DNA of 64,000 nt, taken from assembly GCF_000506985.1 (NCBI RefSeq), contig NZ_KI650979.1, forward strand, positions 2,046,710 through 2,110,709, written 5' to 3'. The notes below the pieces were generated by a model. That model was not told where the DNA came from. It made no database searches and worked only from the letters and a program-made list of their open reading frames with translations. This DNA is from Advenella kashmirensis W13003 (GTDB lineage: Bacteria > Pseudomonadota > Gammaproteobacteria > Burkholderiales > Burkholderiaceae_B). Shown in pieces: positions 1 to 64,000 of the stretch; position 1 is the stretch's first letter, and every line of letters starts with the position of its first letter. Position numbers and translations under genes: made by a program.

Positions 1-706
1 CGCCGTTCCCGCCGTGCAGGCACAGCCAGCATCAGCCGCCCCGGCGTCGACGTCCCAGAAAGCGGACACCGCAAAACTGGAACGCATTCGTACCGCCGTC
101 GGCAAAGCGTTCGACGTGGATGTTACCAAGGTGCAGGCGACTGATTACGCCAATCTGTATGAAGTGCAGCTGGGTAACAATATCGTCTACACCAACGAAA
201 ACGCCGAGTTTGTACTGGCCGGCAATCTGGTAGATGCCAAGACCCGGCGTGATATCACGACCGAGCGCGTCGAGGAAATCTCCAAGGTTGATTTTTCCAC
301 GCTGCCGCTGGAGCAGGCCGTCAAGCTGGTCAAGGGTAACGGCGCGCGCAAAATGGCGGTGTTCGAGGATCCCAATTGCGGTTATTGCAAGAAGCTGCAT
401 CAGGAGCTCAAAGCGCTGGACAACGTAACCGTGTACACGTTCCTGTTTCCGATTCTGGCTCCCGATTCAGTGACCAAGGCCACCAATGTGTGGTGTGCCA
501 AGGATCAGGCCACCGTCTGGACGGACTGGATGAACAAGGGTACGGTGCCTGCAGAAGCGACGTGCGAGACACCGATTGAAAAAAATCTGGAATTGGGTCG
601 TAAACTTGCGGTGCAGGGTACCCCTGCCATCTTTTTTGAAAGCGGCAACCGTGTCAACGGGTATGTGCCTGCGGCTCGGTTGAATCAGGAGCTTGATCGC
701 AAGTAA
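1..706 (+). CDS. dsbC: DsbC-type thiol:disulfide isomerase, 5' partial
   Basis: Periplasmic disulfide isomerase that reshuffles wrong disulfides in exported proteins and is kept reduced by DsbD. The reading frame is open from base 2, so the true start and signal peptide lie left of the window; the Ala/Pro/Ser-rich first residues look like the end of a signal peptide and linker. An N-terminal dimerisation domain (about residues 20-90, numbered from the GTG at base 14) precedes a thioredoxin-like domain with the active site CGYC at bases 377-388. A cis-Pro loop (GTPAIFF) lies near the C-terminus, and a second Cys pair (NVWCAK, ATCET) fits the structural disulfide of DsbC. CGYC favours DsbC over DsbG, which has CPYC. 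The next gene is convergent. Confidence 0.88.
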   Translation, partial: AVPAVQAQPASAAPASTSQKADTAKLERIRTAVGKAFDVDVTKVQATDYANLYEVQLGNNIVYTNENAEFVLAGNLVDAKTRRDITTERVEEISKVDFSTLPLEQAVKLVKGNGARKMAVFEDPNCGYCKKLHQELKALDNVTVYTFLFPILAPDSVTKATNVWCAKDQATVWTDWMNKGTVPAEATCETPIEKNLELGRKLAVQGTPAIFFESGNRVNGYVPAARLNQELDRK

Positions 707-825
707 AGTCAGAGATCGGGGCAGGTCATGCAGGCGGGTTTCCAACGCGCAGATCATGCATGCAGACCGCCATCGGGGTTGTTTCTGAAGACGAGTCTGT
801 AGTCTGCTCGATTAAAGGACCGTAA

Positions 826-1554
826 TCAGCTCCCAAGCGCGAACGGGTGGGTCAGCAATTGCTGCACAGAATTGACGCGCAGGTCCACATAGGCCGGTCG
901 CATGCGCTGCATGGAGCTGAAGGGCGTGCCCCGGTGGAAAATATGCACGGTTTTCATGTGCAATTGCTTGGCGGATTTCAGATTTTTCAGCGTGTCTTCG
1001 ACCAGAATGGTACGGGTCGGCTCGCACTGGAGCTGTACCAGTAATTGCCGCATCAGGGCCAGGGAGGGTTTGGGACGAAACCGCCCCTGCAGGCACATCT
1101 CATTGATGGAACAAATCCCGGCGAAGCAGTGACGCACCTTCAGTCGTTCCAGAACAATCCGGGCGTAATGCATGGGCGCGTTCGTGACCACGTATTTAAT
1201 GCCGGGGACGGCGTTGAGCATCTCAGACAGATTCTTTTCTATCCGGGTGCTGCCGGCGATATCAAAATCATGACTTAAATGCAGAAAATCCCTGGGGTTG
1301 ACATTATGGTGCCGCACCATGCCGATCAGTGTCGCACCATAGCGTGCCCAGTATTTCTTGCGCAATATCGTTGCTTCGTCTTCGTCAATATCCAGCGATT
1401 GCATGACGGCGCGCGTCATGCTCTGGTTGATATGACCAAAAATGGCATGCGAGGCATCGTGCAGGGTGTTGTCCAGGTCAAACAGCCACACCCGCGGGGT
1501 GCGGGCATGGTGAACGAGAGGTTGCAGGGGTTTGATGAGCGGCGTGCAGATCAT
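826..1554 (-). CDS. HAD-family pyrimidine 5'-nucleotidase
   Basis: Haloacid-dehalogenase-fold phosphatase of the pyrimidine 5'-nucleotidase group, 242 residues, probably dephosphorylating pyrimidine nucleoside monophosphates or related phosphates in the cytoplasm. The nucleophile motif DLDNT is at residues 26-30 (Asp26 nucleophile, Asp28 acid/base). A helical cap follows, and motif IV appears as VEDTLKN near residue 180. The ATG at 1554 is the only good start before motif I. It lies 46 bp downstream of argB on the same strand, an arrangement I associate with Bordetella relatives, so co-transcription is likely. The substrate is inferred from family only. Confidence 0.8.
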   Translation of the reverse strand: MICTPLIKPLQPLVHHARTPRVWLFDLDNTLHDASHAIFGHINQSMTRAVMQSLDIDEDEATILRKKYWARYGATLIGMVRHHNVNPRDFLHLSHDFDIAGSTRIEKNLSEMLNAVPGIKYVVTNAPMHYARIVLERLKVRHCFAGICSINEMCLQGRFRPKPSLALMRQLLVQLQCEPTRTILVEDTLKNLKSAKQLHMKTVHIFHRGTPFSSMQRMRPAYVDLRVNSVQQLLTHPFALGS

Positions 1555-1600
1555 GCCGCTGTCCTGATGCCTGCAACGCGATGCCGCGTCGCAGGTTGGA

Positions 1601-2503
1601 TCATGAAGTGATCATGGTGCCGACGCCCTTGTCGGTCAGAATTTCCAGTAACAGGCAGTGCGGCACGCGGCCATCGACAACATGAACCGAATTGACGCCA
1701 TTGCGGGCGGCATCCAGGGCGGAAGAGATTTTCGGCAGCATGCCGCCGGAAATGGTGCCATCCTCAAACAGTTCGTCTATGGTCTTGGCCGACAGTTTGC
1801 GCAGCAATTGGCCGGATTTGTCCAGCACACCGGGCGTGTTAGTCATCATCAGCAGTTTTTCGGCCTGCAGCACTTCGGCCATTTTGCCGGCGACGACATC
1901 GGCATTGATATTGTAGACATCGCCTTCTTCTGCATCGTAGCCAATGGGCGAGATCACAGGAATGAACTGGTCATCCTGCAGGGCTTTGACCACAGAAGGA
2001 TCAATGCTGGAAATATCGCCGACAAAACCGATATCCAGTGGAGAATCGGGTTGCTCCTTGTTGGGCATCAGCTTTTTGCGCGCCTGGATCAGGCCGCCGT
2101 CCTTGCCGGTCAGGCCTACGGCCTTGCCACCGGCTTCGTTGATCATCATGACGATGTCCTGCTGCACCTGACCACCCAGCACCCACTCCACGACTTCCAT
2201 GGTGTCGGCGTCGGTGACGCGCATGCCCTGGATGAAATTGCCTTCCTTGCCCAGGCGCTTGAGTGCGCTGTCGATTTGCGGGCCGCCCCCGTGAATGACC
2301 ACGGGATTTAAGCCGATCAGCTTGAGCAGCACGACATCCCGGGCAAAACTGCGTTGCAGATTCTCTTCGATCATGGCGTTGCCGCCGTATTTGATCACGA
2401 CGGTCTTGCCGTGAAATTTCCGGATATAGGGCAGCGACTCGGAAATAATGTCGGCCTTGACCGCGGGTGGGACTGCATTGATATCCAGGGGGGTGTCAGA
2501 CAT
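1601..2503 (-). CDS. argB: Acetylglutamate kinase
   Basis: Second step of arginine biosynthesis: phosphorylates N-acetyl-L-glutamate with ATP in the cytoplasm. The 300-residue length is normal. Amino-acid-kinase-fold motifs are present: KYGG at residues 38-41 for phosphate binding and HGGGPQI at 71-77 for substrate binding. The C-terminal GGM and DGR segments are those expected for the nucleotide site. The ATG at 2503 sits just downstream of the TlpA-like gene (20 bp), suggesting a minus-strand transcript TlpA-argB-nucleotidase. Other arg genes are not in the window. Confidence 0.95.
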
Positions 2504-2522
2504 GCTCGCTCGCGTTTACAGA

Positions 2523-3014
2523 TTAGTTTTGTGCCAGGGTATTTTCCAGCGTCTTGATGAAATCTTGCTTATCGTAATTGCCAATGTAGCGTTTGACAAT
2601 ATTGCCCTGGCGATCCAGCAGGAACGATACGGGTGTAAATTTGATATCGTCAAAGGCTTTGGCAGCGCTGCCATCGCGATCCAGAACGACGGTAAAGGGC
2701 AGTTTTTTGTCTGCCGTGTAGTTTTTCACGAAATCCGGCGGATCATACGACATGGCGACGGCAACGGTTTCATAACCTTTGTCGTGATAGGTGTCATAGT
2801 ACTTGATGGTGTCGGGCATTTGCGCGATACAGGTAACGCAACTGGTTGCCCAGAACTTGACCAGAACGACCTTGCCCTTGAGGTCGGTCGTCTGGAAAGT
2901 CTTGCCGTCGAGTGCCGTGAATTTGACATCAGGTGCCGCGCTGGACGAGGTCATCATGAAGCCGCCGACCACGGCGGCAACAGCAACGACAGCAGGAAGA
3001 ACGAATTTTTTCAT
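2523..3014 (-). CDS. TlpA/ResA-like membrane-anchored thioredoxin
   Basis: Thioredoxin-fold reductase facing the periplasm, 163 residues. An uncleaved signal-anchor or signal peptide occupies residues 1-25. A TlpA-like domain follows, with active site WATSCVTC (Cys59 and Cys62) and a cis-Pro segment (TPVSFLL). Such proteins usually reduce apocytochrome or metal-centre thiols; the client here is unknown. CVTC differs from the CxPC site of classical ResA/TlpA, so a redox role is inferred from fold and paired cysteines. It starts 9 bp downstream of the BON lipoprotein stop, so both are probably on one transcript. Confidence 0.8.
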   Translation of the reverse strand: MKKFVLPAVVAVAAVVGGFMMTSSSAAPDVKFTALDGKTFQTTDLKGKVVLVKFWATSCVTCIAQMPDTIKYYDTYHDKGYETVAVAMSYDPPDFVKNYTADKKLPFTVVLDRDGSAAKAFDDIKFTPVSFLLDRQGNIVKRYIGNYDKQDFIKTLENTLAQN

Positions 3015-3023
3015 GATATGGGT

Positions 3024-3728
3024 TTATTCCAGGGGGAAGGTTTGCACACCGCCTGAAGAAGGGTTGGTTTCGGTGCCGGGAACCGTTGTCGGGGTACCGG
3101 TGGCCCGGCCTGACGGCGTCACGCTGCTGCCGGAAACAATGTCGAATACCTTGATAACCCGGCTGACGCCGCTGACACCCGCCGCAGCCGATGCCGCGCG
3201 CTGCCCTTCAAGATCGGTGACCTGACCCATCAGATACACAACCCCACGGGTAGTGATTACGTTGATGGTGCCTGATGGGACCTCTTTGGTGGCTAAAAGT
3301 TCCGCTTTGACGCGAGAAGTCAGCCAGGTTTCGTTGCTGCGTGTGCTGAATGAGGCGCGGGGGCCAACCGTCAGCTGATTGTCAACGCGTTTGACATCTG
3401 TGGCATTGCGGGCCATGGTTTCGGCTGACTGTTTGGCCGCTTCGGTGGGTACTTCGCCTGTAAGCAGCACACGCTGGTTATAGGAAGACACGATCACGCG
3501 ACCGGCTTCGCCGATGCTTTCGTTAATGGTGTTCTGGGTGCGTCGTTCAATATTCTTGTCAACCAGCTGAATGCCGGCCGAGCGACGGTCAACCGCCACG
3601 ATGGCAGTTCCGCCGGCCGCCGCGCCGACCACCAGCGGCACGCAGCCAGCCAGCAGGGAGCATGACAGGGAAACGGCCACCAATGCAGCAGCCGGGCGGG
3701 ACAGGGAAAAGGAGCGCGATACACTCAT
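3024..3728 (-). CDS. dolP: BON-domain outer-membrane lipoprotein (DolP/YraP-like)
   Basis: Lipoprotein of 234 residues with a lipobox LLAGC (Cys29) and two consecutive BON domains (about 55-120 and 130-200) that bind phospholipid. E. coli DolP is 191 residues with the same plan and supports outer-membrane integrity. The extra length here is a Thr/Pro/Gly-rich C-terminal tail. Its ATG overlaps the stop of the upstream SIS gene by 4 bp (ATGA), so the two are translationally coupled. The SIS-dolP pair beside yraN and rsmI reproduces the E. coli yraL-yraN-diaA-dolP neighbourhood. Confidence 0.85.
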   Translation of the reverse strand: MSVSRSFSLSRPAAALVAVSLSCSLLAGCVPLVVGAAAGGTAIVAVDRRSAGIQLVDKNIERRTQNTINESIGEAGRVIVSSYNQRVLLTGEVPTEAAKQSAETMARNATDVKRVDNQLTVGPRASFSTRSNETWLTSRVKAELLATKEVPSGTINVITTRGVVYLMGQVTDLEGQRAASAAAGVSGVSRVIKVFDIVSGSSVTPSGRATGTPTTVPGTETNPSSGGVQTFPLE

Positions 3729-4318
3729 TCGGAATCTCCAAGTAACATGGCGTCAATGCCATCGCACAGAATGTGAAGTGCCAGCGAGTGCACTTCCTGA
3801 ATACGCATAGTGCGGTCATGAGGCACGCACAGATGCACATCCTGATCGGTCAGCAGGCTGTTTACATTGCCGCCTTTTTTGCCGGTCAGGGCGATTACAT
3901 GCATTTCACGTTCGTGTGCCGCGCGAATGGCCTTGATGACGTTGGCCGAGTTGCCGCTGGTTGTAAAGGCCACCAGCACGTCGCCGGGCTGCCCAAGCGC
4001 CTGGACCTGTCGCTCGAAGATATTGTCAAAACCGTAGTCGTTGCCGACCGCCGTGAGGATAGAGGTGTCGGTGTTGAGCGAAATACCGGCGAAAGGGATA
4101 CGATCGCGTTCGAAGCGGCCGACCAGTTCAGCGATAAAATGCTGGGCATCGGCCGCCGAGCCGCCGTTGCCGCAGGCCAGCACCTTACCGTTATTGCTGA
4201 TCGTGTTGACCAGCATCTCGATGGCGGCGGCCAGCGGCGCAGCCAGGGCCTGGTGGCTCTGCGACACGACACGGGCCGAATCGTCGAAATGAAATGAAAT
4301 GCGGGAAGAAATGTCCAT
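3725..4318 (-). CDS. gmhA: SIS-domain protein: phosphoheptose isomerase / DiaA family
   Basis: Single SIS domain, 197 residues from the ATG at 4318; a TTG further upstream would only add a poorly conserved leader. The motifs CGNGGSAADAQHF and TSGNSANV bind the sugar phosphate. Two family members are possible: GmhA (sedoheptulose-7-P isomerase for LPS heptose) or DiaA (DnaA-binding initiation factor). The residues matching GmhA catalysis are present, Glu in AELVGR and His in ALHIL, which argues for isomerase activity. The gene neighbourhood (yraN, dolP) and the end LCDGID resemble DiaA. A heptose adenylyltransferase at 43981 shows the heptose pathway exists here. The symbol is tentative. Confidence 0.68.
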   Translation of the reverse strand: MDISSRISFHFDDSARVVSQSHQALAAPLAAAIEMLVNTISNNGKVLACGNGGSAADAQHFIAELVGRFERDRIPFAGISLNTDTSILTAVGNDYGFDNIFERQVQALGQPGDVLVAFTTSGNSANVIKAIRAAHEREMHVIALTGKKGGNVNSLLTDQDVHLCVPHDRTMRIQEVHSLALHILCDGIDAMLLGDSE

Positions 4319-4411
4319 AACGGTATTATCGCACGTGTAAAAAAAAACCGCATGGGGCAAAGCCGCAAGACGGATAGCTGAGAGGGGGTAAAAAGCGGGT
4401 TCGCAGAGTCT

Positions 4412-4437
4412 GCAAAACCGATTGTAACGGGTTTTGC
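4412..4437 (-). terminator. Hairpin downstream of yraN, weak terminator candidate
   Basis: GCAAAACC (4412-4419) pairs perfectly with GGTTTTGC (4430-4437), five bases beyond the yraN stop. The U-tract is displaced and short (CTTTTTA about 30 nt further on the minus strand), so it may stabilise the 3' end more than terminate. Confidence 0.35.
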
Positions 4438-4441
4438 ACTG

Positions 4442-4960
4442 CTAGAAGGCGGCCTGCAGCCAGTTGAGCGTGTCGCCTTCGATGCACACGGCGTCAAAGC
4501 GACAGCGTGGTGTTTTGCCGCCAAAGGCCAGTGCAGTCAGGCGCGGCAGATGCCAGGCCGCCGTCGTGCGTACACGCTGCTGCTTGGCTGGAGTGATGCT
4601 GGCGGCGGCACCACCGTGCCGCGCCTTGCGGCGATGCCGGATTTCCACAATCACCATGACATCCATATCGGCACGAAATACGGCGTCCAGTTCACCGTAC
4701 GGGCAACGCAGGTTGGTGGCCAGCAGAGTCAGGCCGCGCGCCTGCAGCCATTCAATCGCCCGTGCCTCGGCCTGCAGGCCGCGCACTTGTGAGGGTGAGA
4801 GCCGACGCGCAGGAGGGGATGCCTGCCGCCTGTGCGCAGATACACCGGATCGGCGCCGTCGCCGCGTTTGCAGCTTGCGCTGGGCGGCATTTGCCAGGGT
4901 AAAGGCCGTGGGCTCGTCCGCACGGCTCTCTGTAATGGTTGAGGTATGCGACATCGTCAT
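4442..4960 (-). CDS. yraN: YraN-family (UPF0102) endonuclease-like protein
   Basis: Predicted Holliday-junction-resolvase-fold protein of unknown cellular role. The C-terminal domain carries the family pattern GELDAVF ... VIVEIRHRR, with Glu/Asp in metal-binding positions; the usual Lys of the E-x-K motif is Arg here. Starts at 4960 (MTM) or 4954 (MSH) are both plausible, and either gives an N-terminal extension of about 55 basic, low-complexity residues before the domain; E. coli YraN is about 130 residues. The 5' end lies antisense to the leader of rsmI and the genes diverge. Confidence 0.8.
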   Translation of the reverse strand: MTMSHTSTITESRADEPTAFTLANAAQRKLQTRRRRRSGVSAHRRQASPPARRLSPSQVRGLQAEARAIEWLQARGLTLLATNLRCPYGELDAVFRADMDVMVIVEIRHRRKARHGGAAASITPAKQQRVRTTAAWHLPRLTALAFGGKTPRCRFDAVCIEGDTLNWLQAAF

Positions 4961-5059
4961 GGTATGGCGGGTTTTTTCGAGGGGGATACGCGGATACGCG
5001 GGGCGCGCGGCGCGATCAGGGATAATGGCGATAAGGTATTTTTTCATACAGAGACGCAC

Positions 5060-6001
5060 ATGACGACAGAAAGTGGACAATTCGATGAGGGGCGATGGCA
5101 GCGGGTGTTGCACGAATTGGGCAGTCAGGATTGGCCTGCCGGCTGTCTTTATGTCGTGGCCACCCCGATCGGCAATCTGGCCGATTTATCCCCCCGCGCG
5201 CTGTTTGCATTACGCAAGGCAGATGTGATTGCGGCAGAGGATACGCGCTCGTCGCGGGTCTTGCTCAATGCCTGGGGCATTGATACCCCCATGATGTCCG
5301 CTCACCGCCACAACGAGGCGCAGGCAGCGGCAACCGTCTTGCGTCATCTTCAGGACGGGCAGCGGGTGGCGCTGATTTCGGATGCAGGCGCCCCGGCGGT
5401 CAGCGACCCGGGCGGACGCATTGTCAGTGAAATTCGCAAGGCGGGCCTGCCGGTTCGTGTCATTCCGGGCCCGTCGGCCGTGATTGCTGCCTTGATGGGC
5501 AGCGGCGCGACCAGCGATGAAAACCCGTCTTTTGTCTTTGCTGGTTTCGCACCGCCCAAGGCCGTGGCCAGACAGGGGTGGCTGAAAACCTGGTGCGCCT
5601 TGCCGGCAGCCGTGATTCTGTTTGAATCACCGCATCGGGTGCGCAGCACGGCAGTCGATATTGCTGCGGTTGCCGGTCATGACCGGCTGGTCACGGTGGC
5701 CCGTGAATTGACCAAGCGTTTCGAGCAGATTGTCACAGTGCCGGCAGGGGAGCTTGCGGACTGGTTTGCCGGCGACCATCAGCGAACCATGGGCGAATTT
5801 GTGCTGATCATCCACGAATCGGCAGCAAAAGAAGCCGGCACATTGAATCCCGATGCAGACCGGATCATAGCGGCCATGCTCATTTCGCATTCGGTCAAGG
5901 ACACCGCCCGAATGCTGGCAGCTTTCAGCGGGCTGCCCCGCGACGTGCTGTACGCCCGGGCATTGCAACTGAAAGACGGGGACGCAAGCGAGGCCGATTG
6001 A
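5060..6001 (+). CDS. rsmI: 16S rRNA (cytidine1402-2'-O)-methyltransferase
   Basis: Tetrapyrrole-methylase-fold enzyme that 2'-O-methylates C1402 of 16S rRNA in the P site, using SAM. The ATG at 5060 is chosen because the family sequence (VVATPIGNLADLS) begins about 30 residues later; the open frame to 4946 is unconserved. The SAM-binding motifs DAGAPAVSDPG and PGPSAVIAAL are intact. At 313 residues it is slightly longer than E. coli RsmI because of its N-terminus. It diverges from yraN, as in many Proteobacteria. Confidence 0.93.
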   Translation: MTTESGQFDEGRWQRVLHELGSQDWPAGCLYVVATPIGNLADLSPRALFALRKADVIAAEDTRSSRVLLNAWGIDTPMMSAHRHNEAQAAATVLRHLQDGQRVALISDAGAPAVSDPGGRIVSEIRKAGLPVRVIPGPSAVIAALMGSGATSDENPSFVFAGFAPPKAVARQGWLKTWCALPAAVILFESPHRVRSTAVDIAAVAGHDRLVTVARELTKRFEQIVTVPAGELADWFAGDHQRTMGEFVLIIHESAAKEAGTLNPDADRIIAAMLISHSVKDTARMLAAFSGLPRDVLYARALQLKDGDASEAD

Positions 6002-6012
6002 ATCGGGCCGAA

Positions 6013-6060
6013 CGGGTATGGCGTCTTTTGGACGCCATTGTGTCGACTTTTCCATACCCG
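6013..6060 (+). other. Nested inverted repeats after rsmI
   Basis: ATGGCGTC (6018-6025) and GACGCCAT (6031-6038) form a tight hairpin with a 5-nt loop. An alternative, mutually exclusive pairing joins CGGGTATGG (6013-6021) with CCATACCCG (6052-6060). It starts 12 bp after the rsmI stop. No proper U-tract follows. Confidence 0.5.
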
Positions 6061-6118
6061 ATTGCATCCAGCTTTTCCACCCCCATTCATTTCCACTCCA
6101 ATTCAGGTGCAAGAAACA

Positions 6119-6155
6119 AAAAGGCCGTTCCCGAACTGGAAACGGCCTTTGTTTT
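6119..6155. terminator. Bidirectional intrinsic terminator, rsmI / rlpA
   Basis: AAAGGCCGTT and AACGGCCTTT form a 10-bp stem around a short loop, flanked by A-runs on the left and TTTGTTTT on the right. It therefore reads as a terminator on both strands. It sits between the convergent rsmI and rlpA genes. Confidence 0.8.
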
Positions 6156-6171
6156 GAGGCTTGCCGTGTGT

Positions 6172-7413
6172 TTACAGCATTTTTTTGGCTTTGGTCTGGG
6201 TTTCGCTATTGCGCTCGCCCGCTGCCGCTTCTTTGGAAATCGGCTCGATTTTGACCTTGTCGCTGCCACGGCTGACAATGCCCAGGCGCTTGGCGGCACC
6301 GTAAGACAGATCGATTACCCGGTTGCCGACAAACGGACCCCGGTCATTGATGCGCACCACAATGCTTTTGCCGGTTGAGACGCGGGTCACGCGCACATAG
6401 GATGAAATGGGCAGGCGCTTGTGAGCCGCTGTCATGGCATTCTGGTTGTAGACCTCGCCATTGGCCGTTTTACGGCCATGAAATCCCGGACCATACCAGG
6501 AGGCAATGCCTTCCTGGGAAAAGTCTGTCGTTTCATCAATACTCATGGGTTTGTAGCGGATGCCCTTGACCGTGTAGGACTTGCTGGTGCCTGAAAGTGC
6601 CTTGCGAGCCTTGGTCGCAATGTCTTCGCTTGCAGGATCCTTTTCGGTTGCATCGCGTTCAGCCAGGCTGAAGTCTTCCTGGGGCAATTGAAGCTTGTAT
6701 TCGCTTTCGGGAATAATGCCGTTTTCGGTGATGCGCATGGCCAGTCCGTCGGCCAGTTGTGGTTTGCCATCAATGGCGGGTGTAGCGGGTTCTGCTGTAA
6801 CCGGTGCTGTTGCGGTCTCGGCGCTCTTGACTTGTGCAGTGGTTTTTTCTGCAGTCGGTTTACCGGCCTGTTTGATCGCAGCAGTGCGACGGCTTGTGTC
6901 TTTCTGCTCCGATTTGGGGACTGATTTGGACAGCGCTTTGGCGTTGCTTTGATTACGATCGCCAGGGGCGGTTGAGGCAAGTTGTTTTACCGGCACAATC
7001 GTGACGGGGGTCTCGGCAGGGGCAGCCTTGGCAGATTTACTGCTGCCACGGCGAGCATCTGCAGAGGCTGTCTTAGCCGATTCAGTTCCGGCTGCTGTCG
7101 CAGGAGCTGGCTGGCTCGTACTGGCAGCTGATTTTTTTTCTGCGGGCGCGGGGTTGGCAGCCACGGCAGAATCATCGGCCGATTCCGGCACGATTCCGTT
7201 GGCGGTAATGCGCATTTTTTGCGCAGGTGCGGGTGCGGCCTGTTTTTTGGCCTTGGCGCCCGGTGCGGCCGCTTCCGAGGCGGGCACCATATGCACGGAA
7301 AAATCCTGATTATCGCGGATTTCGATGCCGGTAGCGTGGGCAGCCGGCACCAAAAAAAGGCCGGAAATAAGGGTTGCTGCGGTACTTCGTATTAAAGTTG
7401 TTCGTTTCGTCAT
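6172..7413 (-). CDS. rlpA: RlpA-family septal/periplasmic lytic-transglycosylase-like protein
   Basis: Secreted cell-wall protein, 413 residues. A signal peptide (residues 1-27, ending AHA) leads into about 250 residues of Ala/Lys/Pro/Thr-rich linker. A C-terminal double-psi beta-barrel (about 300-392) follows, with the RlpA signatures ASWYGPGFHGRKTANGE and NDRGPF. RlpA cleaves denuded glycan strands in Pseudomonas; catalytic activity here is inferred. No lipobox Cys is seen, and there is no C-terminal SPOR domain. The linker holds two copies of a 12-residue motif (MRIT-x-NGI-x-PES at 67-78 and 226-237). Its ATG lies one base after the rapZ stop, so it is the last gene of the hprK-rapZ transcript. 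Confidence 0.85.
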   Translation of the reverse strand: MTKRTTLIRSTAATLISGLFLVPAAHATGIEIRDNQDFSVHMVPASEAAAPGAKAKKQAAPAPAQKMRITANGIVPESADDSAVAANPAPAEKKSAASTSQPAPATAAGTESAKTASADARRGSSKSAKAAPAETPVTIVPVKQLASTAPGDRNQSNAKALSKSVPKSEQKDTSRRTAAIKQAGKPTAEKTTAQVKSAETATAPVTAEPATPAIDGKPQLADGLAMRITENGIIPESEYKLQLPQEDFSLAERDATEKDPASEDIATKARKALSGTSKSYTVKGIRYKPMSIDETTDFSQEGIASWYGPGFHGRKTANGEVYNQNAMTAAHKRLPISSYVRVTRVSTGKSIVVRINDRGPFVGNRVIDLSYGAAKRLGIVSRGSDKVKIEPISKEAAAGERNSETQTKAKKML

Positions 7414-7414
7414 G

Positions 7415-8281
7415 TCATAGTGTCAACTGGGCACGATGCCTAACGCGTAAAGGGTGATAGGAACTGAAGCGCTTCGCCAGTTCCTCGGCTACGTAAACCG
7501 ATCGGTGCTGACCACCGGTGCAACCTATGGCAACGGTGAGATAACTACGCGTATCCTGCATATATAATGGAAGCCATTTTTCAATATATGCGGCTATATC
7601 GTTGATTAAGGCGGGCACGCTGTCAAATTGAGCCAGCCAGGCCGCCACGGGTTCATCACGGCCCGTAAGTGGGCGTAAGTTACTGTCGTAATGAGGATTA
7701 GGCAAGCATCTTACATCAAAAACGAGGTCCGCGTCATTAGGAACGCCTTTTTTGTAGGCGAAGGATTCGAAGGTCAAAAGTACCTCTGGTTCTTCATGAT
7801 CGACCACATCTTTGACCCAGGCACGCAGCTGGCCGGGCGTCAGACCTGAGGTATCGATCACATGTTCCTGCTCCCGCAAGGGGGCCAGAAGATTGCGTTC
7901 GTGTGTAATGCAATCCTCCAGAGACGGCGTAATTCCTGACGTTTCGCGCATCCGGTTGCTCAAGGGATGCTTGCGGCGCGACTCGGAATAACGATGAATC
8001 AGGGTCTCGTCATCCGAATCCAGAAAGATAACCTGCAAGGGCAGACCCATGCTGCGCAGTGCCGTAATCACCCCCGGCAGACTGGCCAATTCGCCCGCCG
8101 TTCTGACATCGATTGCAACAGCTACTGTTTTGAGGCTGTTTTCCCTGGCGTTGGCAACCAGATCGTGCAAGAGGCTGACGGGCAGATTATCAATACAGGA
8201 GTAACCGAGGTCTTCGAGCTGGCGTAGCGCAACGGATTTTCCTGATCCTGAGATTCCGGTGATAAGGACAACGTGAAGCAT
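7415..8281 (-). CDS. rapZ: RNase adapter / nucleotide-binding protein RapZ
   Basis: 288-residue P-loop protein of the RapZ/YvcJ family, which in E. coli binds GlmZ/GlmY small RNAs and controls glucosamine-6-phosphate synthase. The Walker A motif GISGSGKS is at residues 9-16 and a Walker B-like VIFLDSDDE near 90. The conserved C-terminal domain includes IGCTGGQHRSV. It lies in the conserved ptsN-hprK-rapZ order, 201 bp downstream of hprK, followed immediately by rlpA. Confidence 0.93.
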   Translation of the reverse strand: MLHVVLITGISGSGKSVALRQLEDLGYSCIDNLPVSLLHDLVANARENSLKTVAVAIDVRTAGELASLPGVITALRSMGLPLQVIFLDSDDETLIHRYSESRRKHPLSNRMRETSGITPSLEDCITHERNLLAPLREQEHVIDTSGLTPGQLRAWVKDVVDHEEPEVLLTFESFAYKKGVPNDADLVFDVRCLPNPHYDSNLRPLTGRDEPVAAWLAQFDSVPALINDIAAYIEKWLPLYMQDTRSYLTVAIGCTGGQHRSVYVAEELAKRFSSYHPLRVRHRAQLTL

Positions 8282-8481
8282 AATAAGTTATCTATCCTGA
8301 ACAAAACGGTACATAGGTCGGAAAGCGGCCAAAGGTTCGTTTGCCGTTGTGATGGCCGGGCGATCAGTGTCTCATCGTTCTATTTAACCATAGACTCGTG
8401 ACAAAATTTAACAGAATCGGCTTGCAGGCGTCGATTGGGTCCGGTAAGGCTTTGTTTTCTGTCCGGCAGGGGGGGCGTTCG

Positions 8482-9417
8482 TCAGAGGTTGCTGTTTTCC
8501 ATGATCGCGGCGGCCTGGCGTTCCATGAATTCGCCCAGAGTGTCGATACCACGTAATTTCAGAATGGTATTGCGTACCGCTGCTTCGACAAGCACCGCCA
8601 GATTGCGGCCGGCCGCGACCTGCAGCATCACACGGCGAATGGGAATGCCCAGCATGTCCTGGGTCTGATCCTGGATCGGCAGCCGCTCGAATTTCTCGCT
8701 ATTGGCACGCACCAAGTGGACAATGAGCTTAAGGCGCATTTTGCGCCGCACCGAGGTTTCGCCAAAGATCGTACGGATATCCAGCAGGCCCAGGCCACGC
8801 ACCTCAAGCATATTGCGCAACAAATCGGGGCACTGGCCTTCGATCAGGGTGGGTGAGGTGCGGGAAAAGTCCACGGCATCGTCTGCAACCAGGCCATGCC
8901 CGCGGGAAATAAGTTCGAGCGCCAGTTCGCTTTTGCCCAGACCCGACTCACCCGTGATGAGCACGCCCAGACCCAGCACGTCCATGAAAACGCCATGGAC
9001 TGTTGTTTTGGGGGCAAATCGCTTGTTCAGGTAGATGCGCAGCACATCGATCAGGTGCGCCGCATCGACCGGGGTGGACAGCAGGGGGATTTTGCTGCGC
9101 GCGCAGAAGCTGACCAGGTCCGGTGGGGAATCCAGCCCTTCGGCCAGAATCACGGCCGGCACGCCGCCTTCGGCCAGTTCAATCAGCACTTTCTCGCGTT
9201 GCACGGTAGAGAGGCGGTTGTAGAAGATGAGCTCTTCCTTCCCAAAAACCTGGATGCGCGAAGGGTGGATAACGTTCAAGTGGCCGATCAGGTCTGCGGC
9301 CGAGGTATTGTTGACGATCGTATCCTGGATATGGCGCGTACGGCCTTCCTTGCCGGCGATCCAGGTAAAGCGCAGGCTTTCTTCGTTATCGGCAGTCAGA
9401 TCCTGAATACTGAGCAT
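8482..9417 (-). CDS. hprK: HPr kinase/phosphorylase
   Basis: Bifunctional enzyme that phosphorylates or dephosphorylates a serine of HPr, linking PTS state to regulation. The start is placed at the ATG at 9417 (311 residues), preceded by AAGG and agreeing with family N-termini; a TTG at 9435 overlapping the ptsN stop is less likely. It has an N-terminal domain (1-130) and a C-terminal kinase domain with P-loop GESGLGKS (156-163), catalytic His141 and signature [11 protein letters not shown]. Proteobacterial HprK accompanies incomplete, regulatory PTS systems, matching the adjacent ptsN. Confidence 0.94.
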
Positions 9418-9431
9418 GATCGTGCCTTTGA

Positions 9432-9890
9432 TCAATCGCCGGCAGGGTGTGCCAGCAAATCGTAAATGCCTTCTGAATTGGGACTGGCCAGCAATTGCTT
9501 GCGCGTTTCTCCGCTGGAGAGCAGTTGCGCCAGTTCCGCCAGAATTTCCAGGTGCTGCTGGGTTGCGCTTTCAGGCACCAGCAGGATCACCAGCAACTGG
9601 ACATGCTGCCCATCGGGCGCATCGAAGGGGATGGCTGTGGAGAGGCGCATGACGGCTGCGACTGCCTGTTTCAGATTGGCGATGCGGCCGTGAGGCACGG
9701 CAACGCCATGTCCCAACGCCGTTGAGCCGAGGCGTTCACGCGAAAACAGACTATCGAAAACCGTTGAGCGGGCGATGCCCTGATTGTTCTCGAACAGAAG
9801 CGCGGCCTGTTCAAAGGCGCGTTTCTTGCTGGTGACATTAACATCCAGCAGGATATTTTCCTGCGGAAGGATACGGGATAGTTGATTCAT
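9432..9890 (-). CDS. ptsN: Nitrogen-PTS EIIA component
   Basis: EIIA-Ntr-type phosphocarrier (152 residues) that accepts phosphate from NPr/HPr and regulates potassium, nitrogen and envelope functions by protein contact rather than sugar transport. The phosphorylated histidine is His67 in the motif VAVPHGR. The length and C-terminal EIIA fold are normal. It lies 14 bp upstream of hprK and 103 bp downstream of hpf, from which a strong terminator separates it. It may therefore have its own promoter. Confidence 0.92.
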
Positions 9891-9938
9891 ACCGCGATTA
9901 TAGGGTGTTCTTGCATTAAGAAATAGAAGGGTAAGCTA

Positions 9939-9962
9939 AAACCCGGCCGCCGGGCCGGGTTT
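9939..9962 (-). terminator. Intrinsic terminator after hpf
   Basis: AAACCCGGCC and GGCCGGGTTT form a perfect 10-bp stem around a 4-nt loop; on the minus strand it runs into TTTTAGC. It lies 31 bp past the hpf stop and before ptsN, so hpf and ptsN are probably transcriptionally uncoupled. Confidence 0.75.
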
Positions 9963-9993
9963 GCGCAAAAAACGGGAAAAAAGTACAACGTAT

Positions 9994-10314
9994 CTAGCCG
10001 ATACTCATTCTTTTTGCCGATTCATTGGAGTGGTCTGACGCTTTCGTTTTGTATTTGATGACCTGTCTGTCGGTCTTATCCGAAAGCAGATCAATGGCCG
10101 CATACAGATTCTCGTCCGTCACTTCGCAATGGATATCCTTGCCCGGTACGCGTAGCGTGACCTCTGCGCTGTGCTTGAGGGGCTCCTTGGACAGGATAAC
10201 CTGGGTGTCAATAACATGATCGAAGTGCCTGAGGACTTTGGCGAATTTGGTCACTACGTATTCTTTAATGGCAGGGGTGATTTCCACATGATGGCCACTG
10301 ATATTAAGATTCAT
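9994..10314 (-). CDS. hpf: Ribosome hibernation-promoting factor, short form
   Basis: 106-residue HPF/YfiA-type protein that binds the 30S A/P-site region and supports 100S ribosome dimers in stationary phase. The N-terminal sequence MNLNISGHHVEITPAIKEYV and the beta-alpha-beta-beta-beta-alpha pattern are typical. It lacks the C-terminal dimerisation domain of long HPF. A GGAG site lies upstream of the ATG at 10314. In most relatives rpoN lies directly upstream; here only a 226-bp non-coding stretch separates it from lptB. Confidence 0.92.
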   Translation of the reverse strand: MNLNISGHHVEITPAIKEYVVTKFAKVLRHFDHVIDTQVILSKEPLKHSAEVTLRVPGKDIHCEVTDENLYAAIDLLSDKTDRQVIKYKTKASDHSNESAKRMSIG

Positions 10315-10540
10315 AGTGTGCTCCTTTTGAAAGTTGAATAGGCGGACGCCTCAACAAAAATCAGGGCGTCGATAAAAAAATGAGAGGGGAAGGGACTCCT
10401 TGATGACAGGTTGATGAAAGGATTTTTTCTGATCCGTCAGGGATAGTTTAAACCTTATTTGGACTTATACAAGCCCCCTGTCTGGGCGCTGAATCGGGAG
10501 CGAGCCCCTGCGTGAGGGGCGGGCGCTCGTTGAATGACTG

Positions 10541-11332
10541 TTACATTTTGAAATGTTCGCCGAGGTACACCTTGCGCACTTCGGGATTGGTGATGATCGA
10601 ATCAGGTTCGCCGTCGGTCAGCACTTTACCGGTGCTGATAATATAGGCCCGGTCGCAAATGCCCAGCGTTTCGCGCACATTGTGATCGGTAATCAATACG
10701 CCGATATTACGGCTTTTCAGAAAGCGCACGATGCGCTGGATTTCGATGACCGCGATCGGATCGACCCCGGCAAAAGGCTCGTCAAGCAGAATGAAGCGCG
10801 GATTGGTCGCCAGTGCCCGGGCAATTTCCACCCGGCGGCGTTCGCCTCCGGACAGTGAAATGGCGGCATTCTTGCGAATGTGGGTGATTTGCAATTCGTC
10901 CAGCAACAGTTCCAGTTGCTCGCGAACCCGCTGACGTGTCAGGGTCTTGCTGGTATCGGGATCGGTCTGCAGTTCGAGCACGGCCTGAATATTTTGTTCT
11001 ACGGACAGGCGCCGGAAGACCGATGCGTCCTGCGGCAGATAGGACAGGCCCAGATGAGCGCGCTTGTGAATGGGCAGCGACGTAATGTCACGGCCGTCAA
11101 TTTCAATACGACCAAAATCGGCCGGAATCAGTCCCACGATCATGTAGAAGCTGGTGGTTTTACCCGCGCCATTGGGGCCGAGCAGCCCGACCACTTCACC
11201 GCTGGATACGGAAATAGACACATCCTGGACAACACTGCGGCCATTATAGATTTTTTGCAGGCCGATGGCCTTCAGTTGCCCCAGGCCATCAATGGCATTG
11301 GTCTGCAGGCTGGAGCTGGATAAAGTATTCAT
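10541..11332 (-). CDS. lptB: LPS export ABC transporter ATPase LptB
   Basis: Cytoplasmic ATPase that powers extraction of LPS from the inner membrane with LptF/LptG/LptC. 263 residues with an about 20-residue N-terminal extension; Walker A GPNGAGKT at 52-59, signature SLSGGERRR, Walker B FILLDEPFAGVD. The ATG lies 3 bp after the lptA stop, so it is the distal gene of kdsD-kdsC-lptC-lptA-lptB. lptF/lptG are outside the window, as is usual. Confidence 0.95.
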   Translation of the reverse strand: MNTLSSSSLQTNAIDGLGQLKAIGLQKIYNGRSVVQDVSISVSSGEVVGLLGPNGAGKTTSFYMIVGLIPADFGRIEIDGRDITSLPIHKRAHLGLSYLPQDASVFRRLSVEQNIQAVLELQTDPDTSKTLTRQRVREQLELLLDELQITHIRKNAAISLSGGERRRVEIARALATNPRFILLDEPFAGVDPIAVIEIQRIVRFLKSRNIGVLITDHNVRETLGICDRAYIISTGKVLTDGEPDSIITNPEVRKVYLGEHFKM

Positions 11333-11335
11333 GCA

Positions 11336-12019
11336 TTAATTCTGGGTTGCTTTGCCTGGCGTGCCAGGGGCGGCCGGCTTCGAAGCGATTGAGCTGGGCA
11401 TTGGCTTGTTGTTGTACAGCTTGCGGCATTCGGCCACGGCCTGGTCAGTTTTTGCCCGCGGTTGTGCAATGGAGCGCACCCGTCCCGGCTGAGCGGCCGA
11501 GGTCGGACCGCCAGTCGCTGAATAGGTATTGTTCTGGTTGTTGAAGGTAACCACTTCGCCATTGATCGTGTCAAAAGGTTTGCCGCAAATGAAGCGGGTG
11601 ACCGTAGCATGACCCACCATTTTCACCGTGTTGAGTTTGCCGTCGTATTCACCCCGGTCTCCGCGGGCTTCCACCACTTCGTAATTTTCGGGACGTTCCT
11701 GGCGGATGAATACGTAGCGGGATTTGTCTACTGTGGCTACGCCATACTGGAAGCCCTGAGCGTCTTCACGCAAATCCAGCCGGTCCGAGGTCAGTTTCAT
11801 CAGGCCGCGCGTGAGAATGACATTCCCCGTGAATACGCTGGTTTTTTTTGCGTCGTCATAACTCAGGGTGTCGGACAGAACCTGGGTATCCGGCTCCTCG
11901 GTCTTGGGCGCGGTTGCCGATTTGGGCGGCGTCTGCGCGATGACAGTCTGCCCTGCGGCCAGCAGGAAGAGGCCAAGGCATAATGCGAGGGTTGAGGTTC
12001 TCAAAGTTGACGCATTCAT
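11336..12019 (-). CDS. lptA: LPS transport periplasmic protein LptA
   Basis: Periplasmic bridge protein of the Lpt machine, 227 residues. A cleavable signal peptide ends near residue 28 (VIAQ). The OstA/LptA beta-jellyroll (about 45-175) includes DTLSYDDAKKTSVFTGNVILTRG, typical of LptA. The Gln/Pro/Ala-rich C-terminal tail (from about 185) is longer than in E. coli LptA. The ATG overlaps the lptC stop by 4 bp. Confidence 0.92.
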   Translation of the reverse strand: MNASTLRTSTLALCLGLFLLAAGQTVIAQTPPKSATAPKTEEPDTQVLSDTLSYDDAKKTSVFTGNVILTRGLMKLTSDRLDLREDAQGFQYGVATVDKSRYVFIRQERPENYEVVEARGDRGEYDGKLNTVKMVGHATVTRFICGKPFDTINGEVVTFNNQNNTYSATGGPTSAAQPGRVRSIAQPRAKTDQAVAECRKLYNNKPMPSSIASKPAAPGTPGKATQN

Positions 12020-12642
12020 TGCGGAGGGGTTCCTTGCTTGTTTGGGATGGTGGTTCGACGTCGGTTGCTGTCCTGCCCCGAAATGGAAACGTCGGAAGAC
12101 GAGTAAACGTCCAGTTTTCTGGTTTTGTTGTTATACATCATACCGGTGCCATTCATGCGCGAATTGCCGTTGATGACGAGCGCCGGTTTGTCAGTCGTAA
12201 TAATATCTTCATTGGGATAGATGATCAATTCTTCACTGCGTACGTCCAGTGCCTTGTCTTCGCCATAAGGGAAGCGATGCAGGTGTGCATTGCCCCGGAT
12301 GACAATTTTATTTCCATCATCCAGCATGGTTGCGGTATCGCCGGTGCCAACCGTGCGGGGCGAATTGGGGCGCTGGCCGGTGGCCGTGGCATCGGTGATC
12401 AGATAGCTGTCGTTATACGGGAAGTGCTGCATGTGCGTGCCTTCCAGACGGTTGACCGGCACGCCGTTGGCGTCGGAGCTGAGCATGACGAATTTATCTG
12501 ACCAGGAATCGGGCTCGCGCGTCTTGCGCGCAGGCGGGTCCACGTCGATGGCCCTTTGTGCGTAATCGGCTGCCCACCATGTCGAGATGACCAGTGCAAT
12601 CAGCATGAACAGCGCGATAAGGGCGGGAATGCGTTCTTTCAT
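12016..12642 (-). CDS. lptC: LPS export system protein LptC
   Basis: Bitopic inner-membrane protein that passes LPS from LptBFG to LptA. A single N-terminal membrane segment (about residues 7-28, IPALIALFMLIALVISTW) is followed by a periplasmic jellyroll with an LptC pattern including EGTHMQHFPYND. 208 residues is normal. It lies 10 bp after kdsC and overlaps lptA by 4 bp. Confidence 0.9.
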   Translation of the reverse strand: MKERIPALIALFMLIALVISTWWAADYAQRAIDVDPPARKTREPDSWSDKFVMLSSDANGVPVNRLEGTHMQHFPYNDSYLITDATATGQRPNSPRTVGTGDTATMLDDGNKIVIRGNAHLHRFPYGEDKALDVRSEELIIYPNEDIITTDKPALVINGNSRMNGTGMMYNNKTRKLDVYSSSDVSISGQDSNRRRTTIPNKQGTPPQ

Positions 12643-12652
12643 GACGATCGGG

Positions 12653-13249
12653 CTACTGGATAACCGCGCCGGTCAGACGCCCTGGCGTAAAAAAGCCCGA
12701 AAGCGTACCCTGTGCGGCCATGATCAGGTCGGTGCATTCACGCACGGCGCCGCTGCCGCCGGGCAGGGAGGTAACCCAGTGGGCAGTCTGTTGTACATAT
12801 AGGGGCGCGTTGGGCACGCTGATGGAGAATCCGCACTTTTGCATGGCCGGCAGATCAATAATGTCGTCGCCCATGAAGGCAATATTTTCAAGACCCAGTC
12901 CCATATCGGTGGCCAGCTGGCTCAGCACGCCAATTTTGTCGCGCACATTCTGGAACACATCGGCCAGTCCCAGATCGGCGGCGCGGCGCGACAGGATATC
13001 ACCTTCGCGACCGGTAATCAGCACGACGCGCACCCCGGCCTGTTGCAGCATTTTCAGGCCATGGCCGTCGAGCGCGCAAAAGCGCTTCATGAGTTCACCA
13101 TGTTCGCCATACCACAGGCTGCCATCGGTCAAAATGCCGTCGACATCAAAGGCGATGAGTTTGACCTGGGCTGCCAGGTCGCGTACAGACTGGCTGATTT
13201 TGGAGAGCACCAGCGCTTCGGCCGGATGAGGAGTGTTGATAGGTTTCAT
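12653..13249 (-). CDS. kdsC: Kdo-8-phosphate phosphatase
   Basis: HAD phosphatase of the C0 (capless) type that produces Kdo from Kdo-8-P for LPS inner core. 198 residues; nucleophile motif FDVDGILTDG near residues 34-43; Mg-binding motif MGDDIIDLPAM. It starts 3 bp after the kdsD stop, consistent with a Kdo/Lpt operon reading from kdsD to lptB. Confidence 0.93.
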   Translation of the reverse strand: MKPINTPHPAEALVLSKISQSVRDLAAQVKLIAFDVDGILTDGSLWYGEHGELMKRFCALDGHGLKMLQQAGVRVVLITGREGDILSRRAADLGLADVFQNVRDKIGVLSQLATDMGLGLENIAFMGDDIIDLPAMQKCGFSISVPNAPLYVQQTAHWVTSLPGGSGAVRECTDLIMAAQGTLSGFFTPGRLTGAVIQ

Positions 13250-13252
13250 ACG

Positions 13253-14242
13253 TCAGATGACTTTTGCGTCCATGAGATCGTGCATATGCAGCGCGCCGAT
13301 CAGTGTTTGTTCCTGATTGACCACCAGCATGGTGGACAGTTTGTGCTGTTCCATGACGGCAGCGGCCTCGGCGGCCAGCGCCTCGGGGCCGATGCTGCGA
13401 GGGTAGGGAGTCATGGCCTGGGCTGCCGTGATGTCACGGATATCCCCTTTTTGCATGATCAGCCGGCGCAAATCGCCGTCAGTGAAAATGCCCAGTGGTT
13501 TGCGCGACTCATCGGCGATCACGGTCATGCCCATGCGTTTACCCGTCATTTCTTCAAGCACCGTTGGCATGCGGGTGTCGGGGCCGACAATAGGCAGTTC
13601 ATCGCCCTGGCGCATGACGTCGCGCACGTGGGTGAGCAGACGCCGGCCCAGGGCGCCGCCCGGATGCGAGCGGGCGAAGTCGGAGGTGCCAAAGCCGCGG
13701 GCCTCCAGGCAGGCGATCGCCAGGGCATCGCCCAGGGCAAGCGTGACCGTTGTGCTGGAGGTGGGTGCCAGATTGAGCGGGCAGGCTTCGCGGGTGACGC
13801 TGACATCCAGAAAAACGTCAGACAGGCTGGCCAGCTCGGAGTAGCGGTTACCGCAGATGCCAATGATTTTTGAGCCCAGGCGTCTGGCGATCGGCAAAAT
13901 GGTGGCCAGTTCCGGGGACGAGCCCGAGTAGGATACGGCGATGATGAGATCGTCGCCGGTAATCATGCCCAGGTCACCGTGCGCGGCCTCTGCTGCATGC
14001 ACGAAATAGCTGGGTGAGCCGGTAGAGGCAAACGTGGCGGATATTTTCCGGGCAATGTGGCCCGATTTGCCGATCCCCGTGACGGCAACGCGCCCGGTAC
14101 ATCCCAGCAGTAGGGAGACGGCCTGTGCAAACCGTTCATCCAGACGCGTGTCCAGATGCTGCAACTCGGTGATTTCGATTTGCAGTGTCCGGTGTGCCGA
14201 CGCCAGGGCATCGGCAGAAGTAAATTCAATTTCATTGACCAT
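13253..14242 (-). CDS. kdsD: D-arabinose-5-phosphate isomerase
   Basis: Interconverts ribulose-5-P and arabinose-5-P, the first committed precursor of Kdo. 329 residues: an N-terminal SIS domain (about 40-175, with GIGKSGHIARK and SYSGSSPEL) and two C-terminal CBS repeats (about 210-329). It is the first gene of the kdsDC-lptCAB operon on the minus strand and is separated from the divergent purT by 367 bp. Confidence 0.93.
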   Translation of the reverse strand: MVNEIEFTSADALASAHRTLQIEITELQHLDTRLDERFAQAVSLLLGCTGRVAVTGIGKSGHIARKISATFASTGSPSYFVHAAEAAHGDLGMITGDDLIIAVSYSGSSPELATILPIARRLGSKIIGICGNRYSELASLSDVFLDVSVTREACPLNLAPTSSTTVTLALGDALAIACLEARGFGTSDFARSHPGGALGRRLLTHVRDVMRQGDELPIVGPDTRMPTVLEEMTGKRMGMTVIADESRKPLGIFTDGDLRRLIMQKGDIRDITAAQAMTPYPRSIGPEALAAEAAAVMEQHKLSTMLVVNQEQTLIGALHMHDLMDAKVI

Positions 14243-14609
14243 CAGGCGATTTTAATCGTAACCGCCAGGCAAGATGGAAATTTTCAGCCTTCTGCCGAAA
14301 TGCGGGTCTTGCTGATTGTTTCATTGCATATCGCGGGGGGGCTCGCGCAGACACCGACGGCGATCTCGTGCAGGCATAGAATCCGGCGCGGGAACACAAC
14401 GCAGGAATTGGGCGCAGGAGCAGTACGCAGGCAGGAATCGCGGGTACGGACCCCCAGGCGCCTGCCTCAGGCCGGGGGCCATCGCGCGGAAATCCGTAGT
14501 TGTGTGCTTGTTGCTGCTTTTGTCATGTCGGCGATTTATAATGTGATTTCTGTCTTCGGCTCGTTCTCCAACCGGCCTTGCCTTCTTCCAACTCATCAGC
14601 CCCCGCACC
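14243..14609. other. Gene-free kdsD-purT intergenic region with GC-rich folds
   Basis: 367 bp with no convincing coding frame. It must hold divergent promoters for kdsD and purT; a perfect TATAAT at 14537-14542 is the best purT -10, with no clear -35 at standard spacing. Between about 14389 and 14505 the plus strand has a potential closing pairing (CCG-g-CGCG with CGCGCGG) around a strong hairpin (CCCCC ... GCCTG-CCT-CAGGC-c-GGGGG, about 14450-14478). It also has several GGA-containing motifs, including GCAGGAAT at 14401 and again at 14431. A small structured RNA is possible but unproven. Confidence 0.4.
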
Positions 14610-15839
14610 ATGACCAATCACGCTTTTGCTTCCCCCATTTTGAGTACTCCTCTATCCTCAGCAGCGACACGCGTGATGCTGCTCGGTTCCGGCGAGCTGG
14701 GTAAAGAAGTGGTGATCGCCCTGCAGCGGCTGGGGGTAGAAGTCATTGCTGTCGACCGTTACGAGAACGCGCCGGCGCACCAGGTTGCGCACCGCTCTCA
14801 TGTTGTCAACATGACAGACAAGGCGGCACTGCGGCGCATTATCGACGCCGAGCAGCCGCATGTCATCGTGCCGGAAATCGAGGCCATCGCCACCGATCTG
14901 CTGGTCGAACTCGAAGCCGAGGGCCGGGTGCGTGTCACCCCCACGGCGCAAGCGGCGCGGCTGACCATGGACCGCGAAGGCATACGCCGCCTGGCAGCCG
15001 AAACGCTGGGGGTGCCCACCTCGCCTTATCGTTTCGTCGATAGCCAGCAGCAGCTGCAGCAGGCCATTGATGAACAGATTGGTTACCCGTGTGTGGTCAA
15101 GCCGGTCATGTCGTCATCCGGAAAAGGGCAGTCGCTCATTCGCACCGCCGACGATGTGGCGCACGCTTGGCAATATTCCCAGGAAGGCGGCCGCGTGGGC
15201 AAGGGCAGAATTATTGTTGAAGGCTTTATCCGCTTCGATTATGAAATTACCCTGTTGACCGTACGCGCCCGTGATCCGAAAACCGGCGATATCGTGACGC
15301 ATTTTTGCGAACCCATCGGACATCGCCAGGAAGCCGGTGATTACGTCGAAAGCTGGCAGCCCCAGGCCATGTCTGATACCGCGCTGCAGCGGGCCAAAGA
15401 TATCAGTCTGGCGGTCACCAACGCATTGGGGGGCATGGGTGTGTTCGGCGTAGAGCTGTTTGTGGCGGGCGACCAGGTCTGGTTCTCAGAGGTCAGCCCC
15501 CGTCCTCATGATACTGGGATGGTCACCATGATTACCCAGGTTCAGAACGAATTCGAACTGCATGCCCGCGCGCTGCTCGGGCTGCCCGTCAATACCACGC
15601 TGCGCGCCACTGGGGCGAGCAGTGTCATTTACGGCGGTGTTGACGCCGAAGCGGTCAGCTTCAGCCATGTGGCCGAAGCCCTGGCAGAGCCCGATACCGA
15701 CGTACGTCTTTTTGGTAAACCGGCTTCTTTCGTTCGTCGCCGCATGGGCGTGGCGCTTGCGGCGGCCGAGTCGCCCGATCTGGCGCGCGAGAAAGCGCAA
15801 CGCGTATCGTCCGCCATCCACGTATCCGCCGTCGATTAA
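14610..15839 (+). CDS. purT: Formate-dependent phosphoribosylglycinamide formyltransferase
   Basis: ATP-grasp enzyme making formyl-GAR from GAR, formate and ATP, an alternative to folate-dependent PurN in purine synthesis. 409 residues. The N-terminal [10 protein letters not shown] nucleotide-binding segment, central ATP-grasp loop SSSGKGQS and the [14 protein letters not shown] region match PurT. The ATG at 14610 is kept because the residues before the fold ([12 protein letters not shown]) match the E. coli N-terminus. There is no good SD, so a short or leader-poor mRNA is possible. apt follows 89 bp later. Confidence 0.95.
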
Positions 15840-15928
15840 GCGTCGCTAGGGATAAACCCGTATGGGGGCCGGCGAATCGGCTATAGTGTCGTTGTTTGAT
15901 TTTCACCGTCACAGGAGTTTCTGACATC

Positions 15929-16468
15929 ATGACTATGATTGACCCGCATCAAATGGTGACCGACGCCATACGCAGCGTGCCTGACTGGCCGAAGCCGGGC
16001 ATCACATTTCGTGATATCACACCTGTGTTACAGGACCCACGCATGTTTCGTGTGTTGCTCGACATCTTCGTCTACCGGTATATGCGCGAACGGCTGGACC
16101 TGATCGCCGGTATTGATGCCCGGGGCTTTATTGTCGGCAGCGTCCTGGCTTACGAACTCAAGCTCGGGTTCGTGCCGGTGCGCAAGAAAGGCAAGTTGCC
16201 GTTTCAGACCCTGGCTGAAGAATACTCTCTGGAATACGGTAACGCCAGTGTCGAAATGCATACAGATGCGGTCCGGCCTGGTCAGCGTGTCCTGCTGGTG
16301 GATGACCTGATTGCGACCGGTGGAACCATGCTGGCGGCGGCCAAATTGTTGCAGCGCCTGGGTGCCAATGTTGTGGAGGCGGCCGCCATTATCGACCTGC
16401 CTGAGCTGGGCGGTTCAAAACTCTTGCGCGAAAGTGGCGCATCGGTATTTACGGTCTGTGAGTTCTGA
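15929..16468 (+). CDS. apt: Adenine phosphoribosyltransferase
   Basis: Purine salvage enzyme converting adenine plus PRPP to AMP. 179 residues from the ATG at 15929, which has AGGAG 11 bp upstream; the earlier in-frame ATG at 15896 has neither SD nor conservation. The PRPP-binding motif [13 protein letters not shown] is intact, as are the [15 protein letters not shown]-terminus and the substrate loop. Its position after purT groups de novo and salvage purine genes; a TATAGT at 15882-15887 suggests its own promoter. Confidence 0.94.
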
Positions 16469-16518
16469 AGCGCGCGGTGCCTGACGGCGTGCGCGCCGCG
16501 AGAGCCGGCCCGGCCGGA

Positions 16519-18027
16519 TTACAGAAAGAGCTTGTAGGCCGGATTTTTACTTTCGTTTTCGTACGGATAGCCGATTTGCGATAAAAATTCCTTGAATGCT
16601 TTTTTGTCTGCCGGTGGTACCTGGATGCCGACCAGCACCCGGCCATAATCCGAACCCTGATTGCGGTAATGGAACAGGCTGATATTCCATTCCGGATTCA
16701 TGGTGTCCAGAAAACGCATCAGTGCACCGGGGCGTTCCGGGAATTCAAAGCGATACAGTTCTTCGTTTTGCGCCAGCGGTGAATGGCCGCCGACCATATA
16801 TCGAAGATGTGATTTGGCCAGGTCGTCGTGGCTTAAATCAAGCGCTTCGAATTTTTTTCGCTGCAACATCGTGGTCAGTTTCTCGGCTTCGGCGTGAGAA
16901 CTGATCTGGATGCCGACAAAAACGTGGGCCTTCTGCGCATCCGAAATCCGATAGTTGAATTCGGTCACGCTGCGGTTGCCCAGCAATTTGCACAACTGAC
17001 GGAAACTGCCCCGTTCTTCGGGCATGGTGACGGCCAAAATCGCCTCTTTGGCTTCGCCCACATCGGCCCGTTCGGCCACAAAGCGCAGCCGGTCAAAGTT
17101 CATGTTGGCGCCCGAGGCAATGGCAATCACTGTTTTGTTTTTCCAGTCATGCTCGGCCACATAGCGCTTGGCGCCGGCCAGGCCGAGCGCACCTGCCGGT
17201 TCCACGACGCTGCGGGTATCCTGGAAGATATCCTTGATGGCGGCGCACAGCTCGTCGGTGTTGACGGTGATAATGTCATCGACATATTCGCGGATGACCC
17301 GGAATGTTTCGCTGCCCACCTGTTTGACGGCCGTGCCGTCGGAAAAAAGACCGACGTCGTTCAGGTGCACGCGGCGCCCGGCCCGGAAACTGCGGGCCAT
17401 GGCGTCGGAGTCTTCGGTCTGGACGCCAATGACTGCGACGTCAGGACGCAACTGCTTGATATACGCAGCAATGCCGGCAAGCAGGCCGCCGCCGCCGATC
17501 GGAACAAAAACGGCATCAATCGGTCCTGGATGCTGGTGCAATATTTCCATGGCCACGGTACCCTGGCCGGCGATTACATCGGGATCATCAAACGGATGGA
17601 CAAACGTGAGTTTTTCCTTTTTCTCAAGGGCGGCTGCAAACTCGTAGGCATCGCTGTATGACTCGCCATGCAGTACGGCTTCGCCACCCAGACGCTTGAC
17701 TGCGTCGACCTTGACTGCGGGAGTGGAGATGGGCATGACAATCACGGCGCGGCAGCCCAGCCGTCGGGCCGACAAGGCAACACCCTGGGCATGGTTGCCG
17801 GCCGAGGCCGCAATCACACCGCGTTTGAGGGCCTCGGGCGGCAGATTGGCCATCTTGTTGTAGGCGCCACGGATTTTGAAGCTGAAAACAGGTTGCGTGT
17901 CTTCACGCTTGAGCAGCACTGTGTTTTGAATTCGCTGCGAAAGCAGCGTGGCCGGTTCCAGAGAGGTTTCGAGCGCGACATCGTACACGCGTGATGTCAA
18001 AATGCGTTTGAGGTAGTCCGTTGACAT
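16519..18027 (-). CDS. ilvA: Threonine ammonia-lyase, biosynthetic
   Basis: PLP enzyme converting threonine to 2-oxobutyrate at the head of isoleucine synthesis. 502 residues: a catalytic domain (1-325) with PLP lysine Lys51 in SFKIRGAYNK and phosphate loop GGGGLLAG, then two ACT-like regulatory repeats (about 330-500). The two repeats mark the allosteric, isoleucine-inhibited biosynthetic form rather than catabolic TdcB. It is convergent with apt and monocistronic. Confidence 0.95.
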   Translation of the reverse strand: MSTDYLKRILTSRVYDVALETSLEPATLLSQRIQNTVLLKREDTQPVFSFKIRGAYNKMANLPPEALKRGVIAASAGNHAQGVALSARRLGCRAVIVMPISTPAVKVDAVKRLGGEAVLHGESYSDAYEFAAALEKKEKLTFVHPFDDPDVIAGQGTVAMEILHQHPGPIDAVFVPIGGGGLLAGIAAYIKQLRPDVAVIGVQTEDSDAMARSFRAGRRVHLNDVGLFSDGTAVKQVGSETFRVIREYVDDIITVNTDELCAAIKDIFQDTRSVVEPAGALGLAGAKRYVAEHDWKNKTVIAIASGANMNFDRLRFVAERADVGEAKEAILAVTMPEERGSFRQLCKLLGNRSVTEFNYRISDAQKAHVFVGIQISSHAEAEKLTTMLQRKKFEALDLSHDDLAKSHLRYMVGGHSPLAQNEELYRFEFPERPGALMRFLDTMNPEWNISLFHYRNQGSDYGRVLVGIQVPPADKKAFKEFLSQIGYPYENESKNPAYKLFL

Positions 18028-18145
18028 GTTATTTTGGAATGAAAAAAAGAATACAGGCAGGCGCTTAAGGTTAACATAGCGAATCTGATTTTAGGATTAA
18101 AGCCGGCAGCAGGGTTTTCAAAAAACCGGCCAAAATAGGGAATAT

Positions 18146-18736
18146 ATGGAACATGAAGTGATGCTGTGGGTAAGGGAAATGCTGAGCATATTATCCCTCC
18201 CGACTGTCGGTCTGCCCGGCGTTTTTGTCGTTGCCCTGGTATCGGCCACGTTGCTTCCCCTTGGCTCCGAACCGGTTGTCATCGCCTATCTCAAAATAGC
18301 ACCCGACATGTTCTGGCCCACCATTATGGTTGCCACGATCGGCAATACCATTGGCGGCGTCATCACTTACTATATGGGGCGCGCGGCAAAGGTCGGCTAC
18401 GAAAAAATCCAGCACAAAAAAGCACTGGCGGCAGGCGAGATTACCGATGAAACCGGACTGGCCATCGCCGCAGAAGAAAAATATCTGTCCGAAGGTGACG
18501 CTCCATCCGCTGCTCCGAAAAAGGAAGGGGGCAGATGGCATGACAAAATGACGTATTATTTCGAACGCTTCGGACCCGCCGCGTTGCTGTTTTCCTGGCT
18601 GCCCGTGGTGGGCGATCCCTTATGCGGTGTGGCCGGGTGGATGCGTTTGCCGCTGATCCCATCTATTATTTTCATGGCAATCGGCAAATTCCTGCGTTAT
18701 CTGCTCATGACCTCTGCTGTCCTGTGGATCTGGTAG
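18146..18736 (+). CDS. YqaA/DedA-like inner-membrane protein with a cytoplasmic insert
   Basis: VTT/SNARE-associated-Golgi-type membrane protein of the YqaA group, 196 residues; E. coli YqaA is about 140. The N-terminal half carries the family segment LPLGSEPVVIAYL and a first membrane bundle with GNTIGGVITYYMGR. The C-terminal half carries RFGPAALLFSWLPVVGDPLC and a final hydrophobic helix. Between them (about residues 93-140) lies a charged insert rich in Lys, Glu and Ala that is longer than usual. DedA relatives move lipid carriers across the membrane; the role here is unknown. It stands alone, divergent from ilvA. Confidence 0.78.
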   Translation: MEHEVMLWVREMLSILSLPTVGLPGVFVVALVSATLLPLGSEPVVIAYLKIAPDMFWPTIMVATIGNTIGGVITYYMGRAAKVGYEKIQHKKALAAGEITDETGLAIAAEEKYLSEGDAPSAAPKKEGGRWHDKMTYYFERFGPAALLFSWLPVVGDPLCGVAGWMRLPLIPSIIFMAIGKFLRYLLMTSAVLWIW

Positions 18737-18776
18737 TCGATATCAGCCAGCAGTGAAACGATGATCATGTCTGGCG

Positions 18777-19529
18777 TCAATGCGCCATCAGCAGGCCTTC
18801 CTTCTGGAACGCGGCATGGATCTGGCGCGCAAAGGCCAGCGCATGAGCACCATCGCCGTGCAAGCAAAGGGTATCAGCCTGAATCGGAACTTTTTTGCCT
18901 GACTGCGCTATGACATAACCCTCCTGTACCATGGTCAAGGCCTGGGAGACCGAGGTTTCAACCTCTTCAATCAGCGCGCCCGGCTGGTTACGTGGGGTGA
19001 GGGTGCCGTCATCCTGATACGAGCGATCGGCAAACACTTCCTGCATGACGGTCAGACCCAGTCCACGGGCAATGTCTACCTGACGACTGCCGGCAAGTGC
19101 AAACAGAGTAAGCTGCGGATCGACATCGCGTACGGCCTGGGCGATGGCTGCGGCCAGTTCAGCATGGTTGGCGGACATGTTGTACAGCGCGCCGTGAGCC
19201 TTGACATGATAAAGCCGGCCCCCCTGGGCACGGGCGACGGCGGCGAGCGCGCCGATTTGCACGACCACCAGGTCATACACCTGGATGGGGGTGAGTGCGA
19301 AGGGGCGGCGACCAAAGCCACGAATGTCATCCAGACCCGGATGGGCACCAGGCCTGACGCCCTGCTGTAGTGCCAGTTGCATGGTGTGCCGCATGGTATG
19401 AGCATCGCCGGCATGAAAACCGCAGGCGATATTGGCAGACGTCACATAGGGCATGATGGCGGCATCGTCACCCATCTTCCAGGCGCCGAAGCTCTCGCCC
19501 ATATCACAATTGAGATCAATTTTTTTCAT
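18777..19529 (-). CDS. pxpA: 5-oxoprolinase subunit A (LamB/YcsF family)
   Basis: Subunit of the PxpABC 5-oxoprolinase, which hydrolyses 5-oxoproline (pyroglutamate) to glutamate with ATP. 250 residues from the ATG at 19529, which has AAGGA upstream; an extra ten residues from 19559 are unlikely. Family motifs: DLNCDMGESFGAW, ANIACGFHAGDA and VKAHGALYN. It is the third gene of the minus-strand order pxpB-pxpC-pxpA. Some bacteria place LamB/YcsF genes with biotin carboxylase genes, as is the case about 3 kb away here. Confidence 0.92.
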   Translation of the reverse strand: MKKIDLNCDMGESFGAWKMGDDAAIMPYVTSANIACGFHAGDAHTMRHTMQLALQQGVRPGAHPGLDDIRGFGRRPFALTPIQVYDLVVVQIGALAAVARAQGGRLYHVKAHGALYNMSANHAELAAAIAQAVRDVDPQLTLFALAGSRQVDIARGLGLTVMQEVFADRSYQDDGTLTPRNQPGALIEEVETSVSQALTMVQEGYVIAQSGKKVPIQADTLCLHGDGAHALAFARQIHAAFQKEGLLMAH

Positions 19530-19630
19530 CACATCGTTTCCTTGGAGCGGGCTGTGCAATAGCAGGATATGCCCATTCTATATCGCATTTGTCATGGCGC
19601 GGGCGCGGATGCCCCGGGGCCTTGTCAGAT

Positions 19631-20677
19631 TCATGTTGATCGGACAAACGCATCTTCCATGGCTGTGCCCAGTGGTGCCAAAGCCTGATGTACCTGGGCG
19701 AACAGCGCTTCGCGCTGCAGGAATACAGTGCGCGCCTCGTTCAGGCTGATCAACGACAGTTGAATGGATTCTCCCGGCAGGCATCGGGCCAGTACCGGCA
19801 GATCGACACTGGCGACATTGGCAATTTTCGGATAACCGCCGGTTGTCTGACGGTCTGCCATCAGGATAATGGGCTGGCCATCGGGCGGGATCTGAATGGT
19901 GCCAAATGCCGTCGGTTCCGAAAGAATCTGCAGGCCCGCCTCGGTTTGCAGGGACGGTCCATCCAGACGATAGCCCATTCTGTCGGAACTGGGCGTGATG
20001 GTATAGCGGGCGTTCAGAAAAGCGGTTTGCTGATTGACGGTAAAGTGTGTCCAATGCGCGCCGCGCGTTACCCGGATATGATGCCGTGATCCCAGACCCA
20101 GCCCGGCAGGCAGATAGATGCGGAATTGATCCAGGAAGTGCGCCAGTGCGTCGACAGCCGTTGGGCCCAGCTTGCGGTTGAGCGTCAGCCGGTCTTCTTT
20201 CATCAGCGCCCGTCCATGAAAGCCGCCCATACGACTTTTCAGATCGGTACTGGCGCTTTCCATGGTGGTATTTAACTGAATACCTCCGGCGATGGCCAGG
20301 GTCGCCCGCGCCTGGCCTTGCGGGGTGTCGTTACTGACGGGCGCGGAGCCAATACTGAGTACCTGACCGGTGCGAATCAGATGGGGGCGATTCAGTGCGA
20401 TCGGGCGGCCATCGCATTCAAGCGTAAAAGCGGCACCACACACCGCGATGCAGGCGTCCTGCATGAACTTGATCTGCGGGCCGGACAGCGTCATTTCCAG
20501 TACGGGCAAAAGTGTGCGATTGCCGACCAGCGCGTTGGCCAGCCGGAAGGCGACCTGATCCATGACGCCGCATACCGGAGCGCCATAGGCTTGATAGCCA
20601 TGTCGGCCTGCATCCTGAAATACAGACAGCGGGCCGGGTTTGAGCACAAGCAGACCTGTTTCCTCTTCTGAACGCAT
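19631..20677 (-). CDS. pxpC: 5-oxoprolinase subunit C (biotin-dependent carboxyltransferase-like, KipA family)
   Basis: 348-residue KipA/AHS2-domain protein, the partner of PxpB in forming the ATP-dependent 5-oxoproline phosphorylating unit. The family opening LSVFQDAGRHGYQAYG is seen near residue 18, and the C-terminal DRMGYRLDG and ADRQTTGGYPKIA segments are present. It follows pxpB after 9 bp and precedes pxpA by about 100 bp. Database names such as 'biotin-dependent carboxyltransferase' reflect homology to urea carboxylase regions; no biotinylation site exists in it. Confidence 0.9.
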   Translation of the reverse strand: MRSEEETGLLVLKPGPLSVFQDAGRHGYQAYGAPVCGVMDQVAFRLANALVGNRTLLPVLEMTLSGPQIKFMQDACIAVCGAAFTLECDGRPIALNRPHLIRTGQVLSIGSAPVSNDTPQGQARATLAIAGGIQLNTTMESASTDLKSRMGGFHGRALMKEDRLTLNRKLGPTAVDALAHFLDQFRIYLPAGLGLGSRHHIRVTRGAHWTHFTVNQQTAFLNARYTITPSSDRMGYRLDGPSLQTEAGLQILSEPTAFGTIQIPPDGQPIILMADRQTTGGYPKIANVASVDLPVLARCLPGESIQLSLISLNEARTVFLQREALFAQVHQALAPLGTAMEDAFVRST

Positions 20678-20686
20678 TGCTTTTCC

Positions 20687-21445
20687 TTACCGTATTGTCT
20701 CTGTCCGGGCCTTGATTTGTTCGTACTCCTGGCGGCTGATGATATCAAATTGCACCTGATCGCCTGGCGCATAGCGCGCGTAGGGCGGGGTGTGCGGATC
20801 AAACAGGCGCAGCGGCGTGGCGCCGACAATATTCCAGCCGCCGGGAGAGTCGTTGGGGTAGATCACTGTCTGGCGGTTGGCAATGGCGACCGACCCCGCG
20901 GGCAGATGCTTGCGGGGCGTACTGCGCCGGCCAATGGCCAGGCGTTCATCGGACAGACCCATATAGCCCATGCCCGGGGCAAACCCCAGCATAAACACCC
21001 GAACCGGCGCGGCCGTATGCAGTTGGATGACCTCTTCAACCGTCAGCCCGCAGTGCCGGGCGATGTCATCCAGGTCGATCCCAAACGACGGGTCGTAGCA
21101 GACCGGGATCCGAATCAGGCGTGCCGCTTCGGTCACGGCGGCGGCGTTATCGCGAATGTTATCGCTGTGGGCAAGCGGCGCCAGAATCTCTGTCAGCGTG
21201 TTGATCAGTTCTTTATGCGCAGGCGGCTGCGGATAAAAGGGATGTAAACAGACGCCCAGCGTGGTGAACGTGGGCACCAGGTCACTGATGTAGGGCAGTT
21301 GGGCATTGTGAATCAGTTCCGCTGCCTGGCGGGCGCGCGCATTGATTGCCGGGTCGATCTGATCGCCGAAGCGGATGATGACGCAATGGTCGCCTTCGGA
21401 ACTGAAGGTCCAGGGGGCAGTGGAAGAGGCCGGATGTGAATTCAT
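20687..21445 (-). CDS. pxpB: 5-oxoprolinase subunit B (KipI family)
   Basis: 252-residue AHS1/KipI-domain protein. Recognisable segments: VIRFGDQIDPAIN at the start, VCYDPSFGIDLDD in the middle, and FMLGFAPGMGYMGLSD with the C-terminal PGGWNIVGATPLRLF. Together with PxpC it forms the ATP-binding part of 5-oxoprolinase. First gene of the pxpBCA transcript; its leader lies in the 309-bp region facing the GntR gene. Confidence 0.9.
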   Translation of the reverse strand: MNSHPASSTAPWTFSSEGDHCVIIRFGDQIDPAINARARQAAELIHNAQLPYISDLVPTFTTLGVCLHPFYPQPPAHKELINTLTEILAPLAHSDNIRDNAAAVTEAARLIRIPVCYDPSFGIDLDDIARHCGLTVEEVIQLHTAAPVRVFMLGFAPGMGYMGLSDERLAIGRRSTPRKHLPAGSVAIANRQTVIYPNDSPGGWNIVGATPLRLFDPHTPPYARYAPGDQVQFDIISRQEYEQIKARTETIR

Positions 21446-21754
21446 GGGATGTGTAAATTGCGATCAAAAAAACGGAACCCATTACCAGACGAGATGAAAA
21501 AGAGTGTATCAGTAATTCGCGCAAATTCGGCGAATCATGGAGCTCAAGCCGCGGACGTTAGCGAGGCGAAAGTGGTCGCGTCTTTATAAGCAGGAGCGGG
21601 CTGAATTAATCCGCGAGGATGTGGCACAATCGTTTTGTTAACTATCTGAATTATTACATCAGGGCTATAATAGGGTGTGTTAAACGCGAGGACACGCGGT
21701 TAAATTTCTGGTGCCTGAGTGCACTTAATCAATAGGTCAATAGGCAGGATATAT
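21446..21754. other. Divergent pxpB / GntR intergenic region
   Basis: 309 bp, no coding frame of note. It holds the leader of pxpB on the left. On the right is the GntR promoter area: a TATAAT at 21666-21671 with no clear -35 at 16-18 bp, and a TTGTTAAC-core element at 21633-21646 just upstream. An additional GTGTGTTAAAC half-site-like sequence is near 21675. Confidence 0.5.
21633..21646. promoter_or_regulatory. Candidate GntR operator upstream of its own gene
   Basis: TTTTGTTAACTATC matches 11 of 14 positions of the perfect palindrome TATTGTTAACAATA in the biotin carboxylase/BCCP divergent promoter, including the central TTGTTAAC. It lies about 20 bp upstream of the -10 of the GntR gene, suggesting autoregulation. 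Confidence 0.45.
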
Positions 21755-22501
21755 ATGGTGAAATCGACGGGTCAGGAAGCGCTGGACAGTTTTGAAAGTA
21801 CAGTGGAATTCCGCCTTTTTTCTGACCGTAGGCAATTGACACTTTCCCTGCCAGAGCAAATAGCGGCTCAACTGGGTGACCAAATCATCAGTGGGGCGAT
21901 GGCCAATGGCGCGCATATACCTGAACAGGAACTTGCAGAACGTTATGAAGTGAGCCGGGGTCCGGTGCGAGAGGCGCTCAGAATTTTGGAACGTGAAGGT
22001 CTTGTTATCGTCAATGCGAGAAGAGGGGCTTCAGTCAGTGAATTGAACGTGACGGAACTGGCGGAGATCTTTGAAGTGCGCAGCGCTTTGTTGTCGCTGG
22101 CGGCTCGCAAAAATGCCACGACCCGGAGCCCGGAACTGTTGAATCTGCTGGAATATGGCATTGAAAAACTCGCGACTTACGTCGACACGCCGGAAGATGG
22201 CAGTCGTTACGCCGAAACGACTTACCGTCTTTCGTTGCTCTCGGCGCGCTACGCGTCTAATGCCCGACTCAGTCAGATCGTGACATCGCTGTCCTTGCAA
22301 ACCCTGCGTTATTCAAAGCTTCAATTTCGTGTAAAAGCGCGCCGCGAACGGTCGCTGGAATTCTGGCGTCAAAGCTTGCGTGCCTGTCGCGAAGGCGATG
22401 TTGATGCGGCTGTCCGGATTTGCCAGGAACGGATACAACTATCGTGGGATGCCACGCTCGCCGTTCTTCAGAAAGGCGAACCCGGCACAGGTAAAGAATG
22501 A
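21755..22501 (+). CDS. GntR-family regulator, FCD (FadR-type) ligand domain
   Basis: 248-residue transcription factor. The start at ATG 21755 has AGGCAGGA 6-13 bp upstream; the GTG at 21719 is less likely. The N-terminal winged helix (about 25-95) contains the GntR pattern GPVREALRILEREGLV; the C-terminal all-helical FCD domain (about 100-235) probably binds an organic acid through a metal-centred pocket. It is flanked by pxpB (divergent) and the biotin carboxylase gene (convergent). The shared palindrome suggests it represses the carboxylase genes and itself; this is inferred. Confidence 0.85.
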   Translation: MVKSTGQEALDSFESTVEFRLFSDRRQLTLSLPEQIAAQLGDQIISGAMANGAHIPEQELAERYEVSRGPVREALRILEREGLVIVNARRGASVSELNVTELAEIFEVRSALLSLAARKNATTRSPELLNLLEYGIEKLATYVDTPEDGSRYAETTYRLSLLSARYASNARLSQIVTSLSLQTLRYSKLQFRVKARRERSLEFWRQSLRACREGDVDAAVRICQERIQLSWDATLAVLQKGEPGTGKE

Positions 22502-22517
22502 CATTGACGTTTGATCA

Positions 22518-23879
22518 TCAGGCGTGCACGGTTTGTCTTTTGACAATATCGTCGGCCAGTTGTGTGTGAATTTTTCCTTCCTGAAAATCGGCATCCTGCA
22601 AGGCGGCGACGAGAAATGGAATATTGGTTTTGATGCCTTCAACCACACTGTCCGAGAGCGCCTCAGATAGACGGGCAATCGCCTGTTGGCGGTTCGCTCC
22701 ATAAGCAATAACCTTGGCAATCATCGGGTCATAATAGGGGGATATCCGGTTGCCCTCAGCGTATCCGGTTTCAATGCGGATGCCTGGCCCCACCGACAGG
22801 CGGAACACTTTCAATAGCCCGGGCGATGGAATCCAGCGCCATGGATCTTCTGCATAAATGCGAGCCTGTATGGCATGTCCCTTCGGGGGCTGGAGATCGG
22901 CCGATATAACATCGGACAAGCGCTGTCCGGCAGCCAGTGCGATCTGGCTTCTGACAATATCTACACCCGTTACTTCTTCGGTGACACCATGCTCCACCTG
23001 CAGACGCGTGTTCATCTCCAGAAAGCTGAATCCCCGGTCCGGGTCGTATAGTGTCTCAATGGTGCCGATGTTGTTGTATTGAATGGTCTTCATAATGTGC
23101 GCCGCCGTGTCCGCCATTGACAAAATCGTCGCACGCTCGATCGCCGGGGCACCCGCCTCTTCAATCACTTTCTGATGGCGGCGCTGGATAGAGCAATCAC
23201 GCTCAAACAGATGGATGGCATTGCCGTAATTATCGGCAATGATCTGGAACTCGATATGGCGGGGCCGCTCAAACAGTTGTTCAGCGTACAACTCGCCATT
23301 GCCAAAGCTTCTTTGCGCCAGGCCCCGGGCCTTTTCCAGCGAGGCGGGCAATTGCTCGGGCGAGTGCACCGAAAGCATTCCGATACCGCCACCGCCGGCC
23401 GCGGGCTTGATCAACAGAGGGAAGCCAACTGCGGCTGCCTGCAGGGATTGCTGTGCCAAATCTCCGCGCAAAACTTGACTGCTCTGGCACATTGGCATGG
23501 CATGTTGCTTCATCAACTCACGGGCCTGTGTTTTATGTCCCATGGATTCAATCCAGTTTGCAGCCGGACCGATAAAGACCTTACCTGCCTGCATGACCTT
23601 GCGAGCAAATTCCGCATTTTCAGACAGAAATCCGTAGCCAGGATGGATGGCGTCGGCTCCGGTGACGCATGCCGCGTTCACAATCGCATCCATGTTCAGA
23701 TAACTTTGCCGGGCCACCGCCTCTCCGATACAGACGCGTTCGTCAGCCTGGGCGATATAAGGCAAATCTGCATCGGCATGCGAGTAAACCGCGACACTTT
23801 GAATGCCCGAATCCTGCAGGGCACGAATGATTCTGGCAGCGACGGCCCCTCGATTGGCCACTAATACTTTTTTGAACAC
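22518..23879 (-). CDS. Biotin carboxylase subunit of an acyl-CoA (or AccBC-type) carboxylase
   Basis: 454 residues if started at the GTG at 23879, which has AAAGGAG 7 bp upstream and begins exactly at the family N-terminus (FKKVLVANRG). The upstream ATG at 23939 would add 20 unconserved residues across the promoter. ATP-grasp enzyme that carboxylates biotin with bicarbonate and ATP; motifs HPGYGFLSEN, GGGGIGM and FLEMNTRLQVEH are present. The last motif reads VEHGVTE, whereas AccC has VEHPVTE. It is a stand-alone biotin carboxylase with no fused BCCP, divergent from a separate BCCP gene. Its carboxyltransferase partner could be the protein at 25578 or, less likely, a Pxp-associated complex. 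The housekeeping AccC is presumably elsewhere. Confidence 0.86.
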   Translation of the reverse strand: MFKKVLVANRGAVAARIIRALQDSGIQSVAVYSHADADLPYIAQADERVCIGEAVARQSYLNMDAIVNAACVTGADAIHPGYGFLSENAEFARKVMQAGKVFIGPAANWIESMGHKTQARELMKQHAMPMCQSSQVLRGDLAQQSLQAAAVGFPLLIKPAAGGGGIGMLSVHSPEQLPASLEKARGLAQRSFGNGELYAEQLFERPRHIEFQIIADNYGNAIHLFERDCSIQRRHQKVIEEAGAPAIERATILSMADTAAHIMKTIQYNNIGTIETLYDPDRGFSFLEMNTRLQVEHGVTEEVTGVDIVRSQIALAAGQRLSDVISADLQPPKGHAIQARIYAEDPWRWIPSPGLLKVFRLSVGPGIRIETGYAEGNRISPYYDPMIAKVIAYGANRQQAIARLSEALSDSVVEGIKTNIPFLVAALQDADFQEGKIHTQLADDIVKRQTVHA

Positions 23880-23938
23880 GCGCTTTCTCCTTTCCCATGG
23901 ACGAATCAATTTTTGATGTGTGTGGACATGCACGCTCA

Positions 23939-23967
23939 TTGTGCATTTTATGTTTGTGTATTATATT
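23939..23967 (+). promoter_or_regulatory. Promoter for the BCCP-CoA-transferase-carboxyltransferase genes
   Basis: -35 TTGTGC (23939-23944), 17-bp spacer, -10 TATATT (23962-23967). The start of transcription would fall in the palindrome at 23967-23980, about 30 bp before the BCCP start codon. Confidence 0.5.
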
Positions 23968-23990
23968 ATTGTTAACAATATTTTTGTCAA
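23960..23990 (-). promoter_or_regulatory. Promoter for the biotin carboxylase gene
   Basis: On the minus strand a perfect TTGACA (23990-23985) and a perfect TATAAT (23965-23960) are separated by 19 bp; the palindrome TATTGTTAACAATA fills most of the spacer. AATATA or TAATAT would be alternative -10 elements at 17 or 16 bp. Confidence 0.55.
23967..23980. promoter_or_regulatory. Palindromic operator shared by both divergent promoters
   Basis: TATTGTTAACAATA is a perfect 14-bp palindrome. It overlaps the end of the plus-strand -10 and its start point, and lies inside the -35/-10 spacer of the minus-strand promoter, so one bound repressor could silence both. The neighbouring GntR/FCD protein is the natural candidate. 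Confidence 0.65.
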
Positions 23991-24004
23991 TAAGGAGTGG
24001 GAGC

Positions 24005-24217
24005 ATGGAAATCCTGTCAGAGGTTACAGGCAATGTTTGGAAAGTGCTTGTTAAACAAGGGGATGCCGTGGAAGCGGGTCAAACACTGGTCATCGTGGAA
24101 TCGATGAAAATGGAAATACCGGTGGATGCCGAAACGGCGGGCACGGTCAGTCTGTTCGTGAAAGAAGGGGATCCGATCGAAGAAGGCATGCGGGTTGCCG
24201 AAATCATCGCGTCTTAA
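24005..24217 (+). CDS. Biotin carboxyl carrier protein, short stand-alone form
   Basis: 70-residue biotinyl domain only. The biotinylation motif ESMKME (modified Lys at residue 36) is centred in the domain, and the hairpin-forming GNVWKVLVKQGDAVEAGQ is typical. The ATG at 24005 has AAGGAG 9 bp upstream. It lacks the N-terminal Ala/Pro-rich linker of AccB, so it is a minimal carrier of the type seen in urea-carboxylase-like and LamB/YcsF-associated clusters. It should shuttle carboxybiotin between the divergent biotin carboxylase and a carboxyltransferase. Confidence 0.9.
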   Translation: MEILSEVTGNVWKVLVKQGDAVEAGQTLVIVESMKMEIPVDAETAGTVSLFVKEGDPIEEGMRVAEIIAS

Positions 24218-24253
24218 GCCGCTGTGACATGTGTATATTCGACAGGAGAGCAA

Positions 24254-25528
24254 ATGAGCCCTACTTTAAACACGCAGCCAGTGACCGCCGAAACCGGGTC
24301 TGCACCCCTGGCAGGCATTAAGGTCATCGAAATTTGCAGTACGATCGCAGGCCCTGCATGCGGACGGCTACTTGCCGATTTCGGTGCAGACGTGATCAAA
24401 ATTGAGCCGCCTCAGGGTGATCCGGTACGCCAGATGGGTAGCCATGTTGGCGATATTTCGCTTTATGCAGCCTCGATATTGCGCAACAAGCGTTCTATCG
24501 TGATTGATCTGAAATCAGAGCAGGGGCGGGAGCTGGCGTTGGCGCTGATTGCCAGGGCCGATATTGTTCTGGAAAACAACCGGCCCGGCGTCCTTGAGAG
24601 ACTGGGGCTGGGATATGAGCAGGTAGCCGTGAAGCATCCTGGCGTGATCTACGTGCGCATCAGCGGTTATGGGCAGGATGGCCCCTATTCGCAACGTCCC
24701 GGCTATGGCGCTATTTGCGAAGCGGTGGGGGGCGTCAGGCACATGACCGGGGATCCGGACCGTCCGCCTGCCCGGGTGGCGCTGGCGACGACTGATTACC
24801 TGACCTCAGTCTATGCAGCCTTCGGCGCACTGGGCGCGTTGCGCAGTCGCGACCGGACAGGCAAGGGGCAGGTGGTGGATGTTGCCCTGTACGAGACTGC
24901 GTTTACACAGCTTGAACCGCTGGTGCCCGCCTACCAGAAACTGAATAAAGTTCCGATGCGGGTGGGACCCAATCTGCCTTCCATGGCGCCCAACAGTCTG
25001 TATCCGACACGGGATGCGAATTACTTGTTGATTGCCGCCAATAGCAATGCCACTTTCGAGCGTTTGCTCAAACTGATGAATCGGCTTGAGCTGCTGCAGG
25101 ATCCGCGTTTTTGTTCGATTCGTGCACGCGGAGAAAAACCCAATATGCTGGCACTGGATGCCATTATCAGCGATTGGACGCGGCAGTACGACGCCGTTGA
25201 GCTGGAGCAGATGATCATTGACGTGGAGGTACCCGTCTCACGTGTGTACACCGTCGCAGATATCTTCGATGACCCGCATTATCGGGCTCGCAGCATGATA
25301 GCCCACGTCGCCCATCCCCAACTGGAGTCAGTTGCACAAATCGGCGTGGTGCCAAGGTTGTCCGCCACACCTGGGATTATTCGTTTTACCGGCCCGGATC
25401 TGGGTGCAGACACGATCAGTGTATTGCGAGACGAGCTTGGTCTTCAGGATGAAGCTATCGACAATATGCTCAGTGCCGGCGTTGTTCGTGAGGGCGCATC
25501 CACGCGTCGTCGCGGGCACAAACAATAA
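24254..25528 (+). CDS. Class III CoA-transferase (CaiB/BaiF family)
   Basis: 424 residues from the ATG at 24254 with CAGGAG upstream; it begins 36 bp after the BCCP stop. Transfers CoA between carboxylic acids through an aspartyl-CoA thioester; Asp181 (ATTDYLTS) is the expected catalytic residue. N-terminal motifs GIKVIEICSTIAGPACGRLLADFGADVIKIE and C-terminal domain are complete. Its place between a BCCP and a carboxyltransferase suggests that it activates the acid whose thioester is then carboxylated, or recovers CoA from the product. Substrate unknown. Confidence 0.88.
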   Translation: MSPTLNTQPVTAETGSAPLAGIKVIEICSTIAGPACGRLLADFGADVIKIEPPQGDPVRQMGSHVGDISLYAASILRNKRSIVIDLKSEQGRELALALIARADIVLENNRPGVLERLGLGYEQVAVKHPGVIYVRISGYGQDGPYSQRPGYGAICEAVGGVRHMTGDPDRPPARVALATTDYLTSVYAAFGALGALRSRDRTGKGQVVDVALYETAFTQLEPLVPAYQKLNKVPMRVGPNLPSMAPNSLYPTRDANYLLIAANSNATFERLLKLMNRLELLQDPRFCSIRARGEKPNMLALDAIISDWTRQYDAVELEQMIIDVEVPVSRVYTVADIFDDPHYRARSMIAHVAHPQLESVAQIGVVPRLSATPGIIRFTGPDLGADTISVLRDELGLQDEAIDNMLSAGVVREGASTRRRGHKQ

Positions 25529-25577
25529 ATCGGGCTTGTCAGGCCGGCGTTACGTCCAACCCAAAGTAGAAGAGATT

Positions 25578-27149
25578 ATGAATACATTTGAATATCACGG
25601 TGAACAGTGGAAAGAGGAATACGAGGAGCTGTACAAGCGCCGCCAGATGGCCCAGGCCATGGGTGGTCCGGAAGCATTGCGTAAACACCGCGAACGCGGT
25701 CGATTGAACGCACGCGAACGCATGGGCGCGCTTTTGGATACAGGCAGTTTTCGGGAAATGGGCAAGTTATCCGGCAAGGGTCGCTACGATGAAAACGGCC
25801 GGTTTCTAGATATGTCCCCCGTCAATGCCATCATCGGGACAGGCAAAATCGACAGGCGCACCGTCGTGGTTTCCGGCGACGATTACACCTTGCGTGCGGG
25901 GTCTTCCGAATCCACAATTTCAGATAAATGGATTTATGCGGAACGCATGGCAATGACGATTGGCACGCCGTTGATCAGAATGGTGGACAGTGCCGGCGGG
26001 AGCGTGAAACTGTTGGCCCAGATGCGGGGAACCAAGATCCCGGGATATCCGACCTGGCCGGCGATCAAGCTGCTGCAGCATGTGCCTGTGGTCGGGATTG
26101 CATTGGGGTCGTGTGCGGGCCTGGGAGCCATGAAAGTGTTACTTTCCCATTTTTCTGTCATGGTGCGCGATCAGGCGCAGGTTTTTGCTGCCGGTCCGCC
26201 GGTGGTCAAACAGGCCTATGGCATCGAGATCGACAAGAACGATCTTGGGGGATACAAAGTACACAGGCGCAGTGCGCTGGTGCATAACGAAGCGGTAGAT
26301 GAAGCAGATGCTTTTGCTCAGGTTAGGCGGTTTCTGAGTTATCTGCCTAGAAACAGCGAACAGATGGCGTCGCGTACAGAATGCCAGGACTCCCCCGAAC
26401 GCGTTGAAGACTGGCTGGCAGATGCAATTCCAAAAGACAGACGCAAAATATTCGATCCACGGAAAATTCTTGCGGCCATTTGTGACACTGATTCGATTTT
26501 TGAAATTGGTCGCTGGCAGGGTGGATCGGTGATCACTGCGCTGGCGCGTGTCGATGGTTATCCAGTGGGAATTTTATGTAGCGATCCCAAGATTGCCGGG
26601 GGTGCGATGACCGTCGCGGCGGCCTATAAGACAGAGAGGCATGTCAAATTATGCGACACATTCGGGCTGCCTATCATTAATTTTGTGGACCAGCCGGGTA
26701 ATGCAACCGGTCCCGAAGCCGAGTTGCAGGGAACACTACTGGCTGCTGTTCGCGTACTGGAGACCATCGAAAAAGCGAATACGCCATGGTTTTCCGTGAT
26801 TATGCGCCGCTGTTTCGGTATGGCCGGCGGCATGCACGCACCCAAACATTTCCCCGCCTTGAATCATCGCGTCGCCTGGCCTTCCGCGCGCTGGGGATCT
26901 ATCCCCATTGAAGGCGGTGTCTATGCCGCGCACCGGCGCGAGATAGACCAGGCATCGAATCCGGATGCCAAACGTCAGGAGCTGGAGGGTCAATACCATC
27001 ATTTGGGCTCACCTTTTCGCACCGCCGAAGCCTTCGGAATACTGGACATCATTGATCCGCGTGAAACGCGTTCTATTCTGTGCGATTGGGTCGCGGAAGC
27101 GTGGGAGGTGATGGGACAGCGCAAAAGTCGCAGCACAGATGCGCGCTGA
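25578..27149 (+). CDS. Acyl-CoA carboxylase carboxyltransferase (beta) subunit
   Basis: 523 residues from the ATG at 25578; upstream frame is antisense or overlapping and unconserved. Two crotonase-fold halves: the N half includes GRLNARERMGALLDTGSF and the oxyanion-hole region with SCAGLGAMKVLLSHFSVMV; the C half has FDPRKILAAI, GGAMTVAAAYKTERHVKLCD and FVDQPGN. These match the PccB/MccB type, transferring CO2 from carboxybiotin to an acyl-CoA. It lies 49 bp after the CoA-transferase. Its acyl-CoA substrate cannot be read from sequence. A dedicated dehydrogenase is absent, so it is not an obvious leucine or geraniol pathway enzyme. Confidence 0.88.
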   Translation: MNTFEYHGEQWKEEYEELYKRRQMAQAMGGPEALRKHRERGRLNARERMGALLDTGSFREMGKLSGKGRYDENGRFLDMSPVNAIIGTGKIDRRTVVVSGDDYTLRAGSSESTISDKWIYAERMAMTIGTPLIRMVDSAGGSVKLLAQMRGTKIPGYPTWPAIKLLQHVPVVGIALGSCAGLGAMKVLLSHFSVMVRDQAQVFAAGPPVVKQAYGIEIDKNDLGGYKVHRRSALVHNEAVDEADAFAQVRRFLSYLPRNSEQMASRTECQDSPERVEDWLADAIPKDRRKIFDPRKILAAICDTDSIFEIGRWQGGSVITALARVDGYPVGILCSDPKIAGGAMTVAAAYKTERHVKLCDTFGLPIINFVDQPGNATGPEAELQGTLLAAVRVLETIEKANTPWFSVIMRRCFGMAGGMHAPKHFPALNHRVAWPSARWGSIPIEGGVYAAHRREIDQASNPDAKRQELEGQYHHLGSPFRTAEAFGILDIIDPRETRSILCDWVAEAWEVMGQRKSRSTDAR

Positions 27150-27249
27150 GCGTGTTGTTTTCTTTACAAGAAGTAGAAAGATGTCGGCAAATTCGCCGAT
27201 GCAAAGTGGAGACATGCAGTGTGTTCATTCACCATTCGAGGAGATCAGT

Positions 27250-28266
27250 ATGAATATAAATCGTTGTATCAGGCCTTTGTGTAAAACGGCTATGGGCGTA
27301 CTTCTGGCGTATGCCGCAGCGACTGCCGGCGCAGCACAGGCGCAATCGCAGGAAAGTGGTGCCTGGAAGCCCGGTAAAGGAGAGTTTATCGTGCCGGCAG
27401 GCCCCGGCGGGGCGCTGGATACGTCGGCGCGAATGATTGCGCATTTGCTGCAGGTCAAGAAGTTATATCCCAACCTTGTTGTCGTGAACAATCCGGGTGG
27501 CAATATGACGATTGCGCTTAATGCGCTGGACAGGCACAAGGGCGATGGGAATTATGTGGCGACATCAGTCAGTTCGCTGATGAATCAGGAGATTCTTGGC
27601 AAGTTGAATCATAAGTTTGCCGATTACACAGAAATTGCAACCTTATTCGACGAGTATGTGGCGGTTGTGGTCAGGGCAGATTCACCGTACAAAAATATCC
27701 ACGAATTGATCGCCAAATTCAAAGCAGCACCTGACGCACTTAACGTTGGGGTTGCCACGTCTATTGGCAACCATATTCATGTCGGTATCGCGAGCCCGTT
27801 GAAGGAGGCGGGTGTCAATATCAGCAAGATGACCGTCGTGCCTTATAAGTCGTCTTCTGAATCCATGACTGCGCTGCAGGGAGGCCATCTCGATGTTGTG
27901 GCAGCCACGACACCGAATCTGGTCGGTCTGATGCAAAGCGGGGCTATCCGGGTGCTTGCTATCGGCGCACCCGAACGCTTGAGTGCGCCGTTCGACACGG
28001 TGCCGACCTGGGTGGAAGAAGGGATTAATGTCGTGCCAAGTTCCGCCCAGGGCGTACTTGGTCCCAAGAATATGCCCAAAGAACAGCTGGAAGTATGGGT
28101 CCAGATGCTCAAGACTATTACGGCGACAAAAGAGTGGAAGGATTTTCTGGCCAAAAATCATTGGCGTGAACATTTTCTGGAGCCTGAACAATCACGGGAA
28201 TACCGTGCCCAGGAGTATAAAAATATTCACGCTGTCTTGACTGAATTAGGGTTGGTCAAGCAATAG
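27250..28266 (+). CDS. Bug-family tripartite tricarboxylate transporter receptor (first copy)
   Basis: Periplasmic solute-binding protein of the TctC/Bug family, 338 residues. The ATG at 27250 has GAGGAG upstream; a signal peptide ends about residue 32 (AQA-QSQ). Segments typical of the family are VPAGPGGALDTSARMIA and, near the middle, NVGVATSIGNHIHVG. Bug proteins bind carboxylates for TctA/TctB or act in sensing; neither membrane subunit is in the window. It lies 100 bp after the carboxyltransferase, so it is likely the last gene of that operon. Confidence 0.88.
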   Translation: MNINRCIRPLCKTAMGVLLAYAAATAGAAQAQSQESGAWKPGKGEFIVPAGPGGALDTSARMIAHLLQVKKLYPNLVVVNNPGGNMTIALNALDRHKGDGNYVATSVSSLMNQEILGKLNHKFADYTEIATLFDEYVAVVVRADSPYKNIHELIAKFKAAPDALNVGVATSIGNHIHVGIASPLKEAGVNISKMTVVPYKSSSESMTALQGGHLDVVAATTPNLVGLMQSGAIRVLAIGAPERLSAPFDTVPTWVEEGINVVPSSAQGVLGPKNMPKEQLEVWVQMLKTITATKEWKDFLAKNHWREHFLEPEQSREYRAQEYKNIHAVLTELGLVKQ

Positions 28267-28276
28267 CTGTCAGGGA

Positions 28277-28296
28277 GGCGGGCCTGCGCGCCCGCC
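28277..28296 (+). other. Stem-loop after the first Bug gene
   Basis: GGCGGGC and GCCCGCC pair around a 6-nt loop, 10 bp past the stop codon. There is no U-tract; an A-run follows instead, so rho-independent termination is doubtful. It may protect the mRNA 3' end. Confidence 0.4.
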
Positions 28297-28335
28297 CGTG
28301 TGCAAAAAACTGACACGCGCATGCATAAAATTCGT

Positions 28336-28364
28336 TTGCAGCGCACTCCAGTGCTTCATAACAT
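28336..28364 (+). promoter_or_regulatory. Possible promoter of the second Bug gene
   Basis: TTGCAG (28336-28341), 17-bp spacer and TAACAT (28359-28364). Only a moderate match to sigma-70, but followed at the expected start point by the palindrome at 28372. Confidence 0.3.
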
Positions 28365-28371
28365 AATGACT

Positions 28372-28383
28372 GATTGATCAATC
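28372..28383. promoter_or_regulatory. Palindrome GATTGATCAATC upstream of the second Bug gene
   Basis: Perfect 12-bp palindrome in the leader of the second Bug gene, just downstream of the proposed -10. It differs from the TTGTTAAC operator, so another regulator is likely. Confidence 0.4.
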
Positions 28384-28450
28384 CCGTCGTACAGGGAGAA
28401 CAGCGTTGTTATTAGAAAAATGCAATCGTTCACTGGAGCACCGGAGACTC

Positions 28451-29455
28451 ATGCGTAATCACAATCATAAATCCAGTCGGATCCCCCCAAGTTTACCCAA
28501 ATTAGCTGTCGGCATTCTGTTGGCGATCAATACCGGCCTTGCTTTTGGACAGGACTATCCGACCAAGCCCATTCGACTGGTCTCCGCCCACGCCGCAGGC
28601 GGGGCGGCCGATACGCTTTCGCGCATCGTCGCCGAGCAGCTCGCTACCAAGCTGGGACAGCCGGTGGTGGTGGAAAATCGCCCGGGTGCCAGCACGGCGC
28701 TGGCAGCCGAGTCGGTGGCGCGGGCGCCGGCAGATGGATACACACTCCTGATGGTGACGGTCACTACCTTATCCATTAATCCGACCATCATGCCGTCACT
28801 GAAGTATGACGCGATCAAGGATTTTGCGCCGATTACGGTTGTGGCTTCCACGCCTTTCTTTCTTGGCGTCAACACAGGTTTGCCTGTCACTTCCGTTCAG
28901 GAACTTATAAAAATGGCCAAGGACAAGCCGGGCAAGCTCAATTACGGCTCTTCCGGGAATGGCACCTCCTCGCATCTGGCCGGCGCGCTGTTTGACGATA
29001 TGGCCGGGATCAATATGCTTCAAATTCCTTACAAAGCCACGTCGGCGCGAAATACCGATTTATCTTCGGGCGTCATTCAGGTGGTTTTCGGTAATGATCT
29101 GCTGCCGTTTGCCGAGACAGGAAAGGTACGAATTCTGGGCGTGACATCAAAACAGCGCCTGTCGGGCCATCCGGACATTCCAACCGTTGCGGAAGCGGGC
29201 AAGCTGCCCGGCTACGAGGCATCGGTATGGTATGGGCTGGTCGCGCCGGCCGGGACGCCCCAGGCAATCGTAAACCGCCTGAGTTCGACGGTGCACGACA
29301 TTGTGGCAGACCCGGATGTCAAGAAAAAAATCATGGCCTCCATTGGCGGCGAAGCTGTCGGCAGTTCACCTGAAGCATTCTCCGATCTGATCAAATCCGA
29401 TATGGAAAAGTGGGGCGCCGTCATTAAACGTGCTGGCCTGGCGACCGCAAAATAA
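28451..29455 (+). CDS. Bug-family tripartite tricarboxylate transporter receptor (second copy)
   Basis: 334-residue periplasmic binding protein with Sec signal (membrane-spanning core KLAVGILLAINTGLAFG). The mature part opens DYPTKPIRLVSAHAAGGAADTLSR and carries VVVENRPGASTALAAESVARAPADGYTLL, a textbook TctC/Bug pattern. The start is ambiguous: ATG 28451 with GGAGA, or TTG 28406 with AGGGAGA at good spacing that would lengthen the n-region. It is more canonical than the first copy and only distantly similar to it. No TctA/TctB nearby. Confidence 0.9.
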   Translation: MRNHNHKSSRIPPSLPKLAVGILLAINTGLAFGQDYPTKPIRLVSAHAAGGAADTLSRIVAEQLATKLGQPVVVENRPGASTALAAESVARAPADGYTLLMVTVTTLSINPTIMPSLKYDAIKDFAPITVVASTPFFLGVNTGLPVTSVQELIKMAKDKPGKLNYGSSGNGTSSHLAGALFDDMAGINMLQIPYKATSARNTDLSSGVIQVVFGNDLLPFAETGKVRILGVTSKQRLSGHPDIPTVAEAGKLPGYEASVWYGLVAPAGTPQAIVNRLSSTVHDIVADPDVKKKIMASIGGEAVGSSPEAFSDLIKSDMEKWGAVIKRAGLATAK

Positions 29456-29479
29456 AAAGCAAGACCATAGAAATCAGGA

Positions 29480-29520
29480 CCACGGGTCTGTCGGGTTTCG
29501 CCGCAGACTCGTGGCTTTGT
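29480..29520 (+). terminator. Terminator-like hairpin after the second Bug gene
   Basis: CCACG-g-GTCTG (29480-29490) pairs with CAGAC-t-CGTGG (29504-29514), followed by CTTTGT. A weak intrinsic terminator between two convergent transcription units. Confidence 0.5.
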
Positions 29521-29556
29521 CCTGCACAATACATTGCATTGGGTTAAGGTGCTGAT

Positions 29557-30330
29557 TTATTCCCGGTAAGGAACGGTCTGCTTGGCCGCCGCCCAGATTG
29601 CTTTACCAGACGGGTTTTCAAGTTCTTCAAGATAATGCCCGACCAGTCCCGCAGCACGCGACACAACTGAAAATCCCCGTATGGCGGCCACCGGAACGTC
29701 ACTCTCCAGTAAAAGCGCGGCGATGGCGCCAGTCGCGTTGATCGTGACGTGACGGCCGTATTGCCGGTCTACCTCGTCTCCGAGGCCTTGGACCAGTCGC
29801 ACGTAGCGGTCGGCGCAACCCAGTTGGGAGGCGAGTTCGAACAACTTCAGCGCGCGCGGATCATCGGGCTTGTGTGTCCCATGTCCGAAACCGGGCAAGG
29901 CACGCTTGTCCCGTCTATAAGCAGACACGATCTCACACAGCACGGCATGCAGGTCTTCGCCATTTTCTATGCGCTGTTCGATGTCCAGCAACAGCGCTGC
30001 ACATTGTTCGGTCGTGCCGGCATACACACTGCCGATTGCCAGCAAGCCTGACGAAATGGCGACCTGGGGCTCTTCGGGCACGCTCATGGCCATGAGCCGC
30101 GTAATGACAGCAGAGGGCGTCAGGCCATGTTCCATCAAGGTCACCAGACAGGCGTCCAGCAGGTCGCACTGAACCTGCGTGGGCATGCGATCGCAGGTCA
30201 GGAAATACAGCATTTGCGTAAAGCGGGTGGTGCCGATCAGTTCGTTGACGAGGTCCCGGCCCCGCACCTTGACCTCTTTGGTAAACGAGGCGCCGGTGCG
30301 GGTATAGGGCTGTTTGTTATTGGTGTCCAT
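29557..30330 (-). CDS. Citryl-CoA lyase-like protein (short citrate-synthase fold)
   Basis: 257 residues, equal to the catalytic half of citrate synthase. Recognisable pattern LPGFGHGTHKPDDPRA (His150, His153, Asp156-Arg159), as in citryl-CoA lyases and related short citrate-synthase paralogues that cleave a 3-hydroxy-3-carboxyacyl-CoA retro-aldol fashion. Last gene of the minus-strand operon CoA-transferase, two hydratase-like genes, lyase. Context suggests it splits the hydrated CoA thioester into acetyl-CoA (or propionyl-CoA) and a 2-oxoacid. The true substrate might be citryl-CoA, citramalyl-CoA or a relative; not decidable here. Confidence 0.75.
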   Translation of the reverse strand: MDTNNKQPYTRTGASFTKEVKVRGRDLVNELIGTTRFTQMLYFLTCDRMPTQVQCDLLDACLVTLMEHGLTPSAVITRLMAMSVPEEPQVAISSGLLAIGSVYAGTTEQCAALLLDIEQRIENGEDLHAVLCEIVSAYRRDKRALPGFGHGTHKPDDPRALKLFELASQLGCADRYVRLVQGLGDEVDRQYGRHVTINATGAIAALLLESDVPVAAIRGFSVVSRAAGLVGHYLEELENPSGKAIWAAAKQTVPYRE

Positions 30331-30342
30331 GATGGGGTCACA

Positions 30343-30690
30343 TCAGGCCAGACCGACGGTGCCGACAAGCGTGGTATCAAATTGCGACTTGCAATGCACC
30401 TGATTATCTGAGGTGATTGTCGTCACCAGATCATCGCCCGGGCAGACGCCCCGCACGTACTTGACCGTCAACCGGCCTTTGTAGTGCCAGTCGCGGCCGA
30501 ATTTTTTGGCACCAAGGTCGCACACATACGCGGTGTACATCAGGCCATGCCCAAGCGTGCCGCGAAATCCCCGCTGTTTGGCATAGGCGTCGTCATAATG
30601 CAAAATATCATTATCGCCATTAAGAACACCATAGTTATCAAACAGTGCCTGCGTCTGCTTGACGGTTTTTTGCAATTCTTGATCAGTCAT
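30343..30690 (-). CDS. MaoC-type hot-dog hydratase, catalytic part
   Basis: 115 residues from the ATG at 30690 (AGGAG upstream); earlier in-frame codons lack SD. A single hot-dog domain with the hydratase-II motif: Asp26 and His31 (D-x4-H in GDNDILHYDDAYA), then GFRGTLGHGLMYTAY. These match the catalytic Asp/His of (R)-specific enoyl-CoA hydratases and MaoC proteins. Downstream partner of the gene at 30738; together they would make one double-hot-dog active unit that hydrates or dehydrates an acyl-CoA. Confidence 0.82.
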   Translation of the reverse strand: MTDQELQKTVKQTQALFDNYGVLNGDNDILHYDDAYAKQRGFRGTLGHGLMYTAYVCDLGAKKFGRDWHYKGRLTVKYVRGVCPGDDLVTTITSDNQVHCKSQFDTTLVGTVGLA

Positions 30691-30737
30691 TTTCAGTCTC
30701 CTTGTCGTGGTTGTCCAGAATGGATTGACCGTCACTT

Positions 30738-31187
30738 TTAATTCGGAAAAGCAGAGGTGTGATTGACCGCTACCAGCAGCGCGCCCTCCGGCGTCTTGAA
30801 TTCAACGTCGTACTTGATGTACTTGAGCCCCTTGCGTTCGTATTTGTCGGTCAGGCGGCCGGTGCCCACCACGTCGGTGTCTTCATCGGCCCAGATAGGA
30901 TGGTGAAATTCAATCGTATTGCCGATCATGATCCCCCCTTGTTGCGGCGGGTATTTTCGGTACATCACCGCCATCATGTACACCAGAACAACATTGGGTG
31001 GAGCAGCCTGCCTTCCGTCAATCACATAGTTTTCGGGCTCGGCATTCACGACAGACATATACTCCTGCACAATATCTTTCGTGACGGTGAAGGGCAGTGC
31101 ATCAAACTCCTGTCCGATCACCCAGTCCTTATACAGCGCGCCGGGCAGCTCGCCTTCCCTTGGTTTCACATCACTGGGTCTTGTCAT
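30738..31187 (-). CDS. FAS1/MaoC-like hot-dog protein, probable non-catalytic partner
   Basis: 149 residues resembling the N-terminal (FAS1-like dehydratase) hot-dog half. It has the family segments GQEFDALPFTVTKDIVQEYM and GNTIEFHHPIWADEDTDV, but no D-x4-H catalytic pair. In two-subunit hydratases such a half supplies the acyl-CoA pocket while the MaoC half supplies the acid/base. It overlaps the 3' end of the CoA-transferase gene by 17 bp and precedes the catalytic subunit by 47 bp, so the four genes form one transcript. Confidence 0.78.
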   Translation of the reverse strand: MTRPSDVKPREGELPGALYKDWVIGQEFDALPFTVTKDIVQEYMSVVNAEPENYVIDGRQAAPPNVVLVYMMAVMYRKYPPQQGGIMIGNTIEFHHPIWADEDTDVVGTGRLTDKYERKGLKYIKYDVEFKTPEGALLVAVNHTSAFPN

Positions 31188-32385
31188 TCATGGCTCCTTG
31201 AAAAATAATATTGGCATCGATCAGTTGGTTAATCTGCTGGTCTTCGTATCCGCAAACGCGAGACAGGACTGTGCGCGTATGCTCGCCGAATGCAGGAGGG
31301 TAGGAAGCAGGCTCGGATCCGTCGTACTTGAAAGGGTTGCCCAGAAAGCGTAGCGTGGCCAGGGTTCTGGGGTGCACCAGTTCCTCGACCATCCGGCGCT
31401 CGTGCGCCAGGGGCTGAGAGGTTGCCTGCGCAATATTATTGACGAGCGCCGCCGGCACTCTGTGCTGGAATAAATGCGCCGCCCACTCAGACGCCGTCCT
31501 GGTCCGGAAAACCTGATTCAATTCCTGTGTGAGGCTTTCCACGTTTTCGATACGCCGCACCGGATGATCGAATCTGGGATCATCGGCAAGATCGGCGCGA
31601 CCGATGGCTTCGCAGAAAGTTTCCCAGAACGTCTGGCCTGTCGGCGACAGGGCAATAAACTGCTCATCCGAACAGGGGTAGATGTCGCTGGGGGCAATCA
31701 CAGGATGACGGGCGCCATTGGCTGTGGGAATCACATCCGAAATAAAATAATTTTGCGCCTGCCAGGTCAGCATGGCCAACTGGCAGTCCAGCAAAGACAC
31801 CTGCAGCAGGTCGCCCTGACCCGATTTCAATGCCTTGAGCATCAGCGCCACGCACCCGAGAGCCAGATACAAACCACCGGTCAGGTCGGCCGCCTGATAT
31901 CCAAGCCTTACGGGTTCGGCATCTTTGTTGCCGGTAATGCTCATGACGCCGCTCATGGCCTGCACCACCAGGTCGAAAGCGGGCGCTTTGGCATATGGAC
32001 CTTTGTCGTGAAGACCGATCAATTGGCCGATGGCAAGCCTGGGATTGACGGCCAATAATGACGCCTTGTCCAGGCCCAGGCGTTTTGGCACATCAGGGGC
32101 GAAGCCGTAAATAATGGCATCGGACTCTCGTACAAGGTCGTAGAGCACTTCCCGGCCTTCTTTGGATTTCAAATCCAGGGCGATACTGGATTTGCCGCGA
32201 TTGACCGACAGAAAAAATCCCGAATCGCCCTCAAACACCGTGGAATGGCTGGACACTCTGCGGGAAAGGTCGCCTTCCAGAGGTTCCACCTTGATCACTT
32301 CCGCTCCAAGCTGGGCAAGTAACTGGCTGGCGAACGGTCCACCCAGCACCCATGTCAGATCCAGTACTCGAAAATCACTCAGCAT
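31171..32385 (-). CDS. Class III CoA-transferase (CaiB/BaiF family), second cluster
   Basis: 404 residues from the ATG at 32385, which has CGGAG 6 bp upstream and starts at the family N-terminus (DFRVLDLTWVLGGPFASQLLAQLGAEVIKVE). Asp167 in QAADLTGGLY is the expected aspartyl-CoA residue. First gene of the hydratase/lyase operon, so it should activate the imported acid by CoA transfer from, for example, succinyl-CoA. Only moderately similar to the CoA-transferase at 24254; the two probably serve different acids or directions. Confidence 0.88.
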   Translation of the reverse strand: MLSDFRVLDLTWVLGGPFASQLLAQLGAEVIKVEPLEGDLSRRVSSHSTVFEGDSGFFLSVNRGKSSIALDLKSKEGREVLYDLVRESDAIIYGFAPDVPKRLGLDKASLLAVNPRLAIGQLIGLHDKGPYAKAPAFDLVVQAMSGVMSITGNKDAEPVRLGYQAADLTGGLYLALGCVALMLKALKSGQGDLLQVSLLDCQLAMLTWQAQNYFISDVIPTANGARHPVIAPSDIYPCSDEQFIALSPTGQTFWETFCEAIGRADLADDPRFDHPVRRIENVESLTQELNQVFRTRTASEWAAHLFQHRVPAALVNNIAQATSQPLAHERRMVEELVHPRTLATLRFLGNPFKYDGSEPASYPPAFGEHTRTVLSRVCGYEDQQINQLIDANIIFQGAMNDKTQ

Positions 32386-32409
32386 GTCTGCTCCGGGATG
32401 TTGATTTTT

Positions 32410-32428
32410 CATCACATCATTGGTGATG
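32410..32428. promoter_or_regulatory. Inverted repeat CATCAC-N7-GTGATG, candidate LysR box
   Basis: Perfect 6-bp arms with a 7-bp centre, 25-43 bp upstream of the CoA-transferase start. It sits in the gap between the LysR gene and the operon it probably controls. Confidence 0.45.
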
Positions 32429-32593
32429 CATGCGCCTATGATGCACGCAACAATAGCCATCGTAAATCGACTAAAAATCGAACGATGTGCGTTAATCTCA
32501 CAGTATGCCGGGAGGGGCGGTCAGGCCGGGCCGCAGGGCCGCAGCCACACACCGCAAGGATCGCTGTGCGAAGAGCGTGCTGAAGTCGGAGCG

Positions 32594-33505
32594 TTATATC
32601 ACCGTGCGCGCAAACTGGTCGCACGCCTTGCCTTCTTCTGACAGCCAGGTGCAAAACTCATTAATCAATTGTCGGCGGCGGCCTCCGAGCGTCATGACAT
32701 AGGCATAATCAACCGCACTGACATCCGGTCCGTCAAAAGCGATCACCAGATTGCCGGCGGCCAGATCGTCTGCGACGAGGGACAACGGTGCAAGTGCAAT
32801 GCCCAGGCCCTCGAGCGCGGCCTGCACTGCAAAAAACATTTCGTCAAATCGCAAGAAATCGCCTGATGCCGGTTTCTCACAGCCAGCCTGTTCAAACCAT
32901 TGCGTCCAGGCGGACACGTTGCTTTTCGCTTCAATAAGACGATGTTTGGTTATATCTTCGGCGCATAATACCGGGCAGCGCTCAACACGTTCGGGCGCAC
33001 AGATGGCCACCAGTTTTCCCGACAGAAATGTTTGCGCATTCAGATCGGATGATGAAGGAGGCAGTCTTCGTATCACCACATCAAAATCGCTCAGTTTGAG
33101 CGAACTGATGCTGGTGGTGCTGGTGGTCAGGCGGATCTCAGCTTTATTGTGGCGGCGCTGAAAAACAGAGAGTCTGGGAATCAGCCATTTCATTGTGAAA
33201 GTCGGCGGCGCGTTGATCAGTAATGCGGCATGGTCGCCCGGGCACATCAAGCTGTCCACGGCAGTGGACAGGCGGTCGAAAGCAGGTGCCACCTCAGCCA
33301 GCAGCTCAATACCCTCGTCGGTCAGCTCAATCGGCTGACTGCGACGAAACAGCCGCAGGCCCAGCAATGACTCCAGCATGCTGATTTGACGACTGACCGC
33401 ACCGTGCGTGACGCCCAGTTCGTTGGCGGCAAGACTGAAACTGCGATGTCGTCCTACCGACTCAAAGGCTCGCAAGGCGTTCAGCGGCAACGATCGTCGA
33501 TTCAT
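32594..33505 (-). CDS. LysR-family transcriptional regulator (GcvA-like)
   Basis: 303 residues. N-terminal winged helix with the LysR pattern LNALRAFESVGRHRSFS and GVTHGAVSRQISMLE; C-terminal periplasmic-binding-like effector domain (about 90-300). It lies upstream of, and on the same strand as, the CoA-transferase/hydratase/lyase operon, separated by 208 bp containing an inverted repeat. This suggests activation in response to a pathway acid. Same-strand placement is less common than the divergent LysR layout. Confidence 0.87.
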   Translation of the reverse strand: MNRRSLPLNALRAFESVGRHRSFSLAANELGVTHGAVSRQISMLESLLGLRLFRRSQPIELTDEGIELLAEVAPAFDRLSTAVDSLMCPGDHAALLINAPPTFTMKWLIPRLSVFQRRHNKAEIRLTTSTTSISSLKLSDFDVVIRRLPPSSSDLNAQTFLSGKLVAICAPERVERCPVLCAEDITKHRLIEAKSNVSAWTQWFEQAGCEKPASGDFLRFDEMFFAVQAALEGLGIALAPLSLVADDLAAGNLVIAFDGPDVSAVDYAYVMTLGGRRRQLINEFCTWLSEEGKACDQFARTVI

Positions 33506-33534
33506 AGGGTATCCCCGGGCAGAGCAAAAATCTG

Positions 33535-33563
33535 ACTATAACTGCGCCGGGGGCGCTCGGCAA
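33535..33563 (-). promoter_or_regulatory. Promoter of the LysR gene
   Basis: On the minus strand TTGCCG (33563-33558), 17-bp spacer, TATAGT (33540-33535). The start point would be about 22 bp upstream of the LysR ATG. Confidence 0.5.
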
Positions 33564-33603
33564 TAAACCTGAGCGTAAATACCTAGTGGAACGTGGCCTG
33601 CAA

Positions 33604-34956
33604 CTACGTCGCCGCGTCTTCAACCAGGTGCGAATCATCACGTTTGTGATCGCCTTTCTTTTCCTGAACCACGATTTCTTCAGGAAAGACAATCCGGAAC
33701 GTGCTGCCCTTGTTGATTTCGCTGTCGACCACGAGTTTTGCGTTATGCCGGATGACGATGTGTTTGGTGATGGCCAGGCCCAGGCCCGTGCCGCCCGAAG
33801 CACGCGAACGACTTTTATCGACACGGTAAAAACGTTCTGTAATGCGTGGGATATCTTTCTTTTCAATCCCCAGGCCGGTATCGGTCACGCTGAAGACAGC
33901 TTCGCCGTGCTCATTGGCCGACCAGCGGATGGTAATTTTGCCGCCTTCGGGTGTGTAGCGTACGGCGTTGGTCAGCAGATTGGTCACGGCAGAAGACAGC
34001 TCGTTCATTTGACCGACGACAGCCAGATCCGGGTCCACGTCAAACTCAAATTCATGGGACTCTCTGGAGATCGATTGCGCCTGGACCGCAGCCTTGTCGA
34101 TAATGGGGGCCAACTGTACCTGGGTGCCTTCGACAATTTCCGTCGATTCCAGCGTGGACAGCGTCAGCAGATCCGCCACAATGGCCAGCATGCGTTGGGC
34201 CTGTTCGTGCATGAGCTCTTCATACTGCTTGCGCTGTTCCTTGGTCAGGGCTTCGTGCGGCAGGTCGCGCATGGTTTCCAGAAACCCGATCAGGACGGTC
34301 AGGGGCGTGCGGATTTCATGCGACACGTTTGCGACAAAATCGCGTTGCGTGGTTTGCAGTTTTTCCAGCTGCGTGATGTCCTGACATAGCAGCAGATATC
34401 CTTCATTGGCGTGCTGTGTGAGCTGGAACTGCAGCGAACACAGCTGGCCGCCGATTTCCCGGCGACTGCGCAAGGGACGGCTCCACTGGCGGCTTTGTGC
34501 GTAATCAAAAAACTCGGGCAGGCGGATGATATTGAATATGTTATAGCCCCGGTCTTTTTCGTAGACCAGATCCAGCAGGCGCTGGGACTGGGCATTGCAC
34601 CATTCGATCTGAAAGGATTTGTCCAGCGTCACGGCGGCGGCGGGCAGGGCCTGTGCGGCTGACAGTACATTAGTGGTCAGTTCGCGCAGTGCGGTGTATT
34701 CATTCTGGCGGGTGCGCGCGTATTTGTAGACGGGTGTGACGATTTCGTCAAACATGCCCAAGTCGGGTGGCGGTGCCGAGGCTGGCTGGCAGGCCCATTT
34801 GAGCGTCGCGCTGTGATGGCGTCGGAGGCGGAACAGGTAAATCAGTCCGCAGATGGCCAGAAAAATCACACCGCTGATACCGCCCAGTAGCCATTGGATG
34901 CCCAGCGCCAGTGCGATGGCAACAACATAGGCGATCAGAAGCGTGGAGCGAAGCAT
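33604..34956 (-). CDS. phoR: Phosphate-regulon sensor histidine kinase PhoR
   Basis: 450 residues from the ATG at 34956 (AGGAAG upstream, starts at the membrane segment). Two N-terminal membrane helices (about 3-24 and 28-42), a PAS-like domain (about 95-200), a dimerisation domain with phospho-acceptor His213 in FVANVSHEIRTPLT, and a HATPase domain with GGTGLGLAI. This is the PhoR plan without a large periplasmic sensor; signal enters through PhoU/PstB. It follows phoB on the same strand. The C-terminal 25 residues are charged and unusual. Confidence 0.92.
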   Translation of the reverse strand: MLRSTLLIAYVVAIALALGIQWLLGGISGVIFLAICGLIYLFRLRRHHSATLKWACQPASAPPPDLGMFDEIVTPVYKYARTRQNEYTALRELTTNVLSAAQALPAAAVTLDKSFQIEWCNAQSQRLLDLVYEKDRGYNIFNIIRLPEFFDYAQSRQWSRPLRSRREIGGQLCSLQFQLTQHANEGYLLLCQDITQLEKLQTTQRDFVANVSHEIRTPLTVLIGFLETMRDLPHEALTKEQRKQYEELMHEQAQRMLAIVADLLTLSTLESTEIVEGTQVQLAPIIDKAAVQAQSISRESHEFEFDVDPDLAVVGQMNELSSAVTNLLTNAVRYTPEGGKITIRWSANEHGEAVFSVTDTGLGIEKKDIPRITERFYRVDKSRSRASGGTGLGLAITKHIVIRHNAKLVVDSEINKGSTFRIVFPEEIVVQEKKGDHKRDDSHLVEDAAT

Positions 34957-35085
34957 GATTGAATTTCTTCCTGGGAGGTCTGGCGCGAGCCGGGCGCGGC
35001 TTGACCGAAGCACAGGGGTGCCCCGGCGCAGGCCCAGTCGTCAAACAGAACGTAAAAGAACCTGTGTGCAGGGACGATTGCGCAA

Positions 35086-35781
35086 TCAGGCCGGCAGTTT
35101 AGATGTAAAACGATACCCGCTTCCGCGCACGGTTTCAACCAGATTATGATGGTTGCTCGGCTCCAGCGCCTTGCGCAGACGACGAATGTGGACATCGACC
35201 GTGCGCTCTTCCAGGAATACATGGTCGCCCCACACCTGATCCAGTAACTGGCCGCGAGTAAATACGCGCTCTGGATGGGTCATGAAAAAATGCAACAGAC
35301 GAAATTCGGTCGGTCCCAGCGGCAGATTGGAGCCATTGCCGGTGATGCGGTGTGAGACCGGATCCAGTTTCAGACCCGAGATTTCGATTTCGTCATCGGT
35401 CAGCTGGGGCGCACGGCGGCGCAGCACGGCCTTGATGCGGGCCATGAGTTCCTTGGGGGAAAAGGGCTTGGTAATATAATCGTCCGCGCCGCTTTCCAGG
35501 CCTTCCACCTTGTCTGCTTCCGAGCTTTTGGCTGTGAGCATGATAATCGGTATGTCGCGCGTACGCTCACTGCTGCGCAGATTGCGCGCCAGGGCCAGCC
35601 CTGTGGAGCCGGGCAGCATCCAGTCCAGCAGAATCAGATCAGGCAATTCTGCATTGATCAAGACTTTAGCCTGTTCAGCATCCAGCGCGCGCAGCACTTT
35701 ATGGCCGGCAAAGGACAAGTTGACGGAAATGAGCTCTTGAATTGCGGGTTCGTCTTCGACGACTAGAATTGTGCTTGCCAT
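35086..35781 (-). CDS. phoB: Phosphate-regulon response regulator PhoB
   Basis: 231 residues. OmpR-type regulator: receiver domain with phosphorylated Asp53 (LILLDWMLP), Lys in PFSPKEL, then a winged-helix DNA-binding domain (about 130-228) ending in the RTVDVHIRRLRKAL and VRGSGYRF patterns. Activates phosphate-starvation genes when phosphorylated by PhoR, which is encoded 129 bp downstream. Divergent from ubiE with 119 bp between. Confidence 0.93.
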   Translation of the reverse strand: MASTILVVEDEPAIQELISVNLSFAGHKVLRALDAEQAKVLINAELPDLILLDWMLPGSTGLALARNLRSSERTRDIPIIMLTAKSSEADKVEGLESGADDYITKPFSPKELMARIKAVLRRRAPQLTDDEIEISGLKLDPVSHRITGNGSNLPLGPTEFRLLHFFMTHPERVFTRGQLLDQVWGDHVFLEERTVDVHIRRLRKALEPSNHHNLVETVRGSGYRFTSKLPA

Positions 35782-35900
35782 AATGAAGTAAAATCAAAAA
35801 GTCATGTGATTGACATTAACCGGAAATACTGGCCTCAATGGTATTGCCTGATTGTGTCATGTTTGTGACAATCCTGCCTACTCTTCATAAAGATTGCAAT

Positions 35901-36668
35901 ATGAATTCAGATCGTTCCACGTCGACCGGGCAATCCGGCACCACGCATTTTGGTTTTCGCACTGTTGATGAACAGGAAAAGGCCGGCAAGGTGGCGGAGG
36001 TATTTCATTCGGTGGCGCAACGGTACGACGTCATGAATGACCTCATGTCAGGGGGCATGCACCGGCTGTGGAAGCGTTTCACGATCGGGCGGGCGGGGGT
36101 CAGGGCGGGCATGCGCGTGCTGGACATCGCCGGCGGGACAGGCGATCTGGCGCTGGCGTTCGCCGGCAAAGTCGGTCCCGAGGGGCAGGTCTGGCATACC
36201 GACATCAATTCGTCCATGTTGCAGGTGGGCAGGGATCGCCTCATTGATAAAGGCGTTTTGCTGCCCACCGTGGTCTGTGACGCCGAGCATCTGCCTTTTT
36301 CGACCGACTATTTCGACGTGGTCACTGTGGCCTTTGGCCTGCGCAACATGACGCACAAGGATCTGGCGCTCAAGGAAATGCAGCGCGTGCTCAAGCCGGG
36401 TGGCAAACTGCTCGTGCTGGAGTTTTCGCGGGTCGCGGCGCCGCTGGCACCGGCTTACGACTGGTATTCTTTCAACGTGCTGCCTTGGCTCGGTCAGAAA
36501 GTGGCCAGTGATCAGGACAGCTATCGTTACCTGGCCGAGTCTATTCGCATGCACCCCGACCAGGAGACCCTGGCGCAAATGATGCGTGAAGCAGGTTTCC
36601 CCCGGGTCAACTATTTCAATCTGACCGCAGGCGTTGTCGCCCTGCACGAAGGCGTCAAGCTATTTTGA
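35901..36668 (+). CDS. ubiE: Ubiquinone/menaquinone C-methyltransferase
   Basis: SAM-dependent methyltransferase of quinone synthesis, 255 residues from the ATG at 35901. Motifs: [19 protein letters not shown]-terminus, SAM loop [11 protein letters not shown], and [17 protein letters not shown] at the C-terminus, all as in UbiE. Upstream in-frame ATGs at 35838 and 35859 are unconserved. In E. coli it leads ubiE-ubiJ-ubiB; here the Tim44-like gene and an ABC cassette separate it from ubiJ-ubiB. Confidence 0.95.
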
Positions 36669-36853
36669 TGCCCGTTTGACCCAGGCTTCAAAAGGCGGCG
36701 GCGTGACCGCGGCCCTCTTTCTTCCAGTGGTTTTGCCTGTCATTCATTTGATCAATGGTATCGATGTTGCTTGCATAATTGTTCAGGTTTTTGTAAGATA
36801 AATTCGTTTGCTAATTTATCCATTGTGGGTCAGTCCCACCGGAGCACGAATCA

Positions 36854-37846
36854 ATGTTTAAAAAGTGGTCTAAATTTCTCACAGCTGCGCTGATCGTTGT
36901 CTCTTCCGCGACCATGCTGGCAGTTACTCATGACGCCGAAGCCCGCCGTATGGGCGGAGGTAGCAGCTTTGGCCGTCAATCCTCCAATATTACGACTAAC
37001 CGCGCGCCTGCGGCGCAGGCGCCGACGGCCGTCAACCGTTCATCAGCAGCACCCGGGGCGGCTGCCAATGCCGGCGCGGCTGCGCAGCGCAGCGGATTTT
37101 CGCGTTTTCTGGGGCCGATCGCTGGTATAGCGGCGGGCTTGGGTATTGCCGCGCTATTGTCCAGCCTGGGGCTGGGGGGCGCCATGCTTGAGTTCCTCTC
37201 CAGTGCTCTGCTGATCGCCATTGTTATTTTTGGCGTCATGTTCATTGTGCGTCGTCTGAGAGGCGGCCAGTCACGCCCGGCGTTCCAGGGCGCCTCTCCC
37301 ATGCAGCGTCAGGCTGGTCCTCAACCCGGTTCTCGCCATCAGGTACCACAAGCGCCCGGAAATGAGCACGCGCGCGGCGGATTCCAGCAAAATGGCAGCC
37401 TGTCGGCTACGGATTTCGCCGGTAATGCACAAGCGGCACCTGCGCCTGTCGACAAAAGCTGGTTTATTCCAGGCGATTTCGATACGCCGGCTTTTTTGCA
37501 GGTTGCCAAAAAGCAGTTTGTCACCATTCAGGGACTGTGGGATAAAGGTGATATCGAAGAGCTCAAAAATTATCTGACCGAAGATCTGGTGGGTGAGTTG
37601 TCGCCACAAATCACCAGCCGCGCCGGTCAAAGTTCGACTGAAGTGGTGTTGCTCAACGCCGAATTGCTGGGTATCGAACAGGTTCACGAAGGACATCTGG
37701 CATCGGTGCGTTTCTCGGGCATGTTGCGTGAAGACGCCCAGGAAGCCGCGTTCCGTTTCGAAGAAGTCTGGAACCTGTACAAGGAAAACAACTCGGGCTG
37801 GTTGCTGGCGGGTATTCAGCAAATTCCGGTGGAAAACGCATCCTGA
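36854..37846 (+). CDS. Tim44-like domain membrane protein
   Basis: 330 residues. Signal or anchor segment (12-28), a Gly/Ser/Ala-rich stretch, hydrophobic segments around 85-135 (including LGIAALLSSLGLGGAMLEFLSSALLIAIVIFGVMFIV), a Gln/Pro-rich linker and a C-terminal Tim44-like domain (about 195-328). Function in bacteria is unclear. Genes of this type commonly sit beside ubiE/ubiJ/ubiB in Betaproteobacteria. The ATG at 36854 is preceded by GGAGCACG. A strong terminator follows at 37930. Confidence 0.8.
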   Translation: MFKKWSKFLTAALIVVSSATMLAVTHDAEARRMGGGSSFGRQSSNITTNRAPAAQAPTAVNRSSAAPGAAANAGAAAQRSGFSRFLGPIAGIAAGLGIAALLSSLGLGGAMLEFLSSALLIAIVIFGVMFIVRRLRGGQSRPAFQGASPMQRQAGPQPGSRHQVPQAPGNEHARGGFQQNGSLSATDFAGNAQAAPAPVDKSWFIPGDFDTPAFLQVAKKQFVTIQGLWDKGDIEELKNYLTEDLVGELSPQITSRAGQSSTEVVLLNAELLGIEQVHEGHLASVRFSGMLREDAQEAAFRFEEVWNLYKENNSGWLLAGIQQIPVENAS

Positions 37847-37929
37847 TTTTCCGACCTTGGCAGTCCGATCCTGACTTTCAGTTAGTGTCGTTCATAGCCG
37901 GTCTTGTCTGACCGGCAGCCCAATACAAG

Positions 37930-37957
37930 GCGCGATCATGAAAATGGTCGCGCTTTT
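37930..37957 (+). terminator. Intrinsic terminator after the Tim44-like gene
   Basis: GCGCGATCAT and ATGGTCGCGC form a 10-bp stem (one G-U) with a GAAA tetraloop, followed by TTTT. It closes the ubiE/Tim44 transcription unit. Confidence 0.8.
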
Positions 37958-38053
37958 GCATGGAACCGGGCTTTGCATGGTGTGAGGGCGGAATGCGGCG
38001 AGGGGCTTTGTACGGCCTGAAGCTGTTTTCCTTATGACTGCTGATTATTATTA

Positions 38054-38068
38054 ATAACCATTGGTTAT
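38054..38068. promoter_or_regulatory. Palindrome ATAACCA-T-TGGTTAT upstream of the ABC cassette
   Basis: Perfect 7-1-7 inverted repeat about 80 bp before the ATPase start. The right part, TTGGTTATA, is repeated exactly at 38108-38116, where it overlaps a TATAGT -10-like sequence (38113-38118). Two binding sites for one regulator are likely. Confidence 0.5.
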
Positions 38069-38107
38069 ATTAAAATAAATACTAATTATTTTTTCTCTTA
38101 AGAAGAT

Positions 38108-38116
38108 TTGGTTATA
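38108..38116 (+). promoter_or_regulatory. Repeat TTGGTTATA overlapping a -10-like TATAGT
   Basis: Exact copy of the right half of the palindrome at 38054, 39 bp before its centre-to-start counterpart. With TATAGT at 38113-38118 it marks the probable promoter, though no good -35 is seen. Confidence 0.35.
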
Positions 38117-38144
38117 GTGTCAGATCGTATGGGGGCCTATTACC

Positions 38145-38918
38145 GTGAATCTTAGCTTCAGCAATGTTTACAAGCAGTTCGGTTCGCTGTCTGTTGTAGA
38201 CAATTTCAGCGCCGGTTTTCATTCCGGCGAGATCGTGGCGCTGGTGGGGCCGTCGGGCTCAGGCAAGTCCACACTCCTGCATATGGCAGCGGGTCTGGAA
38301 AAGACCACTTCGGGCACAATTGAGACCGATGCACAGCCCGTTACCAAACCCGATCCAAGCCGTACCCTGGTGTTTCAGGAGCACGCTCTGTATCCGTGGC
38401 TGACCCTGAAGCAAAACGTGGCCATGGCGCTGGAGTTTCAACATGTCGCCCGCAAGCAGGCTTATGAACGCGCCGCCACGTGGCTTCAGCGCGTCGGGCT
38501 GGACGGGTTTGAAAACTACTATCCTCATCAGGTTTCCGGTGGTATGCGCCAGCGTGCAGCACTGGCGCGGGCGTTTATTGCCGAGCCTGAAGTGCTGCTG
38601 CTGGACGAACCTTTCGGGGCGCTGGATGCGCTGACGCGCCTGAGCTTGCAGGATGTGCTGCTGGACCTGGTCGAACAGGCCCGGCCAACCGTTCTGCTGG
38701 TAACGCATGATGTCGACGAGGCCTTGTTCCTGGCAGATCGGGTCATGGTGTTCAGTGCGCGCCCGGCGACGGTGCTGAAGGAGTTCAACCTGAGCCACCG
38801 TGAACGCAGCCACGATCTGTCCGATCTGGCCGCAGAGAAACGCGAGATCCTCAGCCTGCTTGGCATTGCCGTCAAGCACGAGAGCAAATCGGAGCAGTCC
38901 GACAAACTGGCTGCCTGA
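38145..38918 (+). CDS. ABC transporter ATPase, nitrate/sulfonate/taurine type
   Basis: 257 residues, GTG start at 38145. Walker A GPSGSGKS (35-42), Q-loop FQEHALYPW, signature VSGGMRQR, Walker B LLLDEPFGALDALTR, all as in SsuB/TauB. First gene of ATPase, binding protein, permease. The substrate is probably a small organic anion or sulfonate; no desulfonation genes (ssuD, tauD) are adjacent, so this cannot be narrowed. Confidence 0.88.
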   Translation: MNLSFSNVYKQFGSLSVVDNFSAGFHSGEIVALVGPSGSGKSTLLHMAAGLEKTTSGTIETDAQPVTKPDPSRTLVFQEHALYPWLTLKQNVAMALEFQHVARKQAYERAATWLQRVGLDGFENYYPHQVSGGMRQRAALARAFIAEPEVLLLDEPFGALDALTRLSLQDVLLDLVEQARPTVLLVTHDVDEALFLADRVMVFSARPATVLKEFNLSHRERSHDLSDLAAEKREILSLLGIAVKHESKSEQSDKLAA

Positions 38919-38956
38919 TATAACGACAATTCAAAATTATTTAGAGAGAGTCAAAC

Positions 38957-39955
38957 ATGAATATCCGCAAATGGACTGCATTGCCGCTGGTGGCATCGCT
39001 GTTGTTTTCAGGCGCCGCCATGGCAGCCGACAAATTGAAGGTCGGTTATCTCAGGGTGATGGATGATGCGCAGGCCATCGTCGCGCAGGAAGGCGATTTT
39101 TATAAAAAACAGGGCCTGGACACCGAACTGATGGAGTTCAAGTCTGGCACCGATCTGATCAAGGCGATCGTCGGAGGCCAGGTGGATGTCGGCGTACTGG
39201 GCTTTACCAACGCCATCTCCTGGGCGTCCCGTGGGGCCGATCTGAAGGTCGTGGGCGGCGCGCAGCGCGGTTATCATTCCCTGCTGGTGCGTGATGACGC
39301 CGGTATCAATACGCTGGCTGATCTCAAGGGTAAAACGCTGGCTTCCCAAAGCCAGGGCAGCACGGCCGATACGGTGTTGCGCGGCGTGGTGCTGAAAGGC
39401 GCGGACCTGAAAGAGGGCGATGTCAATGTCATGGGCGTGAGTCCGGCGGTGGCTGTGCAGTCACTGGTCGGCAATCGGGTGAATGCTGCCTTTTTGTTCG
39501 AGCCCTATGATCGTATCGCGCAACTGGTCGCACCGGTCAAGCAGATTTATGAAGTAGGTGAAAGCTGGCCTTTCCCTTGCATGGTGGTCATCACCTCCGG
39601 CAAAGTGCTGGAAAGCCGCAAGGATGACATTTGGAAGGCGCTGGACGCCCAACAGCAGGCCATCGAGCTGCTGGAAAATAAACCCGCCGAAGCCTCGAAA
39701 CTGATCGCTCAGTACTTTATTGCCGAGCCTACACTCAAAACGCGCAAGCAAGGAGACTTGCCGCGTGAAACGGTGATCGCCGATGCCATCAAGACGCAGG
39801 AATTCACCTCGAAAGTCACGGACAAAGATATTGAGCGCATGACAGAGCTGGCTCGTATCATGGAAGGTGAAGGCTCTCTGAAAACAAAAGACGGCAAACC
39901 TTTTGATGTCAACACGGTTCTTGATCTCGAATGGCAGAAGGCACGTAAACTGTGA
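38957..39955 (+). CDS. ABC transporter substrate-binding protein, SsuA/TauA/NMT1 type
   Basis: 332 residues; signal peptide to Ala23 (AMA-AD). The mature protein opens KLKVGYLRVMDDAQAIVAQEGDFYKKQGLD, typical of NMT1/THI5-like and SsuA-like proteins, with GTDLIKAIVGGQVDVGVLG and TLASQSQGSTADTVLR further on. AGAGAG precedes the ATG. 38 bp after the ATPase and overlapping the permease GTG by 4 bp. Confidence 0.88.
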   Translation: MNIRKWTALPLVASLLFSGAAMAADKLKVGYLRVMDDAQAIVAQEGDFYKKQGLDTELMEFKSGTDLIKAIVGGQVDVGVLGFTNAISWASRGADLKVVGGAQRGYHSLLVRDDAGINTLADLKGKTLASQSQGSTADTVLRGVVLKGADLKEGDVNVMGVSPAVAVQSLVGNRVNAAFLFEPYDRIAQLVAPVKQIYEVGESWPFPCMVVITSGKVLESRKDDIWKALDAQQQAIELLENKPAEASKLIAQYFIAEPTLKTRKQGDLPRETVIADAIKTQEFTSKVTDKDIERMTELARIMEGEGSLKTKDGKPFDVNTVLDLEWQKARKL

Positions 39956-40725
39956 GCAATGGCACCCGGATAGGCGGCTATAAAAAGCCGCTGGCGGTGG
40001 TGCTTGCCATCGCGTTTATTCTTTTGGTCTGGCAACTGGTCGCATTGACGCTGCCGGACTTTCTTATGCCAGGTATTCTGCCGGTGCTTGAGCGTTTGTC
40101 CGAAAGTGTTCGCAGCGGCGATTTCTATGCCGGACTGATGGGGTCACTGGCCCGCTTGGGCACAGGCTATGGGATTGCGCTGGCTTGTGGTGTGGCTTTC
40201 GGCTTACTGGCTGCCAGTCTGAATTTTTTCCGGGAAGTGCTGCGCAATGTGATTGTGATTCTGCAGTCGCTGCCCAGTATTGCCTGGGTGCCCCTGTTTC
40301 TGATCGTCTGGGGCTTTGGCAATAAACCCATGATCGTCGTAGTGGCGCTCGCCGCGTTTTTCCCCGCCGCGCTCAGTGTGATGAACGCGACCGAATCCGT
40401 GCACAAAGTGCATATTTCGGCTGCGCGCGTCATGGGCGCCAGTCCATGGGGGCTGGTGCGTCGCGTGTACCTGCCTGCGGTCATGCCGGAGCTGATTACC
40501 GGTGCGCAGCTGGCATTCGGCAACGCCTGGCGGGCCCTGATTTCGGTGGAAATGCTGGTGGACTTTGGCAAGGGGCTGGGGCGTTCGCTGAGTTTTTCTG
40601 GCGATACCGGCGACATGACCGGGGTGATGGCCAATATCCTGGTCATTGCCATTCTGGCGGCGCTGATCGATCAGCTCGTTCTGGAACGCATCAAGCACAG
40701 ACTGTTGCGCTACCAATACGTCTGA
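39952..40725 (+). CDS. ABC transporter permease, SsuC/TauC type
   Basis: 257 residues, about six membrane helices. The GTG start overlaps the TGA of the binding-protein gene (GTGA). BPD-transporter loop ASPWGLVRRVYLPAVMPELITGAQLAFGNAWRAL contains the EAA-type coupling helix contact. It completes a self-sufficient importer of the SsuABC/TauABC class. Confidence 0.87.
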   Translation: MSNGTRIGGYKKPLAVVLAIAFILLVWQLVALTLPDFLMPGILPVLERLSESVRSGDFYAGLMGSLARLGTGYGIALACGVAFGLLAASLNFFREVLRNVIVILQSLPSIAWVPLFLIVWGFGNKPMIVVVALAAFFPAALSVMNATESVHKVHISAARVMGASPWGLVRRVYLPAVMPELITGAQLAFGNAWRALISVEMLVDFGKGLGRSLSFSGDTGDMTGVMANILVIAILAALIDQLVLERIKHRLLRYQYV

Positions 40726-40780
40726 TTCTGAACAGATGGTTTGCAAAGTCCCGCGGTAACGCGGGGCAGGACGTGCATTC

Positions 40781-41629
40781 ATGACTACCCACATCCTCCG
40801 ATCCATTGTTGCCGGCCTTGTGCTGGTGCTGGCGTCCCCGGCGGCGCTGCCGCAGGCCGCGACAGCCGCACGTGGCGGGGAGGCAGATACCGTGTTTCCC
40901 GACGCCGCCGCAAGAGGGCAACTGCGGGTGGGCGTCATTCATGTGACCCCGCCTGCAGCCCCAGGCAGCAAAGTGCGGACTGAAGACAGGCTGGATACGC
41001 CGGCAGTCAGTGCCCTGGCCGACACCCTGGCGTTGCCGGCCAGGATGGTTCAAATGACCCCCGAGGAAGCGGCCGTCGCCCTGAATAATGGCAGTATCGA
41101 TCTGGCCCTCTACAGCCTGCCGGCCGCCGCGCCTGTTTTGCCGGGCGTCACCGCGATCCCCACAACCTACCGCACCTGGCCCCAGGCCGTGATTCGCAGC
41201 GATACGCCGATTCACTCGGCCAAAGACTTGCAGGGGCGCCAGGTCTGTATTGCGAAAACAGCAGACCAAGCCGCCCAGGCAGCGACTGCCGCCGGCGCCA
41301 CGCTGTTGTCCTTCGCAGTGCCATCGGATGCGCTGGTTGCAGTCCGCGAAGGCCGGTGTGATCTGGGGCTGATCGACCAGACGGTGTGGCAGGATCTGAT
41401 GACGTTTCCCGAGTGGCGCAAATTCTCAGCCACCTTGCAATTGTCCGCACAGCCGCGCACGCTGACCTGGCTGGTGCCTGCCGCAAACACGCGTCAGACA
41501 GACTGGCTGCGCGCGCAGATGCAGCGCTGGGATCGCAAGGGTCAATGGGCAGCGTTCAGCAAAAAATGGGCGACCGATGTGGCTTTTGATGTGTATCTGG
41601 ACCAGGAAGTCCCCGATTGCCACAGCTGA
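40781..41629 (+). CDS. Orphan periplasmic solute-binding protein, family 3-like
   Basis: 282 residues with a signal peptide (about 1-29). The mature N-terminus has the amino-acid-binding-protein pattern AAARGQLRVGVIHVTPP; later VCIAKTADQAAQAATAAGA and VREGRCDLGLIDQTVW fit family 3. It lies 55 bp after the permease and may share its transcript, yet its fold class differs from the cassette's own binding protein. Two cysteines (VCIA, GRCDL) could form a disulfide. Partner and ligand unknown. Confidence 0.7.
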   Translation: MTTHILRSIVAGLVLVLASPAALPQAATAARGGEADTVFPDAAARGQLRVGVIHVTPPAAPGSKVRTEDRLDTPAVSALADTLALPARMVQMTPEEAAVALNNGSIDLALYSLPAAAPVLPGVTAIPTTYRTWPQAVIRSDTPIHSAKDLQGRQVCIAKTADQAAQAATAAGATLLSFAVPSDALVAVREGRCDLGLIDQTVWQDLMTFPEWRKFSATLQLSAQPRTLTWLVPAANTRQTDWLRAQMQRWDRKGQWAAFSKKWATDVAFDVYLDQEVPDCHS

Positions 41630-41783
41630 CCGGCATGCGGTGCCGATCGCGTCATGGCACAAATCACGGCGCAGGACAATTGTGACACTGTTTTGTCAGT
41701 CTGCTGCCGGGTCTATGGGGCCGGATTCCGCATGAAAAGGGTACACTAACGGATTCAGAATCTTGCGTGGTCTACCGGATTTT

Positions 41784-42413
41784 ATGTTGCTCTCTGCCTT
41801 ACCCGATCCCAATTTTCCCATCGTACGCGCACTGAACCTGCTGCTGGACCGCGAGCTCTGGGCAAAAACACGAATCACCGCGCACGCGGGGAAAACAGTG
41901 CGCATCCGCATCGGCCTTCTTGATCTGCGCTTTACGCTTCTGCACGACGGCCGGCTCGAGCGCGCCGACCCGGCTGTGGTGGCCGACGTGACTCTTTCTG
42001 TTCCGGACAATCGGCTGGCCGATTTACCGGGTGCGTTGCGCAATCGGGACAATCCGGCGCAACTGGCGTCTTTGCTGCATCTGGAAGGTGAGGCAGGCCT
42101 GGCGCAACTGGTATCTGATCTGGCCCGCGATCTGCGCTGGGATTCCGAGCATGAGCTGGCACGTTTCACTGGCGGCATGCTCTCGCGGCAAATTCATCAA
42201 CTGCTGCGCAGCACGGTGGCCACCGCGACCGGCGTGGCCAGCCGCCTGACCGAAAACCTGGGAGAGTATGCTGCCGAAGAGGCATCGCTGGTGACAGGAC
42301 GTCCCGCGCTGCAGTCCTGGGAACAGGAGTTACGTGCAGCCACGGTACGACTGGATCAGCTTGATGGGCGCCTGCGCGCGCTGGAAGCGCGCCATCGCCG
42401 GGGTGCGCGATGA
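41784..42413 (+). CDS. ubiJ: Ubiquinone biosynthesis accessory factor UbiJ (SCP2 domain)
   Basis: 209 residues from the ATG at 41784; a TTG at 41763 is an alternative. N-terminal SCP2-like lipid-binding domain (about 1-105) and helical C-terminus ending in a coiled-coil-like stretch ([18 protein letters not shown]). UbiJ binds ubiquinone intermediates within the soluble Ubi complex and partners UbiK. Overlaps ubiB by 4 bp (ATGA), the expected coupling. Confidence 0.85.
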
Positions 42414-43981
42414 TCATGTCCGCGCTGCGTCTGATGCGCATTCTTCTGGTCTGCCTGCGCTATGGGCTGGACGAATTGGTCCTGAGCGGGCTGAAACACC
42501 CGATTGCCAGCTCTCTTCTCAAAGTGGTGCGCCTGGGGCGCAGTTTCGAGCAGCCTCGTGGCCAGCGATTGCGGCTCGCGCTGGAGTCGCTCGGGCCGAT
42601 TTTCATCAAGTTCGGCCAGGTCTTGTCTACCCGCCGTGATCTTATTCCACTGGATATTGCCGATGAATTATCGGCGTTGCAGGACCGCGTACCGCCGTTT
42701 CCTTCCGAGCAGGCCATGGAGAGCATCCAGAAGGCCTTTGGCAAGCACCCATCCGAACTGTTTGCCCTGTTTGAAGCCGAACCGGTCGCTTCTGCATCAG
42801 TAGCACAAGTGCACTTTGCCGTGCTTCACGATGGCCGTGAGGTCGCCGTCAAGGTGTTGCGCCCGGGCATGCTGGCCGTCATCGAGCGCGATCTGTCGCT
42901 GATGTCGCTGTTCGCCGGCTTTGTGCAGCGTCTTTTGCCGGACGGTCGCCGCTTGCGGCCCAGGGAAGTGGTCAGCGAATTCGACAAATACCTGCATGAT
43001 GAACTGGATCTGCAGGTCGAAGCGGCCAACTGCAGCCAGTTGCGCCGCAACTTTGAATCCAACCCGAAACGTGCCGATTTGCTGATGGTGCCCGAAGTCA
43101 TTTGGGAATACACCAGCAAGACGGTCATGACCATGGAGCGCATGCACGGGGTGCCGGTCAGTCAGACCGACCGCCTTGAGGCAGCGGGGGTCGATATCAA
43201 GAAACTGGCGCGCAATGGCGTGGAGATTTTTTTCACGCAGGTGTTCGAAGATGGCTTTTTCCATGCCGATATGCACCCGGGCAATATTTTTGTCTCGCTG
43301 CAGCCTGAGTCCCTGGGGCGTTATATCGCGCTGGATTTCGGTATTGTCGGTTCGCTGTCCGAGTTTGACAAAAATTATCTGTCGCAGAATTTCCTGGCCT
43401 TTTTCCGGCGCGATTATCGTCGGGTGGCTCAGTTGCATATCGAGTCCGGCTGGGTGCCGGCCGATACCCGTGAAGAGGAACTCGAAGCGGCCGTGCGCTC
43501 AGTATGTGAGCCGTATTTCGATCGCAAGCTGTCGGAAATTTCACTGGGCCAGGTACTGCTGCGGCTTTTTCAGACTTCGCGCCGGTTCAATGTTGAAATC
43601 CAGCCGCAACTGGTTTTGTTGCAAAAAACCCTGCTGAACGTCGAGGGGATGGGACGACAACTGGATCCCGATCTGGATTTGTGGCAGACGGCCAAGCCCT
43701 TTCTGGAAGGCTGGATGTGGGACCGGATCGGCCCGCGCGCCTTTGTGTCGCAGGTGCGCAAGGAAGCCTCGCAATGGTCGCATCTGTTGCCGGAAATTCC
43801 AAGACTGGTACACACCCAGCTCGCTCGCCAGGACAGCCTGCCTGCGATCCGCAAGGAACTGTCGCAACTGGGTAAAAGCCATCGTCGCAGCGAACGCATT
43901 TTTATCGTCATGACAATTATTCTGACTCTGCAGGCAGGGCTGATTTTGTGGCTGGTGGCTACGTTGCTGGGGTGGCAATAA
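42410..43981 (+). CDS. ubiB: Ubiquinone biosynthesis protein UbiB (ABC1 atypical kinase)
   Basis: 523 residues. Atypical kinase/ATPase needed for ubiquinone assembly at the membrane. KxGQ motif in [11 protein letters not shown] (about residue 70), Ala-rich loop ASASVAQV, catalytic-lysine region [16 protein letters not shown] and ALDFGIVG, and C-terminal hydrophobic helix (about 500-521). Overlaps ubiJ by 4 bp and the next gene by 1 bp (TAATG). Confidence 0.95.
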
Positions 43982-44475
43982 TGACGGTGCGTTTTGAATC
44001 CAAAATCCTTACCCGGGCGCAATGTATTGAAGCGGTGCGCAGTGGTGCGTTGCCCAGACCCCTGGTGTTTACCAATGGTGTTTTCGATATTTTGCATCGT
44101 GGGCATGTGAGTTATCTGGACGAAGCGGCGCAACTTGGCGCAAGTCTCGTGGTCGCGGTCAATACCGATGATTCGGTGCGTCGACTGGGCAAGGCGCCTG
44201 ATCGGCCGCTGAACGGAGAACAGGACCGGCAGGCTATGCTTGCAGCGCTGGCCTGCGTGTCCGCCGCAACGGTATTTGAAGAAGATACGCCCTATGAGCT
44301 GATCGAGCAGTTACGACCCGACGTGATTGTCAAGGGGGGGGACTATGATATGGCCACGCTCAAGGAAACCGCATTGGTGCAAAGCTGGGGCGGTCGCGCT
44401 GTGGCCATTCCGTTCCGGTTCCAGCGCTCAACCACAGCGCTGGTCAATGCGATCCGGGGAACCTCAGGCGCGTGA
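43981..44475 (+). CDS. rfaE2: D-glycero-beta-D-manno-heptose 1-phosphate adenylyltransferase
   Basis: 164-residue nucleotidyltransferase making ADP-heptose for LPS inner core. It has only the C-terminal half of E. coli HldE; in many Betaproteobacteria kinase and adenylyltransferase are separate genes. HxGH motif HRGH (in TNGVFDILHRGHVSYL), then NTDDSVRRLGK and DVIVKGGDYD. The ATG overlaps the ubiB stop by one base. With the SIS protein at 3725 this supports a heptose-containing LPS. Confidence 0.92.
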   Translation: MTVRFESKILTRAQCIEAVRSGALPRPLVFTNGVFDILHRGHVSYLDEAAQLGASLVVAVNTDDSVRRLGKAPDRPLNGEQDRQAMLAALACVSAATVFEEDTPYELIEQLRPDVIVKGGDYDMATLKETALVQSWGGRAVAIPFRFQRSTTALVNAIRGTSGA

Positions 44476-44493
44476 TCAATACAAAAAGATCGC

Positions 44494-44533
44494 TCAGATT
44501 GGCTGCAGTTGCAGTCGGCTGAACAGTCTTTTT
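44494..44533 (+). terminator. Probable terminator after rfaE2
   Basis: TCAG-a-TTGGC-TGCA pairs with TGCA-GTCGG-CTGA (some G-U pairs; the apex must open), and ends ahead of CTTTTTCTTC at 44528. Confidence 0.5.
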
Positions 44534-44570
44534 CTTCAATCATTCGGACAGCGGCACGCTGCCCGGCATA

Positions 44571-45248
44571 TCAGAATTTGAAATGCGATACGGTGGTGCC
44601 ACGCAACGGCTTGGCATAAGTATCAAATAGCGATTCGGTTTCAAAGGCGGCGGCACTGACGCGGGTAATGCGCAACGCCGTCATGACCGGTGCCTGGCCG
44701 ACAATGGCGACCAGGCGACCGCCAATAGTCAGCTGGTATTTGAGCGAATCGGGAATATTCGGAATGGAGCCGGTCAGCAGAATGGCGCTGTATTCGCCCG
44801 TGCCCCAGCCGGCACGGCCGTCGCCGATTTCGACTTTCACATTCGGAATGTTTTCACGTTCCAGATTGGCTTTGCCGAAAGCGGCAATGTGGCGATCAAT
44901 TTCCACGCTGACCACCGTGCTGCACAAGCGGCTGAGAATCGCAGCCTGGTAGCCCGAACCGGTGCCGATTTCGAGTACGCCATCGGTGGGAGACAGCTGC
45001 AGTTCCTGTGCCAGACGCGCTTCGATCTTGGGCGCCAGCATGGTCTCACAGCTGTTGATACCTTCGACCTCCAGCGGAATCTCGATGTCGGAATACGCCA
45101 TATTCTGATAGCGTACCGGTACAAACCGGTCGCGCGCGATGGCAGACAGGGCGTCCAGCACATCTTCGTCCAGGACATGCCAGGGACGGATCTGCTGTTC
45201 GATCATGTTGAAACGGCTTTGTTCGGCAAGAGAGGTCAGAGCATTCAT
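44571..45248 (-). CDS. Protein-L-isoaspartate O-methyltransferase family protein
   Basis: 225-residue SAM-dependent methyltransferase of the PCMT family, which marks damaged isoaspartyl residues for repair. SAM motif VLEIGTGSGYQAAILS, then VVSVEIDRHIAAFGKANL and post-motif GRLVAIVGQAP. The N-terminal NMIEQQIRPWHVLDEDVLDAL matches the betaproteobacterial branch that is often annotated near tolC/waaA. Conserved specificity residues are partly different from classical Pcm, so substrate is uncertain. An isoaspartyl peptidase is encoded at 51894, but not linked. Confidence 0.8.
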   Translation of the reverse strand: MNALTSLAEQSRFNMIEQQIRPWHVLDEDVLDALSAIARDRFVPVRYQNMAYSDIEIPLEVEGINSCETMLAPKIEARLAQELQLSPTDGVLEIGTGSGYQAAILSRLCSTVVSVEIDRHIAAFGKANLERENIPNVKVEIGDGRAGWGTGEYSAILLTGSIPNIPDSLKYQLTIGGRLVAIVGQAPVMTALRITRVSAAAFETESLFDTYAKPLRGTTVSHFKF

Positions 45249-45324
45249 AGGAGGGGTATCAAACGTGGTCCTGAAATTGGAGTTGCAAGGTCATTTTACC
45301 CGCAACGGCGGCGGGCTTTGTGTT

Positions 45325-46137
45325 TCACGACCACAAGGCATGAAAATGATGCACGGGGCCATGCCCATGCCCGACGTTGAGCTCGCCGGAACGGGCGATG
45401 GCGGTCTCGATGTAGGCTTTAGCCAGTCTGGCCGCCTGTGGAACATCTCCCGTACCGGGGATCAACGCGCACAGCGCAGCCGACAGCGTGCAGCCGGTGC
45501 CGTGGGTATTGGGGGTGTCGATCCGTTTGCCGGGCAATTCGATCATGCGGTCGCCATCGGTCAGCAGATCAACCGTATCGTTACCGGGCAAATGGCCGCC
45601 CTTGAGCAGAACCCAGACCGTGCGATGATGATCCATCAGCTTGCGCAGGCGTTCTGCTACCCGGTACATCTGCTTGAGTGAATCGGCTTCCTGTTCCCCC
45701 AGCAGCACGCCCGCTTCGGGCAGATTGGGCGTAATCACCGTGGCCAGCGGAATGAGCGCTTCGCGCAGGGTGGAAATGGCGGTCTTATCCAGAAGCACGT
45801 CTCCGCTTTTTGCGACCATGACCGGATCGATGACGATATGATCGGGCATCCAGTAGGCCAGGCGCTCGGCCACCATGCGGGTAACCGGTTCGTGACCCAG
45901 CATGCCGATCTTTACCGAATCGATATGCACATCCTCAAACAGTGTATCGATCTGCTGGCGCACAAAATCGGGTGTCACCGGTTGCACGCCGGTCACGGCT
46001 CTGGTGTTTTGTGCGGTCAGGGCAGCCACGACGGCGCAGGCATATGTGCCCAGTGCACTCATGGTTTTGACGTCGGCAAGGATGCCGGCGCCGCCGGAGG
46101 GGTCAACGCCGGCAATGGTCAGTGTGTTAAAAATCAT
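45325..46137 (-). CDS. thiD: Hydroxymethylpyrimidine/phosphomethylpyrimidine kinase
   Basis: Thiamine pathway kinase phosphorylating HMP and HMP-P, 270 residues from the ATG at 46137 (AGAAGG upstream; GTG 46155 is an alternative). Ribokinase fold: TIAGVDPSGGAGILADVKT opening, DPVMVAKSG and the C-terminal NTHGTGCTLSAALCA anion hole. No TPP riboswitch is visible in the short leader. Divergent from ppk2. Confidence 0.94.
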   Translation of the reverse strand: MIFNTLTIAGVDPSGGAGILADVKTMSALGTYACAVVAALTAQNTRAVTGVQPVTPDFVRQQIDTLFEDVHIDSVKIGMLGHEPVTRMVAERLAYWMPDHIVIDPVMVAKSGDVLLDKTAISTLREALIPLATVITPNLPEAGVLLGEQEADSLKQMYRVAERLRKLMDHHRTVWVLLKGGHLPGNDTVDLLTDGDRMIELPGKRIDTPNTHGTGCTLSAALCALIPGTGDVPQAARLAKAYIETAIARSGELNVGHGHGPVHHFHALWS

Positions 46138-46165
46138 ACGGCCTTCTGAAACCACAAAATTGTTG

Positions 46166-46179
46166 TCATATGCATATGA
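46166..46179. promoter_or_regulatory. Perfect palindrome TCATATGCATATGA between thiD and ppk2
   Basis: 14-bp palindrome, 29 bp upstream of the thiD start and 85 bp upstream of ppk2. It sits where a single factor could affect both genes. No assigned regulator. Confidence 0.4.
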
Positions 46180-46263
46180 TAATGTCTTCGTCTGAATTAA
46201 TGTTAAGGAATGGATTTGGACGTGATCTTACAATGCGTTTTTTATCCGTAGGAAGGACTTCAC

Positions 46264-47556
46264 ATGGCAAACCAGAATACGACAGAATCAACAGAAAACA
46301 TGAGCACTCAGGCAGAAGATGCGCCCCGCGACATGACGGACGCTGAAATCCGGTCTGGTCTGGATTCGGTACAGCTACTCAGTCAACGGGACGACGGTGT
46401 GGCAGAGGAAGCAGATGAGCAACCCGGCCCTGCCGCCGAATTGCGTGAAACGGCACAGGGCGACACCCTGTATGGCCTGAACGAGGGGCAGACCCGGGAC
46501 AATACGGCGACCGACAGCTTGCGGTCACGTGTGGACGCCGATGCTGCCGCCTTTGCGGCAGATGTCGTGGGAACCGACAAAGCCGGTCGCCGTGAGCGGG
46601 CGCGATTGTTGCTTGAAGGCATATCGGCCGATGATCGCGGCGAACTGCTCAAGCTGCTGCGCGATGAAAAGATTCGCGCAGACAATAACAGGGCGTCCGA
46701 TACCGATCCCGACAACGAACTCAATGAGAGCTGGCAGGACGGCGGTTATCCGTACAAATACCTGATGTCGCGCCGCAATTACGAATTCCAGAAATACGAT
46801 TTGCAGGTCGAACTGCTCAAACTGCAGTCCTGGGTTAAGGAAACCGGTCAGCGCGTGGTGATTGTCTTTGAAGGCCGCGATGCCGCCGGCAAGGGCGGAA
46901 CCATCAAGCGCTTCATGGAGCACCTGAATCCACGTACCGCGCGCGTGGTCGCCTTGCAAAAACCCACGGAAACCGAATTGGGACAGTGGTATTTCCAGCG
47001 TTATGTCGAGCATCTGCCCACCAGCGGTGAAATGGTGCTGTTTGATCGTTCCTGGTACAACCGCGCCGGGGTAGAACGCGTGATGGGATTTTGCACCGAT
47101 GCCGAGTATTGGGAATTCATGCGCCAGGCGCCCGAGTTCGAGCGCAATCTGGTGCGCAGTGGCATCACAGTCATCAAGTTCTGGTTTTCGGTCAGCCAGG
47201 GTGAGCAGAAGCGCCGTTTCAAAGAGCGCCAGCACCATCCGCTCAAGCAGTGGAAGCTGTCGCCTATTGATATGGCTTCTTTAGATAAATGGGACGATTA
47301 CACGCGTGCCAAGGAAGCGATGTTCTTTCATACCGACACCAGCGATGCGCCGTGGATGGTGGTCAAGTCCAATTGTAAAAAACGGGCTCGCCTTAACGCC
47401 ATGCGCTATGTTCTGCAGCAATTTAACTACACCAACAAAGACCCGGCCAATATCGGCAAGATTGATCCGCTGATTGTGGGGCGCTCCAATGTGGTCTACG
47501 AGCAGGGCGAACACGTCGTGCAGAGTAACAACCGGGGCAAGCGGGACGCCCGTTAA
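46264..47556 (+). CDS. ppk2: Polyphosphate kinase 2 family protein
   Basis: 430 residues. Core domain (about 160-425) with Walker A GRDAAGKGG at 204-212, lid region and DRSWYNRAGVERVMGFC, typical of class I PPK2, which phosphorylates nucleoside diphosphates with polyphosphate. The first 155 residues are acidic and predicted disordered, longer than in most PPK2 proteins. AGGAAGG precedes the ATG at good spacing. Convergent with marR. Confidence 0.9.
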   Translation: MANQNTTESTENMSTQAEDAPRDMTDAEIRSGLDSVQLLSQRDDGVAEEADEQPGPAAELRETAQGDTLYGLNEGQTRDNTATDSLRSRVDADAAAFAADVVGTDKAGRRERARLLLEGISADDRGELLKLLRDEKIRADNNRASDTDPDNELNESWQDGGYPYKYLMSRRNYEFQKYDLQVELLKLQSWVKETGQRVVIVFEGRDAAGKGGTIKRFMEHLNPRTARVVALQKPTETELGQWYFQRYVEHLPTSGEMVLFDRSWYNRAGVERVMGFCTDAEYWEFMRQAPEFERNLVRSGITVIKFWFSVSQGEQKRRFKERQHHPLKQWKLSPIDMASLDKWDDYTRAKEAMFFHTDTSDAPWMVVKSNCKKRARLNAMRYVLQQFNYTNKDPANIGKIDPLIVGRSNVVYEQGEHVVQSNNRGKRDAR

Positions 47557-47665
47557 TCCTGCGTGCCCTGACTCCCCCTGGGTGCGCCAGGAAGCCGGTG
47601 CGCCGCAGGGGGGCGATGTGACTGCACTCGTTGCGCCTGTCTGTCGTGCCCGCCTGTTTTGCCTG

Positions 47666-48109
47666 TTAGCCGCGGGCGACTAGTTCCTGGGCACGTTGCA
47701 GAATCTGGCCCAGGCTTTTTTGCAGCACCTGGTGCTGGGCCGGCGTCAGGTCCTGCAGCAGATAGTCGTTGCGGGCCACCATGAGCGGTGACACTTCTTT
47801 GTATGCCGCCTGGCCGGCAGCAGTCACAATCAGCACGTGCTGTCGTTTGTCCTGACTGTCTGCCGTGCGCGAAATAAACCCCTTGTTTTCAAGCCGGGCA
47901 ATGGCCCGGCTCACCTGCATCTTATCGAGTGTCGTGTGCAGGACAATATCGGCTGCGCGCATATGGCGCTCCTGATTCACCGCCACCAATACGCGCCAGT
48001 CATCTCGCGTAATGCCCAGTCGCGTCTCGTAAACCGTTGCGACCGAATGGCTCACGACATCGGCCAGTTGGGAAAACTGATAGGGTAAAAAAGCATTCAG
48101 ATCAATCAT
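47666..48109 (-). CDS. MarR-family transcriptional regulator
   Basis: 147 residues from the ATG at 48109; the open frame extends 42 residues further but is AT-rich and unconserved. Winged-helix MarR fold with RAADIVLHTTLDKMQVSRAIARLENKGFISR as recognition region and the DKRQH wing. Divergent from a VOC-fold gene; the 253-bp region between them carries a perfect inverted repeat over the VOC promoter and a related half-site near this start, so it probably represses both. Confidence 0.88.
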   Translation of the reverse strand: MIDLNAFLPYQFSQLADVVSHSVATVYETRLGITRDDWRVLVAVNQERHMRAADIVLHTTLDKMQVSRAIARLENKGFISRTADSQDKRQHVLIVTAAGQAAYKEVSPLMVARNDYLLQDLTPAQHQVLQKSLGQILQRAQELVARG

Positions 48110-48128
48110 AATGGATTCGGTCAAAGCG

Positions 48129-48139
48129 TTATTAGTAAC
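48129..48139. promoter_or_regulatory. MarR half-site near its own start
   Basis: TTATTAGTAAC differs by one base from the arm TTAATAGTAAC of the main operator. It is 20 bp upstream of the marR start codon, consistent with autoregulation. Confidence 0.4.
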
Positions 48140-48224
48140 AAATGATATTTTTATAGTGGCATTTTTTTCAATATAAAAATAATCATAAAAATCCCTATAT
48201 TCAATAAATTTAAGGAATATTGTA

Positions 48225-48253
48225 TTGACGCGCAAAGAAAAATCTCATTTAAT
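48225..48253 (+). promoter_or_regulatory. Promoter of the VOC gene
   Basis: TTGACG (48225-48230), 17-bp spacer, TTTAAT (48248-48253). The -10 lies entirely inside the left arm of the MarR operator. Confidence 0.6.
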
Positions 48254-48276
48254 AGTAACTGTTGTTACTATTAAAT
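48247..48276. promoter_or_regulatory. MarR operator, 13-bp perfect inverted repeat
   Basis: ATTTAATAGTAAC (48247-48259), 4-bp centre, GTTACTATTAAAT (48264-48276). Covers the -10 and start point of the VOC promoter. Repression by the divergent MarR protein is inferred. Confidence 0.75.
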
Positions 48277-48362
48277 CTTGTTGTGTGCCAGACGGCGGTG
48301 ATCCACTTCATCTGGAACGCGAATCAGGTTAGCACGCGACCTTCAACACAAAGAGGAAAGAC

Positions 48363-48917
48363 ATGGAGATTCAAAAAATACATCACGTAGCGTATCGCTG
48401 CAAAGACGCAAAAGAAACCGTACTCTGGTACAAGGAAAACCTGGGCATGGATTTCGTTCTGGCCATTGCCGAAGACCGGGTGCCTTCCACCAAGGCGAAC
48501 GATCCCTATATGCATGTGTTTATCGATGCCGGTCACGGCAATATTCTGGCATTTTTTGAATTGCCCAACTCACCCGAGATGGGGGTTGATCCCAACACGC
48601 CGGACTGGGTTCAGCATATTGCTTTTGAAGTGCCCAGCGTCGAGGTGCTGGAACGCACCAAGGCACAATTGCAGGCCAAAGGCATTGATGTGGTGGGGGT
48701 CACCAATCATGTCCTGTTCAAGTCCATTTATTTCCGGGATCCCAACGGTCATCGTGTGGAACTGGCCGCGCCCACGACCACGCCGGAAATGAACCGGAAA
48801 CTGGATGAGGTCAAATGGGAGATGCTGGAGGAATGGAGCCAGACCAAGCGGGCACCCAAACACGCAGCGTGGCTGCATGAAGAAGAGTTCCAGGCCGGAC
48901 AGGCGCTGCCGGCCTGA
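48363..48917 (+). CDS. VOC-superfamily (glyoxalase/dioxygenase fold) protein
   Basis: 184 residues. Two beta-alpha-beta-beta-beta modules: the first opens IHHVAYRCKDAKETVLWYKENLGM (His8 as metal ligand candidate), the second has VQHIAFEVPS and ends YFRDPNGHRVELAAP (Glu as ligand). A C-terminal helical tail of about 45 residues rich in Trp, Glu and Lys is unusual for VOC proteins. GAGGAAAG precedes the ATG. Could be an isomerase, lyase or ring-cleaving dioxygenase; its tight MarR control suggests response to a xenobiotic or aromatic. Confidence 0.8.
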   Translation: MEIQKIHHVAYRCKDAKETVLWYKENLGMDFVLAIAEDRVPSTKANDPYMHVFIDAGHGNILAFFELPNSPEMGVDPNTPDWVQHIAFEVPSVEVLERTKAQLQAKGIDVVGVTNHVLFKSIYFRDPNGHRVELAAPTTTPEMNRKLDEVKWEMLEEWSQTKRAPKHAAWLHEEEFQAGQALPA

Positions 48918-48939
48918 TCCGAAAGGGCGGCGCGCGGTA

Positions 48940-49440
48940 TTACTGGAACGCCGTGCGTGCGTCCTCGAAGCGTTCGGCAAAATACCGACTGTCCAGCGAG
49001 TCCACCCGAACCTTGCCATTGTTGCGGCTCGACGGCGCGTGGACGAACTCGTTGTTGCCGATATAGATTCCCATGTGCGAATAGGGTTTGAAGGTATTGA
49101 AGAACACGAAATCACCCGCTTTCAGATCGGATCTGGAAATGGGTTTGGACAGTTTGGCAATCATGGCCGTGTTGTGCGGAAAACGAAAGCCCGCCGATTC
49201 ATTAAAGACGTAGCTGACAAACCCGCTGCAGTCCATGCCGTCCGGCGTTGAGCCGCCGTAGCGATAGGGGGTACCGGTCAGCGTCAGCGCCCGTTCCAGC
49301 ACCGGGTCCCGGTAGGTTTCGGAGATGGACGGACTGGAGTAGGAGGCGGGCACCTTTGCCACGGGGCCACGGCTGGCGCAGCCCGCCAGCAGCAGGCTGG
49401 TGGCGCCAATAGCTGCCATATACTTAAGGGAACGATGCAT
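48940..49440 (-). CDS. NlpC/P60 family lipoprotein
   Basis: 166 residues. Lipobox LLLAGC (Cys21) then a short linker and an NlpC/P60 cysteine-peptidase domain (about 48-165). Catalytic triad: Cys71 (DGMDCSGF), His122 (YSHMGIYIG), His134 (FVHAPSS). Probably an endopeptidase on peptidoglycan stem peptides, like Spr/MepS of E. coli. Monocistronic and convergent with the VOC gene. Confidence 0.88.
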   Translation of the reverse strand: MHRSLKYMAAIGATSLLLAGCASRGPVAKVPASYSSPSISETYRDPVLERALTLTGTPYRYGGSTPDGMDCSGFVSYVFNESAGFRFPHNTAMIAKLSKPISRSDLKAGDFVFFNTFKPYSHMGIYIGNNEFVHAPSSRNNGKVRVDSLDSRYFAERFEDARTAFQ

Positions 49441-49569
49441 GCCTTACCCCGGGGGAAAAATTGCGTTTGGTCTCCAGTATCGCAATTTCATGCCCTGGGG
49501 AAAAGGGCTGGCCTGTGTTTTGGTGAAATTTTCAGCTATATATTACATAAAAACAACAGGTTAAGATAA

Positions 49570-50679
49570 TTAGCTCATGTTTTTTGTGAACAGTGTTTTC
49601 AGCCGGGAAGGCTGGCTGCGCCAAAACTGTGGCGAAGCATCAATGCTGGTGCCCAGCTCGGCGGCGGCATGCCAGGGCCAGCGCGCATCGTAAAGCATGC
49701 CGCGGGCAACGCCTACCAGGTCAGCCTGGCCCGACGCCACGACCGATTCGGCAAATTGCGGGTCGGTAATCAAACCGACCCCAATCACCGGGATGTCGAC
49801 GGCGTTTTTGATCGCCTGGGCAAAAGGCAACTGATAACCCGGTTCATTGGTAATCTGCTGGGCCTGCGAAAGGCCGCCAGAAGACACGTGGATAAAGGCT
49901 GCGCCCAGGCTGGCCAGTTCCTGGGTGAATCGAATGCTCTGTTCGACATCCCAGCCGCCCTCAACCCAATCGCTGGCCGAAATCCGCATGCCCACCGGCA
50001 CTTTGCCAGCCACTTCGGCCTGGACGGCCTTGAACACCGCCAGTGGGAAACGCATGCGGTTTTCCAGGGAGCCGCCGTACTCATCTGTACGCTGATTGGA
50101 CAGCGGGGATAAAAACTCATGCAGGAGATAGCCATGAGCGCCATGCAGCTCGATAGCGTCTATACCCAAGTCGACACTGCGTCGGGCAGCCTGTACAAAC
50201 GCCGCGATAATCCGCTCCAGCCCCTCGGCGTCCAGTGCCTGAGGCGGCCGGTCCTGAGGGGCAAACGGCACGGGCGAGGGGCCAAACGTGTCCCAGCCGC
50301 CCTGGTCCAGCGGCAGTTGCCCGCCGCCAAACCACGGCTGGGCGCAAGACGCCTTGCGGCCGGCATGGGCCAGCTGGATGGCGAACGGCGTATCGGAAAA
50401 ACTGCGGATGTCGCGCAAGGTTCGGGCGATTGCGTCTTGAGTGGCATCGTCCCACAAGCCCACATCTGCCGGAGAGATCCGGCCTGCAGGCTCCACAGCA
50501 GTGGCTTCGATAAAGACCAGGGCCGAGCCCGAAACGGCCAGTGACCCCAGGTGCATCAAGTGCCAGGGCTGCATGTGCCCGTCAATGGCCGAGTACTGGC
50601 ACATGGGCGGCACAATAATGCGATTCTTAAGTTGAAGCTGGCCCAGGGAAAAGGGCGTGAACAGGGCGGGTGAGGTCAT
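49570..50679 (-). CDS. NADH:flavin oxidoreductase, Old Yellow Enzyme (YqjM-like)
   Basis: 369 residues from the ATG at 50679, which starts the family N-terminus (LFTPFSLGQLQLKNRIIVPPMCQYSA); a TTG at 50730 is unsupported and the ATG has no good SD. FMN TIM barrel; QLAHAGRKAS and ELHGAHGYLLHEFLSP are catalytic-site signatures (His-Gly-Ala-His). The Cys of PPMCQYS and short length mark the thermophilic-like YqjM class. Reduces activated alkenes with NADPH; natural substrate unknown. Divergent from the RpiR operon. Confidence 0.87.
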   Translation of the reverse strand: MTSPALFTPFSLGQLQLKNRIIVPPMCQYSAIDGHMQPWHLMHLGSLAVSGSALVFIEATAVEPAGRISPADVGLWDDATQDAIARTLRDIRSFSDTPFAIQLAHAGRKASCAQPWFGGGQLPLDQGGWDTFGPSPVPFAPQDRPPQALDAEGLERIIAAFVQAARRSVDLGIDAIELHGAHGYLLHEFLSPLSNQRTDEYGGSLENRMRFPLAVFKAVQAEVAGKVPVGMRISASDWVEGGWDVEQSIRFTQELASLGAAFIHVSSGGLSQAQQITNEPGYQLPFAQAIKNAVDIPVIGVGLITDPQFAESVVASGQADLVGVARGMLYDARWPWHAAAELGTSIDASPQFWRSQPSRLKTLFTKNMS

Positions 50680-51027
50680 TGTCGTATCACATTTGAAAAA
50701 TTGACGGAGACGGGTAAAGCCGCACAGCAAGGCGCGGCAGGGATTGCCTTATTTTTAACACAACCGGTCCGTACAAACCGGCAAGTGCTGGGCAGGGGTG
50801 TGCAATCACGTGCATTTATCCATGATCAATATCATATGTTTATGAACGTCAGATATAAGGGGGGCAGTGAAAAACTGCTGGCAGAAAGGCCGGTTCTTCG
50901 CGCAACGAGTCCGAAAAGATGGTATAAAGCAAATAAATGTAATTTAATTTTCACAGAAAACAAAAATAGTAAGTTTATTTACATACTTCAGACGTTTTCT
51001 CTACCGTGAGCGCTCGCTCCTTTTACC
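50680..51027. other. Intergenic region between Old Yellow Enzyme and RpiR operon
   Basis: 348 bp with no credible gene. From about 50880 to 51000 the sequence turns AT-rich, with GTAA-N6-TTAC at about 50970-50983 and other short inverted elements, and should contain the RpiR-operon promoter. A 102-residue open frame at 50701-51009 has no recognisable domain and codon use unlike its neighbours. Confidence 0.45.
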
Positions 51028-51897
51028 ATGATCGAAACGGACTTTACCCGCGCGCTGGCCAGTCGTTTGCCCGAGCTGACCAAACCTCAGCGTTTGTTGG
51101 CGACCTATGTGCTTGAGCACCCGTTCAAAGTCGCCATTATGTCGATTGACGAGTTTGCGCAGGCAGCGGGCGTCTCCAGCGCCAGCGCCAACCGCTTCGC
51201 ACGGGCCCTGGGTTACCCGGGTTACGCGCAGTTTCGGCAAAATATCATCAAGGGATTTGAAGGCGTGCTGGAATCGGTCAATCGATTGAAGAAAGAACAG
51301 TCTTTTCCTGCGACCAATCAGGAAATCATGGCCAATGTGCTGATCGAAGGCCAGCGCAACCTGGAAAAAACACGCCTGAACCTGAACGCCGAAACCTGTG
51401 ATACCGCAGTGAACATGATTCTGGCGGCAAGGCGGATTTTCGTGCTGGGCCTGGGTACCAGCGGTTACCTTGCCGGCCTGCTGGAACGACGCCTGATGGC
51501 GCATAACGATATGGTAATCAGCCTGGCCGGGCCGGGTGGCGTGACCAATGCCGCCCGCCGACTGGCGCGGGTCAATAAAGACGATCTGATCATTGCGCTC
51601 ACCTTTCCCCGTTACCTGGCTGACACCGTCAAAATCGCGCAACGCGCGCACGAACTCGGCGCGCGCGTCCTCGGATTGACCGACAAGGCCACCGCGCCTA
51701 TTGTGCCGGCGTGCGATTGCATTTTGTATGCATCAACCGATACCCAGTATTGCAGCAACAGCGACCCAGTGGCGCTGGCGCTGATTGACGCCCTGATGGC
51801 TGCACTGGATTACCGCTCACCTTTTTCGGTAGAGCTTGCCACAGAAGTGGCAGAAACCATTACCCCCTGGCTTATTCACGGAGAAACATCGGCATGA
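51028..51897 (+). CDS. RpiR/MurR-family transcriptional regulator
   Basis: 289 residues. N-terminal HTH_6 domain (1-80) with VSSASANRFARALGYPGYAQF; C-terminal SIS domain (about 120-260, IFVLGLGTSGYLAGLLERRL) that binds a phosphosugar in relatives such as MurR. First gene of a plus-strand operon; its TGA overlaps the isoaspartyl peptidase ATG by 4 bp. A SIS-type sensor linked to peptide import suggests an amino sugar or peptidoglycan signal, by inference. Confidence 0.87.
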   Translation: MIETDFTRALASRLPELTKPQRLLATYVLEHPFKVAIMSIDEFAQAAGVSSASANRFARALGYPGYAQFRQNIIKGFEGVLESVNRLKKEQSFPATNQEIMANVLIEGQRNLEKTRLNLNAETCDTAVNMILAARRIFVLGLGTSGYLAGLLERRLMAHNDMVISLAGPGGVTNAARRLARVNKDDLIIALTFPRYLADTVKIAQRAHELGARVLGLTDKATAPIVPACDCILYASTDTQYCSNSDPVALALIDALMAALDYRSPFSVELATEVAETITPWLIHGETSA

Positions 51898-52865
51898 CGA
51901 CTGCCATTATCGCTATTCACGGCGGAGCGGGCGCACTGTCGCGCGAAACGATCACACCGCAGCAGGAAGCGGCCTACCAGGCAGCGCTGAACGACATTCT
52001 GGTCCAGGGTAGTGCGTTGTTGGCACAGGGTGGATCGGCACTGGATGCAGTGACCCTGGCAGTTCGCCTGCTTGAAGATTGCCCGCTGTTCAATGCGGGA
52101 TATGGATCGGTCTTTACCAGTGCAGAAACACATGAAATGGATGCCGCCATTATGGATGGCGCGACGCTGGCTTGCGGCTCGGTCGCCTCGATTGCAACCG
52201 TTCGCAATCCGGTCCTGGCCGCGCGGGCAGTGATGGAAAAGAGCGAGCATGTCTTTTTCTGCGGCAAGCCGGCAGAAGCGCTGGCGGCCGCGGCCGGACT
52301 GGAGATGGTCGCTCCTGATTACTTCAGCACCCCGGAGCGTCGTGCACAGCTGGACCGGGTACGTGCCGATGGTGCCGCCAGTTTTGTACTGGACCATGAT
52401 GCGGCCCGACACGCTTCGAAAGAGGACGCAGCACCGCTGGACGAAGATAAAAAACTGGGTACGGTGGGGGCGGTGGCGCTGGATCAGTCCGGCAATCTGG
52501 CTGCCGCAACATCTACCGGTGGCATGACCAATAAACAGCCAGGCCGTATCGGTGATTCGCCCATCATCGGTGCCGGGTGCTATGCCAGCAACCGCAGCTG
52601 CGCCGTTTCCTGCACGGGCACGGGCGAGATGTTTATCCGCAGCGTGGCTGCATATGACGTGGCAGCACAAATGCAATATGCCGGCGCCAGCCTGACGCAG
52701 GCGGCTGACCAGGTCGTTTTTGATACGCTGCCGGCTATCGGCGGGGTCGGCGGCTTGATCGCCATTGATGCGGCCGGCAATGTCGTTCTGCCGTTCAATT
52801 CGGAAGGAATGTACCGGGGTTACGCGCGGGTCGGGGAAGCGCCGGTGACGGGAATTTATCGCTGA
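51894..52865 (+). CDS. iaaA: Isoaspartyl peptidase / L-asparaginase (Ntn hydrolase)
   Basis: 323 residues. Self-cleaving N-terminal-nucleophile hydrolase; cleavage before Thr190 in KKLGTVGAVALDQ. It opens AIIAIHGGAGALS and carries GNLAAATSTGGMTNKQPGRIGDSP. Hydrolyses beta-aspartyl dipeptides and asparagine. In E. coli iaaA leads the gsiABCD glutathione-importer operon; the same iaaA-gsiA-B-C-D order is seen here. Confidence 0.92.
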   Translation: MTTAIIAIHGGAGALSRETITPQQEAAYQAALNDILVQGSALLAQGGSALDAVTLAVRLLEDCPLFNAGYGSVFTSAETHEMDAAIMDGATLACGSVASIATVRNPVLAARAVMEKSEHVFFCGKPAEALAAAAGLEMVAPDYFSTPERRAQLDRVRADGAASFVLDHDAARHASKEDAAPLDEDKKLGTVGAVALDQSGNLAAATSTGGMTNKQPGRIGDSPIIGAGCYASNRSCAVSCTGTGEMFIRSVAAYDVAAQMQYAGASLTQAADQVVFDTLPAIGGVGGLIAIDAAGNVVLPFNSEGMYRGYARVGEAPVTGIYR

Positions 52866-52907
52866 GCCAGACCCTCAGGTTTTGGCTGCGATAGGGAGAA
52901 TCAGTAA

Positions 52908-54824
52908 GTGAACACAAATGTCATGAATCAACATAACGGCGACGAACCGGTCGCGACTACCGCTCAGATGGCATCAGGCACCGTTCTGGATGTACGCAAT
53001 CTGAGCGTCAGTTTTGTCGGCTCGGAAAGAACCGTCCAGGCCGTACAGGATCTGTCTTTTACGGTGGGTCAGGGCGAAACGCTGGCCATTGTCGGCGAGT
53101 CCGGTTCTGGAAAATCCGTCACGTCGCTCTCGCTGATGCGCCTGGTCGAACACGGTGGCGGGCGGATTACCGATGGTCAGATGCTGTTTCGCCGGCGCCA
53201 GGGACAGGTCGTGGATATGGCCCGTCTGGCCGGTCCCCAGTTGCGCGCCATTCGCGGCGCCGACATGGCCATGATTTTTCAGGAACCCATGACCTCGCTG
53301 AACCCGGTGTTCAGTGTAGGCGACCAGATCGCCGAATCCATTCGCCTGCATCAGGGCTTGAGTCAGCAGCAGGCCCGGGCCGAAGCCTTGCGCATGCTGG
53401 AACAGGTTCGTATCCCCGAAGCACGCGCCGTTCTGTCCCGGTTTCCGCATCAATTATCCGGCGGGATGCGTCAGCGTGTGATGATCGCCATGGCCCTGGC
53501 CTGTAAACCGGCGCTGCTGATTGCCGACGAGCCGACCACCGCGCTGGATGTGACGATCCAGGCGCAGATTCTGCAACTGATACGCGAGCTGCAGAAAGAA
53601 ATGAAAATGGGCGTGATTTTTATCACACATGACATGGGTGTGGTTGCTGAAGTGGCTGATCGGGTTCTTGTCATGTTCAAGGGCAACAAGGTTGAACAGA
53701 ACAACGCCGAAGCCATTTTTCATCAGCCACAGCATCCCTACACAAAAGCGTTGCTGTCGGCTGTGCCGCGTTTGGGCTCCATGAATGGGACGTCACTGCC
53801 GGCCCATTTCGATCTGCTGTCGCTGCAGCAGGCGCGCACCGACGAGTCCGTGGCATCGCATGAACCGGTGGCGCTGGTGCCTGACCGCGAGTCTGGCCCT
53901 ATCTTGCAGGTGAAAGATCTGGTCACGCGGTTTGATGTGACCAGCGGTATCTTCAATCGCGTGGTCAAACGCGTTCATGCCGTCGAAAAAGTCAGCTTTG
54001 ATCTGCATCCGGCAGAAACCCTGGCCCTGGTCGGAGAATCCGGTTGCGGCAAATCGACCACCGGCCGTTCGTTATTGCGTCTGATCGAAGCGCAGTCGGG
54101 ACAGATTCTGTTCCAGGGACGCGATATCAGCCAGCTCAATACTCACGAGATGCAGGCCGTGCGACGCGATATCCAGTTTATTTTCCAGGATCCGTATGCC
54201 TCACTGGATCCGCGCCAGACTGTCGGCTATTCCATTATGGAACCATTGCTCATTCACCGCGTGGCCAGTGGCCGCCAGGCCCTGGAGCGGGTCGAGTGGC
54301 TGCTTGAAAAGGTCGGCTTGCCCGCGTCCATGGCACAACGGTATCCGCATGAGTTTTCCGGCGGACAGCGCCAGCGGATCTGCATCGCACGTGCACTGGC
54401 GCTGAATCCGAAAGTGGTGATCGCCGACGAATCGGTGTCGGCGCTGGATGTATCGATTCAGGCGCAGATCGTCAATCTGCTCATGGATCTGCAGAAAGAA
54501 TTTGGCATTTCCTATCTGTTTATTTCACATGACATGGCCGTTGTCGAACGCATCAGCCACCGCGTGGCGGTCATGTATCTTGGGCAGATTGTTGAGCTGG
54601 GTTCACGTCGCGAGATTTTTGAAAACCCGCAACACCCTTACACCAAAAAGCTCATGGCCGCCGTTCCCATTGCCGATCCGCAGCGTCGTCATCAACTGTC
54701 GACACTGATGGCTGGTGATATACCCAGTCCGGTAAGGGCTGTGGGCGACGAGCCGACGGTGTTGCCGCTAGAACAGGTCGGAACCGACCATTTTGTCGCC
54801 CGCCATTCGGTAGGCGTTTATTGA
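52908..54824 (+). CDS. gsiA: Dipeptide/glutathione ABC transporter ATPase, fused double domain (GsiA-like)
   Basis: 638 residues with two ATPase domains: Walker A GESGSGKS at 63-70 and GESGCGKS at 376-383, each with its ABC signature ([16 protein letters not shown]) and oligopeptide-transporter C-terminal helix. This is the GsiA/DppDF fused layout. Follows iaaA by 42 bp. It powers import with the two permeases at 56502 and 57445. Ligand may be glutathione or another short peptide. Confidence 0.88.
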
Positions 54825-54883
54825 TTTTTCTGCCATGTCGGCAGAAAAGCATTTGCTCATTACCCATATCAGGGAGACTCTTG

Positions 54884-56434
54884 ATGAAATCGTATCACCT
54901 ACGCAAAACCATGCTGGCACCGGTCCTGATGGCTGGCCTGGCTTTCGGCCAGAGCGCACTGGCTGCCAAAGACGTGACCGTGGCGGTCCCTTACGGATTC
55001 GACTCGCTTGATCCATACAACACCAATTCCACGCAGTCTCAGGCAGTCGGCAAAGGCTGGTATGAAGGGCTGTTCGGTTTTGATATGGATTTCAAAATTC
55101 ATCCGTTGCTGGCGACGGGTTATGAGGTCAGCGAAGACGGGTTGACCTATACCTTCAAACTGCGTGAAGGCGTCAAATTCCATGATGGCACCGACTTTAA
55201 TGCCGACGCCGTCAAGGTCAATTTTGAACGGGTTCTTGATCGCAGCAACGCGCTGGGTCGCTATAACCAGTTCAAGAATATCGATAAAGTAGAAGTGATT
55301 GATCCATCTACCGTTAAAGTGACACTGAAGGCACCGTTTTCAGCCTTCATCAATAATCTGGCCCACCCGTCTGCCATGATCATTTCTCCTGCCGCCCTGA
55401 AAAAATATGGCAAGAATATCAATCTGCATCCGACCGGAACTGGTCAGTACACGTTTGTGGAATGGAATCCCGGCCAGAACGTGAAGATGAAAAAATTCGA
55501 TGGCTATTGGGACAAGGATCATATCGCCAAAGTGGATACGATCAATTTTCGTGTAGTGACCGACAACAATACCCGTGCTGCTGTCATGCAGACTGGCGAA
55601 GCGCAGTTTACCTATCCGATCCCGTACGAGCAGGCAGCGATATTGAAGAAAAATGACAAGGTCGATGTCATTGCCAAACCGTCCATCATTGCGCGTTATA
55701 TCGCCATGAATAATCTGGTCAAGCCTTTCGATAATCCGAAAGTGCGTGAAGCCATGAACTACGCGATCAACAAGGAAGCCCTCAATAAAGTGGTCTTCAA
55801 TGGCTTTGCGCGCGTGGCCGAGGGCGTGGTGCCGGGCAAGGTCGAGTTTTCGCAGAAGATGAAACCGTGGCCCTATGATCCGAAAAAAGCCCGTGAATTG
55901 CTGGCCGAAGCCGGCTATCCACAGGGGTTTGAAACGACGCTGTGGAGTGCCTATAACGATGGAACCTCTGTCAAGGCAATCCAGTTCATCCAGCAGCAGC
56001 TGCGTCAGGTCGGCGTGAAAGTTTCGGTCGAGGCACTGGAGGCCGGTCAGCGCGTACAGCGGGTTGAAACTGTGCAAAACCCCAAAGATGCCAAGGTGCG
56101 CATGTACTATATCGGCTGGTCCGCTTCCACCGGTGAAGCGAACTGGGCGCTGAGTCCCTTGCTGGCGGGCGATGCCTGGCCTCCGACCTTCGGCAATTTT
56201 TCCTATTACAAAAATGATCAGGTCGACAAGGACCTGGCCGATGCCTTGAAGACAACCGACAAGACCGAGAAAAGCCGGCTGTATAAAGACGCCCAGGAAC
56301 ATATCTACAAAGACGCTCCCTGGGTGTTTCTGAATACCGCTGATACGGTCGCGGCCCGCAGCAAGAAACTGGATGGTTTCGAAGTCATGCCCGACGCGTC
56401 GTATTACTTCAAGGATGTCAGCCTGAAAGACTGA
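54884..56434 (+). CDS. gsiB: Peptide/glutathione-binding protein (GsiB-like, SBP family 5)
   Basis: 516 residues from the ATG at 54884 (AGGGAG upstream); signal peptide to about Ala27 (ALA-AK). Family 5 binding protein, with the pattern GWYEGLFGFDMDFKIHPLLATGYEVSEDGLTYTFKLR and RYIAMNNLVKPFDNPKVREAMNYAI. Follows gsiA in the E. coli gsi order. Two hairpins separate it from the first permease. Confidence 0.88.
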   Translation: MKSYHLRKTMLAPVLMAGLAFGQSALAAKDVTVAVPYGFDSLDPYNTNSTQSQAVGKGWYEGLFGFDMDFKIHPLLATGYEVSEDGLTYTFKLREGVKFHDGTDFNADAVKVNFERVLDRSNALGRYNQFKNIDKVEVIDPSTVKVTLKAPFSAFINNLAHPSAMIISPAALKKYGKNINLHPTGTGQYTFVEWNPGQNVKMKKFDGYWDKDHIAKVDTINFRVVTDNNTRAAVMQTGEAQFTYPIPYEQAAILKKNDKVDVIAKPSIIARYIAMNNLVKPFDNPKVREAMNYAINKEALNKVVFNGFARVAEGVVPGKVEFSQKMKPWPYDPKKARELLAEAGYPQGFETTLWSAYNDGTSVKAIQFIQQQLRQVGVKVSVEALEAGQRVQRVETVQNPKDAKVRMYYIGWSASTGEANWALSPLLAGDAWPPTFGNFSYYKNDQVDKDLADALKTTDKTEKSRLYKDAQEHIYKDAPWVFLNTADTVAARSKKLDGFEVMPDASYYFKDVSLKD

Positions 56435-56439
56435 TCCGC

Positions 56440-56455
56440 CACTGCATTCGCAGTG
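56440..56455 (+). other. Hairpin in the gsiB-gsiC gap
   Basis: CACTGC-ATTC-GCAGTG, 6 bp after the gsiB stop. Together with the next hairpin it may protect the gsiB mRNA end. Confidence 0.5.
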
Positions 56456-56473
56456 TCATTGCAATTGAAATCG

Positions 56474-56497
56474 CCGCGGCGCTTGTGGGTGCCGCGG
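56474..56497 (+). other. GC-rich hairpin just before gsiC
   Basis: CCGCGGC pairs with GCCGCGG around a 10-nt loop, ending 4 bp before the gsiC ATG. It would block the ribosome-binding region, which itself lacks a clear SD. Confidence 0.5.
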
Positions 56498-56501
56498 ACT
56501 A

Positions 56502-57434
56502 ATGGACGCTAAGATGTTTTCCTATCTGGTCAAACGGATTATCGGAATGATCCCCACGCTGATTCTGGTGTGCGTGGTGGTCTTTCTGTTTGTACATATG
56601 CTGCCGGGCGACCCCGCCAGGCTGGCCGCCGGCCCCGAGGCCGATGCCGAAACCGTTCAGAATATCCGCAAGGAACTGGGCCTGGATTTGCCGCTGCCGC
56701 AGCAGTTCGGTCATTATTTGCTTAATCTGAGCCAGGGTGACCTGGGCACATCGCTGCGCACCAAGCGGCCGGTGCTGTCCGAAATCGGCGCGCGCTTCAT
56801 GCCTACGCTGATTCTGACGCTCACCAGTATGGTCTGGTCTGTGATTTTTGGCCTGGTCATCGGCGTGGTCTCTGCTGTCTGGCGCAATCGCTGGCCCGAC
56901 CGTCTGTTTATGACGCTGGCGGTGTCGGGCATTTCCTTTCCTCCCTTTGCGCTGGGTATGATTCTGATACAGATATTTGCCGTCAATCTGGGCTGGCTGC
57001 CATCGGTTGGCGCCACCAGCTGGCAGCACTATATTCTGCCTTCCATTACACTGGGTGCAGCGGTCGCGGCTATCATGGCGCGCTTTACCCGGGCCTCTTT
57101 TGTTGAGGTCATTCAGGAAGACTTTGTGCGGACGGCTCGCGCTAAAGGCCTGTCAGAAAAAGTCGTGATTATCAAACACACCTTGCGCAACGCCCTGATT
57201 CCTGTGGTTACCATGATGGGGCTGCAGTTTGGCTTTCTGCTGGGTGGTTCAATTGTGGTGGAAACCGTGTTCGGCTGGCCGGGAATGGGTACGCTGCTGG
57301 TTGATGCCGTGACTGCGCGCGATTACCCCGTCATTCAGGGACTGGTTTTGCTGTTCTCGTTTGAATTCATTTTGATCAATATGATTGTTGATGTGCTGTA
57401 TGGCGTCATCAATCCGACTATCCGTTATCGCTAA
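56502..57434 (+). CDS. gsiC: Peptide ABC transporter permease (GsiC/DppB-like)
   Basis: 310 residues with six membrane helices. An alternative ATG at 56514 would give the usual N-terminus [18 protein letters not shown]-transporter loop [28 protein letters not shown] and C-terminal [21 protein letters not shown] are typical of DppB/GsiC. 67 bp after gsiB with two hairpins between. Confidence 0.87.
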
Positions 57435-57444
57435 CGGGACCGAC

Positions 57445-58347
57445 ATGACGCAAGTTACTTCTTCTCCAATTGAATCCTTACCGCCAAAACGGGAGCGCAT
57501 CCGCACCCCGATGACGGAATTTATCCGCAAGTTCCGCAAGCAGCATTTGGCTGTCGTGGCGGCGCTGTTTATTCTTGCACTTGTCATTATCGCGATCCTG
57601 GCACCGTGGATCGTGCCGTTTGATCCCGAAGAGTATTTCGACTATGACCGGATCAATCAGGCGCCGTCGACCCTGCACTGGCTGGGCGTCGATTCGCTGG
57701 GACGCGATATCTTCAGTCGCATTGTGATGGGTACGCGCATTTCCCTGGCCGCTGGTTTTATCTCTGTCGCGCTGGGTGCGATTGTCGGCACTGTGCTCGG
57801 TTTGCTCGCAGGCTATTACGAAGGCTGGTGGGAACGCATCGTGATGCGTATTTCAGATGTGTTGCTGGCCTTCCCCGGAATCCTGCTGGCCATCGGCGTG
57901 ATCGCCGTGCTCGGCCCCAGTATGGTGAACGTGGTCATTGCCGTGGCTGTCTTCAGTATCCCGGCCTTCGCCAGGCTGGTCCGTGGCAATACCCTGTCCT
58001 TGAAGAACATGACCTATATCGAGGCGGTGCGCAGTATCGGCGCATCGGATTTCACGATTCTCTTCAAGCATATACTGCCCGGCACCATTTCACCCATTCT
58101 GGTGTATGGCACGATGCGTATCGGGACCTCGATTATCACGGCCGCTTCGCTGTCGTTTATCGGCCTGGGTGCCCAACCGCCTACGCCAGAGTGGGGCGCC
58201 ATGCTGAACGAAGCCCGCTCCGATATGGTGCTGGCGCCGCACGTTGCAATCTTTCCGTCTCTGGCCATCTTTTTGACGGTACTGGCTTTCAATCTGCTGG
58301 GCGATGGCTTGCGTGATGCACTGGACCCCAAAATTGACAGGCAGTAA
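57445..58347 (+). CDS. gsiD: Peptide ABC transporter permease (GsiD/DppC-like)
   Basis: 300 residues from the ATG at 57445, 10 bp after gsiC. Cytosolic N-terminus, then helix [43 protein letters not shown] and the coupling loop [22 protein letters not shown]. Completes the importer. Confidence 0.87.
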
Positions 58348-58363
58348 AGCCGAAGTAGAATCG

Positions 58364-58381
58364 CGCCGGCCCGTGCCGGCG
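58364..58381 (+). other. Hairpin between gsiD and the P1 peptidase gene
   Basis: CGCCGGC-CCGT-GCCGGCG, perfect 7-bp stem with a 4-nt loop, 16 bp before the next start codon. No U-tract. Confidence 0.5.
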
Positions 58382-58397
58382 TTGCAGGAAAAAAACA

Positions 58398-59519
58398 ATG
58401 ACTCAATCCGAAACGAAATCCCAGCCGTCGAACGTGGCCGGGGGCGAGATGCCACCTGCGCCGGTGGTCGGTATTTTGCCCGCCGGGCCGCATAACCGTA
58501 TTACTGATGTAGCGGGTGTGCGGGTAGGTCACACCACCCGCGCGCAAGCCGGTGTGCAGACCGGTGTAACCGTGGTGTATCCGCATGCCGATGATCTGTT
58601 CTGCAACAAGGTACCGGCGGGCGCTGCGGTTATCAACGGGTTCGGCAAAAGCCTGGGCCTGTTGCAGTTGCAGGAACTGGGCACGATTGAAACGCCCATT
58701 GCCCTGACCAACACCTTTGCGGTGCCGATCGTTGCGCAGGCGCAGATACGCCAGGCCATTGCCGCCAATCCAAAGATCGGACGTGAATGGAGCACCGTGA
58801 ATCCGTTGGTACTCGAATGCAATGATGGCTACCTGAATGACATTCAGGCCATGGCCGTGACCGAGACAGATTATGTCGATGCCTGCGCGCAAGCTGCCGT
58901 GACGTTTGAACAGGGCTCGGTCGGTGCGGGACGTGGTATGAGCTGCTTTGGCTTGAAAGGCGGCATCGGCAGCGCATCGCGTCTTGCCCGGCAAGAGGGG
59001 GGGCTGGCGGGTACTGCACCCGACTATATTGTGGGCGCACTGGTCTTGTCCAATTTCGGCAAGCTGCGCAATTTGCGTGTCAACGGCGAACTGCTGGGTC
59101 AGTCGATCAAGCAACGTATGGCGCGTGTTGCGGTTCCGGCATATGCAAATGAGACGGTCAATGAACCCGACAAGGGATCAATCATCATCCTGCTGGCAAC
59201 CGACGCGCCGCTGGATGCGCGACAATTGCGGCGCCTGAGCATGCGTGCGGCCGCCGGACTGGGTCGCACGGGTTCCAGTTTCGGGCATGGCAGCGGTGAT
59301 ATTGCCATTGCGTTTTCAACGGGCATGCGTGTTGGGCAGGAACTGGGACACGAACAAACGCAAGTTTGGCCATTGCACGAACAGCAATTGGATCCGCTCT
59401 TTGATGCGGTAGCCGAAGCGACCGAGCAGGCTATTATCAACGCACTCTGGGCAGCCACGGCCGTGACAGGACGTGACGGGCATACCCGTCTGCCGGTGAC
59501 GGACTGGCTGCAGGATTGA
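58398..59519 (+). CDS. P1-family peptidase (DmpA/BapA-type aminopeptidase)
   Basis: 373 residues. Self-processing Ntn-type peptidase: the family core GSVGAGRGMSCFGLKGGIGSASR leads to the predicted cleavage before Ser192. N-terminal DVAGVRVGHTTR and C-terminal FGHGSGDIAIAFSTG are as in DmpA. Such enzymes release D- or beta-amino acids from peptides. Part of the gsi operon by spacing, so it probably degrades the imported peptides. Confidence 0.88.
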   Translation: MTQSETKSQPSNVAGGEMPPAPVVGILPAGPHNRITDVAGVRVGHTTRAQAGVQTGVTVVYPHADDLFCNKVPAGAAVINGFGKSLGLLQLQELGTIETPIALTNTFAVPIVAQAQIRQAIAANPKIGREWSTVNPLVLECNDGYLNDIQAMAVTETDYVDACAQAAVTFEQGSVGAGRGMSCFGLKGGIGSASRLARQEGGLAGTAPDYIVGALVLSNFGKLRNLRVNGELLGQSIKQRMARVAVPAYANETVNEPDKGSIIILLATDAPLDARQLRRLSMRAAAGLGRTGSSFGHGSGDIAIAFSTGMRVGQELGHEQTQVWPLHEQQLDPLFDAVAEATEQAIINALWAATAVTGRDGHTRLPVTDWLQD

Positions 59520-59532
59520 ACCGCGTCTGCTG

Positions 59533-59553
59533 GACGAGCCGGTGCTGCTCGTC
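59533..59553 (+). other. Hairpin between the P1 and M55 peptidase genes
   Basis: GACGAGC pairs with GCTCGTC across a 7-nt loop, 13 bp after the P1 peptidase stop. Confidence 0.5.
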
Positions 59554-59615
59554 ATCAGGCATTATTACAGTTGCAATGTTCCCGTTTTGTTCAGGGGGCG
59601 CAAGGAAACAGCAAA

Positions 59616-60440
59616 ATGAAAGTGTTGATCTCAACCGATATTGAAGGCGTCGCCGGCGTCGTTGACGTGCAGCAGGTGCGGGCGGGGAATGTGGAATATG
59701 AACGGGCACGGCAATGGATGACTGCCGAGGCTAATGCGGCTGTCGTGGGGGCATTCGAGGGCGGCGCTACCGAGGTCTACGTCAATGATTCGCATGGCGG
59801 GTTTCGCAATATCATTGCAACAGGCATTGACGCGCGCGCCACGCTGATTACCGGCAAGCCGCGGGTATACAGCATGATGGCCGGCCTGGAGTTTGATGTT
59901 GATGCGGTTGCGCTGGTCGGGCATCATTCCCGTGCCCAGGGACGGGGCGTGCTGGCACATACGATCAACAGTTCTGCCTTTGCCCGCGTCCTGGTCAATG
60001 ATCTGGAGCTGGGTGAGCCGGGCCTGTATGGCGCACTGGCAGGCGAAGCCGGCGTGCCGGTGATCTTCGGCAGTGGTGATCAGGTGTTTATTGAAGAGAA
60101 TACCGGTTTTTTTGATGGCGCTGTCTGGGTGCAAACCAAGCGCGCCATGGGTCATAGCAGTGCTGCGACGCTGACGCCCGAGGCGGCTTGTGAAGGTATT
60201 CGTCAGGGCATGCATAAGGCCGTGCAAAACGCGATCGCGCGCAGCATGACGCCATTTGTCATTGAGGCGCCCTACGAATGTCGCCTGCAAACCAACTCGC
60301 CCGCCCAGGCCGATATGTTTTGCATTCTGCCGGGAACCGAGAGGGTAGATGGCGTCACATTGTCATTTCGGGCGGCCTCGATGGAAAATGTCATTCGTAC
60401 GCTGAATGTGTTTTCAACCATGTCGGCGGCGCTGCGCTAA
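59616..60440 (+). CDS. dppA: M55-family D-aminopeptidase (DppA-like)
   Basis: 274 residues from the ATG at 59616 (AAGGAAA upstream). Zinc peptidase specific for D-Ala-type dipeptides. Metal ligand positions known in Bacillus DppA are present: Asp8, Glu10 (STDIEG), His60 (VNDSHGG) and His104 (VGHHSRAQG). In Bacillus dppA accompanies dipeptide permease genes, as here. Last gene of the operon. Confidence 0.9.
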   Translation: MKVLISTDIEGVAGVVDVQQVRAGNVEYERARQWMTAEANAAVVGAFEGGATEVYVNDSHGGFRNIIATGIDARATLITGKPRVYSMMAGLEFDVDAVALVGHHSRAQGRGVLAHTINSSAFARVLVNDLELGEPGLYGALAGEAGVPVIFGSGDQVFIEENTGFFDGAVWVQTKRAMGHSSAATLTPEAACEGIRQGMHKAVQNAIARSMTPFVIEAPYECRLQTNSPAQADMFCILPGTERVDGVTLSFRAASMENVIRTLNVFSTMSAALR

Positions 60441-60500
60441 GGGGTTTTAACTGTCTCGCTGGGCGCTACGATCATAATGCACGTGCGTTCTATTCAGCCA

Positions 60501-61145
60501 TTAGCCCAGTTCGCACAAGCCCTGTGGCGTTCTGATCAGTGCCCGCAGACCGGCGGGCCTGTCGGGTGTGCTGGGAAAGACAGACAGCGGTGCATGCAAA
60601 TTCAGGCTGGCGGCCAGTGTTAACAGACGTTGTGGCTGGGGATGATAAATATGCAGTGCCTCCAGCGCCAGTCCGTGATCCGGCATGTTCAGCACAGGCC
60701 GTTCGGGCGTCTGCCATTCGATCAGCGCGGGCGCCAGACCGTCCAGCGGCGCAACGCCGCTTGCGGGAATCGTAATCAGCCAGTCCAGATGGCCGCGTTG
60801 CATCGGCGTGACTGGTCCCAGTGGTTCAGCGCTGGCTGCTGCCTGTGTATGGATATCTGTGCTGCGCACGACCCAGGCCGACAGGGATGGTGCACTGTCC
60901 GGTTCCCTTTGATCCAGTCCGAACCAGCGCGGTTGCGCAGGATGTACGGCTTGCGGGTTCACGGCAATCACTTCCAGATAACAATCGGGCCCGCAACGCA
61001 AGAGGCGGTTGTGTGTCCCCATGGCCGGATGCGCGCCGCCCGGGCCGGGCTCGATGCCCAGGCGCTCACGCACAAAAGCGACACCGGTATCAAGATCACT
61101 TGCGGTCACGACGATATGATCAATCACTGCGTGCGGCTCTGGCAT
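60501..61145 (-). CDS. VOC/glyoxalase-like domain protein
   Basis: 214 residues from the ATG at 61145. Opens IDHIVVTASDLDTGVAFVRERLGIEPGPGGAHPAMGTHNRLLRC and later LEVIAVNPQA; typical of glyoxalase_3-type proteins, often with few metal ligands. Adjacent and on the same strand as the racemase gene (27 bp), so co-transcribed. Function unknown; an isomerase or hydrolase role in an amino-acid derivative pathway is possible. Confidence 0.72.
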   Translation of the reverse strand: MPEPHAVIDHIVVTASDLDTGVAFVRERLGIEPGPGGAHPAMGTHNRLLRCGPDCYLEVIAVNPQAVHPAQPRWFGLDQREPDSAPSLSAWVVRSTDIHTQAAASAEPLGPVTPMQRGHLDWLITIPASGVAPLDGLAPALIEWQTPERPVLNMPDHGLALEALHIYHPQPQRLLTLAASLNLHAPLSVFPSTPDRPAGLRALIRTPQGLCELG

Positions 61146-61172
61146 GAACACTCCGTTTTTGTTGCGGCTCAC

Positions 61173-61958
61173 TCAGCCTGCGGCCTGGCTTGCGGACGCG
61201 GGGCGCGAGAATGCATCCAGCACCGCGCGCGCCAATGCATCGATCGAATCGGATATGACAACTGAAAACTCGTTGCGGCGCACAGGCGGGATGGCCAGCG
61301 GCAGCTCGGTACAACCCAGAATGACAGCGCGCGCGCCCAGATCGGTCAGGCGGCCGACGGCCTCGGCGGCGGGGGCAAAGGCCAGTGCATCCTGATTGGA
61401 TTTGACGGCGGCAATCGACTGCATGGATAAATCACGAATGACATTGTCCGGGTCGGTCAGCGGTTCGTAGCCGGCTGCACGCAATGCATCCTGATACAGT
61501 CCCAGTTGGATGGTGGCTGGCGTTCCCATGACGCCTACCGGACCATCATGAATGCCGTTACGCTGCAGATCCTGAATGACTGAGTCGACAATATGCAGCA
61601 CCGGAACGCTGACGCTGTCTCGCAGTTGTGCAAACCACAGATGAGCTGTGTTGCACGGAATGACAACGCAGTCTGCCCCCCAGCGCTGCAAATCCTGCAT
61701 GCCTTCAATCATGGCCGGCAAGGGGCTCGGGCCGTCTGACAGCCTGTTTGCACTGCGATCGGGAATACGGGGGTCATTACGCAATAGAACAGGGATATGG
61801 GCCTGATCGGCGGTGACCGGGGTCAATTGCACCAGCCGGGCCGCGAAAGTGGCACCGGCCAGCGGCCCCATACCGCCCAGGACGCCCAGAACGGGCCAGT
61901 TTGGAGGCGCCGGGGGGCTGAAAGCGGGGGCGGGCAGGGGTGTAATAGTCGCTGGCAT
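61173..61958 (-). CDS. Aspartate/glutamate racemase family protein
   Basis: 261 residues from the ATG at 61958 (CGGAG upstream). Two catalytic cysteines Cys102 (IPCNTAH) and Cys216 (LGCTEL) show the two-base racemase fold, with GVLGGMGPLAGATF at the N-terminus. Likely interconverts aspartate, glutamate or a related amino acid. Its partner reading the other way, the D-peptide operon, could supply D-amino acids. Confidence 0.87.
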   Translation of the reverse strand: MPATITPLPAPAFSPPAPPNWPVLGVLGGMGPLAGATFAARLVQLTPVTADQAHIPVLLRNDPRIPDRSANRLSDGPSPLPAMIEGMQDLQRWGADCVVIPCNTAHLWFAQLRDSVSVPVLHIVDSVIQDLQRNGIHDGPVGVMGTPATIQLGLYQDALRAAGYEPLTDPDNVIRDLSMQSIAAVKSNQDALAFAPAAEAVGRLTDLGARAVILGCTELPLAIPPVRRNEFSVVISDSIDALARAVLDAFSRPASASQAAG

Positions 61959-62103
61959 AAATATCAATCTCCGTAATCCATGATTATACGACTGCGGCAG
62001 CTCGTAGACATGCTGAATCCAGGGTTTTGCTGCGCTTGCCCGGGCAGTGAGGGTACAATCAGTCCGGTCCAATCATATTGCGCATTTTGAAGGTGGAGTC
62101 AGC

Positions 62104-63450
62104 ATGGAAAGTTTCGACTATGATTTTTTTGTAATCGGCGGCGGCAGTGGCGGTGTTCGTGCCTCGCGCATGGCCGCGCAGACCGGCGCACGGGTGGCGG
62201 TAGCCGAAGGCTCCGATCTGGGCGGCACGTGTGTCAATGTCGGATGCATCCCCAAAAAACTCTACAGCTACGCTGCGCACTATCATGAGGCGTTTGAAGA
62301 GGCACGCGGCTTCGGCTGGCAGGTGGGCGAGGCTGCGCTGGACTGGTCAATGCTGAAAACCAACCGTGCGAAGGAAATTTCCCGTCTCAATGGCATCTAC
62401 CATTCGCTGATTACCAATGCAGGTGCGACGCTGCTGTCTGGCTGGGCATCGCTTGCCGGACCCAACACCGTGAAAATGGATGATGGCAAAACCTATACCG
62501 CCAGGCATATTTTGATTGCCACGGGTGGCTGGCCTGTCGTGCCCGAATTTCCGGGGCGCGAGCATGTGATTACTTCGAATGAAATATTTGATCTGCCGCA
62601 GTTCCCCAAGCGGCTGGTCGTTGTGGGCGCCGGCTATATTGCCTGTGAATTTGCCTCTATCTTCAACGGGCTGGGTGCACAAGTGCATATCGTGATTCGC
62701 CGCGATCGTATCCTGCGTGGTTTCGATGAAGAAATCTGCGCCTTTACCGCAGAAGAAATGAAAAAGGCCGGTGTGCATTTTCACTTTGAAACGCGGGTGG
62801 ACTCCATTGCCAAAGAGAGCGGGCAGCTGTCAGTGCAATTGAGCGATGGTACAACGCTGCCGGCCGATCAGGTCTTATATGCAACCGGACGTGCGCCCAA
62901 TGTGCAGCGTTTGAATCTGGAAGCAGCAGGTGTGCAGGTCAACCATAACGGCGCCATTCAGATTGACGAAAACTACCGCACGTCCGTGCCTTCCATCCAC
63001 GCCCTGGGCGATGTGACCGATCGCATCCAGCTGACCCCCGTCGCGCTGGGCGAGGCCATGGTGCTGGTGGATCATCTGTTCGGCAAGGGTGAGCGTCGCA
63101 TGAGTTATGAGAATATTCCGACAGCGATCTTTACACATCCCAATATCGGCACGGTGGGCTGCACCGAACATGAAGCGCGTGAGCGCTTTGGGGATGTCCG
63201 CATCTATCGTTCGGACTTCCGTCCGCTCAAACATACGCTCAGCGGCAGCAGCGCCAGAATGATGATGAAACTGATTGTGGACCAGAAAACCGATCGCGTG
63301 GTCGGTCTGCATATGGCCGGGGATGATGCCGGCGAGATCGTGCAGGGGTTTGCCGTTGCTGTGCGTATGGGCGCCACCAAAGCGGACTTTGACGCCACCA
63401 TCGGGATTCATCCGACGGCAGCTGAAGAGTTCGTGACGATGCGCGGATAA
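62104..63450 (+). CDS. gor: Glutathione-disulfide reductase
   Basis: 448 residues from the ATG at 62104 (GGTGGAG upstream). FAD enzyme with redox disulfide Cys43/Cys48 (GGTCVNVGCIPKK), FAD loop VIGGGSGGVRASR, NADPH-binding VVVGAGYIACEFASIF with Arg-rich RRDRILRGFD, and C-terminal His of HPTAAEE. Keeps glutathione reduced. Not linked in transcription to the Gsi importer, but functionally compatible. Confidence 0.92.
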   Translation: MESFDYDFFVIGGGSGGVRASRMAAQTGARVAVAEGSDLGGTCVNVGCIPKKLYSYAAHYHEAFEEARGFGWQVGEAALDWSMLKTNRAKEISRLNGIYHSLITNAGATLLSGWASLAGPNTVKMDDGKTYTARHILIATGGWPVVPEFPGREHVITSNEIFDLPQFPKRLVVVGAGYIACEFASIFNGLGAQVHIVIRRDRILRGFDEEICAFTAEEMKKAGVHFHFETRVDSIAKESGQLSVQLSDGTTLPADQVLYATGRAPNVQRLNLEAAGVQVNHNGAIQIDENYRTSVPSIHALGDVTDRIQLTPVALGEAMVLVDHLFGKGERRMSYENIPTAIFTHPNIGTVGCTEHEARERFGDVRIYRSDFRPLKHTLSGSSARMMMKLIVDQKTDRVVGLHMAGDDAGEIVQGFAVAVRMGATKADFDATIGIHPTAAEEFVTMRG

Positions 63451-63468
63451 GCACCTGGAATCAGAACG

Positions 63469-63511
63469 GGCCGGCGGCGCTTCAGTGTCAACTGAAGCCG
63501 GCCGGCCTTTA
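63469..63511 (+). terminator. Intrinsic terminator after gor
   Basis: Outer stem GGCCGGC/GCCGGCC and inner stem GCTTCAGT/ACTGAAGC around GTCA, followed by TTTATTT. It lies 19 bp beyond the gor stop, between the convergent gor and cytochrome genes. Confidence 0.8.
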
Positions 63512-63513
63512 TT

Positions 63514-64000
63514 TCACTTGTGGTCCTGTTCTGCGACCTGTTTTGTTATTGAAGCCGGCAGTGTCTTGCGCACGGCCGCCACTTGAGATGCATTGACTGC
63601 CGCGGCTTTGTTACCCCAGGCCGAGCGCACGAACGTGGCCAGTTCGGCTGTCTCGTCGTCGTTCATCCGGCCGGCAAAGTGCGGCATGCCCAGATCGGAA
63701 GGCGCGGCCTGGGTCGAAGGCAGCGTGGCTCCGGCCAGAATGACATGAATCAGCGAGGAAGGGTCGTCTGCCAGAACCAGTGGATTGCCGGCTAATGCGG
63801 GGAAGGCGCTCTTTTCGCCGGAGCCGCTGCTGCGATGGCAGGCGGCGCAATTGTCTACGTAAAGACGCGCGCCCAGCGTACGGGTGATGCCGTTGCGCAG
63901 ATCATTTGCCGTCTGGTCAGAGGCCACAAATTTTGGAGCCGCATCTTTCGTCGCGCCCGAAGGCAGGGATTTGAGATAGGCAGCCATCGCCATGGCATCT
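63514..64000 (-). CDS. Cytochrome c family protein, 5' partial (membrane-bound dehydrogenase cytochrome subunit-like)
   Basis: The frame stays open to the right edge (Asp-Ala precede the first ATG at 63993), so the N-terminus is missing. The visible 160 residues contain one heme-binding CxxCH (Cys49, Cys52, His53 counted from that ATG; NCAACH) and a distal Met in MPHFAGRM. The opening AMAAYLKSLP and the end TAELATFVRSAWGN match the third heme domain of multi-heme subunits of alcohol/gluconate-type dehydrogenases. The rest of the protein and its partners lie outside the window. Confidence 0.8.
   Translation of the reverse strand, partial: DAMAMAAYLKSLPSGATKDAAPKFVASDQTANDLRNGITRTLGARLYVDNCAACHRSSGSGEKSAFPALAGNPLVLADDPSSLIHVILAGATLPSTQAAPSDLGMPHFAGRMNDDETAELATFVRSAWGNKAAAVNASQVAAVRKTLPASITKQVAEQDHK

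Follow-up and report, generated by a model that had tools for sequence, protein, structure and literature searches.

Gene organization of the locus

How might a bacterium control both arms of a divergently organized biotin-dependent carboxylase locus from one short piece of DNA? We addressed this question in a 64,000-nucleotide stretch of the Advenella kashmirensis W13003 genome (hereafter, the window). The biotin carboxylase (BC) gene lies on the minus strand (22518–23879) and was recognized by its Biotin_carb_N/C and ATP-grasp matches. We propose GTG 23879 as its start codon, which has a GGAG upstream and from which the congener proteins also align. An alternative, longer BC start at 23939 would put the row of sites described below close to or inside the BC gene. 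Four genes on the plus strand run the other way, namely those of the biotin carboxyl carrier protein (BCCP; 24005–24217, ATG at 24005; Biotin_lipoyl, 8e-17), a class III CoA-transferase (24254–25528; CoA_transf_3, 1e-119), a carboxyltransferase (CT) subunit of the propionyl/methylmalonyl-CoA type (25578–27149) and a Bug/TctC solute-binding protein (27139–28266). The start of the last is uncertain, with conservation beginning near residue 21 in three of four congeners and at residue 7 in the fourth. A gene for an FCD-type GntR regulator (21755–22501, plus strand; Pfam GntR 6e-18, FCD 3e-15), the inferred binder of the sites discussed here, adjoins the BC gene. The BC and BCCP genes are separated by 125 bp of 63% A+T.

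The gene order gntR, BC (reversed), BCCP, CoA-transferase, CT and Bug is identical in four congeners (L051–L054). Advenella incenata DSM 23814 shares the locus (L106). In one of the four congeners (genome G007, L053:9077-10628), the CT gene matches as three overlapping pieces, which points to a frame disruption or a misassembly close to the gene start. The CT subunit is closest to propionyl/methylmalonyl-CoA enzymes. In three or four relatives, neighbouring genes encode acyl-CoA ligase domains, a thiolase, a FadB/J-like protein and an AMP-binding enzyme, which say only that the carboxylase substrate may be an organic acid handled via CoA.

Two further gene groups flank the locus. Beside the GntR gene, three minus-strand ORFs (18777–21445) resemble, as named by eye, the pxpA/C/B 5-oxoprolinase set; at this locus, the congener stretches contain nothing that matches them at E 1e-8. 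Also on the minus strand, the segment 29557–32391 encodes a citryl-CoA lyase-like protein, two small dehydratase-like ORFs (the one scanned had a weak Pfam match below the cut-off) and a second class III CoA-transferase. This cluster adjoins an ORF that is LysR-like by eye and looks like another CoA-dependent organic-acid pathway.

A conserved palindrome between the divergent genes

The initial annotation had placed a palindromic operator at 23967–23980, and an exact palindrome, TATTGTTAACAATA, is indeed found there, with the core TTGTTAACAA at 23969–23978. When the 125-bp intergenic stretch was dinucleotide-shuffled 2000 times, a perfect palindrome of at least 14 bp arose in 24 cases, so that the form is only moderately unusual and by itself no more than suggestive. 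The genome search proposed in that annotation returned the 10-bp core once in 4.85 Mb, at this site; the exact operator form is therefore local, and a second genomic copy is ruled out. We do not take this rarity as evidence alone, since by a rough estimate a few copies of TTGTTAACAA would be expected in a 4.85-Mb genome, and the reversed control is found five times. Allowing up to three mismatches, the window holds six matches to the palindrome versus 0.88 expected, and the genome-wide number is at background (186 per strand versus 280 for the reversed control).

Conservation, more than palindromic form, carries the case for a predicted operator at 23967–23980. In the intergenic alignment of five Advenella species, 13 of the 14 palindrome columns are invariant compared with 50/117 outside, and for the longer segment 23953–23994 the figures are 35/42 and 28/89; these counts are descriptive, since the compared species are related. 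That the palindrome is a chance feature of A+T-rich DNA, as the 14-bp palindromes in the shuffles might suggest, is extremely unlikely in view of its conservation in five species and of the recurrence of the motif beside GntR homologues, mostly in Burkholderiales.

A related site upstream of the GntR gene had been claimed as an 11/14 match, and TTTTGTTAACTATC is located at 21633–21646 on the plus strand. All four congeners have TATTGTTAACTATA at this position, so that all five species have a matching site ahead of the GntR gene, and 12 of its 14 columns are invariant versus 52/187 outside. We regard it as a putative autoregulatory site, but the fact that the window copy matches at only 11 of 14 positions counts against the operator reading. 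A putative -10 box of the GntR gene, TATAAT (21666–21671, plus strand), is conserved in 5/5 species. The site sits near -38 of this putative promoter, a position from which some regulators activate.

Putative overlapping promoters

The putative -10 box TATATT, said to abut the palindrome, is present at 23962–23967 on the plus strand, where it overlaps the palindrome by one base. It would serve the BCCP/CoA-transferase/CT/Bug operon together with a putative -35 box, TTGTGC, 17 bp away (23939–23944), and the predicted start, at about 23974, would fall inside the palindrome. This pair is too weak to be among the sites of our promoter scan. On the minus strand, the putative BC promoter consists of TTGACA (23990–23985) and TATAAT (23965–23960), with a predicted start near 23953. 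Both hexamers are perfect and flank the palindrome, as the initial annotation had described; the spacer that the palindrome was said to fill is, however, 19 bp long rather than the usual 16–18 bp. In the promoter scan, the partner of TTGACA is a different hexamer, TAATAT (23968–23963), at a 16-bp spacer. The perfect TTGACA is a feature of the window and is replaced by TTAACA in the four congeners, whereas TATAAT/TATATT and ATTGTG are invariant in the five species. Because the scan found six promoter-like sites in a 9-kb stretch, against 6.3 expected, the promoter assignments rest mostly on conservation.

On opposite strands, the two putative -10 boxes almost coincide in position, so that two polymerases would hardly fit there together. 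Owing to this overlap, the operator would lie across the start region of one promoter and within the spacer of the other. The arrangement raises the question of how the two subunits of one enzyme are balanced with one polymerase at a time.

The GntR protein might also activate, rather than repress, one or both carboxylase promoters. The poor plus-strand -35 box TTGTGC would fit such a role, as would the position of the gntR-side site near -38, where activators can work. However, the location of the operator, across the putative plus-strand start and within the minus-strand spacer, is typical for repression, and PrpR, which has the same operator type, is described in the relevant passages of PMC9765439 as a repressor. 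We consider activation improbable.

Co-occurrence of the motif with the regulator

The central idea of the initial annotation, that a GntR operator serves both divergent carboxylase units and gntR itself, is strongly supported by comparative genomics. Within the genus, the intergenic operator was found in 5/10 genomes, and the same five carry a close GntR orthologue (the genome of the window and the four congeners, the latter at 79–80% identity). The other five have no operator and only distant GntR matches. At the family level, we compared 250 genomes and found a related CT (E up to 1e-180) in 21, of which 16 lie outside the genus. All eight non-genus genomes with a gntR homologue (46–57%) beside the CT gene carry TTGTTAACAA upstream of the operon, compared with none of the eight that have a related CT without gntR beside it; among these latter stretches, two are short contigs and one has ATTGTCGACAAA inside the CT gene. 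In five family relatives (L151–L155), the operon has BCCP and CT genes and the 16-kb stretch gave no BC match; the BC subunit may be borrowed from elsewhere.

A wider scan used one genome per species and the best 80 of 187 relatives; three Advenella loci were left out, which gave 77 loci. The motif TTGT-N2-ACAA (TTGTNNACAA) is present in 62 of these 77 non-Advenella GntR loci. The next best of 64 half-sites with one G or C reaches 18/77, and spacers other than 2 (0, 1 and 3–8) are found in one to seven loci each. Six half-sites rich in G+C are more widespread among the 77 loci than TTGT, as would be expected in G+C-rich DNA. Among the same 77 loci, all 59 full 12-mers ATTGTNNACAAT (in 54 loci) lie near the starts of regulator, carboxylase, CoA-transferase or Bug genes, from 350 bp upstream to 40 bp inside the estimated start; their neighbours are gntR (41), BCCP (7), CT (4), CoA-transferase (3), Bug (3) and BC (1), and their centres are TG (44), CA (10), TA (3) and CG (2).

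In this set of 77 loci, TTGTNNACAA also tracks the carboxylase, being present in 57/60 loci with a carboxylase gene versus 5/17 without one. The three carboxylase loci that lack it are L065, L067 and L119. L065 ends at a contig end, and L119 has two 7/8 copies, TTGTTGTCAA and TTGTTGACAT (at 5845 and 5860), exactly 15 bp apart upstream of gntR. L067, as far as its sequence can be read, counts against the operator reading, because its best matches are 4/8 in the divergent BCCP/BC gap and 6/8 in the roughly 290–330 bp before gntR. In plasmid records, we found seven distant regulators, and the two examined sit in other gene sets. A metagenome Burkholderiales clade (L070 and similar) has two different CT genes together with BC and BCCP genes beside the GntR gene.

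The genome contains 36 gntR-like matches and 66 TTGTNNACAA sites, versus 39 for the reversed control, and another FCD-GntR paralogue could thus be the real binder. The three paralogue genes that we examined, however, have their own upstream TTGTNNACAA with other centres (CG, AG and AT), and the TTAA form, which has no other copy in the genome, accompanies this orthologue from genome to genome. We therefore regard a paralogue as a very unlikely binder. The three genes (G000:C2:101150, C1:456048 and C1:2336074, in loci L180, L181 and L182, respectively) are FCD-GntR-like, and their sites lie just upstream, as if the two central bases told the paralogues apart.

A row of candidate sites with a 15-bp period

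In the initial annotation, a single bound dimer was thought to shut off both units. This is probably too simple, judging from the DNA around the palindrome, which appears to be one rung of an evenly spaced row of weaker copies covering both promoters; the row looks new. The intergenic stretch holds exactly four TTGT, at 23939, 23954, 23969 and 23984, separated by three exact 15-bp steps. The same four are in step in 4/4 congeners, and L051 and L054 each have one extra TTGT off the series. TTGT was also seen as a half-site at a distance of 8 bp from the palindrome, on one side of it.

The candidate units differ in quality. The right unit, TTGTCAATAA (23984–23993, plus strand), matches TTGTNNACAA at 7/8 positions, lies 15 bp from the central core and overlaps the minus-strand -35 box. 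Its conservation alone is not significant (9 of 14 columns of 23982–23995 invariant versus 54/117 outside). The left unit, TTGTGTATTA (23954–23963, plus strand), matches at 6/8, again 15 bp from the core. In 20000 flank shuffles, the right score was reached seven times, the left score 163 times and both together once, with thresholds (7/8 and 6/8) that were picked after the site was seen. The outer left TTGT, TTGTGCATTT (23939–23948, plus strand), 30 bp from the core, is a half-site at most and also forms the putative -35 box TTGTGC.

The 15-bp spacing recurs outside the window. We pooled the Advenella sites with those of the 80 loci (best 80 of 187) and 16 family stretches, which gave 90 sites, 69 of them nonredundant. 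A second TTGTNNACAA-like decamer (at least 6/8) lies exactly 15 bp away in 43 of the 69, whereas each other offset from 5 to 29, except 12, is found in 0–1. Offset 12 was seen in 29/69, mainly in one metagenome clade whose TTGTTGTCAAGAA reads at both 12 and 15; a 12-bp offset was accordingly dropped as a second rule. After harder dereplication to 34 sites, the mean score at 15 bp was 5.21/8 versus 2.64 in shuffles (highest of 2000, 3.26), with 16/34 sites at 6 or more. Dereplication to eight sites gave 4.75 versus 2.61 (highest shuffle, 4.00), with 3/8 at 6 or more. The consensus of 26 strict nonredundant sites, with the better flank turned to the right, reads ATTGT-YR-ACAAT-CTK-ATTGT-NN-NCAA. 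Of these 26, eight have no second unit at 5/8 or better and 17 have one; the window alone has units on both sides, and two units are the common case outside Advenella.

The spacing was absent from the other FCD operators that we examined. Before the three paralogous gntR-like genes of the same genome (centres CG, AG and AT), TTGTNNACAA is accompanied by at most a 4/8 match at 15 bp. Among at least 31 ATTGTCGACAAT sites in 30 loci (46 genomes with a match), one reaches 6/8 at 15 bp, and of those with a gntR-like gene in the locus, which is not necessarily PrpR, 0/5 do so.

Alternatively, one dimer on the central palindrome may suffice, and the TTGT series of Advenella would then reflect -35 boxes and A+T-rich DNA of the promoters, falling in step by chance. 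Only one unit of the row is a full palindrome, and the outer TTGTs overlap putative -35 boxes; because these boxes begin with TTG, part of the conservation of the outer units may be promoter constraint. Moreover, units on both sides are present in just one of the 26 strict nonredundant sites and in eight there is none. On the other hand, the TTGT at 23954 belongs to no promoter box, all four intergenic TTGTs are 15 bp apart and in step in 4/4 congeners, and the second unit is enriched at 15 bp in other genera (the 34-site comparison above). We consider the one-dimer arrangement rather unlikely, though it is the alternative to which we give the most weight.

The regulator protein

The regulator has an N-terminal GntR winged helix-turn-helix domain (PF00392) and a C-terminal FCD domain (PF07729), both above cut-off, and both models match 24/24 aligned homologues at E up to 0.001. 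Its predicted operator, TTGT-TA-ACAA, has the form of FadR-subfamily sites, that is, an A/T-rich palindrome with TKGT/ACMA boxes and a centre of 2–3 nt.

Many FCD proteins, but not all, have metal-binding histidines. The three columns that read H, H, H in the outgroups L131–L133 are S, W, R in the window protein. In 24 of the 26 carboxylase-side sequences the second position is W, and not one of the 26 has the full histidine triad. This pattern distinguishes a subgroup and is compatible with membership of the FCD-GntR family. The pairs R185-Y186 and R196-R197 are nearly invariant. Together with S, W and R in place of the histidines, these arginines suggest that the ligand may be held by arginines rather than by a metal, which points to an acidic or CoA-linked compound.

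Proposed mechanism

Given the sequences themselves, how well they are conserved and how regularly they accompany this GntR family, we consider it likely that the palindrome is a high-affinity operator of the adjacent FCD-GntR repressor and that the weaker units at 15-bp steps let dimers spread. The protein would repress the BC gene, the BCCP/CoA-transferase/CT/Bug operon and its own gene. Binding would probably be nucleated at the exact palindrome, and the weaker units, at exact 15-bp steps, would let further dimers spread over about 55 bp spanning both -35 boxes. An acidic or CoA-linked pathway intermediate would release the repressor.

A more general proposal is tentative. An FCD-GntR subgroup without the metal histidines may control biotin-dependent carboxylase operons through phased ladders, along which dimers polymerise from the exact palindrome, closing both of the mutually exclusive promoters in Advenella; we regard this as possible, at somewhat less than even chances.

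What began as an isolated palindrome can thus be treated as a testable regulon: in dozens of genomes one can trace an FCD-GntR subgroup that seems not to have been characterised, together with its operator and the carboxylase and CoA-transferase genes that it would control. With its 15-bp steps, the ladder lends itself to clean tests of cooperation between FCD-GntR dimers on adjacent sites.

Comparison with known systems

FCD-GntR operators of the TTGT-N2-ACAA type are already known. In the open-access literature that we searched, we found no published description of a carboxylase regulon of this subgroup, of its motif or of the 15-bp ladder. Among solved structures, the chain nearest to the regulator is 7xp0, which we take to be PmiR of Pseudomonas aeruginosa and PmiR, in turn, to be the same protein as PrpR (PA0797). 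The FCD histidines of 7xp0 are replaced by S, W and R in the window protein. The structure 6z74, presumably that of Atu1419, is also a profile match. The ligand of PrpR/PmiR is 2-methylisocitrate.

The passages of PMC9765439 on P. aeruginosa PrpR describe an FCD-GntR repressor of the methylcitrate operon with the predicted motif ATTGTCGACAAT; in gel shifts, the protein binds DNA upstream of its own gene. As far as these passages go, the two systems have in common the 12-bp TTGT-N2-ACAA motif, an FCD-GntR protein, a site before its own gene and an organic-acid/CoA operon. The centre is CG for PrpR, whereas TA, TG or CA is found in nearly all sites here. The target of PrpR is the methylcitrate (prp) operon, whereas here it would be the BC/BCCP/CT/CoA-transferase genes, which places this locus outside the PrpR/PmiR type. 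The five ATTGTCGACAAT sites with a gntR-like gene, not necessarily that of PrpR, are without a 15-bp second unit, unlike the window.

FadR-subfamily sites with TKGT/ACMA boxes, in one class of which GT and AC are 2 nt apart, are treated in PMC4494728. This 2-nt class matches the window motif, and the passages on it name no carboxylase regulator of this clade. The tetrameric FCD-GntR protein Atu1419 of Agrobacterium fabrum, as portrayed in the sections of PMC7797058 on its operators, recognizes palindromes 109–190 bp apart that can be looped. It resembles the window system in its short 10-bp palindrome over promoter boxes, in the repression of catabolic genes, which is predicted here, and in having more than one site; it differs in that it binds zinc and in the distance between sites, which is 15 bp here. 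Escherichia coli NanR, in the account of its operator in PMC8012715, places three dimers on (GGTATA)3. Its repeats are direct hexamers, whereas those of the window are 12-bp palindromes at 15-bp steps, but NanR sets a precedent for an operator of closely spaced repeats that is shared by several GntR-type dimers.
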